Positions 1-35,052 of a DNA stretch of 35,052 nt are shown here, piece after piece. The position numbers and the translations under genes were made by a program. How positions within the stretch are numbered: position 1 is the first letter of the stretch; the number at the start of each line of letters is the position of its first letter. This DNA is from Desulfotomaculum sp. GTDB lineage: Bacteria > Bacillota > Desulfotomaculia > Desulfotomaculales > Desulfallaceae. The notes under the pieces were generated by a model. That model had not been told where the DNA came from and did not search any database. It saw only the letters and a program-made list of their open reading frames with translations. The stretch is taken from NCBI GenBank assembly GCA_016841675.1, contig JAENYQ010000032.1, positions 1-35,052 on the forward strand, read 5' to 3'.

Positions 1-9
1 TGGGCCTTA

Positions 10-36
10 AGATTCTTCGCTACGCTCAGAATGACA
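10..36. repeat. Half of a palindromic REP-like repeat, cut by the window edge
   Basis: This matches the right arm of the complete palindrome at 3052-3113 with one difference, and the downstream flank (to about position 70) also matches that copy's flank. The left arm would lie outside the window. Behind it, 61-96 and 97-132 look like two diverged direct copies of about 36 bp, each containing AGATTTCT and TTCGTTC. No gene is seen in 1-204. Confidence 0.75.
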
Positions 37-204
37 GATTTGTTGTATTCATAGCTATAGCAATGACAATTCAAAAGATTTCTTTACTTCGTTCTACAAT
101 GGCAATCCAAATAGATTTCTCCATTTCGTTCCAAACAAATTTTCACTACTGATGGTGTTGCGCGGCATGGATGTCTGATTACTGAATTTAAGGAGGGTTT
201 GCGC

Positions 205-1872
205 ATGAGTTATATGGCCCTGTACCGGCAGTGGCGCCCACAGTTAATGGGCGAGATAGTGGGACAGGAGCATGTTACTGTCACCCTGCGCAATGCTGTT
301 ACGGCGGGCAGGGTAAGCCATGCCTACCTTTTTTGCGGTCCCCGCGGCACCGGTAAAACAAGTGCCGCCAAGGTGTTGGCCCGGGCGATTAACTGTCCGG
401 AGCAGCGGGACGGCGAACCGTGCAACCAGTGCCGGATCTGCCGGGAAATTGTGGTTGGTTCAACAATGGACGTAGTTGAGATAGACGCTGCCTCTAACCG
501 GGGCATTGATGAAATACGCGAGCTTAAAGAAAATATCAAGTTTTTTCCTTCCCGGGCCAGTCGGCGAGTATATATTGTTGATGAGGTGCATATGCTCACC
601 AACGAGGCATTCAACGCACTGTTAAAAACACTGGAGGAGCCGCCCGACCACGTTGTTTTTGTGCTGGCGACCACTGAACCGCACAAAGTGCCCCTGACCA
701 TTCTGTCCCGCTGTCAGCGTTTTGACTTTCGTCCCATTGCGGCAGAAGTAATTGCCCGGCGGCTGGGGCAGGTAGCTGAAAAGGGCGGCTTTACGGTTGA
801 AGAAGGGGCTATGCGGGCTATTACCCGAGCTGCCGGTGGTAGTTTGCGGGACGCCCTCAGCGTATTGGATCAAGCTCTGCTGCTCAGTAACAGCGGGACG
901 GTGTCCGCTGACACCGTGCACGGCATCCTGGGCACAGTAAAAGAAGAAGCACTGTACGGTCTGGTGGAAGCGTTAGCCCGGAAGAACACCTCCGGGGTCC
1001 TGACCTTGGTGGATGAAATTGCCTCCGGGGGGCAGGATCTGCATTTACTGGCTGGGGCGCTGGCAGAACGCCTGCGTGGGCTGCTCATTGCTATGCTGGC
1101 GCCGGATGGTGCCGCTGAAAGCCCCAGTCAGTTTTTTACCCGGGATGGCTTAATCAGGGGTATTGACCTGCTGTTGGAAGCCGAACAGGTGATGCGCCGT
1201 AGTGCGCATCCGCGGGTGGTGCTGGAGGTGGCTCTGGTGCGGTTCATTGATGGCGGCGGGAGACCGTCAAATGCCGAGTTGCTGGCTCGTGTTGAACAGT
1301 TGGAAACGGCATTAATCGGCGCAAGCGCATCCGGCAAGTCGGCTGCAGACAGTGCATCTAAAAATACAGAAGCTGATGCAGCGGTGGGACAGAAAAAAAC
1401 TCCATCCCCAAAATTACCCGAACCCGCCGCGCCGGCGCCCGGTTTTGCTGGCGGCGTCGGTGCAGCGCCTGAAAACGAGTCCGTTAACCTAAGCAGTTCC
1501 GACCGCTACGGCATAGAACAGATCAGGAAGTGGTGGCCAGATATGATGCAGGAGATTAAACGAGTCAACCCGGCGGCATATACATATTTATCCCTGGTTT
1601 GGCCGGCTGAGACCAAGGATAACTGTTTGGTGCTGGGGGTGCCGGCCGGGGACATTTTTTCCATGCAGATGGCCACAGATGAGCCGATACGGGAACTACT
1701 GGTCAGGACATTGGGCGCTTTCACCCGTGATGACTGGACTGTCCGCTGCAGCTATTACGATGCTCCGCCGCCGGGTTGGGACGCGCGGCAGGCATCTTTA
1801 GAACCCGAGGAAGCAATAAGCCTTTTTAGGGGTCAGGAAGTTACCCCGTCTGGGGATCTTGATAAAAATTGA
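205..1872 (+). CDS. dnaX: DNA polymerase III subunit gamma/tau
   Basis: Clamp-loader ATPase subunit that opens and loads the beta clamp and, as tau, ties the replicase together. Residues 1-170 follow the bacterial DnaX pattern: opening MSYMALYRQWRP, Walker A GPRGTGKT (45-52), four zinc-type cysteines (64, 73, 76, 79), Walker B DEVH (126-129), sensor-1 region LATTEPHK and the SRC finger (168-170). A Pro/Ala-rich linker (about 370-425) leads to a C-terminal tau-like domain; 555 aa is normal for Firmicutes. The ATG at 205 is chosen because AGGAGGG (191-197) lies 7 nt upstream; an in-frame TTG at 199 is less likely. It heads a dnaX-ybaB-recR cluster as in Bacillus. No obvious slippery frameshift heptamer was noticed, so a separate gamma form is not predicted. 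Confidence 0.97.
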   Translation: MSYMALYRQWRPQLMGEIVGQEHVTVTLRNAVTAGRVSHAYLFCGPRGTGKTSAAKVLARAINCPEQRDGEPCNQCRICREIVVGSTMDVVEIDAASNRGIDEIRELKENIKFFPSRASRRVYIVDEVHMLTNEAFNALLKTLEEPPDHVVFVLATTEPHKVPLTILSRCQRFDFRPIAAEVIARRLGQVAEKGGFTVEEGAMRAITRAAGGSLRDALSVLDQALLLSNSGTVSADTVHGILGTVKEEALYGLVEALARKNTSGVLTLVDEIASGGQDLHLLAGALAERLRGLLIAMLAPDGAAESPSQFFTRDGLIRGIDLLLEAEQVMRRSAHPRVVLEVALVRFIDGGGRPSNAELLARVEQLETALIGASASGKSAADSASKNTEADAAVGQKKTPSPKLPEPAAPAPGFAGGVGAAPENESVNLSSSDRYGIEQIRKWWPDMMQEIKRVNPAAYTYLSLVWPAETKDNCLVLGVPAGDIFSMQMATDEPIRELLVRTLGAFTRDDWTVRCSYYDAPPPGWDARQASLEPEEAISLFRGQEVTPSGDLDKN

Positions 1873-1886
1873 GGAGGTAGAACTTA

Positions 1887-2201
1887 ATGGGTGGAAATAT
1901 GGCCAAAATGATGAAACAGGTACAAAAGATGCAAGCCGACATGCTCAAGCTGCAGGAGGAATTGGGTGACCGGACGGTGGAAAGCACCGCCGGGGGCGGC
2001 GTGGTGAAAGTGGTGGCCAACGGTCGGCAGGAAGTGGTGTCCCTGGAGATAAAACCTGAGGCGGTAGACCCGGAAGATGTGGAAATGCTTCAGGACCTGG
2101 TGCTGACTGCGGTAAATGATGCGCTGAAAAAAGCTCAGGAAATGATGTCCACCGAAATGGGTAAATTGACCGGGGGTATGAATCTACCCGGTTTATTCTA
2201 A
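1887..2201 (+). CDS. ybaB: YbaB/EbfC family nucleoid-associated protein
   Basis: Small DNA-binding protein of the YbaB/EbfC family, which forms dimers that bind DNA; the dnaX-ybaB-recR order is conserved in many bacteria. The 104-aa product has the family pattern: Met/Lys/Gln-rich helix with [15 protein letters not shown], a central strand region with [17 protein letters not shown], a [12 protein letters not shown] segment and the C-terminal [22 protein letters not shown] at 1871-1878 overlaps the dnaX stop, so the two genes are probably cotranscribed and translationally close. A paralog with the same ending lies at 29827-30123. Confidence 0.95.
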
Positions 2202-2255
2202 ATTCGTTCGAAAAGTGCACGTGAGACTTTTAGAACACAGCGGGAGTGAAACTTT

Positions 2256-2855
2256 ATGCGTTACGCCGGTGCAGTCTCTCGTCTAATCGGCGAACTGGCC
2301 AGGTTGCCTGGAATTGGTTCCAAAACAGCACAGCGCCTGGCCTTTTTTTTGTTAAGTGCTCCGCCGGAAGTGGCCGAAAACCTGGCCTTTGCTATTCGGG
2401 AGGCACGACTGCAGGTGCGCCGCTGCCCCGTTTGTGGTAACCTGACCGACAGGGAACCATGTGCCGTATGTGCCGATGAGGCCAGGGAGAAGGCGGTAAT
2501 CTGCGTGGTACAGGACCCACGCGATGTGGCAGCAATTGAAAAGTACCGTGGATTCAAGGGTGTTTATCACGTTTTGCACGGGGCTCTTTCCCCGCTGGCG
2601 GGTTTGGGACCGGAGGAACTAAACATCAAAAGCCTGATTGCCCGGCTGGAAAACGGTCTGGTTAAGGAAGTTATCCTAGCCACCAATCCCGATGTAGAGG
2701 GAGACGCCACAGCCCTGTACCTGGCCAGGCTCATTAAACCGATTGGTGTAACTGTAACCAGACTTGCCCACGGACTGCCGGTAGGCGCACATCTAGAATA
2801 CGCAGATGAAATAACCCTGGGCAAAGCCATTGAAGGCCGGCGTGAAATTGACTAG
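2256..2855 (+). CDS. recR: Recombination mediator protein RecR
   Basis: RecR works with RecO (and RecF) to load RecA onto SSB-coated gaps in the RecFOR pathway. At 199 aa it is full length. Visible parts: N-terminal helix-hairpin-helix (LIGELARLPGIGSKTAQRLA), a four-cysteine zinc finger (CPVCGN...CAVC), and a Toprim domain from VVQDPRDVAAIEKY through LATNPDVEGDATALYLARL. The GGGAGTG site at 2242-2248 precedes the ATG at 2256. It follows ybaB by 54 nt, in the classical dnaX-ybaB-recR arrangement. Confidence 0.97.
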   Translation: MRYAGAVSRLIGELARLPGIGSKTAQRLAFFLLSAPPEVAENLAFAIREARLQVRRCPVCGNLTDREPCAVCADEAREKAVICVVQDPRDVAAIEKYRGFKGVYHVLHGALSPLAGLGPEELNIKSLIARLENGLVKEVILATNPDVEGDATALYLARLIKPIGVTVTRLAHGLPVGAHLEYADEITLGKAIEGRREID

Positions 2856-2883
2856 TTTCCCCTGAAAAACCAAACCCCCAATC

Positions 2884-3179
2884 AGGACACTGAAAAAGTC
2901 CCGAAGTTGAAATGAAGAATCTATAAAGTCGCTAAATACTTATATTCTTTGCTGCTCAGAATTATCACGCGTACCCGCACTACGATAAACGAATACAACT
3001 TACCGGTTGCTATTTATAATTGACCAAATTACCCATTTTGCAGATTAAGCTTGTCATCCTGAGCGTAGCGAAGGATCTGAGCCTTAAGATTCTTCGCTGC
3101 GCTCAGAATGACAGATTTGTTGTATTCATAGCGATGACAATTAGCTATTTGCTATATTAATTAACTTTTTCAGTGCCCT
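2884..3179. repeat. MITE-like element with 16-bp terminal inverted repeats
   Basis: The 411-nt gap between recR and bofA holds no convincing gene. Positions 2884-2899 and 3164-3179 are inverted copies of each other with one mismatch (core CACTGAAAAAGT / ACTTTTTCAGTG). Inside sits the palindrome at 3052-3113. Just outside, 2860-2880 carries CCCCTGAAAAACCAAACC and 3191-3201 carries ACTTTTTCAGG, which match the borders of the element at 3557-3663. The structure is a non-autonomous element, or nested elements; no transposase is present. Confidence 0.6.
3052..3113. repeat. Long REP-like palindrome (27-bp arms, 8-nt loop)
   Basis: Positions 3052-3078 and 3087-3113 are reverse complements with three mismatches, so RNA from either strand could fold into a long hairpin. 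The core is GAGCGTAGCGAAGGATCT. One arm recurs at 10-36, and a degraded left arm occurs near 34836-34861. Confidence 0.85.
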
Positions 3180-3266
3180 CCCCCTAACCTTGGACTTTTT
3201 CAGGAGAGCAGTAATTTTTTCCATTTATTCCCCATATTATTTTTAAGTAAGAAGCTTTAAAACGGG

Positions 3267-3539
3267 GTGATAAATGTGGAATGGTATTGGCCGTTAATAA
3301 TTCTTGCCGGCTTGGTGCTTTTTTACCTGGCTGCTGTGGTGCTGTACAAGCCGTTAAAGTTGCTGCTAAGTTTAGCACTATGCGCGGTAACGGGCATCGT
3401 TCTCTTGTGGCTTTTAAATTTGGTACTGGGCCTGGTAAATATGCACGTGGCATTTAACCCTTTTACTGTGCTGGTGGCCGGTATATTTCAGCTGCCAGGG
3501 TTGGTGCTGCTGGTGGTGCTGACAATGTGGTTTGCTTAA
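3267..3539 (+). CDS. bofA: BofA-family pro-sigma-K processing inhibitor
   Basis: In Bacillus, BofA sits in the mother-cell-derived forespore membrane and, with SpoIVFA, holds the SpoIVFB protease inactive until pro-sigma-K should be cleaved. The 90-aa product is almost wholly hydrophobic with about three membrane segments (roughly 8-27, 32-52, 68-88), and its C-terminal part (HVAFNPFTVLVAGIFQLPGLVLLVVL) matches the family signature with the N-P pair before the last helix. It lies after recR as in Bacillus. The GTG at 3267 abuts the GGGG tract; a GTG at 3276 (three codons later) has better spacing from GGGGTGA and may be the true start. Confidence 0.85.
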   Translation: MINVEWYWPLIILAGLVLFYLAAVVLYKPLKLLLSLALCAVTGIVLLWLLNLVLGLVNMHVAFNPFTVLVAGIFQLPGLVLLVVLTMWFA

Positions 3540-3556
3540 AAAAAACGTCTGAAATC

Positions 3557-3663
3557 TCCTATATATTTCCCCCTGAAAAACTAAATTTCAAGGGGGATTG
3601 GTGTACACCCTGTAGATAACACCAAACCCGCATCAAGACTTTTTCAGGGGGGAATATATAGGA
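3557..3663. repeat. 107-bp MITE-like element with 26-bp terminal inverted repeats
   Basis: The 357-nt gap 3540-3896 has no gene but contains this element. Its ends, 3557-3582 and 3638-3663, are inverted copies with two mismatches (TCCTATATAT then CCCCTGAAAAA). Inside is a second inverted pair, GATTGGTGT (about 3596-3604) and AACACCAAACCC (about 3618-3629). The GGTGTT/AACACC core recurs at 19839-19924 and 34881-34911. It follows bofA directly and could also end transcription. Confidence 0.75.
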
Positions 3664-3842
3664 ATATGTTAAGGATTTGTATACCGTATGCAGTGCCAAA
3701 ATTCCGGATATTTTAGTTTTCTTGACGGGTTCCAATTATTGAAATATACTTAAACAGTGTCTTTTATGCGTAATTGTTATTTTATTGCTATTTTAGTCAG
3801 TTTAGCTTGAGTAAGGTTTTTTAGAGGTTGTTTAAAAAAAAC

Positions 3843-3882
3843 ATTTCTAATTTATCAAAACTAATTAACATAAATTAGAAAT
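3843..3882. repeat. Perfect 12-bp inverted repeat just upstream of the P-loop gene
   Basis: ATTTCTAATTTA (3843-3854) and TAAATTAGAAAT (3871-3882) are exact reverse complements 16 nt apart, ending 14 nt before the GTG start at 3897. An operator or an RNA hairpin controlling translation is possible; neither is shown. Confidence 0.55.
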
Positions 3883-3896
3883 TTCAGGCCCGGGGG

Positions 3897-4571
3897 GTGA
3901 TAATTATCGGCCCGCGAATTGTCGAGGCCTACGTGGGAGAATACGCCAGCGGTAAAAGCGAGGTAGCGGTTAATCGGGCGCTGGATTTGGCTGAAATCGG
4001 CCGCCAGGTCACCCTGGTAGATCTGGATATAGTCGAGCCTTGTTATACTCTGCGACCAATTAAAAAGGAACTGGAACAAAAAAGTATTACAGTATTGGCC
4101 TGGGAAACCAAGGATATGATTGGGCTTGGCGAGACAGGCAACATCCTCAAAGCAGAGAATCGCTGGGCACTGCGCCGTTCCGGTGATATTATACTGGACA
4201 TCGGGTATGGTGTAGAAGGGGCTAAAACTCTTAAGTTGCTGGAAGATGCGGACTCAGACCCCGACCTGAAGGTTTATGCCGTGGTAAACATTGCGCGCCC
4301 CATGACCGGGTCAGTGTCCGATATTGTGCAGTACGTACAGGAATTGGCCCGTATTGATGGAATAATTAATAACAGCCATCTCGGAGATGACACCGATTTA
4401 GAGATAGTTCAGGAAGGGGTTCGGGTGGTAGGCGAAGCGGCCCGGGTGCTGGGCATCCCGGTGGTTGCCACCACTGCCGTGGTTGAGTTCGCCGATCGCA
4501 TTGGCCTCGTGGATAGTGCCGGGAACCCGGTAAGGAAGCTGGTAAGGTACATGCCGCGCACGTTGTGGTAA
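3897..4571 (+). CDS. P-loop ATPase next to a 2-oxoacid oxidoreductase operon
   Basis: A 224-aa nucleotide-binding protein with a Walker A-like GEYASGKSEVAVN (about 14-26) and a VTLVDLDIVEP segment (about 38-48) placed like the switch region of SIMIBI/MinD-type ATPases, followed by LDIGYGVEGAK. No signal peptide or membrane segment is seen. The start is a GTG fused to a GGGGGG tract, an unusual spacing, but any later start would remove the P-loop. It lies 42 nt upstream of the oxidoreductase alpha gene and may share its transcript; a role in assembling or energising that enzyme is only an inference. The exact function is not recognised. Confidence 0.72.
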   Translation: MIIIGPRIVEAYVGEYASGKSEVAVNRALDLAEIGRQVTLVDLDIVEPCYTLRPIKKELEQKSITVLAWETKDMIGLGETGNILKAENRWALRRSGDIILDIGYGVEGAKTLKLLEDADSDPDLKVYAVVNIARPMTGSVSDIVQYVQELARIDGIINNSHLGDDTDLEIVQEGVRVVGEAARVLGIPVVATTAVVEFADRIGLVDSAGNPVRKLVRYMPRTLW

Positions 4572-4613
4572 TGACATTTAACATAGGTTTTAGATTTAGG
4601 AGGTGTACAGGTA

Positions 4614-5702
4614 ATGCCAGAAAAACCGATTCAGGGAGAAAAAAGAATGTTTGTGACCGGCAATGAAGTAGTTGCCTGGGCGGCCCTGGCGGCGGGTGCA
4701 GAAATTATGTACGGTTATCCAATTACGCCGCAAAATGAAATCATGCATTACTGGACCAGAATGATACCAAAATACGGGCGCAGATTTCTGCAAACCGAGG
4801 ATGAATTATCCGCCGGTTTTACTACCGTAGGCGGTGTACTGGCCGGTCGGAGGGCTTTTACCGCCACCGCCGGGCCCGGCAATACGCTGATGCAGGAACC
4901 CATAAGTATGGCCGAAGCAATGCGCCTGCCCATCGTGGTAGTGGTGCAGCAGCGTGGCGGCCCTTCCACCGCCACAGTAATTTACTCCCAGCAGGAGGTC
5001 ACCCTGACCACACTGGGCGGTAACGGCGAAGGCTTGCGGGTGGTTTATTCCACTGCCACACACCAGGAACTGTTTGACTACACTATTAAATCCTTTAATA
5101 CCGCCTGGAAGTATCGTTTCCCCACCTTCGTACTGGGTGACGGTTACCAAGCCAAGATGCGTGAATCACTGATGTTTTACGACCCGGCCGAACGGGGTAT
5201 TGAAATGGTGCCCACCGATGCATATGTGGGACGCCCCGGAATGCCCGGCGTGGACAGAGCCCCCACGCACATGAGAAATACTTATAATATGGAAGAAGAA
5301 CTGTATGACGTGCTGCAAGGATATCTGGCCGATTTTGCCAAGGCGGCACCTGAAATAGCAGAACATGAGGCATTTGACACTGAAGATGCAGACCTGGTAA
5401 TTATATCCCACGGCGTGGTGTCCCGGGCCTGCAAGATGGCTGTCAGGGAATTACGGGAACAAGGATACAAGGTTGGATATTTCCGTCCGATTACCCTGCG
5501 TCCGATGCCCGAAAAGGCCATGCGGGAAATGGCAGGCAAGGCAAAACAACTGCTAGTGGTGGAATCAGCTCAAGGCCAATTGGATCGGTTGGTTAAGGAA
5601 GTTATCTACGGCAGCACGGCCGAAATGTTGTCCCTGTTCAAGCCCGGTGTAGGTGTTACTTCCGAGGAAGTGATTACCCGGGTTAAAGAGATCAAAGGTT
5701 AA
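4614..5702 (+). CDS. 2-oxoacid:ferredoxin oxidoreductase, alpha subunit (VorB/KorA-like)
   Basis: Alpha subunit of a four-subunit enzyme that oxidatively decarboxylates a 2-oxoacid to an acyl-CoA while reducing ferredoxin. The 362-aa sequence has the pyrimidine-binding fold of the family: GNEVVAWAALAAGAEIMYGYPITPQNEI near the N-terminus, the LQTEDELSAGFTTVGGVLAGRRAFTATAGPG stretch, then a transketolase C-like domain with VISHGVVSRA and GYFRPITLRPMP. AGGAGGTG at 4598-4605 supports the ATG at 4614. Size and the separate beta, gamma and ferredoxin genes fit the VOR/KOR group; whether it prefers 2-oxoisovalerate, 2-oxoglutarate or another acid cannot be read from sequence. Confidence 0.92.
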   Translation: MPEKPIQGEKRMFVTGNEVVAWAALAAGAEIMYGYPITPQNEIMHYWTRMIPKYGRRFLQTEDELSAGFTTVGGVLAGRRAFTATAGPGNTLMQEPISMAEAMRLPIVVVVQQRGGPSTATVIYSQQEVTLTTLGGNGEGLRVVYSTATHQELFDYTIKSFNTAWKYRFPTFVLGDGYQAKMRESLMFYDPAERGIEMVPTDAYVGRPGMPGVDRAPTHMRNTYNMEEELYDVLQGYLADFAKAAPEIAEHEAFDTEDADLVIISHGVVSRACKMAVRELREQGYKVGYFRPITLRPMPEKAMREMAGKAKQLLVVESAQGQLDRLVKEVIYGSTAEMLSLFKPGVGVTSEEVITRVKEIKG

Positions 5703-5825
5703 TTTTTTAAACTATGGACTTAAAGCAAACTAGATAGAAAAATTAAAAATTATTTACATTTATTGCTAAAGATAACTGTTTTAATCTTTTATTGCTGAGG
5801 GAAAATGAAAGGGGGCTTGTGTTAA

Positions 5826-6584
5826 ATGACAGTTCAACCTGCCATGCCCAAGTGCTGGCGCGTGGAAACTAAACCCCACAAATTCTGCCCGGGCTGTGGA
5901 CACGGATTAGTGCTCAAAGCCCTGGGACAGGCTATAGATGAACTGGGTATACAAGATAAAGTCGTTTTTGGTTGTGATATCGGCTGTTCATTATTATCGT
6001 GGGACTTTTTTAATGTTGATACGATACAAACTCACCATGGTCGTACTAACCCGGTAGTTACCGGTATCAAACGGGCCAACCCCGATGTTATCTGTGTGGC
6101 CTACATGGGTGACGGTGGTGGGTATGCTATCGGCTCCCAGCATCTGGTCAGTTCGGCCACGCGTAACGAGCGCATTACGGCTATCCTGGTCAATAATACC
6201 CAATACGGCATGACCGGCGGGCAAATGGCACCTACCACCATGCCGGGCCAAAAAACTGAAACTTCTCCTTACGGCCGTGATGCCGATACCACCGGTTCAC
6301 CCACCCAGGGTCCAGAAATGGTGGCGGCTATTGCTCCTGAGGGAGCGTACGTGGCCAGGGGCAGTGTAGCCAACATGAAACAGCTAAAGAATTACATTAA
6401 AAAAGCGCTGGAAAACCAGATGGCCGGGAACGGGTTCAGCTTTGTGGAAGCGCTGTCCTTGTGCCCCACTAACTGGCGCACCAACGCCAAAGATACCTGG
6501 AAATTTCTCGAAGAAGATATGTATAAATACTTTAAGGTAGGGGAACTCAAAGTACCCGGTCCCCGGGAGAAGGAGGGACAATAG
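5826..6584 (+). CDS. 2-oxoacid:ferredoxin oxidoreductase, beta subunit (TPP-binding)
   Basis: Thiamine-pyrophosphate-binding subunit of the same enzyme. The 252-aa product shows the N-terminal KFCPGCGHG motif (about 18-26), FGCDIGCS, and the TPP motif GDGGGYAIGSQH followed about 25 residues later by VNNTQYGMTGGQ. The C-terminus is short and carries no extra cluster domain. GAAAGGGGG at 5806-5814 precedes the ATG. A 123-nt AT-rich gap separates it from the alpha gene; nothing clear was found there. Confidence 0.94.
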   Translation: MTVQPAMPKCWRVETKPHKFCPGCGHGLVLKALGQAIDELGIQDKVVFGCDIGCSLLSWDFFNVDTIQTHHGRTNPVVTGIKRANPDVICVAYMGDGGGYAIGSQHLVSSATRNERITAILVNNTQYGMTGGQMAPTTMPGQKTETSPYGRDADTTGSPTQGPEMVAAIAPEGAYVARGSVANMKQLKNYIKKALENQMAGNGFSFVEALSLCPTNWRTNAKDTWKFLEEDMYKYFKVGELKVPGPREKEGQ

Positions 6585-6586
6585 CT

Positions 6587-7153
6587 ATGGGAAAACCAAT
6601 AAAAATAGTTCTGGCCGGTGAGGGTGGCCAGGGCGTACAGTCGGTGGCCGAAATCCTGGCCGAAGCCGCCAACGAAAAGGGGCGTGAAGCCCTTTATATT
6701 CCCAACTTCGGTGTGGAGCAGCGGGGCGGCGTTTCGGTGGCCTACCTGCAGATTGGTGACGAGAAGATTGGGGCGCCCAAGTTTCAAACCGCCGATATCG
6801 TAATCGCGCTGAGCGACCGGGCGGTAACTCGCACTAGAAAGTACGTTGGTCCCGAAACAGTGTTCGTTTATGACAGCGGCATTGAAAACATAAAGGACGA
6901 ACTGCCCACTAACACAAACAAGATATATGCTATTCCAGCCATTGAAGTTTCCAAGAAAGAACTGCACCCCCGCGTGTTCAACGTGATTATTATGGGCGCG
7001 GTACTAAAAGCTACCGGCGTGGTGGCTATGGACGACGCTAAAAAAGCCATTGAGAAGAAGCTCGGTTACAAGTTTGAAAAGAACCCCGAGCTGCGGGAAA
7101 TGAATTTTAAAGCTATGGATCGCGGCGCTGAGCTGGTGGCCGATTTATCGTAA
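6587..7153 (+). CDS. 2-oxoacid:ferredoxin oxidoreductase, gamma subunit
   Basis: Gamma (CoA-binding type) subunit of the enzyme. The 188-aa sequence begins with the family signature VLAGEGGQGVQSVAEILAEAA and continues with YIPNFGVEQRGGVSVAYLQIG and DIVIALSD. It starts 2 nt after the beta stop, with AGGAGGG (6571-6577) inside the beta gene's end, so the two are translationally linked. The C-terminal AMDDAKKAIEKKLG segment is usual for the family. Confidence 0.94.
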   Translation: MGKPIKIVLAGEGGQGVQSVAEILAEAANEKGREALYIPNFGVEQRGGVSVAYLQIGDEKIGAPKFQTADIVIALSDRAVTRTRKYVGPETVFVYDSGIENIKDELPTNTNKIYAIPAIEVSKKELHPRVFNVIIMGAVLKATGVVAMDDAKKAIEKKLGYKFEKNPELREMNFKAMDRGAELVADLS

Positions 7154-7168
7154 AGGGGGTAAGGAATA

Positions 7169-7423
7169 ATGGCTCAAGATTTCAAGGGTCAAACCCTGGA
7201 AGTTGAGAAAGGCTTCTGGACGATATTTGCCGGGCTTTGTAAAGGTTGCGGGCTGTGTATCCAGAAATGCCCTAAAAAGTGTATGAGCTGGTCGGATGTG
7301 CTTGGCGTGTACGGTACGCCCTCGGTAAAAATAAACGATGAGTGTATCGCCTGTGGCATTTGTCAAAGCTTCTGCCCGGACTGTGCTATAACTGTAGATA
7401 AGAAAAAAGAAGAAAAACAGTAA
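7169..7423 (+). CDS. 2-oxoacid:ferredoxin oxidoreductase, ferredoxin-like delta subunit
   Basis: Small electron-transfer subunit with two [4Fe-4S] cluster motifs: CKGCGLCIQKCP (about 24-35) and CIACGICQSFCP (about 60-71). The 84-aa length and the basic C-terminal tail are normal for delta subunits. It starts 15 nt after the gamma stop with GGGGGT and AAGGAA ahead of the ATG, and closes the operon; the hairpin at 7433-7471 follows. Confidence 0.95.
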   Translation: MAQDFKGQTLEVEKGFWTIFAGLCKGCGLCIQKCPKKCMSWSDVLGVYGTPSVKINDECIACGICQSFCPDCAITVDKKKEEKQ

Positions 7424-7432
7424 AAGTTTATA

Positions 7433-7471
7433 GGTACAGGCAACTTTTAATTTGTAAAAGTTGCCTGTACC
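7433..7471. terminator. Perfect 16-bp hairpin after the oxidoreductase operon
   Basis: GGTACAGGCAACTTTT (7433-7448) and its exact complement (7456-7471) surround a 7-nt loop, 9 nt after the delta stop. There is no long T run, so it may be a weak terminator or an mRNA-stabilising 3' hairpin. Confidence 0.55.
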
Positions 7472-7604
7472 ATATTGGATGTTGAATGTTAGATGTCGGC
7501 TATTATGGTAACTGTTGGAATTTGGCATAGCCGAATTCCTTTTTAATATAACCTCTAATCTAGTGACCGCTTTGGGCCCGGGTTCATATATTGTAACGGG
7601 TGAT

Positions 7605-7784
7605 ATGATGATGCATCATAGTTGCGTGATTTGTGGCGGCTGGCCGGAACCGGCAGTAGGGTTGCTCATTCATGGTTATTACATCTGTGCCTGCTGCGAG
7701 GAGACCATTACAAACCTGCGGTTGGATGATCCGACTTATGAACTTTACAGGAGCGGCCTCAAAAGAATATGGCGCTGGGCGTAA
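7605..7784 (+). CDS. gin: Gin/CsfB-type anti-sigma factor
   Basis: In Bacillus, Gin (CsfB) is a zinc protein that binds and holds back sigma-G (and sigma-E) so that forespore and mother-cell programmes switch in order. The 59-aa product keeps the family layout: CVIC (7-10), GLLIHGYYICACCE with CxxC at 28-31, then DPTYELYRSGLKRIW, which parallels the DP-Y--Y---LK-I ending of B. subtilis Gin. The ATG at 7605 (three consecutive ATGs) is chosen to match the usual length; an upstream in-frame TTG at 7515 lacks a ribosome site. The position between the recR/bofA block and the decarboxylase is that of csfB in Bacillus. Its 3' end overlaps a convergent gene by 40 nt. Confidence 0.8.
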   Translation: MMMHHSCVICGGWPEPAVGLLIHGYYICACCEETITNLRLDDPTYELYRSGLKRIWRWA

Positions 7785-8005
7785 ACCGGTGTATCGTCTA
7801 CCGATTCCCGTTTTCGGGCCAGTCTGACCCGGCGGTGAGCCAGTTCCAGCTCGTTTTTTATCTGGTACAAGGTGGTAACGTTTACACCGGTATGGCGGGA
7901 AATTTCTGGATCGGAAATGCCCTTTTTCCAGGCGCGGATCAGGCGGGGCACGTTGGTAAGATATTTTTGGGATATTTTTTGGGTGTTAATTTCTAAATCG
8001 GACAT
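7745..8005 (-). CDS. Small helix-turn-helix protein
   Basis: An 86-aa basic protein whose middle reads as a helix-turn-helix: AWKKGISDPEISRHTG then VNVTTLYQIKNELE (about 26-55), followed by an Arg/Lys-rich tail. It may bind DNA, but the family is not recognised. The ATG at 8005 has AAGGAG about 13 nt upstream, a long but workable spacing. It is the only minus-strand gene in this stretch and its last 40 nt run antisense to the end of gin, so transcription of one could affect the other. Confidence 0.6.
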   Translation of the reverse strand: MSDLEINTQKISQKYLTNVPRLIRAWKKGISDPEISRHTGVNVTTLYQIKNELELAHRRVRLARKRESVDDTPVYAQRHILLRPLL

Positions 8006-8060
8006 TTGCCGTTCACACTCCTTTTTATCTTCGCACAGCCTGTAAGACCCTGCTAAAGCG

Positions 8061-8116
8061 GAAAGGGGACATACCTCTGCTTACTGGTCTTACTTTTGGG
8101 TCGAGGAATGTCCCCA
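8061..8116. repeat. Palindromic repeat, single unit with enlarged loop
   Basis: GAAAGGGGACATACCTC (8061-8077) and GAGGAATGTCCCC (8103-8115) form an imperfect hairpin around about 25 nt. It is the intergenic relative of the units inside the decarboxylase gene (8390-8467 and 9161-9238). It lies in the 360-nt gap 8006-8365, which otherwise holds only the hairpin at 8204-8241. Confidence 0.8.
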
Positions 8117-8203
8117 ACGTATAGGTCAAAACCTCACCTGAACCAAGTCTTCTTTATTATTTTGACCATAGAAAAACTCTTTATGATGTCAATGAAATGC
8201 AAG

Positions 8204-8241
8204 AAAGGCACGTCCAATCAATTCCCTTAATTCGTGCCTTT
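8204..8241 (+). terminator. Probable rho-independent terminator
   Basis: AAAGGCACG (8204-8212) pairs with CGTGCCTTT (8233-8241) across a 20-nt loop, followed by TATTATTGG and soon a run of seven T. The long loop lowers confidence. Confidence 0.4.
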
Positions 8242-8365
8242 TATTATTGGGGCTTTTTTTAGTTATTGGGGCTGTTAGTGATAAAACTAAAAAGACACCG
8301 GTTTTTTTTACTGGTCTGCTGACTTTCGATATGATAAAATTATATGTTAACAAGTATATACGCTG

Positions 8366-9994
8366 GTGAAAATTTTGCCTTTTAATGTGGAAAGGGGACA
8401 CACCTCCTACGGAGGAATGTCTACAGAGGAAAGGGGACACACCTCCTACGGAGGAATGTCCCCAATTGGTGATATGGACCTACCGCTGGTTAATGCATTG
8501 GAAGAATACCGCCGTAGGCGCCCGGTAAGGCTGCATGTGCCCGGTCATGGCGGAAAATTGATGGACGGGCTTGGGGGTTTTGATGTAACCGAATTAGAAG
8601 GTCTGGACGATCTGCATCACCCCGTTGGGGTTATCGCAGCGGCCCAGGAAAAAGCCGCCAAGCTTTATGGGGCCCGGCATACATTTTTTTTGGTCAACGG
8701 GACCACGGTTGGTATTCAGGCCCTCATCGCAGCCTGCTGTGACGAGAATCAGCCCCTTGTGTTGCCGCGCAATGCGCACCGCTCCGTACTGGGCGGGCTT
8801 ATTATTAGTGGTGCCCGTCCCATTTTCCTTGCACCTGAAGTGGTGCCCGGGTTTGAATTTGCCGCCGGGGTTTTGCCGCAAGAACTGGCTGATGTTTTGC
8901 GGCAAAACCCCGGCGTCGGAGCAGTACTGGCGGTGCATCCAAACTATTACGGTGTGACGGGAGATTTGGGCGCAGCGGCGGCAATTTGCCATCGGTACAA
9001 TGTCCCTCTGCTGGTTGACGAGGCTCACGGTACCCACCTGCGCTTTCACCCCGACCTGCCCGCTGATGCACTTTCGCTTGGTGCCGACGCTGTGGTGCAG
9101 AGTGTGCATAAAACCGGAGGCGCTTTAACCCAGTCCTCCTGGCTGCATTTGTCAAAAGCGGAAAGAGGGCACACCTCCGCTGGAGGAATGTCTACAGAGG
9201 AAAGGGGACACACCTCCCTTGGAGGAATGTCCCCAACTAATGGTAGGGTGGACCGGGAAAGGGTGGCGGAGGTGCTGCGTTTGCTGCAGACCACTAGCCC
9301 ATCGTACTTGCTGATGGCTTCACTGGATGCCGCCAGGGGCTACCTGGCCCAAAATGGCAGGGAGAATTTGGACAAGCTATTATGCTGGATTCACGAGGCG
9401 GTACCAATAATTAATAAAATGCCCGGCCTAACATCATTGGGCACCGGGCATCTGGGGAGTTCCGGCATTACTGGACACGACCTCACCCGGCTGGTGGTTT
9501 CGGTACGCCAGTTGGGCATATCGGGACACACAGCGGCTCGGTGGCTGGCCCAAAGATGCAGTATTTACGTAGAAATGTCTGATGTGTTCAATATCGTGGC
9601 GGTGCTATCTCTGGGCACAACAAAGTCTGACATCATTGCGCTGGTCAATGGGCTGGCCGAACTAAGCCGCCAGGCCGGACAAGGTGAAAATTTCCGGTCC
9701 CCAAATCCGCTGCCGACTGGCCCACCGATACCGCCGCAGGTATTAACCCCGCGTCAGGCCTGGTTGGCGCCGCGCCGGGCTGTGCCCATGGAGCGAGCCG
9801 CCGGCCAGGTCAGTGCTGAATCGGTGGCTGTATATCCGCCGGGAATAACCGCCATTTACCCTGGGGAGGAAATTACCCCGGCGGTTGTAGAATACTTACT
9901 ACAAGTGCGTGAATGTGGATTGCATCACCAGGGCGCCGCTGACTTGAAGTTGAATAGCATCCAGGTGCTTGATATTAAAAAGCACGCGCTATAA
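8366..9994 (+). CDS. Orn/Lys/Arg-type PLP decarboxylase with two in-frame repeat insertions
   Basis: Fold-type I PLP enzyme of the Orn/Lys/Arg decarboxylase group, in the place of Bacillus yaaO (between csfB and tmk). Signs: LHVPGHGGK near the N-terminus, LVNGTTVGIQA, DEAHGTH (218-224) and the PLP lysine in QSVHKTGGALTQ (K249). The gene carries two dimers of a 13-codon palindromic repeat: residues 9-34 and 266-291 (units ERGHTSYGGMSTE and similar). Removing these extras leaves about 480 aa, the normal family length. The GTG at 8366 keeps the first dimer in the protein but has no clear ribosome site; the ATG at 8474, right after the dimer, gives the family-typical MDLPLVNAL start and may be the real one. 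The second dimer, between strand SSWLHL and RVDRERV, is unavoidably translated. Substrate is not known. Confidence 0.88.
   Translation: MKILPFNVERGHTSYGGMSTEERGHTSYGGMSPIGDMDLPLVNALEEYRRRRPVRLHVPGHGGKLMDGLGGFDVTELEGLDDLHHPVGVIAAAQEKAAKLYGARHTFFLVNGTTVGIQALIAACCDENQPLVLPRNAHRSVLGGLIISGARPIFLAPEVVPGFEFAAGVLPQELADVLRQNPGVGAVLAVHPNYYGVTGDLGAAAAICHRYNVPLLVDEAHGTHLRFHPDLPADALSLGADAVVQSVHKTGGALTQSSWLHLSKAERGHTSAGGMSTEERGHTSLGGMSPTNGRVDRERVAEVLRLLQTTSPSYLLMASLDAARGYLAQNGRENLDKLLCWIHEAVPIINKMPGLTSLGTGHLGSSGITGHDLTRLVVSVRQLGISGHTAARWLAQRCSIYVEMSDVFNIVAVLSLGTTKSDIIALVNGLAELSRQAGQGENFRSPNPLPTGPPIPPQVLTPRQAWLAPRRAVPMERAAGQVSAESVAVYPPGITAIYPGEEITPAVVEYLLQVRECGLHHQGAADLKLNSIQVLDIKKHAL
8390..8467 (+). repeat. 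Tandem dimer of 39-bp palindromic repeat at the 5' end of the decarboxylase gene
   Basis: Units 8390-8428 and 8429-8467 share the first 32 bases. Each contains GGGGACACACCTCC and, a few bases later, GGAGGAATGTC, which are near-complementary arms. Both read in the same frame as the dimer at 9161-9238. Confidence 0.92.
9161..9238 (+). repeat. Tandem dimer of 39-bp palindromic repeat inside the decarboxylase coding region
   Basis: Units 9161-9199 and 9200-9238 match the 8390-8467 dimer in length, order and frame, including the unit-1 ending TCTACAGAG and unit-2 ending TCCCCAA. The insertion adds 26 residues or slightly more and keeps the frame open. Differences are concentrated in the loop codons (TAC versus GCT and CTT). 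Confidence 0.93.
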
Positions 9995-10021
9995 CCACGT
10001 ACGTACAGGAGATGAAGCTTC

Positions 10022-10645
10022 TTGACAGCGGGCAAGTTTATTGTTTTTGAAGGAATTGACGGTTCCGGCAAAACAACACAGATGAAATTGCTGGCTCAAG
10101 CGCTGGAAAAACGCGCTATGCCGGTCTTATGTACCCGGGAACCCGGTGGTACAGATATCGGCACCCGGCTGCGGGAACTGCTGCTGGACCCAACCTGTCG
10201 GGATATAACCCACCGCACCGAAGCATTTTTATATGCGGCTGACCGTGCTCAGCATGTAACCGAAAAAATTATGCCCGCCCTACGCCGAGGAGATACCGTG
10301 CTTTGTGACCGGTTCATATACTCCACCCTGGCCTACCAGGGCGGCGGCCGCGGCTTGGATAGAGAATTTTTAGCGCGTCTAAATGATTTGGCCACCGGCG
10401 GTCTGGAGCCAGACGCTGTGATACTACTAGACTTATCTGTGGAAGAAAGTATCAGTCGGGTGCTGGGCGACCGTTTTCCCGACCGGCTGGAAGCAGAAAA
10501 AAGCGATTTTTTTGGGCAGGTGCGCCGTGGGTACCTGGAACAGGCAGCCCAATGGCCCCGTTTATTTAAAGTAATTCAGGCCGGGGCAGTGGTGGAAGAA
10601 GTGCACCGGTCGGTGCTGGTCTCCCTGCAGCAAGTCCTGGCCTAA
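10022..10645 (+). CDS. tmk: Thymidylate kinase
   Basis: Phosphorylates dTMP to dTDP with ATP for DNA synthesis. The 207-aa protein has the P-loop FEGIDGSGKTTQ (about 9-20), the dTMP-site motif TREPGGTDIG, the DRAQHV and DRFIYSTLAYQGGGRGLD motifs, and the LID region DRFPDRLEAEKSDFF with arginines. The start is TTG, with AGGAGA about 9 nt upstream. The order decarboxylase-tmk-holB matches Bacillus, although yaaQ and yaaR are missing between tmk and holB. Confidence 0.96.
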   Translation: MTAGKFIVFEGIDGSGKTTQMKLLAQALEKRAMPVLCTREPGGTDIGTRLRELLLDPTCRDITHRTEAFLYAADRAQHVTEKIMPALRRGDTVLCDRFIYSTLAYQGGGRGLDREFLARLNDLATGGLEPDAVILLDLSVEESISRVLGDRFPDRLEAEKSDFFGQVRRGYLEQAAQWPRLFKVIQAGAVVEEVHRSVLVSLQQVLA

Positions 10646-10680
10646 AAAACAACCTAATAAATATATCTGGAGTGAGCCTG

Positions 10681-11649
10681 TTGACTGCTTTTCGTGCACT
10701 AACGGGGCATGAAAAAATAAAGAAAAGCCTGACCGGTGCTATAGTATCCAACCGGGTGTCCCACGCGTATCTTTTTTACGGGCCGCCCGGAGTTGGCAAA
10801 AGGACTGCCGGAATGGCGTTTGCCAGAGCACTGCTGTGTTCCGGGGGCGGGGGTGACGCATGTGAAGTTTGCGACGAGTGCTCCCGTTCCAAGCAGGGTG
10901 TGCACCCGGATCTGCATCTAATCCGCCCCGATGGGGCTTCGATAAAAATAAGGCAGCTCAGAGAGTTGTGCGACGGCGCCGTGTTTACCTCCTTTAGCGA
11001 GGGCCGACAGGTGTTCCTGGTGGAGCAGGCTGACAGAATGACCACCGAAGCCGCTAACAGTTTTTTAAAAACCCTGGAGGAACCCATGACCGGGGTGGTG
11101 TTTATCCTGATTACCGACGAGCTGACGGGGATCCCGCCAACCGTGCTGTCCCGCTGCCTGTGTTACCGGTTTAATAATTTGTCCCGGGCAGATGTGACCA
11201 AAGTGATTATGCAGGAAGCGGGTAGCGCCGAACTGGCCCATACCATGGCAGTATTGTCCGGGGGGAGCCCGGGGCGGGCGCTGGCACTGCTTGGCGGGTC
11301 GGCCGGGCGTGACCGGGCGTTGGAGATGGCGCTGAGCCTGGCTGTTAATAGCCGGTCTGCAATGCCGGTTCCACCGGAAGAGATTTCGGGCCGTGAAGGC
11401 GCGCAGGAATTTGTAAACTATCTGACGGTATTGTTCCGGGATGTGATGGTAGTACAGCAGACCGGTTTAGGTGAACTGTTAATCAACATCGACCGGCAGG
11501 ATGATATCGCCGTGCTGGCAGGTGCTTATGACCGGCGAGAAGTACTGGACATACTGTTAACAGCGGAGGAAACGGCCCGGCGGCTGGCGGGTAATGTAAA
11601 CCAGCGACTGGCGTTAGATTCCTTGCTGCTAAAAATCGCCGGTTTTTAA
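10681..11649 (+). CDS. holB: DNA polymerase III subunit delta'
   Basis: Clamp-loader subunit working with DnaX and delta. The 322-aa sequence resembles the DnaX N-terminal region: AYLFYGPPGVGKRTAG (Walker A-like), cysteines in CSGG...CEVCDEC, VFLVEQADRMTTEAANSFLKTLEEP and LSRCLCYRF. The usual Walker B acid motif is altered to EQAD, as expected for a subunit that need not hydrolyse ATP. TTG at 10681 has GGAG (10669-10672) at good spacing; an in-frame GTG at 10672 overlaps that site. It follows tmk by 35 nt. Confidence 0.93.
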   Translation: MTAFRALTGHEKIKKSLTGAIVSNRVSHAYLFYGPPGVGKRTAGMAFARALLCSGGGGDACEVCDECSRSKQGVHPDLHLIRPDGASIKIRQLRELCDGAVFTSFSEGRQVFLVEQADRMTTEAANSFLKTLEEPMTGVVFILITDELTGIPPTVLSRCLCYRFNNLSRADVTKVIMQEAGSAELAHTMAVLSGGSPGRALALLGGSAGRDRALEMALSLAVNSRSAMPVPPEEISGREGAQEFVNYLTVLFRDVMVVQQTGLGELLINIDRQDDIAVLAGAYDRREVLDILLTAEETARRLAGNVNQRLALDSLLLKIAGF

Positions 11650-11702
11650 TTGCAAGAACAGGCGGGATACCGCCGGGCGGGTACCACCGAATTTGTCCCC
11701 AA

Positions 11703-11754
11703 TGTAGGGGCAGGCCCCCGTGCCTGTCCGCAACCACAGGGGGTTTTCCCTACA
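11703..11754. repeat. Short palindromic repeat with TGTAGGGG / TCCCTACA ends
   Basis: TGTAGGGG (11703-11710) pairs with TCCCTACA (11747-11754), and GGGGCAGGC with GCCTGTCC makes an inner arm. It lies in the 153-nt holB-ricT gap, preceded by TTTGTCCCCAATG, which resembles the end of the decarboxylase-associated repeat. Confidence 0.6.
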
Positions 11755-11802
11755 AGTATTTTCAGGATAGTGACGTTTATAGTTTGACAGGAGGTATGGC
11801 CG

Positions 11803-12732
11803 TTGTCGTGCCTGGTAGTTGGAGTAAGATTCAAGGCTGCAGGTAAGGTATATTATTTTGACCCCGGGGATTTTTTCCTGTCGGTGGGTGATGGGGTAAT
11901 CGTAGAGACATCCCGTGGTGTAGAATTTGGTAGCGTTGTTGCCGGCCCCCGGGATGTTCCCGAGGATGAAGTGGTTGGTTCGCTGAAAAAGGTGTTGCGC
12001 CGGGCCGGCGATTTAGATATGGAGCAACTCAAGGCTAACCAGGAAAAAGAAACCCGGGCCTATGAAATTTGTGTGGAAAAAATCACCACCCACGGTTTGC
12101 CCATGAAATTAGTTGATGTGGAGCAAACTTTTGACGGTAATAAAATTATCTTTTATTTTACCGCCGACGGGCGGATCGACTTCCGCGAGCTGGTCAAGGA
12201 TCTGGCCGCGGTATTTCGAACCAGGATTGAGCTGCGTCAAATAGGTGTTCGCGATGAGGCCAAAATGATGGGTGGTCTGGGCTGTTGTGGTCGGGAATTA
12301 TGCTGTGCCACCTGGCTGTCGGACTTTTCCTCGGTTTCCATTCGGATGGCCAAGGAGCAAAACCTGTCCCTCAACCCGACCAAGATATCCGGGATTTGCG
12401 GCCGTTTAATGTGCTGCCTTAAGTTTGAAAATGAAGCTTATGAGCAGGCCAGGGAATGTTTTCCCGAGCTGGGTAAACGGGTGAGCACACCTGACGGGTT
12501 GGGAAGAGTGACGGGTATTAACATTTTCAAAGAAACCGTTAGCGTAGAACTGCAGGCGAGTAAATTGATCCAGGGATACCCCATTACGGATGTCAACACC
12601 GACTTTCCGGAAGGTGGTCAAATTGAGAGAACTAATAATAAGAATGAAGGCGATGGAAACCAGGGCTCAAGACCTGCTGGCCGAGATCAAAAGCATGAAA
12701 AACATGGTCGGGGCGCTGGAAGCGGAAAATGA
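11803..12732 (+). CDS. ricT: RicT/YaaT, PSP1-domain protein
   Basis: In Bacillus, RicT with RicA and RicF forms an Fe-S complex that affects RNase Y-dependent RNA processing and phosphorelay entry into sporulation, biofilm and competence. The 309-aa product shows the PSP1 pattern and the conserved cysteines 161, 162, 167, 168, 199, 204 and 205 (CCGRELCC...CGRLMCC). The TTG start at 11803 sits 7 nt after CAGGAGGT. The product is longer than the roughly 275-aa Bacillus protein: residues from about 274 onward form a hydrophilic Gly/Lys/Arg/Asn-rich tail that is encoded in the stretch overlapping yabA, as if the ancestral stop was lost. Confidence 0.93.
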
Positions 12733-12943
12733 AAAGCTCAGGCAGCATTTGGCCCTCGTTTATGACGTGCAGCAGGAAGGGGAAGCTCGGGTAGTCGGCG
12801 ACACCGATGAACAGGTGACCGGGCGACAGAACCTGGAGAACCTTTATGCGGAAGGTTTTCATATTTGCAATATCCACTTTGGTCAAACCCGGACCAGCGA
12901 GTGTCTGTTTTGTGCCGCCTTTTTTCGTCGGGAACGGGAGTGA
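12623..12943 (+). CDS. yabA: Replication initiation control protein YabA
   Basis: In Bacillus, YabA binds DnaA and the DnaN clamp and limits re-initiation. The 106-aa product has an N-terminal heptad-rich coiled coil (about 5-45) and the C-terminal zinc domain [15 protein letters not shown]...CLFC, with ligands H80, C82, C94 and C97. The TTG at 12623 is chosen because GGAAGGTGG precedes it at good spacing and it gives the family-like length; an ATG at 12590 is in frame but lacks a clear site. It overlaps the end of ricT by 110 nt in another frame. Confidence 0.9.
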
Positions 12944-12948
12944 ACGGG

Positions 12949-13800
12949 ATGGTAGGTAAAAACAGGGGCATTTTGTATCTTTGCGCAACGCCCATCGGCA
13001 ACCTGGAAGATATAACCCTGCGGGTGCTGCAGACGCTTCGTGAAGCTGACCTGGTGGCCGCTGAGGACACCAGGCGTACCCGTCGTCTGCTAAGTCATTA
13101 CGACATCCATACCCCCATCACCAGCTACCATGAACACAATCGGCGCCGCCAGGGGGAATACCTGCTGGAGCGGCTGGCCGGTGGCGATATGGTAGCCCTG
13201 GTTAGTGACGCTGGTACGCCCGGGATATCCGATCCAGGTGAGGACCTGGTACGCGAAGCAGTAAACAGGGGGATACCAGTGGTGCCGCTGCCGGGGCCGA
13301 GCGCTCTGCTGGCGGCACTCGTTGTTTCCGGCCTGAACGTTGAACGGTTTGTTTTTGAAGGTTTTTTACCGGCTAAAGGCAGTGGGCGCACCCGACGCCT
13401 GGCCGAACTGGTGGGCGAATCCAGGACGGTTGTCCTGTATGAAGCACCGCACCGGGTGCTAAAAACGCTGCACGACCTGATCGAAACCTTGGGTGATCGC
13501 CGGGCCTGTGCCGCCCGTGAACTGACCAAACTACATGAAGAATTACTGCGGGACACTCTGTCGGGACTGCAAGAGCACTTTACCACCCAGCCCCCCCGGG
13601 GCGAATTCGTGCTGGTCATTGAAGGCGTCTCGAATGAAAGCGATAAAACGGCTGAACTTTGGGCCGCTACGCCGCCGGAAGAACACGTACGGCTGCTGAT
13701 GCAAGATGGTCTTGCTGCCAATGAGGCGATCAAAAGAGTAGCCCGCCTGAGAAATCTCCCCAGACGGGAATTATACAAAAAAATACATGTATCTGAGTAA
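12949..13800 (+). CDS. rsmI: 16S rRNA (cytidine(1402)-2'-O)-methyltransferase
   Basis: RsmI 2'-O-methylates C1402 in the ribosomal P site using S-adenosylmethionine. The 283-aa protein has the family marks ATPIGNLEDIT (13-23), AAEDTRRTRRLL (37-48), VSDAGTPGISDPG (85-97), PLPGPSALLAAL and the LYEAPHR motif. The ATG at 12949 follows GGGAG at normal spacing and lies 5 nt after the yabA stop; the longer frame upstream has no homologous look. It is the last gene of the tmk-rsmI block. Confidence 0.95.
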   Translation: MVGKNRGILYLCATPIGNLEDITLRVLQTLREADLVAAEDTRRTRRLLSHYDIHTPITSYHEHNRRRQGEYLLERLAGGDMVALVSDAGTPGISDPGEDLVREAVNRGIPVVPLPGPSALLAALVVSGLNVERFVFEGFLPAKGSGRTRRLAELVGESRTVVLYEAPHRVLKTLHDLIETLGDRRACAARELTKLHEELLRDTLSGLQEHFTTQPPRGEFVLVIEGVSNESDKTAELWAATPPEEHVRLLMQDGLAANEAIKRVARLRNLPRRELYKKIHVSE

Positions 13801-13831
13801 GTGGCTGATCATAAAAAATTATGTAGTCACA

Positions 13832-14086
13832 CTATATGGCCTTGACGTTTTCGAACATGGCCACGGCGCAATTACGGCATACCAGTTTGCCCCGGTAATG
13901 CTGCACGTCGGCAGCATCGCCGCAAAATACGCAGGCAGGCTCGTATTTTTTGAGAATAATCTTCTCATTGTCGACGTAAATTTCCAGGGCATCTTTCTCA
14001 TCAATACCTAAGGTGCGGCGCAATTCTATAGGTATAACCACACGACCAAGCTCGTCCACTTTCCTTACAATACCGGTTGACTTCAA
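13832..14086 (-). CDS. abrB: AbrB-family transition-state regulator
   Basis: DNA-binding protein of the SpoVT/AbrB family. Residues 1-45 (MKSTGIVRKVDELGRVVIPI, RRTLGI, DALEIYVDNEKIIL) form the swapped-hairpin AbrB domain; the C-terminal part holds CVFC (52-55) and CRNC (70-73), a likely zinc knuckle. The TTG at 14086 sits just after GGGAGGG and gives 84 aa, normal for the family. It lies between rsmI and metG as in Bacillus, on the opposite strand. AbrB represses sporulation and stationary-phase genes in Bacillus; the same role here is inferred. Confidence 0.93.
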   Translation of the reverse strand: MKSTGIVRKVDELGRVVIPIELRRTLGIDEKDALEIYVDNEKIILKKYEPACVFCGDAADVQHYRGKLVCRNCAVAMFENVKAI

Positions 14087-14150
14087 GGCTTTCCCTCCCC
14101 CAATTAATAAATAAGTGACATAATTCGACAAAAAACCTTTATGCAAGTAA

Positions 14151-14179
14151 ATGGTACCAATGATGTCATTAAAAGTCAA
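14151..14179 (-). promoter_or_regulatory. Candidate sigma-A promoter for the abrB-like gene
   Basis: On the minus strand, TTGACT (14179-14174) and TACCAT (14156-14151) are separated by 17 nt, about 65 nt before the start codon. Confidence 0.4.
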
Positions 14180-14236
14180 CATTTTTTTGTAATATATTTG
14201 ATTTATTTGTATAAAAAATTTAATTTTAGGTTAAAC

Positions 14237-14266
14237 TTGACAGGATAAAGTATTTTAAACTATACT
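14237..14266 (+). promoter_or_regulatory. Sigma-A promoter of the metG T-box transcript
   Basis: TTGACA (14237-14242), an 18-nt spacer and TATACT (14261-14266). It lies directly upstream of the T-box leader. Confidence 0.8.
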
Positions 14267-14274
14267 TTACAAGG

Positions 14275-14602
14275 TTATTTTCAATTCGATTGTTTTCATC
14301 AGGATGGCATAAGTGATGATGGAGAGGGAGTAAATCCGGATGAGCCGTACAGAGAGCGGGAGCAGCTGAAAGCCCGCCGGGGAGGCCGGGTTGAACATGG
14401 CTCCGGAACTGTAAGCTGAACGGAAAGCGCAGTTAACATTGTTCTTTTCCAATAAGCTATACCGGTTAAGCCCCGTTAACAGGCTTGAGGTATCGGGAAC
14501 TTTCCCCGTACCTTAAACGAGGCTTGCCATTTTAACGGGCTGGCAAATAGGGTGGTACCGCGAAAAAATTCGCCCCTGGGTAAACCAGGGGCGTTTTATT
14601 TT
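14275..14602 (+). promoter_or_regulatory. T-box riboswitch (methionine) leader of metG
   Basis: A tRNA-sensing leader. The T-box sequence AGGGTGGTACCGCG lies at 14549-14562; its TGGT (14553-14556) would pair with the ACCA end of uncharged tRNA. A terminator follows: stem CGCCCCTGG (14571-14579) with CCAGGGGCG (14585-14593) and TTTTATTTTT. Stem I has GGAGTAAA near 14326-14333 on its 5' side and TTGAACATGG (14391-14400) on its 3' side, placing an ATG (methionine) codon at 14397-14399 as the likely specifier. This agrees with metG downstream. Uncharged tRNA-Met would favour read-through. Confidence 0.93.
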
Positions 14603-14654
14603 TCAGCTTAAACACCTATGCCGATAACAGCACAGTGGGAGGTATAAATCTATA

Positions 14655-16211
14655 ATGGAATCCACAAAAAAGTTTTACATCACCACACCAATCTACTACC
14701 CCAGTGACAAACTGCACATTGGACATGCCTACACAACCGTGGCCGCTGATGCCCTGGCACGTTATAAGCGGATGACTGGCTATGATGTGCGCTTTTTGAC
14801 CGGTTCCGATGAACACGGCCAAAAAATCGAGCGGGCAGCCAGGGAAAAAGGATTGACGCCCAAGGAATACGTAGACCGCATAGTGACCACTTTCCAGCAC
14901 CTGTGGCGCAGCCTGAACATCAGTAACGATGACTTCATTCGCACCACTGAGGAAAGGCATAAGCAGACAGTACAGAAAATCTTTCAGCAGTTATACGATC
15001 AGGGAGACATCTACAAGGCCAATTATGAAGGCTGGTATTGCACACCATGCGAAACCTTTTGGACCGAGGGACGACTAAAAGAGGGTAATTGCCCGGACTG
15101 CGGCCGGTCTGTTGAATTGCTCCAGGAAGAAAGCTACTTCTTCAAAATATCCAAGTTTGCCGACCAGCTGCTTAAACACATTGCCGACAACCCCGACTTC
15201 ATCCAGCCCGTGTCCCGGCGCAACGAGATGGTTAGCTTTATCAAGAGCGGCCTTGAGGACTTGTGCGTATCCCGCACGACCTTTGACTGGGGTATCCCGG
15301 TACCATTTGACTCCAAGCACGTCATCTACGTCTGGGTGGACGCCCTGACCAACTACATTTCCGCACTGGGTTACGGTCAGGAAAACGAGGCATTGTACCA
15401 TCGTTACTGGCCGGCGGATATCCATCTGATGGCCAAGGATATAGTGCGCTTCCATAGTGTCATCTGGCCCATCATCCTGATGGCCGTGGGGCTGCCCTTG
15501 CCTAAGCAGGTGGTGGGACACGGCTGGCTGCTGCTGGAGAGCGGCAAGATGAGCAAGTCCAAGGGCAATGTGGTGGACCCGCTGGTACTTATAGACAAGT
15601 ACGGTGTAGACGCCGTTCGTTACTACCTGCTGAGGGAAATGCCTCTTGGTATTGATGTCAATTATTCAGAAGAGTCGATGGCACACCGGATTAATCAGGA
15701 CTTGGCCAACGATTTCGGCAACCTGTTTAACCGCACTTGTGCTATGGCCAATAAGTACTTTAACGGTGCCTTGCAATTACCAGGAGCACCTCAAGGACCT
15801 GATCAAGAGCTGCTGGAGCTGGCGGCCGAGACACCGCCAATAGTAGAAGAAATGATGGAACGCCGGGACCTGGCAGGCGCCCTGGCGGCGATCCTAAAGT
15901 TGGTGGGACGGGCTAACAAGTACCTGGAAGAAACGGCGCCCTGGACTCTGGCCAAAGATCCTCAGCAGCGAGACCGCCTTTTTACAGTACTGTACAACGT
16001 GGCCGAAGTGCTGCGCCTGGCCACCGTGATGATCACTCCTTTTACTCCGGAACTGCCGCAGCGGGCCTGGCCGCTTTTAGGCATTGAAAACCATGCCCAA
16101 TTGCATACCTGGGATTCACTGCGCTGGGGAGGTATCCCCGCCGGTACCGTGTTGAAAAAGGGCGAGCCGCTGTTCCCACGTATTGACCTGGCAGCATTGG
16201 AGGAAGGTTAA
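14655..16211 (+). CDS. metG: Methionyl-tRNA synthetase
   Basis: Charges tRNA-Met. Class I signatures: HIGH at 21-24, KMSKS at 298-302, and four knuckle cysteines 129, 132, 146 and 149 (CTPC...CPDC). The anticodon-binding helical domain continues to about residue 510. At 518 aa it ends soon after EPLFPRID, where longer enzymes such as that of Bacillus (about 660 aa) carry an extra C-terminal tRNA-binding domain; here that domain is missing and no separate gene for it is in the window. GGGAGGT at 14637-14643 precedes the ATG. Controlled by the T-box leader. Confidence 0.97.
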   Translation: MESTKKFYITTPIYYPSDKLHIGHAYTTVAADALARYKRMTGYDVRFLTGSDEHGQKIERAAREKGLTPKEYVDRIVTTFQHLWRSLNISNDDFIRTTEERHKQTVQKIFQQLYDQGDIYKANYEGWYCTPCETFWTEGRLKEGNCPDCGRSVELLQEESYFFKISKFADQLLKHIADNPDFIQPVSRRNEMVSFIKSGLEDLCVSRTTFDWGIPVPFDSKHVIYVWVDALTNYISALGYGQENEALYHRYWPADIHLMAKDIVRFHSVIWPIILMAVGLPLPKQVVGHGWLLLESGKMSKSKGNVVDPLVLIDKYGVDAVRYYLLREMPLGIDVNYSEESMAHRINQDLANDFGNLFNRTCAMANKYFNGALQLPGAPQGPDQELLELAAETPPIVEEMMERRDLAGALAAILKLVGRANKYLEETAPWTLAKDPQQRDRLFTVLYNVAEVLRLATVMITPFTPELPQRAWPLLGIENHAQLHTWDSLRWGGIPAGTVLKKGEPLFPRIDLAALEEG

Positions 16212-16212
16212 C

Positions 16213-16986
16213 ATGGTTGCACTGTTTGACACTCACGTACACCTGAACAGCGAACAATTTACCGAAGACCTGGAAGCTGTATTTGGGCGCATGCGAGAAG
16301 TGGGGGTTACCCAGGTGCTGTGCGCTGCCTTTGATATGAAATCCTCTGCGGAAACGGCAAAAATGGCCATGGAACGGCCTTTAGTGGTGGCCTCGGTGGG
16401 GGTGCACCCCCACGATGCCGAAGACGTACCAGATGATTACCTGGCTCGCCTGGAACAGTTGTCCCACCGTCCTAGGGTGGTGGCTATAGGTGAAATAGGT
16501 TTGGATTATTACCGGGACTTGTCCCCCCGGCCGGTCCAGCAGCGGGTGTTCCGGGAGCAGTTGGCCCTGGTGCGGGAGCTTAACCGGCCCGTAATTATCC
16601 ATTCCCGGGACGCCTTCGGAGATTTGCTGGAGATCTTACGCTCAGACGGCATCAGCCCGGCGGGCGGGGTAATGCACTGTTTTAGCGGCAGTTGGGAGGT
16701 GGCCCGTGAGTGCATGGACATGGGTTTTTATATCTCTCTGGCTGGTCCGGTTACCTTTAAGAACGCTGCCAAACTAAAAGATATTGCGGTAAAAGTGCCG
16801 TTGGATCGGCTACTGATTGAGACCGACTGCCCCTACCTGACGCCCGAACCTATTCGTGGGCGGCGCAACGAACCGGCCCACGTGCGCTACGTGGCCGAGC
16901 ACATCGCCCAGTTACGGGGTATGAGCCTGGATGAGTTGGCTTTTGCTACCACGGCCAACGCTGAAAAATTGTTTAATTTAAAATAA
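16213..16986 (+). CDS. tatD: TatD-family metal-dependent DNase
   Basis: TatD-type metal-dependent nuclease (YabD in Bacillus). The 257-aa protein has the metal-site series: FDTHVHLN (H8, H10), GEIGLDYY, IIHSRDA, MHCFSGS and IETDCPYLTPEP, then RRNEPAHVRYVAEHIA. The ATG at 16213 lies 1 nt after the metG stop with GGAAGG at 16202-16207, so it is cotranslated with metG. Soon after the stop, GGGGACTTGTCAC resembles half of the decarboxylase-associated palindrome. Confidence 0.95.
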   Translation: MVALFDTHVHLNSEQFTEDLEAVFGRMREVGVTQVLCAAFDMKSSAETAKMAMERPLVVASVGVHPHDAEDVPDDYLARLEQLSHRPRVVAIGEIGLDYYRDLSPRPVQQRVFREQLALVRELNRPVIIHSRDAFGDLLEILRSDGISPAGGVMHCFSGSWEVARECMDMGFYISLAGPVTFKNAAKLKDIAVKVPLDRLLIETDCPYLTPEPIRGRRNEPAHVRYVAEHIAQLRGMSLDELAFATTANAEKLFNLK

Positions 16987-17096
16987 GGGGACTTGTCACT
17001 TTAATGGCCACCCCGTGTTATACTTGATGCGGGCCGCCTTTTTAAGCGTGGCTGTCTGGCAACCGATATTGTTGTACTGATTGAGGGGGGCTATCC

Positions 17097-17633
17097 GTGG
17101 CTAATGAAACCAAAGGTTTAACACTAGTGTTTACCGGTAACGGCAAAGGTAAGACCACCGCCGCGCTGGGCATGTCCCTACGGGCCTGGGGTCAGGGCAT
17201 GAAGGTGCTGATATTGCAGTTTATCAAGGGTGGTTGGGAATACGGGGAATTAAAGGCAGCGGAAAAGTTGGGACCAAACTACGAAATGCGCCAAATGGGC
17301 AAAGGATTCATTAAAGGCGCAAGCGATGACGGGCTGGAAGCGCACCGGGCAGCAGCGCAAATAGCGCTGGAAGAAGCTCGTAAGGCTGTACAGGATGGCC
17401 GGCACGACCTGGTGGTCCTGGATGAAATTAACTACGCAGTGCACTATGGCCTTGTAGATTTGAAAGACGTGCTGGAGATTATTCGTACCAAACCGCCCGC
17501 CTTACATTTGGTTTTGACTGGCCGCAGCGTCGCCCCGGAAGTTGTTGAGTTGGCCGACCTGGTTACCGAAATGAAAGAAATCAAGCATCCCTACACAGCG
17601 GGTATTCCGGCCCAGGAAGGTATTGAGTTTTAG
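17097..17633 (+). CDS. cobO: Cob(I)alamin adenosyltransferase, CobO/BtuR type
   Basis: Transfers adenosyl from ATP to cob(I)alamin or a corrinoid, yielding the coenzyme B12 form. The 178-aa product has the P-loop GNGKGKTT (14-21), MSLRAWGQGMKVLILQFIKG, DLVVLDEINYAVHYGL and LTGRSVAPEVVELADLVTEM, all typical of CobO. GTG start with GAGGGGGG at 17083-17090. It stands alone between tatD and prkA, a position where it is not found in Bacillus, and no cobalamin riboswitch was recognised in the 110-nt gap. Confidence 0.95.
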   Translation: MANETKGLTLVFTGNGKGKTTAALGMSLRAWGQGMKVLILQFIKGGWEYGELKAAEKLGPNYEMRQMGKGFIKGASDDGLEAHRAAAQIALEEARKAVQDGRHDLVVLDEINYAVHYGLVDLKDVLEIIRTKPPALHLVLTGRSVAPEVVELADLVTEMKEIKHPYTAGIPAQEGIEF

Positions 17634-17656
17634 TGCAATCTGTTGATTAGGCATAT

Positions 17657-17687
17657 AAAACCTCACTTCGGTGGGGTTTTTATTTTT
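17657..17687 (+). terminator. Rho-independent terminator after cobO
   Basis: AAAACCTCAC (17657-17666), loop TTCG, GTGGGGTTTT (17671-17680), then TATTTTTG. A tetraloop hairpin with one G-U pair and a T-rich tail. Confidence 0.88.
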
Positions 17688-17733
17688 GTTTTTTTTAAAT
17701 TTTTAAAAAAAAGAGTCAGATTAATTATTTTAA

Positions 17734-17767
17734 AGCACCCGTACAGCAAATTAACGTGACGGGTGCT
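17734..17767. repeat. Perfect 9-bp inverted repeat upstream of prkA
   Basis: AGCACCCGT (17734-17742) and ACGGGTGCT (17759-17767) flank 16 nt. It lies in the 230-nt region before prkA, where GCATATAAAT (about 17826-17835) also resembles a sigma-E -10 box. Either a regulatory site or a transcript-end hairpin. Confidence 0.4.
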
Positions 17768-17920
17768 AACAGACTTTAATGACGTTAAATACAGACACTT
17801 GTCGATACTCATTTTTCGGTTGCTGCATATAAATATATTACTACCTGAGCAGGGTAAGGTTGTTGCTGACTAATGTTTCATTAACCGGTCGTTTTTTATG
17901 CACCAGAGGGAGTGTGAAGA

Positions 17921-19819
17921 ATGGATTTTATCAAACGCATGGAAGAATTCCGTTCTCTGTATCGGAAAGATAAATGGGAAGGATCCTTTTACGATTATCT
18001 TCAGATGATCAAGGAAAATCCCCAGGTGACGCAGTTGGCCCACGCCAGAATCTACAAAATGATTGAGGACTCCGGCGTGGAAGAACTGAAAGAGGGCGGC
18101 AAACGTTACAAATTTTTTAACCAAGAATTGTTCGGGTTGGATCAGACGCTGGAAAACCTGGTGGAGGAATATTTTCATCCGGCTGCCCGGCGACTTGACG
18201 TACGCAAGCGGATCTTGCTGCTGATGGGCCCGGTCAGCGGCGGTAAATCAACCCTGGTATCGATGCTTAAACGCGGTCTGGAAAAGTACAGCCGAACAGA
18301 CAATGGGGCAGTTTTCGGCATCAAGCACTGTCCTATGCACGAGGAACCCCTGCATTTGATCCCCAAGGAATTGCGCCCTGAATTTGAAAAAGAGTACGGG
18401 GTATACATTGAAGGGGAACTGTGTCCATCCTGCCGGATGATGGTGGATGCCGAATATGGCGGCGATATAGAAAACGTACTGGTGGAAAGGGTGTTCCTAT
18501 CTGAGGACGACCGGGTGGGCGTTGGTACCTTTACCCCGTCAGATCCCAAATCCCAGGATATCGCCGACCTGACAGGTAGTATTGACTTTAGCACCATTGC
18601 TGAATACGGCTCAGAATCAGATCCCCGGGCCTACCGTTTTGACGGGGAACTAAACATTGCCAACCGAGGTATCATGGAATTTCAGGAGATGCTTAAGTGT
18701 GATGAAAAGTTCTTGTGGAACCTGCTCAGCCTATCCCAGGAGGGAAATTTTAAAGCCGGAAGGTTTGCGCTTATTTATGCTGATGAAATGATCGTAGCCC
18801 ACACCAACGAAAACGAGTATCGGGCCTTTATCAGCAACAAGAAAAATGAAGCATTGCAGTCGCGGATTATAGTAATGAAAATTCCCTACAACCTTCGAGT
18901 TAGAGACGAAATTAAGATTTATGACAAACTGATCAAGCAGAGTGACTTAAAGGATATCCACATCGCTCCCCATGCACTAAAGGTGGCCAGCATATTTTCC
19001 GTGCTGAGCCGGCTAAAAGAGAGCAAAAAGCAGGGTATGGACCTAGTGAAGAAAATGAAGTTGTATGACGGTCAGGACGTGGAAGGATTTAAGAGCAAAG
19101 ACGTTACTGAGCTCAGGGGTGAACACCAGGACGAGGGAATGAGCGGCGTTGACCCCCGTTATGTAATCAACCGGCTCAGTTCGGCTTTAATCCGTACATC
19201 CACCCGTTGTATCAACCCTCTGGATGTTTTAAGAGCGCTAAAAGACGGTTTGGACCAGCACCCATCCATCAACAAAGAGGAACGGGACCGGTTGCTAAAC
19301 TTCATTTCGGTGGCCCGCAAAGAGTATGACGAACTGGCTAAAAAGGAAGTGCAAAAAGCGTTTGTATACTCCTATGAGGAGTCTGCCCGAATCCTTTTTG
19401 ATAATTACCTGGATAACGTAGAAGCATACTGCAACGGGGTTAAATTAAAGGATCCCATCACCGATGAAGAGATAGACCCGGATGAGAAATTGATGCGTTC
19501 CATCGAAGAACAAATTGGGGTAGCCGAAAGCGTTAAGAAGAGTTTCCGCGAGGAAATACTGATCAGACTGTCTATATACGCTAGAAAGGGCGTAAGGTTC
19601 GATTATAAGTCCCATGAAAGACTGCGTGAAGCGGTAGAGAAGAAACTGTTCGCCGATTTAAAGGATGTGGTTAAAATTACCACCTCCAGCAAGACCCCGG
19701 ATGTTGAGCAGCTTAAGCGGATTAACGAAGTAAGTGCTAAATTGATTGATGCGCACGGTTACTGCAGCATCTGCGCTAACGAACTGTTAAAGTATGTGGG
19801 AAGTTTGCTAAACAGGTAA
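17921..19819 (+). CDS. prkA: PrkA family serine protein kinase / AAA protein
   Basis: PrkA is a spore-associated AAA+ protein of Bacillus, reported both as a kinase and as a protease, expressed in the mother cell under sigma-E. The 632-aa length matches. The N-terminal half has Walker A MGPVSGGKST (102-111) and the HCPMHEEPLHLIP motif; the C-terminal half contains the kinase-like segment. AGAGGGAG precedes the ATG at 17921. The usual partners yhbH and spoVR are not next to it here. Confidence 0.95.
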   Translation: MDFIKRMEEFRSLYRKDKWEGSFYDYLQMIKENPQVTQLAHARIYKMIEDSGVEELKEGGKRYKFFNQELFGLDQTLENLVEEYFHPAARRLDVRKRILLLMGPVSGGKSTLVSMLKRGLEKYSRTDNGAVFGIKHCPMHEEPLHLIPKELRPEFEKEYGVYIEGELCPSCRMMVDAEYGGDIENVLVERVFLSEDDRVGVGTFTPSDPKSQDIADLTGSIDFSTIAEYGSESDPRAYRFDGELNIANRGIMEFQEMLKCDEKFLWNLLSLSQEGNFKAGRFALIYADEMIVAHTNENEYRAFISNKKNEALQSRIIVMKIPYNLRVRDEIKIYDKLIKQSDLKDIHIAPHALKVASIFSVLSRLKESKKQGMDLVKKMKLYDGQDVEGFKSKDVTELRGEHQDEGMSGVDPRYVINRLSSALIRTSTRCINPLDVLRALKDGLDQHPSINKEERDRLLNFISVARKEYDELAKKEVQKAFVYSYEESARILFDNYLDNVEAYCNGVKLKDPITDEEIDPDEKLMRSIEEQIGVAESVKKSFREEILIRLSIYARKGVRFDYKSHERLREAVEKKLFADLKDVVKITTSSKTPDVEQLKRINEVSAKLIDAHGYCSICANELLKYVGSLLNR

Positions 19820-19838
19820 ACTAAAAAACCAAATTTCG

Positions 19839-19924
19839 GAGGGGTTGGTGTTTTCAAAAGGATGCGTAGGAGCTCGTTCAAGTATAAAAGCGAGTTGCAT
19901 CCTGGAGATAACACCAAACCCCTC
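19839..19924. repeat. Nested inverted repeat of the GGTTTGGTGTT family
   Basis: GAGGGGTTGGTGTT (19839-19852) pairs with AACACCAAACCCCTC (19910-19924); inside, AGGATGC (19859-19865) pairs with GCATCCT (19897-19903), and GCTCG with CGAG-T makes a third arm. The core is shared with 3557-3663 and 34881-34911. It starts 20 nt after the prkA stop. Confidence 0.75.
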
Positions 19925-19927
19925 ACA

Positions 19928-19980
19928 ACAAAAACCCATGGGTTGTCATATCGACAACGCCGTGGGAGTTTTTGTGTTAT
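19928..19980. terminator. Hairpin with T-rich end after prkA
   Basis: ACAAAAAC (19928-19935) pairs with GTTTTTGT (19968-19975), and GTTGTC (19942-19947) with GACAAC (19953-19958). A likely terminator for prkA, readable in both directions. Confidence 0.6.
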
Positions 19981-20191
19981 ACAGTAGAAAGGGTTTTCAA
20001 AGAATATAAAAAGTGTTAATGTTAAAAACACGTTACCCGGCTACTCAGAAAATTAGTGGATATTAAATTTCTTTTACCTGCTCGCACAAAGGCAATAGTT
20101 ATGGTCCTTTCGGCGAACAGGGGAAAAGATCCCGGCGCAGGAAATTAATCGATTAATGGCGAATAGCTAACAACTGGTTTTTTTATTAAAG

Positions 20192-20220
20192 TTGACTGAC
20201 TAGTTTGGTTAAATTGTTAT
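20192..20220 (+). promoter_or_regulatory. Candidate sigma-A promoter of the YabE-like gene
   Basis: TTGACT (20192-20197), 17-nt spacer, TGTTAT (20215-20220), shortly before GGGAGG and the GTG start. A GC-rich stretch upstream (about 20090-20145) may be structured, but no known riboswitch class was recognised; it is the only other content seen in the 423-nt gap beyond the two hairpins after prkA. Confidence 0.45.
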
Positions 20221-20242
20221 TAATGGGAGGTTTAATTGCTGA

Positions 20243-21259
20243 GTGGATATAAGGCAAAAGGTTAACAGCAACAAAGGGTTGTCGGGTAAGTTAGCCGACA
20301 ACTTGGCGGGGTTGCGTGTAGCGGCGGCTTGTTTGATGGTTTTGTTGCTGCTTTCAGCCATTTTCGTAGCTTATGCCAGTGCTCAGAATAAAGTTATGCT
20401 ATTGGTTGAAGAAGAGCAGATCGAAGTTCGTTCCTTTGCCGGTGATGTTAACGAACTGCTGCAGGAACAGAGTGTTGAACTGGGTGTAAAAGACCAAGTG
20501 ACACCTCTGCCGGATACCAAGCTGCGGGACGGGATGACAGTGGTGGTGCGCAGGGCCATACCCGTTACTTTGCAGGTTGGAGAGCAGGAAGGCCTGGTCA
20601 ACACAGCGGCTGAAACAGTAGGCGGCTTAATTGATGAAAGTAACGTAGTGCTTGGTGAACGGGATGTGGTCTCACCAGGTCTGGAAACTAGATTGGAACC
20701 GGATATGCTTGTAAGAGTAGATCGGATAACGGTAAGTACCATGGATGAAGAGGTGCCGATTAAATTTAATGTCCGTCGGGAAAATGATAGTAAAATTGCC
20801 CGGGGCATTACCAATGTAGTACAGCAGGGCGTCCAGGGTCTGGAACGTAAATCATGGGAAATAACCTATAAGAACGGTCAGGAAGCCAATCGGCGCCTAG
20901 TGGCCAGTACGGTGGTTAAAAAGCCGGTGGATCAAATTGTAAAAGTGGGTGCACTACAAGTAGCTTCCCGGGGTGGCCAGGATATTAGGTTCTCCAGGGC
21001 TTACGATATGGTATCCACTGCATATACACATACCGGACATAATACTGCTACCGGGGTTAAACCTACAGTAGGCATAGTGGCGGTTGATCCTGCGGTGATA
21101 CCGCTGGGGACCAATTTATATGTGGAAGGATATGGTAATTGCCGGGCCATGGATGTGGGCGGCAAGATTAAGGGCAATCGAATTGACGTATTTCTTGATA
21201 CCAATAATGAAGCCAAACGCTGGGGAGTTAGAAAAGTAAAAGTATATGTGCTTGAATAA
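20243..21259 (+). CDS. YabE-like cell-wall protein with DUF348, G5 and 3D domains
   Basis: Probable secreted or membrane-anchored peptidoglycan-active protein of the YabE/Rpf2-like type. The 338-aa sequence has a basic N-terminus and one hydrophobic segment (about 24-46, ending ASA), two DUF348-type repeats (about 48-160), a G5 domain (about 160-235, with KSWEITYKNG) and a C-terminal 3D domain with the acidic residues in VAVDP, RAMDVGG and NRIDVFLD. GTG start with GGGAGG 12 nt upstream. It stands in the yabE position; the following rnmV gene of Bacillus is absent. Confidence 0.9.
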   Translation: MDIRQKVNSNKGLSGKLADNLAGLRVAAACLMVLLLLSAIFVAYASAQNKVMLLVEEEQIEVRSFAGDVNELLQEQSVELGVKDQVTPLPDTKLRDGMTVVVRRAIPVTLQVGEQEGLVNTAAETVGGLIDESNVVLGERDVVSPGLETRLEPDMLVRVDRITVSTMDEEVPIKFNVRRENDSKIARGITNVVQQGVQGLERKSWEITYKNGQEANRRLVASTVVKKPVDQIVKVGALQVASRGGQDIRFSRAYDMVSTAYTHTGHNTATGVKPTVGIVAVDPAVIPLGTNLYVEGYGNCRAMDVGGKIKGNRIDVFLDTNNEAKRWGVRKVKVYVLE

Positions 21260-21355
21260 AAGAAGGGTATGCCGAGGTCGCTAAAAAAGTCTAGGCCGTG
21301 TCATCATAAGCCTGCTATTGGACTTTTAGTATCCTCGTTATGCCCTTCTTTTTTG
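21259..21355 (+). terminator. Long stem-loop ending in T-run after the YabE-like gene
   Basis: AAAGAAGGGTATGCCGAGG (21259-21277) pairs with CCTCGTTATGCCCTTCTTT (21333-21351) with a small mismatch, followed by TTTT. The 55-nt middle contains a second pair, AAAAGTC with GACTTTT. Terminator, possibly built from a repeat element. Confidence 0.75.
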
Positions 21356-21398
21356 ACTTTAGCATAAAAAAGGGTATGATAGTAAATGTAAGGATCTT

Positions 21399-21423
21399 GA
21401 ATGTCCCCAATGTATGAATGTCC
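21399..21423. repeat. Solo half-sites of the decarboxylase-associated palindrome
   Basis: GAATGTCCCCAATG is followed 7 nt later by GAATGTCCTAAT. They match the right arm (GGAATGTCCCCAA). Similar half-sites follow gene ends at 22343 (GAATGTCCCTAA) and 24914 (GGAATGTCCCAAA). Confidence 0.5.
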
Positions 21424-21453
21424 TAATTTGTGTATTTTCTCGGAGGCTTGTTT

Positions 21454-22344
21454 ATGGACCCCGTTTCGCCAGGTGTTGTCAGGGAGTTAATTGCTCGCCA
21501 CGGATTTAGAATCAAAAAGAGTCTGGGTCAAAACTTCCTCATTGACGGCAACATTATCAGGAAAATAGTAGATGCCGTGGAACCCGGTCCTGCCGACACG
21601 GTGGTAGAAATTGGCCCCGGACTTGGCGCGCTTACCCGTTCCTTGGCCACCAAAGCCGGTCAGGTACTGGCTGTGGAAATAGACCGGAATTTGATTCCCG
21701 TGCTGGAAGAGACCATGGCCGGACTGGATAACGTGCATATCGTTGAGTCGGATGCACTTAAAACCGATTTCGACAACCTGGTAAAGTCCTCAACTTCGGA
21801 TGCAGGGGTCTTTAAGTACAAGATAGCGGCCAATTTGCCCTACTATATTACCACCCCATTAATTATGCACTTGCTGGAAAAGCATTCTTCCATCAACCGG
21901 ATAGTGGTCATGGTGCAGGAAGAGGTAGCCCGAAGAATCACGGCCCGACCGGATACGCCTGAGTATGGTGCGCTAACCGTAGCGGTTAATTTTTATGCGC
22001 ATACTGAGATAGTGTTCCGGGTTCCCCGGACGGTTTTTATACCACGGCCGGAAGTGGACTCGGCGGTGGTAAGACTGCAAGTCAGGGATACGCCGGTACC
22101 GATGAAAGATAAAAATATTTTTTTTGCTTTGGTGCGGGCGGCGTTTCAACAGCGCAGGAAAACTCTGCTTAATGCTGTTGGCGGTACTGACAAACGATTA
22201 ACCAAAGAGATGTGGTTAAGTGTTTTTCAACAAGCGGATATTGAACCGGGCCGCCGGGGGGAGACCCTCAGCCTGGTAGAATTTGCCCGGCTGGCTGACG
22301 CGTACGCCGATGCCAGTGCCGATTTGCCTAAGATAAATAGTTGA
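21454..22344 (+). CDS. rsmA: 16S rRNA (adenine(1518)-N6/adenine(1519)-N6)-dimethyltransferase
   Basis: RsmA (KsgA) dimethylates two adjacent adenines in the 3' hairpin of 16S rRNA. The 296-aa protein shows SLGQNFLID, the SAM motif VVEIGPGLGALTRSLA, AVEIDRNLIPVL and the catalytic NLPYYITTP, plus the C-terminal FQQRRKTLLNA. The ATG at 21454 follows CGGAGGC (21441-21447) at ideal spacing. Gene order (yabE-like, rsmA, then yabG beyond an insertion) matches Bacillus. Confidence 0.97.
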   Translation: MDPVSPGVVRELIARHGFRIKKSLGQNFLIDGNIIRKIVDAVEPGPADTVVEIGPGLGALTRSLATKAGQVLAVEIDRNLIPVLEETMAGLDNVHIVESDALKTDFDNLVKSSTSDAGVFKYKIAANLPYYITTPLIMHLLEKHSSINRIVVMVQEEVARRITARPDTPEYGALTVAVNFYAHTEIVFRVPRTVFIPRPEVDSAVVRLQVRDTPVPMKDKNIFFALVRAAFQQRRKTLLNAVGGTDKRLTKEMWLSVFQQADIEPGRRGETLSLVEFARLADAYADASADLPKINS

Positions 22345-22378
22345 ATGTCCCTAATTGATGTAAAGGAGATGGACCAGT

Positions 22379-22849
22379 TTGTTTTTCATCAGTCCCTCCA
22401 TGGGCAGGTTATCATTTGCGGAGATGATGGTGGATATTCACCGGTACATTCGGGGTCTTACGTCATCTTCATATAAAATAATAGTTGGCACCGATTCAAT
22501 GGTCAGGGATAACACATGTTTTATCAGTGCCGTAGTGGTGCACCGGTTGGGCAAAGGGGCTCGTTATTATTACCGCCAAAACAATCATCGAAAAATTAAA
22601 AGTCTGCGCCAAAAAATATTTTACGAAACAGCACTAAGCTTAGAACTGGGTGGACAGATTACCAAACAGTTCTCCGAAAACGGGTACTCGGAGATGCCGG
22701 TGGAAATCCATATTGATGTTGGGACGCAAGGAGAGACGCGGGACCTGATTAAAGAAGTGGTAGGGATGGTAACCGGCAGCGGGTTTCAAGCCAAAATCAA
22801 GCCTGATGCCTATGGTGCATCCTGCGTAGCAGATAAACATACTAAGTAA
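22379..22849 (+). CDS. YkuK-like ribonuclease H-like protein (DUF458)
   Basis: A 156-aa protein similar to Bacillus YkuK, a member of the RNase H-like DUF458 family of unknown role. Shared marks: IVGTDSMVRDNTCFISAVVVHRLGKGARYYY, LRQKIFYETALS, EIHIDVGTQGETRDLIKEVVGMV and the end KIKPDAYGASCVADKHTK. The acidic residues in GTDS and HIDVG are placed like RNase H metal ligands. The TTG start at 22379 follows AAAGGAG at about 10 nt; an ATG at 22403 is an alternative. Confidence 0.85.
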   Translation: MFFISPSMGRLSFAEMMVDIHRYIRGLTSSSYKIIVGTDSMVRDNTCFISAVVVHRLGKGARYYYRQNNHRKIKSLRQKIFYETALSLELGGQITKQFSENGYSEMPVEIHIDVGTQGETRDLIKEVVGMVTGSGFQAKIKPDAYGASCVADKHTK

Positions 22850-22855
22850 CCAAAA

Positions 22856-22895
22856 AAATAAAACCCCGGTGATAAACTAAGCCGGGGTTTTATTT
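22856..22895. terminator. Bidirectional terminator between convergent genes
   Basis: AAATAAAACCCCGG (22856-22869) and its exact complement (22882-22895) flank a 12-nt loop; A-rich before and T-rich after, so it serves the YkuK-like gene and the minus-strand glycosyltransferase. Confidence 0.9.
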
Positions 22896-22924
22896 GTTCC
22901 CTGGCTATTAGAAGACTACCCTTT

Positions 22925-23737
22925 TTAAAAACAATCGCCTGTGCTCACTCCGGAAGCAAACGCATTTAGCAGGTCAAACCGCCGCTGAGCGTGGTATCCG
23001 ATATACTCATGCCCGGCGAAATACCTACTTCCCGGACTATCATTTTGCATTTGCAGCGCGGCTAGGTAGTCGCCGATGATGGTTTCCATGATGCGCTGCG
23101 CATGGTCGCTGCTGCGGATGGGGGAACCCAACAGCAGATGAGGAAGTTCTGCTTCCAGCCCGATTTTCATCCCCTGATGTGCCGCTTTGGCCAGCAGCAG
23201 AGGGGGAACGGCAAAATCGTTCGGTTTGACCATGCGCAGTAAATATCCGGAAACCGCATGCGGTCCGTGGGACGGAGTGGCGGAGCCGATATTGTCCATC
23301 AGGCCTAAGCTTTTATTTAATTTACGGCGTATGGCCAGCAGGCAAGAGGCCTGCGGGCTTAAATGATGGTAAATATAAGGGGGATAGCAGTCAGTGAGAG
23401 CCAAATCCACGCCTTTTTGGCGCACGGCATTTAGCAATTGGCCTAGAACTGCGCTATTAGCTCCGGTCATATCGCCGTCCACAAAAATTACACCCTTGGC
23501 ATTAAGCCGCCGCGCAGCCAGGGCTCCTACGGCTCTGGGGATGTCTATTCCCAGGGGTTCTTGGAAGCAGAGCGGCGCCAGGGTAGGACAGTTTACTCCT
23601 TCCAGCACGGACAAAGAGTTGTCTGTACAACCGTTTAAAACCGGGATTATTAGATCCAGGGAATTAGCGGCCAAGTTAAACACAACTTGCTTCAGGCCTT
23701 TAGCTTCGTTTTTAACGGGTATTACTGCTGCAAACAT
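22925..23737 (-). CDS. Family 2-like glycosyltransferase
   Basis: A 270-aa protein starting MFAAVIPVKNEAKGLKQVV, the usual opening strand of GT-A fold glycosyltransferases, with LNGCTDNSL (nucleotide side) and VIFVDGDMTGAN (about 83-94) supplying a DxD-like metal motif. No membrane segment is seen, so it probably acts in the cytoplasm; donor and acceptor are unknown. AAGGGTGAG precedes the ATG at 23737. It interrupts the Bacillus-like order between rsmA and yabG. A possible minus-strand promoter TTGACG-17-TAATCA lies near 23851-23828. Confidence 0.75.
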   Translation of the reverse strand: MFAAVIPVKNEAKGLKQVVFNLAANSLDLIIPVLNGCTDNSLSVLEGVNCPTLAPLCFQEPLGIDIPRAVGALAARRLNAKGVIFVDGDMTGANSAVLGQLLNAVRQKGVDLALTDCYPPYIYHHLSPQASCLLAIRRKLNKSLGLMDNIGSATPSHGPHAVSGYLLRMVKPNDFAVPPLLLAKAAHQGMKIGLEAELPHLLLGSPIRSSDHAQRIMETIIGDYLAALQMQNDSPGSRYFAGHEYIGYHAQRRFDLLNAFASGVSTGDCF

Positions 23738-24032
23738 GCTGATTTCTCACCCTTCTTAGTTCCCCTAAAAAACCTCATCAAGATTTTTCCAATCACTATG
23801 TCTTAGGCAAGATGTTCCCGAACTGATTAAAACACCCTTGTATAAACGTCAAGGTTTTTTTAATCGGCTTTTTAAAGGGTGGTAATTAACAAAAAATGGA
23901 GTATCTATTTAGAATATGCCGACAAAAGGTAAAAGTTACGTGTCTTAACTTGGCAATTAATTTCCACTTGGACACACACCTTTAAGCTTAAAATTCATAA
24001 TAATGTAAAAATGCGCCATGGGAGGGGATGCT

Positions 24033-24911
24033 GTGGGCGAAATAAGGGTAGGTGACATAGTTGGGCGCAAGTCTTACGGTAAAGATATTTATTTTAAAGT
24101 ATGCAAAATAGAAGATATCGAAGGTAGTAAAATTGTTTCTTTAAAAGGACTGGATATGCGCCTTTGTGCAACAGCACCGCTGGAAGATTTAGATCTGATC
24201 GAACCATCCAAAGTGGCAAGTTACTGGCGTATGACATTGGCCAAGAACCATGAAGCCATGCGCCATGTGTTCAAGCGCCGTCAGGCGGAACACCAAAGGA
24301 GTTTGATTAGATCGGTGACTGAGCCAGACGGCCCCGGGGATGTGGAGGGTTTTGATGTGCCGGGCAGTGTGCTGCATATAGACGGTGACAGTGATTACCT
24401 GGATTTGTGCATGACTACTTATAAGCAGCTTAAAATACCGGCCGAAGGTTATCATATCAGTGAGTTACAACAGGCTGAAAAAGTATACGATCTGCTGGTT
24501 GAACATCGGCCTGATCTGCTGGTTCTGACCGGACATGACGGGTTTGCCAAAGGAACTAAAGATTTAACCGAGATTAAAAGTTATCATCACTCAACAAACT
24601 TTGTTAACGCCGTCCAAGCAGCCAGAAGATATGAAAAAAGCCGTGACGACCTGGTTATCTTTGCCGGTGCATGCCAATCCCATTACGAGGCTCTTCTGTC
24701 CGCCGGGGCCAACTTTGCCAGTTCACCTCAAAGGGTTTTAATACATGCTTTTGATCCTGTTTTTGTGGTGGAAAAGGTTGCCTATACCTCTATTTACGAC
24801 CCCATCCCCTTAAGGGAAGTTATTGCCGGAACCATTACCGGTTTCGACGGTATCGGGGGGATCGAAACCCGGGGCAAACACCGTCTCGGCGTACCCCGTT
24901 CGCCGTATTAA
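24033..24911 (+). CDS. yabG: Sporulation-specific cysteine protease YabG
   Basis: In Bacillus and Clostridioides, YabG is a sigma-K-dependent mother-cell protease that trims coat and cortex-related proteins. The 292-aa product keeps the family marks: GDIVGRKSYGKDIYFKV, VLHIDGD, LLVLTGHDG (H168), FAGACQSHYEA (C214), GANFASSP and GIGGIETRG. H168 and C214 align with the proposed catalytic pair. The GTG at 24033 has GGAGGGG 5-6 nt upstream; the ATG at 24018 has none. CATAATAATG (23996-24005) resembles a sigma-K -10 box, consistent with late mother-cell expression. Confidence 0.95.
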   Translation: MGEIRVGDIVGRKSYGKDIYFKVCKIEDIEGSKIVSLKGLDMRLCATAPLEDLDLIEPSKVASYWRMTLAKNHEAMRHVFKRRQAEHQRSLIRSVTEPDGPGDVEGFDVPGSVLHIDGDSDYLDLCMTTYKQLKIPAEGYHISELQQAEKVYDLLVEHRPDLLVLTGHDGFAKGTKDLTEIKSYHHSTNFVNAVQAARRYEKSRDDLVIFAGACQSHYEALLSAGANFASSPQRVLIHAFDPVFVVEKVAYTSIYDPIPLREVIAGTITGFDGIGGIETRGKHRLGVPRSPY

Positions 24912-25010
24912 GGAATGTCCCAAATGACGGATGTCCAATAAGTAAACAACTGATGGGTAACTTATCTGTTAGCGCTTGCATAGAATGGCATCAGCAAAGG
25001 AGAGGGTTTT

Positions 25011-26015
25011 ATGGAAAGGCATCACCGTGCCCTGGGCAAAGTACGGCAAAAGGTTCTGGATTTACCCAATGTCAGGGGCGTGGGTGTGGGATATAAGAGG
25101 GTTGGAAATGTTAGCACGGGCGAACCGGCCATTATCGTATTTGTAGAGAAAAAGCTGCCTCTAACCAAGCTGGCCCGTGGATACCGAGTGCCCACCAAGT
25201 TATACGGATTGGACACCGATGTGGTGGAAATTGGCCGGGTTCGGTTGTTGGATGAAAGAAAGAACAAAATCCGGCCTGCTGTGCCAGGCAGCAGTATTGG
25301 TCATTTTAAAATCAGCGCCGGGACTTTTGGTGCTGTTGTCAAGGATAAGCAAAGCGGAGATAAACTGATCCTATCCAACAACCATATCCTGGCCAATAGT
25401 AGCAACGGTGCAGATGGTCGGGCTAAACCAGGTGACCCGATATTGCAACCCGGCCCTTACGACAGTGGAACCATTACAGATAAAGTTGCCGAACTGGTCC
25501 GATTTATTCCTCTGCACAGGAGTACTCAACAGGCTGATTGCCCGGTGGCTGCGGGGGTGGCCGGAATAGCCAGCCGACTGCTAAAAATAATCAAGCCGGC
25601 TTACGAGATGCGTTTTTATAAAAATCTGAATCAATATAATATGGTTGATTGCGCAGTAGCCAGACCGGTAAGCCCTGATATAATCAGTGACGATATTATC
25701 GAAATCGGTAAAGTGTCCGGTGTGGAGGAAATGCGGGATGGTATGACGGTGCGAAAGAGTGGCCGCACCAGCGGACTTACCTCAGGGGACGTGTCATCTA
25801 CCGGAGTAACCGTTAAAGTTGACTTGTCCGACGAGGAGTCGGGTTGGTTCAGCGATCAGGTGGTGGCTGATGTGCTGTGCAAGCCCGGGGACAGCGGGTC
25901 GTTGGTTGTAGATGAAAACAATAATGTTGTGGGGCTCTTATTTGCCGGCTCAGACACACATTGTATTATAAATCGCATCCAAAACGTTATGGATTTGCTG
26001 GATATTGAATTTTAG
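25011..26015 (+). CDS. Trypsin-like serine protease, no signal peptide
   Basis: A 334-aa protein with a chymotrypsin-fold catalytic triad that can be read directly: LSNNHILA (H125), NMVDCAVA (D213) and CKPGDSGSLVV (S295). Residues 1-90 form an N-terminal extension (ALGKVRQKVLDLPNVRGVGVGYKR) typical of intracellular Nal1-like peptidases in Firmicutes. No signal peptide or membrane helix is present, so it probably works in the cytoplasm or mother cell. AAAGGAGAGGG precedes the ATG. Lying between yabG and the SPOCS genes, it may take part in spore-envelope processing; this is inference from position. Confidence 0.83.
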   Translation: MERHHRALGKVRQKVLDLPNVRGVGVGYKRVGNVSTGEPAIIVFVEKKLPLTKLARGYRVPTKLYGLDTDVVEIGRVRLLDERKNKIRPAVPGSSIGHFKISAGTFGAVVKDKQSGDKLILSNNHILANSSNGADGRAKPGDPILQPGPYDSGTITDKVAELVRFIPLHRSTQQADCPVAAGVAGIASRLLKIIKPAYEMRFYKNLNQYNMVDCAVARPVSPDIISDDIIEIGKVSGVEEMRDGMTVRKSGRTSGLTSGDVSSTGVTVKVDLSDEESGWFSDQVVADVLCKPGDSGSLVVDENNNVVGLLFAGSDTHCIINRIQNVMDLLDIEF

Positions 26016-26033
26016 TACGTAAATTCCCAAACA

Positions 26034-26059
26034 CAAGGAAGGGGTGTACCCTTTCCTTG
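26034..26059. terminator. Hairpin after the serine protease gene
   Basis: CAAGGAAGGGG (26034-26044) and CCCTTTCCTTG (26049-26059) around loop TGTA, 19 nt after the stop. No T-run follows, so termination strength is uncertain. Confidence 0.5.
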
Positions 26060-26127
26060 CAAAAATAAAATAACCATGCCGGCTGATTGGCAGCATGGGC
26101 TGGCGAAGTTTGGAAACACAGAAATGG

Positions 26128-26160
26128 CGCGCCAAGGAACACGATTAGGCGCGTTTTTTT
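26128..26160 (+). terminator. Rho-independent terminator with CGCGCC stem
   Basis: CGCGCC (26128-26133) pairs with GGCGCG (26148-26153), followed by seven T. The 302-nt gap 26016-26317 holds no gene but three hairpins; this is the second. Confidence 0.75.
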
Positions 26161-26252
26161 TACACTGCACCAAATTATAACCATGACCCATATTAGAAGC
26201 TGGAACGATATCTAATTCAAAATATAAGGCAAGGGCTGATGAAAATATAATT

Positions 26253-26293
26253 AGAAAGCGCGCCTAAAGGGAACTGCTAAAAGCGCGCTTTCT
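26253..26293. repeat. Perfect 11-bp inverted repeat before the unknown gene
   Basis: AGAAAGCGCGC (26253-26263) and GCGCGCTTTCT (26283-26293), 19 nt apart. It shares the GCGCGCC(T) core with the terminator at 26128-26160 and ends about 8 nt before the ribosome site of the next gene, so it could affect that gene's expression. Confidence 0.65.
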
Positions 26294-26309
26294 GCGACTA
26301 GGGGAGGTT

Positions 26310-26325
26310 TGTTTCACGTGAAATC
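26310..26325. promoter_or_regulatory. parS-like centromere site (14 of 16 match)
   Basis: TGTTTCACGTGAAATC matches the Firmicute ParB/Spo0J site TGTTTCACGTGAAACA at 14 of 16 positions. TTTCACGTGAAA (26312-26323) is a perfect palindrome. parS sites cluster near the origin, and this window has origin-proximal gene order. The site overlaps the start codon of the next gene. Confidence 0.6.
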
Positions 26326-26710
26326 ATACCAAACTGATGATGTGGCCTTGACTTTTCTTAACGATATCCCGGCCATTGGACCCCTGCTGCCCTGTAAAGA
26401 AGACGCTTTAAAAGTGACCAGGAGTTATCTCCGGTTAATTGATAAATTAGCTAGAGAAAAGAAGGACCACCAGCGGTGCAGTCTGCGTTTTATAAAACAG
26501 AAAGATGGCCGGTTTACCCTGGTGGTGCGAGGTCCGGGAATAGCTATCGAAACTCTGAGCAACCTGGATGAATTGATGCTGCAGAGATTTAAGCGGGGGC
26601 TTAAAGGGAATATGTTTATCCTTACCAGTTTTTTTAACGAGTCTGATGGAACCCTGGCCTGCCTGGCTTTAGCGGAAGGGATGGGAGCGGTATTGTATTC
26701 CCCGGGCTAA
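26318..26710 (+). CDS. Unknown protein of about 130 aa
   Basis: Not recognised. The product (130 aa from GTG 26318; 133 from TTG 26309) is mixed alpha/beta with SYLRLIDKLAREKKDHQRC, LRFIKQKDGRFTLVVRGPGIAIETL and LALAEGMGAVLYSPG; no signal peptide, membrane helix or known catalytic motif is seen. GGGGAGG (26301-26307) favours the GTG, whose codon lies inside the parS-like palindrome, so ParB binding could compete with its transcription. It sits between the protease and the SPOCS genes. The coding look (codon use, ribosome site) is good, but function is open. Confidence 0.7.
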   Translation: MKSYQTDDVALTFLNDIPAIGPLLPCKEDALKVTRSYLRLIDKLAREKKDHQRCSLRFIKQKDGRFTLVVRGPGIAIETLSNLDELMLQRFKRGLKGNMFILTSFFNESDGTLACLALAEGMGAVLYSPG

Positions 26711-27007
26711 TTCCTGTTGGTTAATTTTTTTAAGTAGTTTATGTCAGGTACACTTAATGGACAGGCTCAAAATGTCTCTTAATGTGGTCAAGGAAGGGCG
26801 CGACGTAATTCCTTAATTTAACTTTAGAAAAATGGTAATTAGCTGTAAATATGTCCAAGTCCTAATGCATAAAGTGTTAATTAGCAGGCGGGGTCAAGAA
26901 ACCAAATTGCAGCCGCGCCTTTCTTTATTTCACTTTAAACACTGGCTGCACATTTTAGACAGTCCCTCATATATTATTATAGAAATCTGTTGAAAGGAGG
27001 AAATCGC
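26711..27007 (+). other. Intergenic region upstream of the sipL-like gene
   Basis: No gene is seen in these 297 nt. A short GC-rich inverted pair (AGGCGGGG near 26886 and CGCGCCT near 26914) may end upstream transcription. CATATATTAT (26968-26977) resembles a sigma-E/sigma-K -10 box and lies about 30 nt before the GTG start, fitting mother-cell expression of the next gene; no clear -35 was identified. Confidence 0.35.
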
Positions 27008-28549
27008 GTGGCCAATGCCAAGCAAACCATCACCGTAAACCAGGTCGTCAGTGAAGACACCCGGCAAATCGTAGTTCGTGGCACTATTACCGTACCCGAG
27101 CCCAAGCCCGACGTAGAACAAATTATATCCACAGACAAGACGGCCAGTATAAAAGATACGAGACTTCTGCCGGATAAGGCGGTTATTGAAGGAAAGCTCA
27201 CGGTGCAGGTTGTGTACGTAGCCTTTGAACCGTCCCAGTCTGTGCATCATTTTCACGGTCAGATTCCGTTTACCGGATTCGTTGATTTACCCGGGGCGCT
27301 GCCTGACATGGACGTCGAAGTGGATGTGCTGGTGGAGGATATTAAAGTTACCCCCAGCGCCAAGGATCCCAGGAAATTCGATGTCACAGCGGTGCTTCAA
27401 GTGAGCGCCAAGGTTACCGAGGCCCGGGAAGTGGAAGTGCTAACTGCTGTTGATGATGACATGGAGGCAGAGTATGACACTATTCACATTAATGATGTAG
27501 TAGGGCGGGGTACCTCCCAGGTAATTGTCAGCGGTGAATTTGATGAGCCGATGGAAAAACCGGAACCCGAGAAAATACTGGATGTTGACTCTACTGTCAC
27601 CATTACTGAGGCCCGCATTGTGGCCAACAAGGTGATTGTGGATGGCGAACTCACGCTGCAGATTATGTATGTGGGGGCAGTTCCCGAACAGTCTGTCCAT
27701 GACATGCACCAAACCATCAAGTTTACTGACTTTATTGAAGTGGACGGCGCCGAGTCGGATATGGATGTAAATGTGAAGGCGATGGTAGAAAACTGCGATG
27801 TGGAGATCAAAGGCGACCCCTATTTTGAAGCAACCTGCGTGCTCAAACTGGACGCTATGGTTACGCAGCCCCGGGAAGTCAGGGTGGTCACCAACTGTGC
27901 CGGTGCCACGGTGGAAACCATTGAGCTAAATGTAGAGCAATTGATTGGTGAAGATTCAACCCAGGTGGTGGTCCGGGAAACCTTTGAAACCCCGCAGGCC
28001 AAACCGTGTCCCGCCAAAATTATTAACGTTTCAGTCGAGGAAATCAAGGTTACCGATGTTAAGGTAATTCAAAACAAGGTCATTATCCGCGGCCAGGTGG
28101 ATATAAAGATTGTTTACGTATCTGCTGAAAAGGACCAGGCGGTACACGCCATGCACCAACAATTGAACTTCCGCACTTTTGTAGAGATTAGAGGAGCCAC
28201 AAGTGGCATGGACGTGGATGTTAAACCCGTGGTGGAATATATCAATGCCGAGCCTGACAATTGTGATGTTAATGTTGAGGCTGTAATAAAAGTCAGGGCC
28301 CGGGTTACCGAGGCCATGCGGCGGGAAGTTTGCGTTGACGTGGTAACCGAACCGGATGAGGACGAAGACGAAGTATGCACTCCCGGTGAAATTATCAACT
28401 ACACCATTAAATCAGGAGACACCTTATTTGAGTTGGCTCAGCGCTACAGCACCACCGTTAATAGAATTCTGCAGCTTAATCCCGGGTTAAACCCAAACAA
28501 TTTGCAGGTTGGTCAGGTTATTAGAATACAGTGCGGTGCCAAAGGTTAA
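27008..28549 (+). CDS. sipL: SipL-like spore coat morphogenetic protein: three SPOCS domains and LysM
   Basis: A 513-aa protein with three repeats of the SPOCS (DUF3794) domain, at about 5-146, 157-296 and 304-447. Each repeat has the same core, for example NKVIVDGELTLQIMYVG followed by QSVHDMH (cores at 56-83, 207-234 and 356-383). An acidic linker (449-456) leads to a C-terminal LysM (463-508, YTIKSGDTLFELAQRYSTT). In Clostridioides, SipL has this architecture and size and links the coat-base protein SpoIVA to the forespore. AAGGAGG 7 nt before GTG 27008 fixes the start. Probably made in the mother cell and placed at the spore surface. Confidence 0.88.
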   Translation: MANAKQTITVNQVVSEDTRQIVVRGTITVPEPKPDVEQIISTDKTASIKDTRLLPDKAVIEGKLTVQVVYVAFEPSQSVHHFHGQIPFTGFVDLPGALPDMDVEVDVLVEDIKVTPSAKDPRKFDVTAVLQVSAKVTEAREVEVLTAVDDDMEAEYDTIHINDVVGRGTSQVIVSGEFDEPMEKPEPEKILDVDSTVTITEARIVANKVIVDGELTLQIMYVGAVPEQSVHDMHQTIKFTDFIEVDGAESDMDVNVKAMVENCDVEIKGDPYFEATCVLKLDAMVTQPREVRVVTNCAGATVETIELNVEQLIGEDSTQVVVRETFETPQAKPCPAKIINVSVEEIKVTDVKVIQNKVIIRGQVDIKIVYVSAEKDQAVHAMHQQLNFRTFVEIRGATSGMDVDVKPVVEYINAEPDNCDVNVEAVIKVRARVTEAMRREVCVDVVTEPDEDEDEVCTPGEIINYTIKSGDTLFELAQRYSTTVNRILQLNPGLNPNNLQVGQVIRIQCGAKG

Positions 28550-28573
28550 TTAATCGGATAGGAGGTTTAATGA

Positions 28574-29671
28574 ATGCCAATCCAATATTTTTACAGCGAG
28601 CCGGACAATGTCTTGTGTGTTAAGATCAAGGTTCCGGTGGTTCTGGCTGAAGAGGAGGTCCAGGTCGTTATAGACAATGTCGCCACTTTGCCCGAGCTGG
28701 CGCAAAAAGTCGATCATATCGACGCCCGTTTGGATGAATTTGACGCCAGGCCTGTCTTCGTTCACGAAAACGGCGACCGTTGGATCAGTATTATTGAACA
28801 AGAAGGTTGGGAAAGGTTCGGCTGGCGCTGGCAGGATCACCGGCAGCCGGTAATCAAGAAGGTGCTGGTTAGAGGCGTTCTGCACAAACAAATTTTCTAT
28901 GTTGACAAGAACGATCACGTCAAACACGTAGGTGAAGATATCCCCTTCAGCAAAGATATAACCCTGGCCGACCCGCAGCCCGTAGTCAACGAGGATGATG
29001 TGTTCGTCCAACTGCACAACAAGAAAATTGACATGCGCTGGGAACTTAGGAGAGGTTCCAGGTTGCAGCAAACCGGTGTATTAATCTTCAGCATTAAAGT
29101 GGTTGAGGAAAGGCAAATCTTTGTTCAGGTTTGTCCGCGGCTTGATCGCAAATGCGTCAAGGGTGTCAATCTCCTCAGAGATGGCAAACTCGAAGCTTGG
29201 GCCACCGATTTCACTCCCATTTATTGGGGTGCCAGCAACGTAGCCCGTGCCAACGGCGGCGCTCAGATGGGGATTATCCCCAATGAAGCGGCTTCCCTGT
29301 TCCAAACCGTCAGAGAAAACCTGGTGCCCACCGGTACTTACCGCCTGTGCTTTGACGCCACGGAGATACCCAAAGTTACCTCCATAATGGGTGGGACGGC
29401 ATCGTTCACTCTGACGGCCGAGTTGATTTTCTTCGACCGTTTCGGCAACCAGATTGAATACACGGCCCAGTCTTACACAGCGGCCCAGATTCCGGATAAC
29501 ACCACCACCAGGCTGTGCATCAACGCTGCGGCGCCTATGGAAGCCCGGGAAGTCCTGGTTCGCTTCACCTTTGACCCCAATGTACTGAACACCAGTTCGG
29601 TAATCATTGATAATGTAATGCTGGAATGCATCAGGGCCAGTGAAAATACATTTGACGAGTATTACGGGTAA
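28574..29671 (+). CDS. SPOCS-domain protein with C-terminal beta-rich domain
   Basis: A 365-aa protein starting 24 nt after the sipL-like gene, preceded by AGGAGGT. Residues about 90-185 carry one SPOCS (DUF3794) unit (KKVLVRGVLHKQIFYVD, HVGEDIPFS, IFSIKVVEERQIFVQV). After a CPRLDRKC bridge, residues 200-360 read as a beta-sandwich, with LLRDGKLEAWATDFTPIYWGAS, GTYRLCFDATEIP and EVLVRFTFDP, similar in feel to carbohydrate-binding jelly rolls. Likely a spore-envelope protein; the C-terminal partner (glycan or protein) is unknown. Confidence 0.8.
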   Translation: MPIQYFYSEPDNVLCVKIKVPVVLAEEEVQVVIDNVATLPELAQKVDHIDARLDEFDARPVFVHENGDRWISIIEQEGWERFGWRWQDHRQPVIKKVLVRGVLHKQIFYVDKNDHVKHVGEDIPFSKDITLADPQPVVNEDDVFVQLHNKKIDMRWELRRGSRLQQTGVLIFSIKVVEERQIFVQVCPRLDRKCVKGVNLLRDGKLEAWATDFTPIYWGASNVARANGGAQMGIIPNEAASLFQTVRENLVPTGTYRLCFDATEIPKVTSIMGGTASFTLTAELIFFDRFGNQIEYTAQSYTAAQIPDNTTTRLCINAAAPMEAREVLVRFTFDPNVLNTSSVIIDNVMLECIRASENTFDEYYG

Positions 29672-29699
29672 AAAATAAAATTGTAATGGGGAATGGCAG

Positions 29700-29728
29700 G
29701 AGATGGTTTAAATGCCATCTCTTTTTTT
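29700..29728 (+). terminator. Rho-independent terminator after the SPOCS pair
   Basis: GAGATGG (29700-29706) and CCATCTC (29715-29721) followed by seven T. Confidence 0.88.
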
Positions 29729-29826
29729 ATCACATCGGCCACTTTTGGGCTAAATCGGTTTTCTATTTACCTATTTGGCACATATATTTGGATCAAGCAG
29801 GAAATCCATTCCGGGGAGGCTCTTTG

Positions 29827-30123
29827 ATGATGGAAAATATGGATAATATGTTCAGCATGGTTAAACAGCTCCAGGAACAGTTAAAAGTAATGACAGTAAA
29901 AGTCAGTGCCGGGGAAGGGGCGATACAGCTGACCATGAACGGCAACCAGGAGGTAGTGCAGATATTTTTTAAACCCGAACTGATGCAGAACCCGGCGGAA
30001 TTAGCCCGGTTGTCTGCCGATGCTTTTAACGAGGGGATGCGGGAATCTAAGAAGATGGTGCGGGAAGAACTGTCCAAAATGACCGGCGGGATGAACATTC
30101 CATTCGTGCCGGGGCTGTTGTAG
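29827..30123 (+). CDS. Second YbaB/EbfC-family protein
   Basis: A 98-aa paralog of the YbaB protein at 1887. It shares the family layout: Gln/Met-rich helix (MVKQLQEQLKVM), GEGAIQLTMNGNQEVVQIFF, then a helix and the ending LSKMTGGMNIPFVPGLL, close to the [11 protein letters not shown] of the housekeeping copy. GGGGAGG at 29813-29819 places the start at ATG 29827 (ATG 29830 is possible). Its place in a spore-gene cluster suggests a sporulation-time DNA-binding protein; this is inferred. Confidence 0.85.
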   Translation: MMENMDNMFSMVKQLQEQLKVMTVKVSAGEGAIQLTMNGNQEVVQIFFKPELMQNPAELARLSADAFNEGMRESKKMVREELSKMTGGMNIPFVPGLL

Positions 30124-30135
30124 TGCGGAGTGGGG

Positions 30136-30405
30136 ATGCCTATGCCGGTTGAAAATAAAAATCTTGAGCGGATGTTGGTGGATCTGCTGGATGTAAAAAA
30201 CAAAAACAATTTGGACAATGACGGTTTTATGGTGCTGCTAGGGCTGATTAATTTGATGGGGATCATTAATTTAATGGAGGACAGGGCTGCGCTTAGCAAA
30301 AAGGAGGGCGCCACCCGGCGGGCCGCGCCCGAAAAAGTTCCTTTTAGGAATATGTTCGCCGGTCCGCGGGGCGGTGTGCAGCAGTCGGAAGAAGAGGGCA
30401 GGTAA
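30136..30405 (+). CDS. Small protein with the DND-NLMG domain
   Basis: An 89-aa product not matched to a known family. Its first half, ERMLVDLLDVKNKNNLDNDG then LLGLINLMGIINLM, is clearly related to the start of the protein at 31049 (same spacing of LLD, DND and NLMG). The second half is basic (SKKEGATRRAAPEK) and ends with EEEGR. No signal peptide. ATG 30136 follows CGGAG; GTG 30130 is an alternative. It starts 12 nt after the YbaB paralog and probably shares its transcript. Confidence 0.7.
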   Translation: MPMPVENKNLERMLVDLLDVKNKNNLDNDGFMVLLGLINLMGIINLMEDRAALSKKEGATRRAAPEKVPFRNMFAGPRGGVQQSEEEGR

Positions 30406-30435
30406 ACCATGCCGTGGCCGGTGATAAATACCAGG

Positions 30436-30933
30436 TTATTTTTTACCTTCCGGCCAGTGGCGCCATTTTTTAATTAACTTGTCAGCCGGGAGTGTCATCG
30501 GCGGATTTTCTGTGGTCGTCTCGGTAGTTATAAGGGGCGCAGGTGTTGCTCCTTTTTCGGTAACTGCATCAGTATCAGTACCAGTACCAGTACCAGTATC
30601 AGCATCAGCATCAGCATCAGCATCAGCATAAGTATCTGTATCTGTATCTGTATCTGTATCTGAGCTCGTGCTTTCCTGCTGATCTTGGTTTGCCTTCAAA
30701 TCGTCGGTTGGTATCTGGGGTATCTCGGAATGCTCAAGTGCATCATCCTGTGCATCATTGTTGTGTCCCTGAACGTCGGGTTCTGCCTCCGGGGTTGGCG
30801 GTGCGGGAGCTTCGGCCGGTTGATTGGTAAAACCCGCTGCGCTCGCCCCTCGAAACCGTGTGCCCCAAATTAATAAAACCAGAATCAAAAAAAGATTGAA
30901 CGAGTCAGTAGGGTATCTCGTTGAAGAACGCAA
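30436..30933 (-). CDS. Low-complexity protein with one N-terminal membrane segment
   Basis: A 165-aa protein encoded against its neighbours. AAGGAGGT lies 6 nt before TTG 30933, which strongly supports it being a real gene. Residues 12-27 (FNLFLILVLLIWGTRF) form one membrane segment, reminiscent of small sporulation peptides of Firmicutes. The rest is Pro/Glu/Asp/Thr-rich, with perfect dipeptide runs (DT, DA, GT) at 92-123, and ends with a basic KWRHWPEGKK. No family is recognised; a spore-surface or envelope role is a guess from context. Confidence 0.65.
   Translation of the reverse strand: MRSSTRYPTDSFNLFLILVLLIWGTRFRGASAAGFTNQPAEAPAPPTPEAEPDVQGHNNDAQDDALEHSEIPQIPTDDLKANQDQQESTSSDTDTDTDTDTYADADADADADTGTGTGTDTDAVTEKGATPAPLITTETTTENPPMTLPADKLIKKWRHWPEGKK
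30565..30663. repeat. Hexanucleotide microsatellite inside the low-complexity gene
   Basis: On the coding (minus) strand, GATACA, GATGCT and GGTACT hexamers recur about 5, 5 and 3 times. Because the unit is six bases, copy-number change would keep the reading frame, so protein length may vary between strains. Confidence 0.9.
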
Positions 30934-31048
30934 ATTAAAACCTCCTTCTAATCACGCATTAAGCAAATTTCACCCCTACAACATCTTATGTGCGCGCGGC
31001 AAAAATTGTTACATTATGGTAGAAGGTGTTTTTTAAGGGAGTGTCCAT

Positions 31049-31639
31049 ATGGAAAACGAGCGTGAAAGGATTGAACAGACCCTTTTTCGTCTGCTGGACT
31101 ACCGGGCCGAGCAGGATGTTGACAATGATTCGTTGTTGATTATGCTTAGTCTGTTGAATCTAATGGGTCTGGTTAACGCCCTTAACCGGGGCGGAACCGG
31201 TGCATCGTCCGCAGGCAACAGCAATTTACAGTCACTGTTACCGCTGCTGGCTATAGCAGCCGCCGGCATGGGCGGTGGGCCCGGTGGTAACCCGGGGGGG
31301 CAGATTAATCCGGCCGCGTTGCTCGGCCTGCTGGGTGGAATGCAAGGCGGGGGTGGTCAAAATGACCTAGCCGGTATCCTAAGTCTTCTAGGCCCACTTA
31401 TGGGTATGGGCACTCAGGGTCAGGCGGCGCCGGGCCGGCCGCCCGGAGAAGGTGAAAATAGCAGGCCGGCACCCAAGCCTGTACAAAGGGAGATCAATCT
31501 GGACCGGAAAAACAAACCTGCTGATTTGAAAAGTCCCAAAGCAAAAAAGAATGAAGATGAGGTTAAGGATAAAAACGATCGGCAGGAACCCATCCCTAGT
31601 GATGGCGGAGTATTGGAATGGAAATTCGGGGGAGGATAA
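31049..31639 (+). CDS. DND-NLMG domain protein with Gly-rich middle
   Basis: A 196-aa protein sharing its N-terminal 45 residues with the product at 30136: LFRLLDYRAEQDVDNDSLLI then LLNLMGLVNAL. The middle (about 55-140) is Gly/Leu/Met-rich with runs such as GMGGGPGGNPGGQ and LLGLLGGMQGGGG. The C-terminal part is charged (Lys/Asp/Glu) and ends VLEWKFGGG. AAGGGAG precedes the ATG. Gly-rich sequence and cluster position suggest a spore-envelope structural protein; family not recognised. Confidence 0.72.
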   Translation: MENERERIEQTLFRLLDYRAEQDVDNDSLLIMLSLLNLMGLVNALNRGGTGASSAGNSNLQSLLPLLAIAAAGMGGGPGGNPGGQINPAALLGLLGGMQGGGGQNDLAGILSLLGPLMGMGTQGQAAPGRPPGEGENSRPAPKPVQREINLDRKNKPADLKSPKAKKNEDEVKDKNDRQEPIPSDGGVLEWKFGGG

Positions 31640-31664
31640 CAAAAAAAACCCCGGAGGTGCATGT

Positions 31665-31895
31665 ATGAACGGTGGAGACAACCGGGCCCGGGAGACTATC
31701 CGGGTGGGCGGTTTAAGAGGCAATGAAGGCGGGAAGGAAATTGAACACAATTTAATCCAGGTGGACGGGGTCGGGGAAGTGGTTGTTTCTCTTGAGCAAA
31801 GAACGGTTACCGTTGATTATGACCCGGCAGTAATTAGTGGGGAGTACATCCGGCGCACCTTGGATTCACTGGGGTATTCCCCGTACACACATTAG
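31665..31895 (+). CDS. HMA-fold small protein lacking the CxxC motif
   Basis: A 76-aa product whose second half matches the heavy-metal-associated (CopZ-like) fold: NLIQVDGVGEVVVSLEQRTVTVDYDP then IRRTLDSLGYSPY. The usual metal loop (GMxCxxC) is replaced by GGLRGNEGGKEIE, so no cysteines remain. It may bind a protein or another ligand rather than copper. CCGGAGGTG sits 6 nt before ATG 31665; it follows the DND-NLMG gene by 25 nt. Confidence 0.75.
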   Translation: MNGGDNRARETIRVGGLRGNEGGKEIEHNLIQVDGVGEVVVSLEQRTVTVDYDPAVISGEYIRRTLDSLGYSPYTH

Positions 31896-31924
31896 AGTAA
31901 CATCCAACATCTAAGCTCCGCTTG

Positions 31925-31951
31925 GGCCCCCGGTGGGGCCGTTTATTTTTT
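31925..31951 (+). terminator. Rho-independent terminator closing the spore-type cluster
   Basis: GGCCCC (31925-31930), loop CGGT, GGGGCC (31935-31940), then GTTTATTTTTT. Confidence 0.75.
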
Positions 31952-32046
31952 GGTGGACTGCAAATAATAAGAGCACCGGTTTCCGTTTTAAAATGTGGGG
32001 CCGGAATTGTTTTGAACACTAAGAGTGCCGCACTGGGAGGAGTTAA

Positions 32047-32499
32047 ATGAGCGTAAAAATGCTGGCCCTTTTTATAGCTGCCTTGGCCGGGGTGACCATG
32101 GCTTTGCAGGGGTCACTGAACACAGCTTTAGGAAAAGTAATTGGCCTCTTGGAAACCACCTTTGTAGTCCACCTGGTGGGGTTGCTGCTGGCTGGAATGT
32201 TGCTATTCGTGCTTCGCCTGGGCAGCGGGGACTGGCATCGTTACCCGGACGTGCCCTGGTATTTTTACCTGGGCGGCATATTGGGCGTGGCCATAATTTA
32301 CGGGGTGGTTAGGAGCATGGCCAGCGTTGGGGTGGCGGCGGCCACCACTGCCATCATAGTAGGTCAGTTATTAACAGCAGCGATGGTGGACCACCTGGGT
32401 CTTTTCGGTTTGGAACGCATCCCGTTCAGCTGGCATCGGGTAGCTGGTGCGGCTTTAATGTCCAGCGGAGCTTGGCTGCTGTTAAAAAAACAGTTTTAG
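32047..32499 (+). CDS. DMT-family small transporter (DUF606/YdcZ-like)
   Basis: A 150-aa membrane protein with about five hydrophobic helices (roughly 5-25, 35-57, 70-90, 95-115 and 128-147), matching the half-size DUF606 group of the drug/metabolite transporter superfamily: LAGVTMALQGSLNTALGK, FYLGGILGVAIIYGVV and TTAIIVGQLLTAAMVDH. Such half-size proteins usually act as dimers; substrate unknown. GGGAGGAG precedes the ATG. Its end overlaps the convergent ZIP gene by 18 nt. Confidence 0.88.
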   Translation: MSVKMLALFIAALAGVTMALQGSLNTALGKVIGLLETTFVVHLVGLLLAGMLLFVLRLGSGDWHRYPDVPWYFYLGGILGVAIIYGVVRSMASVGVAAATTAIIVGQLLTAAMVDHLGLFGLERIPFSWHRVAGAALMSSGAWLLLKKQF

Positions 32500-33201
32500 A
32501 CCAAGCATCATTAAAAAACCCGCCATCATGCCCAGTACAGCGGGAACGCGATGGCTGTTCAGCGACACGGGGGCCAGTTTTCCCGTGACGATGTAAATCA
32601 TTGCGCCGGCGGCTAAGGCCAGGAGCAGCGCGTTGAATTCCGGCGAGGCGTGCAGAATGAACAAGCCGAGCAGGGTGCCCAGCGGAGTCACCAGGCTGAC
32701 CAGAGCGTTAACAGCCACCACCCTGGTGCCGCTCATGCCACCCGCCCGCAGTGGTGCGGCGGTAGCCATACCCTCGGGTATATTATGTAGACCGATGGCC
32801 AGGGCCAATGCCGGGCCTAGTACGGGCGAGGCCGAATAACCGGCGGCAATGGCAATTCCTTCGGGCAAGTCGTGCAGCGCAATTCCCAGGGCGATCAGGT
32901 AGCCCATGCGCAGGTAGAGTTGGTGGGTGTTGCCGCCAGGTATGATCAGGGGCAAAGCTAGATCCATTAATTTGACCACCAAAAATCCGCCGGCAAAACC
33001 GGCCAGGCAGGTGACCGGGCCGCCGTGGTTCAGTGATGCCGGCAGCAGGTCCATAATTACCACGGCAACCATGATACCAGAAGCAAATCCCAGCAGCAGC
33101 GAAAGAGTGCGGCCGTTCATGTGACCGAAAAAAACCACCACTGCGGCACCAAGACAGGTGCCCAACCCGGCGATCAGGGCCTGCAATAATATTCCAATCA
33201 A
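32482..33201 (-). CDS. ZIP-family metal transporter
   Basis: A 239-aa membrane protein with about eight helices and the two ZIP metal-site motifs HDLPEGIAIA and HNIPEGMATA in helices IV and V. ZIP proteins usually import zinc or other divalent metals into the cytoplasm. Start is TTG 33201, with GGAGGT about 8 nt upstream. It lies 19 nt downstream of the L,D-transpeptidase gene on the same strand and may be cotranscribed. Confidence 0.92.
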   Translation of the reverse strand: MIGILLQALIAGLGTCLGAAVVVFFGHMNGRTLSLLLGFASGIMVAVVIMDLLPASLNHGGPVTCLAGFAGGFLVVKLMDLALPLIIPGGNTHQLYLRMGYLIALGIALHDLPEGIAIAAGYSASPVLGPALALAIGLHNIPEGMATAAPLRAGGMSGTRVVAVNALVSLVTPLGTLLGLFILHASPEFNALLLALAAGAMIYIVTGKLAPVSLNSHRVPAVLGMMAGFLMMLGLKLFF

Positions 33202-33220
33202 ACTACCGACCTCCGAACAT

Positions 33221-33790
33221 TTAGGGTATCACCAACTTCTGACCCGGGTTTAGGCGATTGGGATCGGCCAAATTGTTGGCGGCGATCAGTGCATCCAGCG
33301 ATACATTAAACTTACGGGATATGTTCCAAAGGTTGTCGCCGGGCTTAACAATATAAGTTTTCCCTCCGTTTAACGGCGGCCCCGGCGAAGTGCTGGTTGA
33401 ACCGGGGTTTGCGTTTTGAACAGCTCGGTTATATATGTGCACCGGTGTACCAACGGAGACTTGCCCAAACAGCTCCTCTACGTTTTGGTTAAACATGCGG
33501 ATGCAGCCCAGGGATGCAGCTGTCCCAATTGAAGCAGGGTTGCTGGTGCCGTGAATACCGTAATTCCCGCCGGGTATGGAAAGACCCATCCACCGAGTGC
33601 CTAGAATGCTGCCGGGGTGCAAGATTTTGTTAATAACCTTAAATTTTCCGGGTGGTGTGGGGGTGGACGGTTTGCCTACCGCCACGGGGTATTCCTTGAT
33701 CAGGCGCTCACCTTCGTAATGATGCAGTTTGCGTGAGACTGTGTTAATTTCCAGGCGTCTGCCTGTGACACCGTAGTTCTTCGAGGTCAT
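33221..33790 (-). CDS. L,D-transpeptidase (YkuD domain) with C-terminal LysM
   Basis: Probable peptidoglycan cross-linking enzyme. The 189-aa product has a YkuD catalytic motif with H80 (GIHGTSNP) and C96 (SLGCIRM), then a Pro/Ser linker and a LysM at about 145-189 (YIVKPGDNLWNISRKFNVS). No signal peptide is seen, unlike most YkuD enzymes; a spore-coat or mother-cell location, as for Bacillus YkuD, would fit. AAGGAG precedes the ATG at 33790. Confidence 0.92.
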   Translation of the reverse strand: MTSKNYGVTGRRLEINTVSRKLHHYEGERLIKEYPVAVGKPSTPTPPGKFKVINKILHPGSILGTRWMGLSIPGGNYGIHGTSNPASIGTAASLGCIRMFNQNVEELFGQVSVGTPVHIYNRAVQNANPGSTSTSPGPPLNGGKTYIVKPGDNLWNISRKFNVSLDALIAANNLADPNRLNPGQKLVIP

Positions 33791-33976
33791 CGCTTCACTC
33801 CTTTCACTAGCTAAATATATGTATAAGTACGGCCAAAAATGTAATTCGTTGCGGTGGAAAGAATTAAGCGTACTTGTTTGCCTGGGACATGTTGTATATA
33901 CTAATGGCGTCGATGTATTTATTTTAATGACTTCTGACTACTGATTCCTGACTAGTTACAAAGGTGGATTTTTTAT

Positions 33977-34819
33977 ATGTTGGTAAAAGCCCATGCCAAA
34001 ATCAACCTGTTACTGGATGTAGTAGGTATTAGGCCGGACGGGTACCACGAGCTAAAAACGGTGATGCAGACCCTGTCATTAAGCGACGATGTGCTACTGG
34101 AAACGGCCCCGATTATAGATCTGGCGGTTGATGGGGCTAACTTGACCGCCGGACCGGAAAATTTGGCCTACCGGGCAGCTGATTTACTCAAGCAACGAAC
34201 CGGATACCGGGGCGGTGCGGCTGTAAGGCTAATCAAGAAAATACCGTTGGCGGCAGGATTGGCCGGTGGGTCAGCTGACGCTGCTGCGGTATTGCGAGGT
34301 CTCAATAAAATGTGGAATCTGGGCCTTAGGATGGATGATTTGTTCCATTTGGGCGCGGAATTAGGTTCAGATGTTCCGTTTTGCCTGTGGGGCGGTATAG
34401 CTATGTGCCAGGGACGAGGTGAAATGGTCACCCCGTTACCGGCACTCCCTTCTGCCGGGGTGCTGTTGGTTAAGCCATGTTTTGGTGTGAGCACTGCGGA
34501 TGTTTACCGACGTTACGATACATTGGCCAAACCCGGTCACCCGGATATCAGCAAGATGCTAACAGCGGTAAAAAATGCTGATATGTCCGGTGTGGCGAAA
34601 AACCTGGGCAATTCTCTGGAGGACGTCACATTGGCTCTGCATCCGGAAATAGGGCTGATTAAAGAAGAAATTGCCGCCACCGGTGCCACCGGGGTGCTTA
34701 TGAGCGGCAGCGGTCCTACTGTATTTGGTTTATACGCAGACCCGCCGTCGGCTGTACGAGCGTCCGGGATGATTAAAAGAGAAAACCGTTGGGTGCAGGC
34801 CTCCGCTTTCTATTTTTGA
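33977..34819 (+). CDS. ispE: 4-diphosphocytidyl-2-C-methyl-D-erythritol kinase
   Basis: GHMP kinase of the non-mevalonate isoprenoid pathway. The 280-aa protein has AHAKINLLLDV near the start, the GHMP motif PLAAGLAGGSADAAA (90-104), SDVPFCLWGG and the C-terminal VLMSGSGPTVFG. AAAGGTGG at 33960-33967 precedes the ATG. In Bacillus, ispE follows yabG, veg and sspF; here the spore-type cluster takes the place of veg and sspF. Confidence 0.96.
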   Translation: MLVKAHAKINLLLDVVGIRPDGYHELKTVMQTLSLSDDVLLETAPIIDLAVDGANLTAGPENLAYRAADLLKQRTGYRGGAAVRLIKKIPLAAGLAGGSADAAAVLRGLNKMWNLGLRMDDLFHLGAELGSDVPFCLWGGIAMCQGRGEMVTPLPALPSAGVLLVKPCFGVSTADVYRRYDTLAKPGHPDISKMLTAVKNADMSGVAKNLGNSLEDVTLALHPEIGLIKEEIAATGATGVLMSGSGPTVFGLYADPPSAVRASGMIKRENRWVQASAFYF

Positions 34820-34880
34820 AAATAGACTTTAAGCCTGTCATCCTCAGCGTTAGCAGTTTCTCCTTAAAAATTCTTGGTTA

Positions 34881-34911
34881 GGGGTTTGGTGTTCCGATAA
34901 CACCAAACCCC
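34881..34911. repeat. Perfect 13-bp hairpin of the GGTTTGGTGTT family
   Basis: GGGGTTTGGTGTT (34881-34893), 5-nt loop, AACACCAAACCCC (34899-34911), followed by TTCAGGGGGAATTA, which matches the border of the element at 3557-3663. A degraded arm of the 3052-3113 palindrome lies just before it (about 34836-34861). No gene is seen from 34820 to the window end. Confidence 0.8.
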
Positions 34912-35052
34912 TCCGAAAGCTTCAGGGGGAATTAGCCAAGGGTGGTCGAAGTTAAAGATTAAAATATTGGCAAGCACACAAATAATGGAACTTTGCGGCA
35001 GAGCTGAAGCATGAATTTACAATATAGCTATAGCAAGGGATATAAGGATCTT

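Follow-up and report, generated by a model that had tools for sequence, protein, structure and literature searches.

How does a gene for a conserved enzyme come to carry the same palindromic sequence twice and stay in frame? The window analyzed here (the whole stretch of 35,052 nucleotides, from a Desulfotomaculum draft genome of 3.84 Mb in 162 contigs) contains such a gene. The original prediction was that two tandem dimers of a 39-bp palindromic unit lie in frame in one decarboxylase gene and resemble the protein-coding palindromic elements of Rickettsia. We found the dimers at 8390-8467 and 9161-9238 on the forward strand, each made of two 39-nt units, with hairpin cores at approximately 8394-8424 and 8433-8463 in the first and at approximately 9165-9195 and 9204-9234 in the second. 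Both are read in the frame of a single open reading frame (8366-9994, forward strand; 542 codons including both inserts) that matches the Pfam profiles OKR_DC_1 (1e-60) and OKR_DC_1_C, the profiles of a YaaO-like gene of the Orn/Lys/Arg decarboxylase family. The closest named decarboxylases are from Desulfoscipio, Sporotomaculum, and Desulfallas, and the 3' neighbor is tmk (at 10022; Pfam Thymidylate_kin).

The two dimers encode near-identical peptides at different positions in the decarboxylase. The stretches 8384-8477 and 9155-9248 (94 nt each, with two 39-nt units per stretch) are 84% identical, and their units are of the ERGHTS-x-GGMS type, including the peptide GHTSAGGMSTEER. The N-terminal dimer reads ERGHTSYGGMSTE/ERGHTSYGGMSP, flanked by VKILPFN and DLPLVNALE, and the internal dimer reads ERGHTSAGGMSTE/ERGHTSLGGMSP, flanked by WLHL and RVDRERV and beginning about 14 residues past the presumed PLP lysine. 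In protein and DNA alignments of four species, the left edge of the internal insertion is the end of the conserved SSWLHL (9149-9154, forward strand) and the conserved frame returns at the VDRERV codons near 9248, in agreement with the predicted placement between these two blocks. Three congeners share the GTG start codon (8366) and open the protein with VKxLP. Because of this conservation, the N-terminal dimer is very probably coding, placed after codon 7 and ahead of the conserved DLPLV block, and we rejected the reading of it as 5' untranslated sequence only.

The gene does not look like a pseudogene, as all of the alignment-invariant residues of the family are intact, including the presumed PLP lysine K249. 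An AlphaFold model of the protein (mean pLDDT of 84, pTM of 0.86) had low confidence at residues 1-33 and 269-291, corresponding to the two inserts, and in short stretches at 65-67 and 441-447. The pLDDT was below 50 over both inserts, a value that may also reflect a lack of homologs there. In the model, the internal insert is a loop (269-291) that links the strand at 257-263 with the helix at 297-307; the alignment with 2x3l, the top fold match and nearest solved structure, covers the query through residue 264 and resumes at 297. The inserts in the decarboxylase, the one inserted protein that we modeled, are thus predicted to be disordered.

The repeated unit is an imperfect hairpin that occurs in several arrangements. 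The core of the element is GGGGACACACC-(stem/loop)-GGAATGTCCCC, and the unit is a 31-nt hairpin (GGGGACA-CA-CCTCC-NNN-GGAGG-AA-TGTCCCC) with an 8-nt linker. As RNA, the consensus hairpin has 12 pairs and a predicted energy of -20 kcal/mol. Some copies are single hairpins, some are tandem dimers or trimers, and others build nested arrays (L-L-L-core-R-R-R). In these arrays, left repeats are commonly spaced by 25 nt and right repeats by 17 or 14 nt, so that, in our reading, each step of nesting often measures 42 or 39 nt. The dimers that were proposed as the form of the element are therefore real, but they are not its basic unit. A third copy, of a long-loop form (~51 nt in all) with GGGGACA...TGTCCCC ends, is intergenic and upstream of the decarboxylase gene (8065-8115, forward strand). 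Several long-loop copies are nested in a bigger palindrome-like repeat (CCTGTAAGACCC...GGGTCAAAACCCC-CCTGAACCA), at 8041-8150 in the window and elsewhere in the same genome at C42:16020, C93:22170, and C29:45433.

The element is dispersed through the genome and through the order. The full pattern had 59 matches in the genome and none for the reversed control, and a 13-nt right half-site had 131 matches compared to 7 for the control. From 351 kb of sequence gathered around the copies, we resolved approximately 86 element loci. Among 113 genomes of the order, 46 contained the family, with up to 129 matches in one genome and approximately 70, counting both strands, in a sister species (G001), and the reversed control again matched nothing; a search of plasmids with the dimer gave no match. 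We found no report of the element in the literature searched, in which subscription papers were poorly covered, and Desulfotomaculum goes unmentioned in a paper on palindromes with GTAG/CGTC tags. Some copies occupy intergenic gaps in conserved operons (apparently L30-L15, and beside infA; for example, C45:29902 and C45:27002); these are in the sense orientation and often directly follow the upstream stop codon (TAA-GGAAA-GGGG).

Many copies are inside genes and in frame. By demanding an open frame through the element, from stop to stop, we found 14 internal in-frame sites in 13 genes: ligA, mfd, addA (two sites), topB, purL, treY, livF, wecB, gerXA, the decarboxylase gene, and the genes of the C45, C93, and C128 proteins. 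The N-terminal dimer of the decarboxylase is a fifteenth coding site. LigA, Mfd, AddA, PurL, TopB, TreY, and WecB each scored above the curated cut-off of at least one NCBIfam model; LivF and GerXA scored below the cut-offs, and the C45, C93, and C128 proteins had no NCBIfam match yet are conserved in congeners. Elements also appear to extend the ends of ProB (N-terminus) and of ribosomal protein L21 and HSP20 (C-termini), names that come from reading the sequences. The element is read in each of the three sense frames (RGHTS..GGMSP, GDTPP..EECP, and KGTHL..RRNVP), and in wecB it is antisense. The encoded units are near-identical in the two decarboxylase dimers, as had been proposed, but the peptide varies among genes (that in LigA includes IGDTPPAEECPQLMNVPNEPNYVVELK), and, with three frames in use, the inserted peptide is not one conserved sequence. 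The largest inserts are in AddA (ORF 1607-5938 of L221, C146), which has two nested arrays of 73 and 93 codons in different frames. Both AddA sites have shorter or degenerate arrays in the sister species, the first being filled in frame in G001 by a shorter array, so that array length appears to have changed within the genus without loss of frame.

Several of the inserted genes are the only copies available to the cell, as far as the assembly reveals. The forms of LigA, Mfd, AddA, PurL, and TreY with inserts were the sole matching copies found in the genome, and ligA was the only gene found for an NAD-dependent DNA ligase. LigA is essential across bacteria generally, and the inserted form is therefore very likely functional. 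We saw no frame-breaking insertion in coding-potential calls flanking all 86 loci and in the flanking proteins read, although broken genes could have escaped this screen because it used coding scores and inspection, partly by eye. Insert lengths were divisible by three in 10 of 15 gene copies and 29 of 71 others, a comparison that we do not use as proof because the true length is uncertain at most loci.

In-frame intragenic copies look concentrated in this genus, judging from 14 sites among 86 loci here and 6 internal in-frame copies of 27 sampled in G001 (a fraction biased upward because part of the sample was fetched as homologs of inserted genes; a seventh, antisense-frame match was discounted). 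In contrast, long ORFs held 1 of the 30 copies sampled in G029 and, for G006, no more than 1 of 29, in an ORF that is probably spurious.

Comparison with relatives revealed empty and filled versions of the same sites. Protein and DNA alignments showed gaps at the inserts in one, two, or three congeners for LigA, Mfd, TopB, PurL, TreY, the C128 protein, and others; the edges in LivF and WecB, for which only distant homologs were aligned, are less certain. The mfd site is a clean 30-nt insertion, with GAGGAAA^CAATTATTG in G001 and GAGGATA-[30 nt]-CAATTGTTG in the present genome. The internal dimer of the decarboxylase, the GerXA insert, and the C93 insert are filled in frame in both genomes, and the internal decarboxylase insert is therefore not an assembly error. 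Neither G002 and G003 nor the other aligned members of the family have an insert at the internal decarboxylase site; the only other carrier of the peptide at that place is G001, from the same genus, and no distant homolog in the alignment has it. The N-terminal dimer is not present as a dimer in G001, G002, or G003, with a possible degenerate remnant in G001.

Based on the empty sites in orthologs, the ~86 loci, and the 14 sites in 13 genes, we think it very likely that the sequence is a selfish hairpin element, non-autonomous, and that the proteins tolerate its coding-compatible insertions as translated loops, which supports the prediction of a protein-coding palindromic element of the Rickettsia kind in a Firmicute. 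Copies would spread through the chromosome, now and then landing in genes, and those that keep the frame, lack stops, and fall in tolerant loops or termini would survive as translated inserts of approximately 10 to 93 residues that are probably near-neutral for the host protein. We infer that the inserts are translated.

The orientation of the copies could point to a role in RNA. Of the gene-adjacent copies, 41 are oriented with the gene and 5 against it (14 to 1 for coding copies), a bias that exceeds an assumed null of 75% on one strand (p = 0.015). Twelve upstream genes have their stop codon 8-9 nt ahead of the core. The inner (free) part of the stem covaries across genomes, with C-G, U-A, and G-C pairs in a sample taken with a pattern that fixed the outer arms, which points to selection on the hairpin itself. 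All three observations fit an element that affects mRNA stability or transcription termination, or masks its Shine-Dalgarno-like GGAGG, with the coding copies as by-products. However, such a role alone leaves the coding copies unexplained, and strand-biased insertion could give the orientation bias, which is consistent both with single-strand insertion tied to replication and with selection and does not tell the two apart. We therefore regard an RNA-level role as a possibility of secondary weight. For intergenic copies, it is compatible with a selfish element.

The selfish element probably moves without duplicating its target. No target-site duplication was detectable, with a best flank similarity of 6.83 compared to 6.79 +/- 0.06 for shuffled pairs, which speaks against a MITE of a DDE transposon. 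The flanks are conserved, with AAGGAAA on the left (64 ends) and CAAYKTATG on the right (59 ends). The empty mfd site of G001 already has such flanks, indicating that they may reflect a target preference, for which there are few clean empty sites; elsewhere, the element may itself bring some of the flank with it. Because there is no detectable target duplication, the orientation is biased, and the flanks are GGAAA^CAAYNNATG-like, the element may move as a structured single strand; a search among Y1 transposase genes did not find the mobilizing enzyme.

REP-associated tyrosine transposases (RAYTs), which would move the element in the manner of REP/REPIN sequences, are conceivable mobilizers, though we doubt it. 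As with REP, BIME, and REPIN sequences, the element is a short imperfect hairpin in high copy, mostly outside genes, with no target duplication seen, and the genome has Y1 transposases. One RAYT-like Y1 gene (L066 1420-2175, C83) is flanked by 22-23-bp inverted repeats (AAAAAGGGGACAGGCTACTTTT) that have only the GGGGACA tip in common with the element. In contrast to the known families, the hairpin foot has no GTAG or CGTC tag, as judged from base frequencies at the 64 left and 59 right ends, and no RAYT bounded by the element was found. None of the Y1 ORFs that could be read in the present genome (G000), G001, G027, and G029 has GGGGACACACC/GGAATGTCCCC ends, in a survey of Y1 transposases in which three loci gave no usable ORF. 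G001 has just two Y1 transposase genes, both bounded by other, unrelated repeats. One Y1 gene of G000 has its own GGGGACAGGC repeats. Further, intragenic in-frame copies make up a substantial fraction in this genus, a difference from REP, BIME, and REPIN.

It is very unlikely that the peptide was selected, with the decarboxylase inserts serving as a functional loop. The internal insert has been kept in two species at 81% nucleotide identity, and both species encode the same amino acids in the GerXA insert, as might be expected of a useful segment. However, of the 26 codons of the shared decarboxylase insert, by our count, 3 differ synonymously and 5 non-synonymously; its residues vary freely, and it is predicted to be disordered and not found in the other family members aligned; other genes use other frames and thus other peptides. 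The in-frame retention and the substitutions fit the behavior of a relaxed, tolerated translated sequence. Also very unlikely is that the inserts are excised from the transcript in the manner of an intron or bypassed by the ribosome, giving proteins of normal length: each unit has a stable hairpin and the locations include important genes, but we know of no self-splicing intron nearly as small as the 30-nt unit, neither frame nor absence of stops would be needed and yet the internal sites found keep the frame, with each of the three sense frames represented, and a frame-breaking copy flanked by homology on each side was seen in no gene, in a screen that was not exhaustive.

The proposed tolerated selfish element appears to be of the same kind as coding palindromes described elsewhere, and to differ from them in its host, unit size, nested arrays, and orientation bias. 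Rickettsia palindromic elements were reportedly described by Ogata and colleagues in 2000 and 2002. They are palindromic repeats of 105-146 bp at many unrelated loci, in frame in conserved protein genes and also intergenic, with 44 copies in R. conorii, nearly half of them intragenic (PMC2229807, PMC10969869). The likeness, taken from descriptions and not from the Rickettsia sequences, is in the dispersed palindrome, the in-frame copies in conserved genes, and the intergenic copies. In contrast, the Desulfotomaculum unit is ~30 bp (10 codons), in monomers, tandem dimers, and nested arrays, and its host, a Firmicute, has a genome of 3.8 Mb, whereas Rickettsia is an intracellular alphaproteobacterium with a reduced one. 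The proposed likeness held in kind, but it is not particular to Rickettsia. Housekeeping genes of Wolbachia and Methanocaldococcus jannaschii are also described as having coding palindromes that are in frame and stand alone (cited in PMC2996958). By description, these are of the same in-frame coding kind in other hosts; the orientation bias and nested arrays set the present element apart from them and from those of Rickettsia. Coding palindromes are also reported from enterobacteria: the enterobacterial ERIC/RU and Neisseria Correia repeats (~100-170 bp) are at times fused in frame to genes, and most are listed with target duplications (PMC2229807), whereas none was detected for the element described here. 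A further kind is the PARCELs, palindromic coding repeats of several bacterial groups, including some Firmicutes (PMC2996958). As we understand their description, PARCELs encode a characteristic amphipathic repeat, whereas the three frames of the present element give unrelated peptides.

Most known coding palindromes belong to genomes that are reduced or unusual, and they are usually explained there by relaxed selection. The present Firmicute genome is of normal size and has them in LigA, AddA, Mfd, TopB, and PurL, and sister species show the sites empty, filled, or expanded. The supply of new protein segments by selfish DNA thereby becomes testable by ordinary enzymology, proteomics, and comparative genomics, and the order-wide family offers many natural replicates. 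The unit is open in 1.66 of 3 frames, compared to 1.31 of 3 for an average sequence of the same length. A rather speculative extension, which we think improbable, is that the element is fitted to coding DNA, combining a frame-open 30-nt unit, duplication-free insertion, and nesting in steps of about 42 or 39 nt (14 or 13 codons), by which arrays such as those of AddA could expand in essential genes and keep the frame, with mobilization by a class of enzymes that has so far not been connected with elements of this kind.

The window also contains repeats of other types. A different dispersed repeat (GATTCTTCGCTACGCTCAGAATGACA type) is present in direct and inverted copies at 1-64, 3052-3078, and 3078-3141, and a 24-bp inverted repeat (3557-3580 and 3640-3663; 96% complementary) has its arms 59 nt apart in a region with no long ORF.
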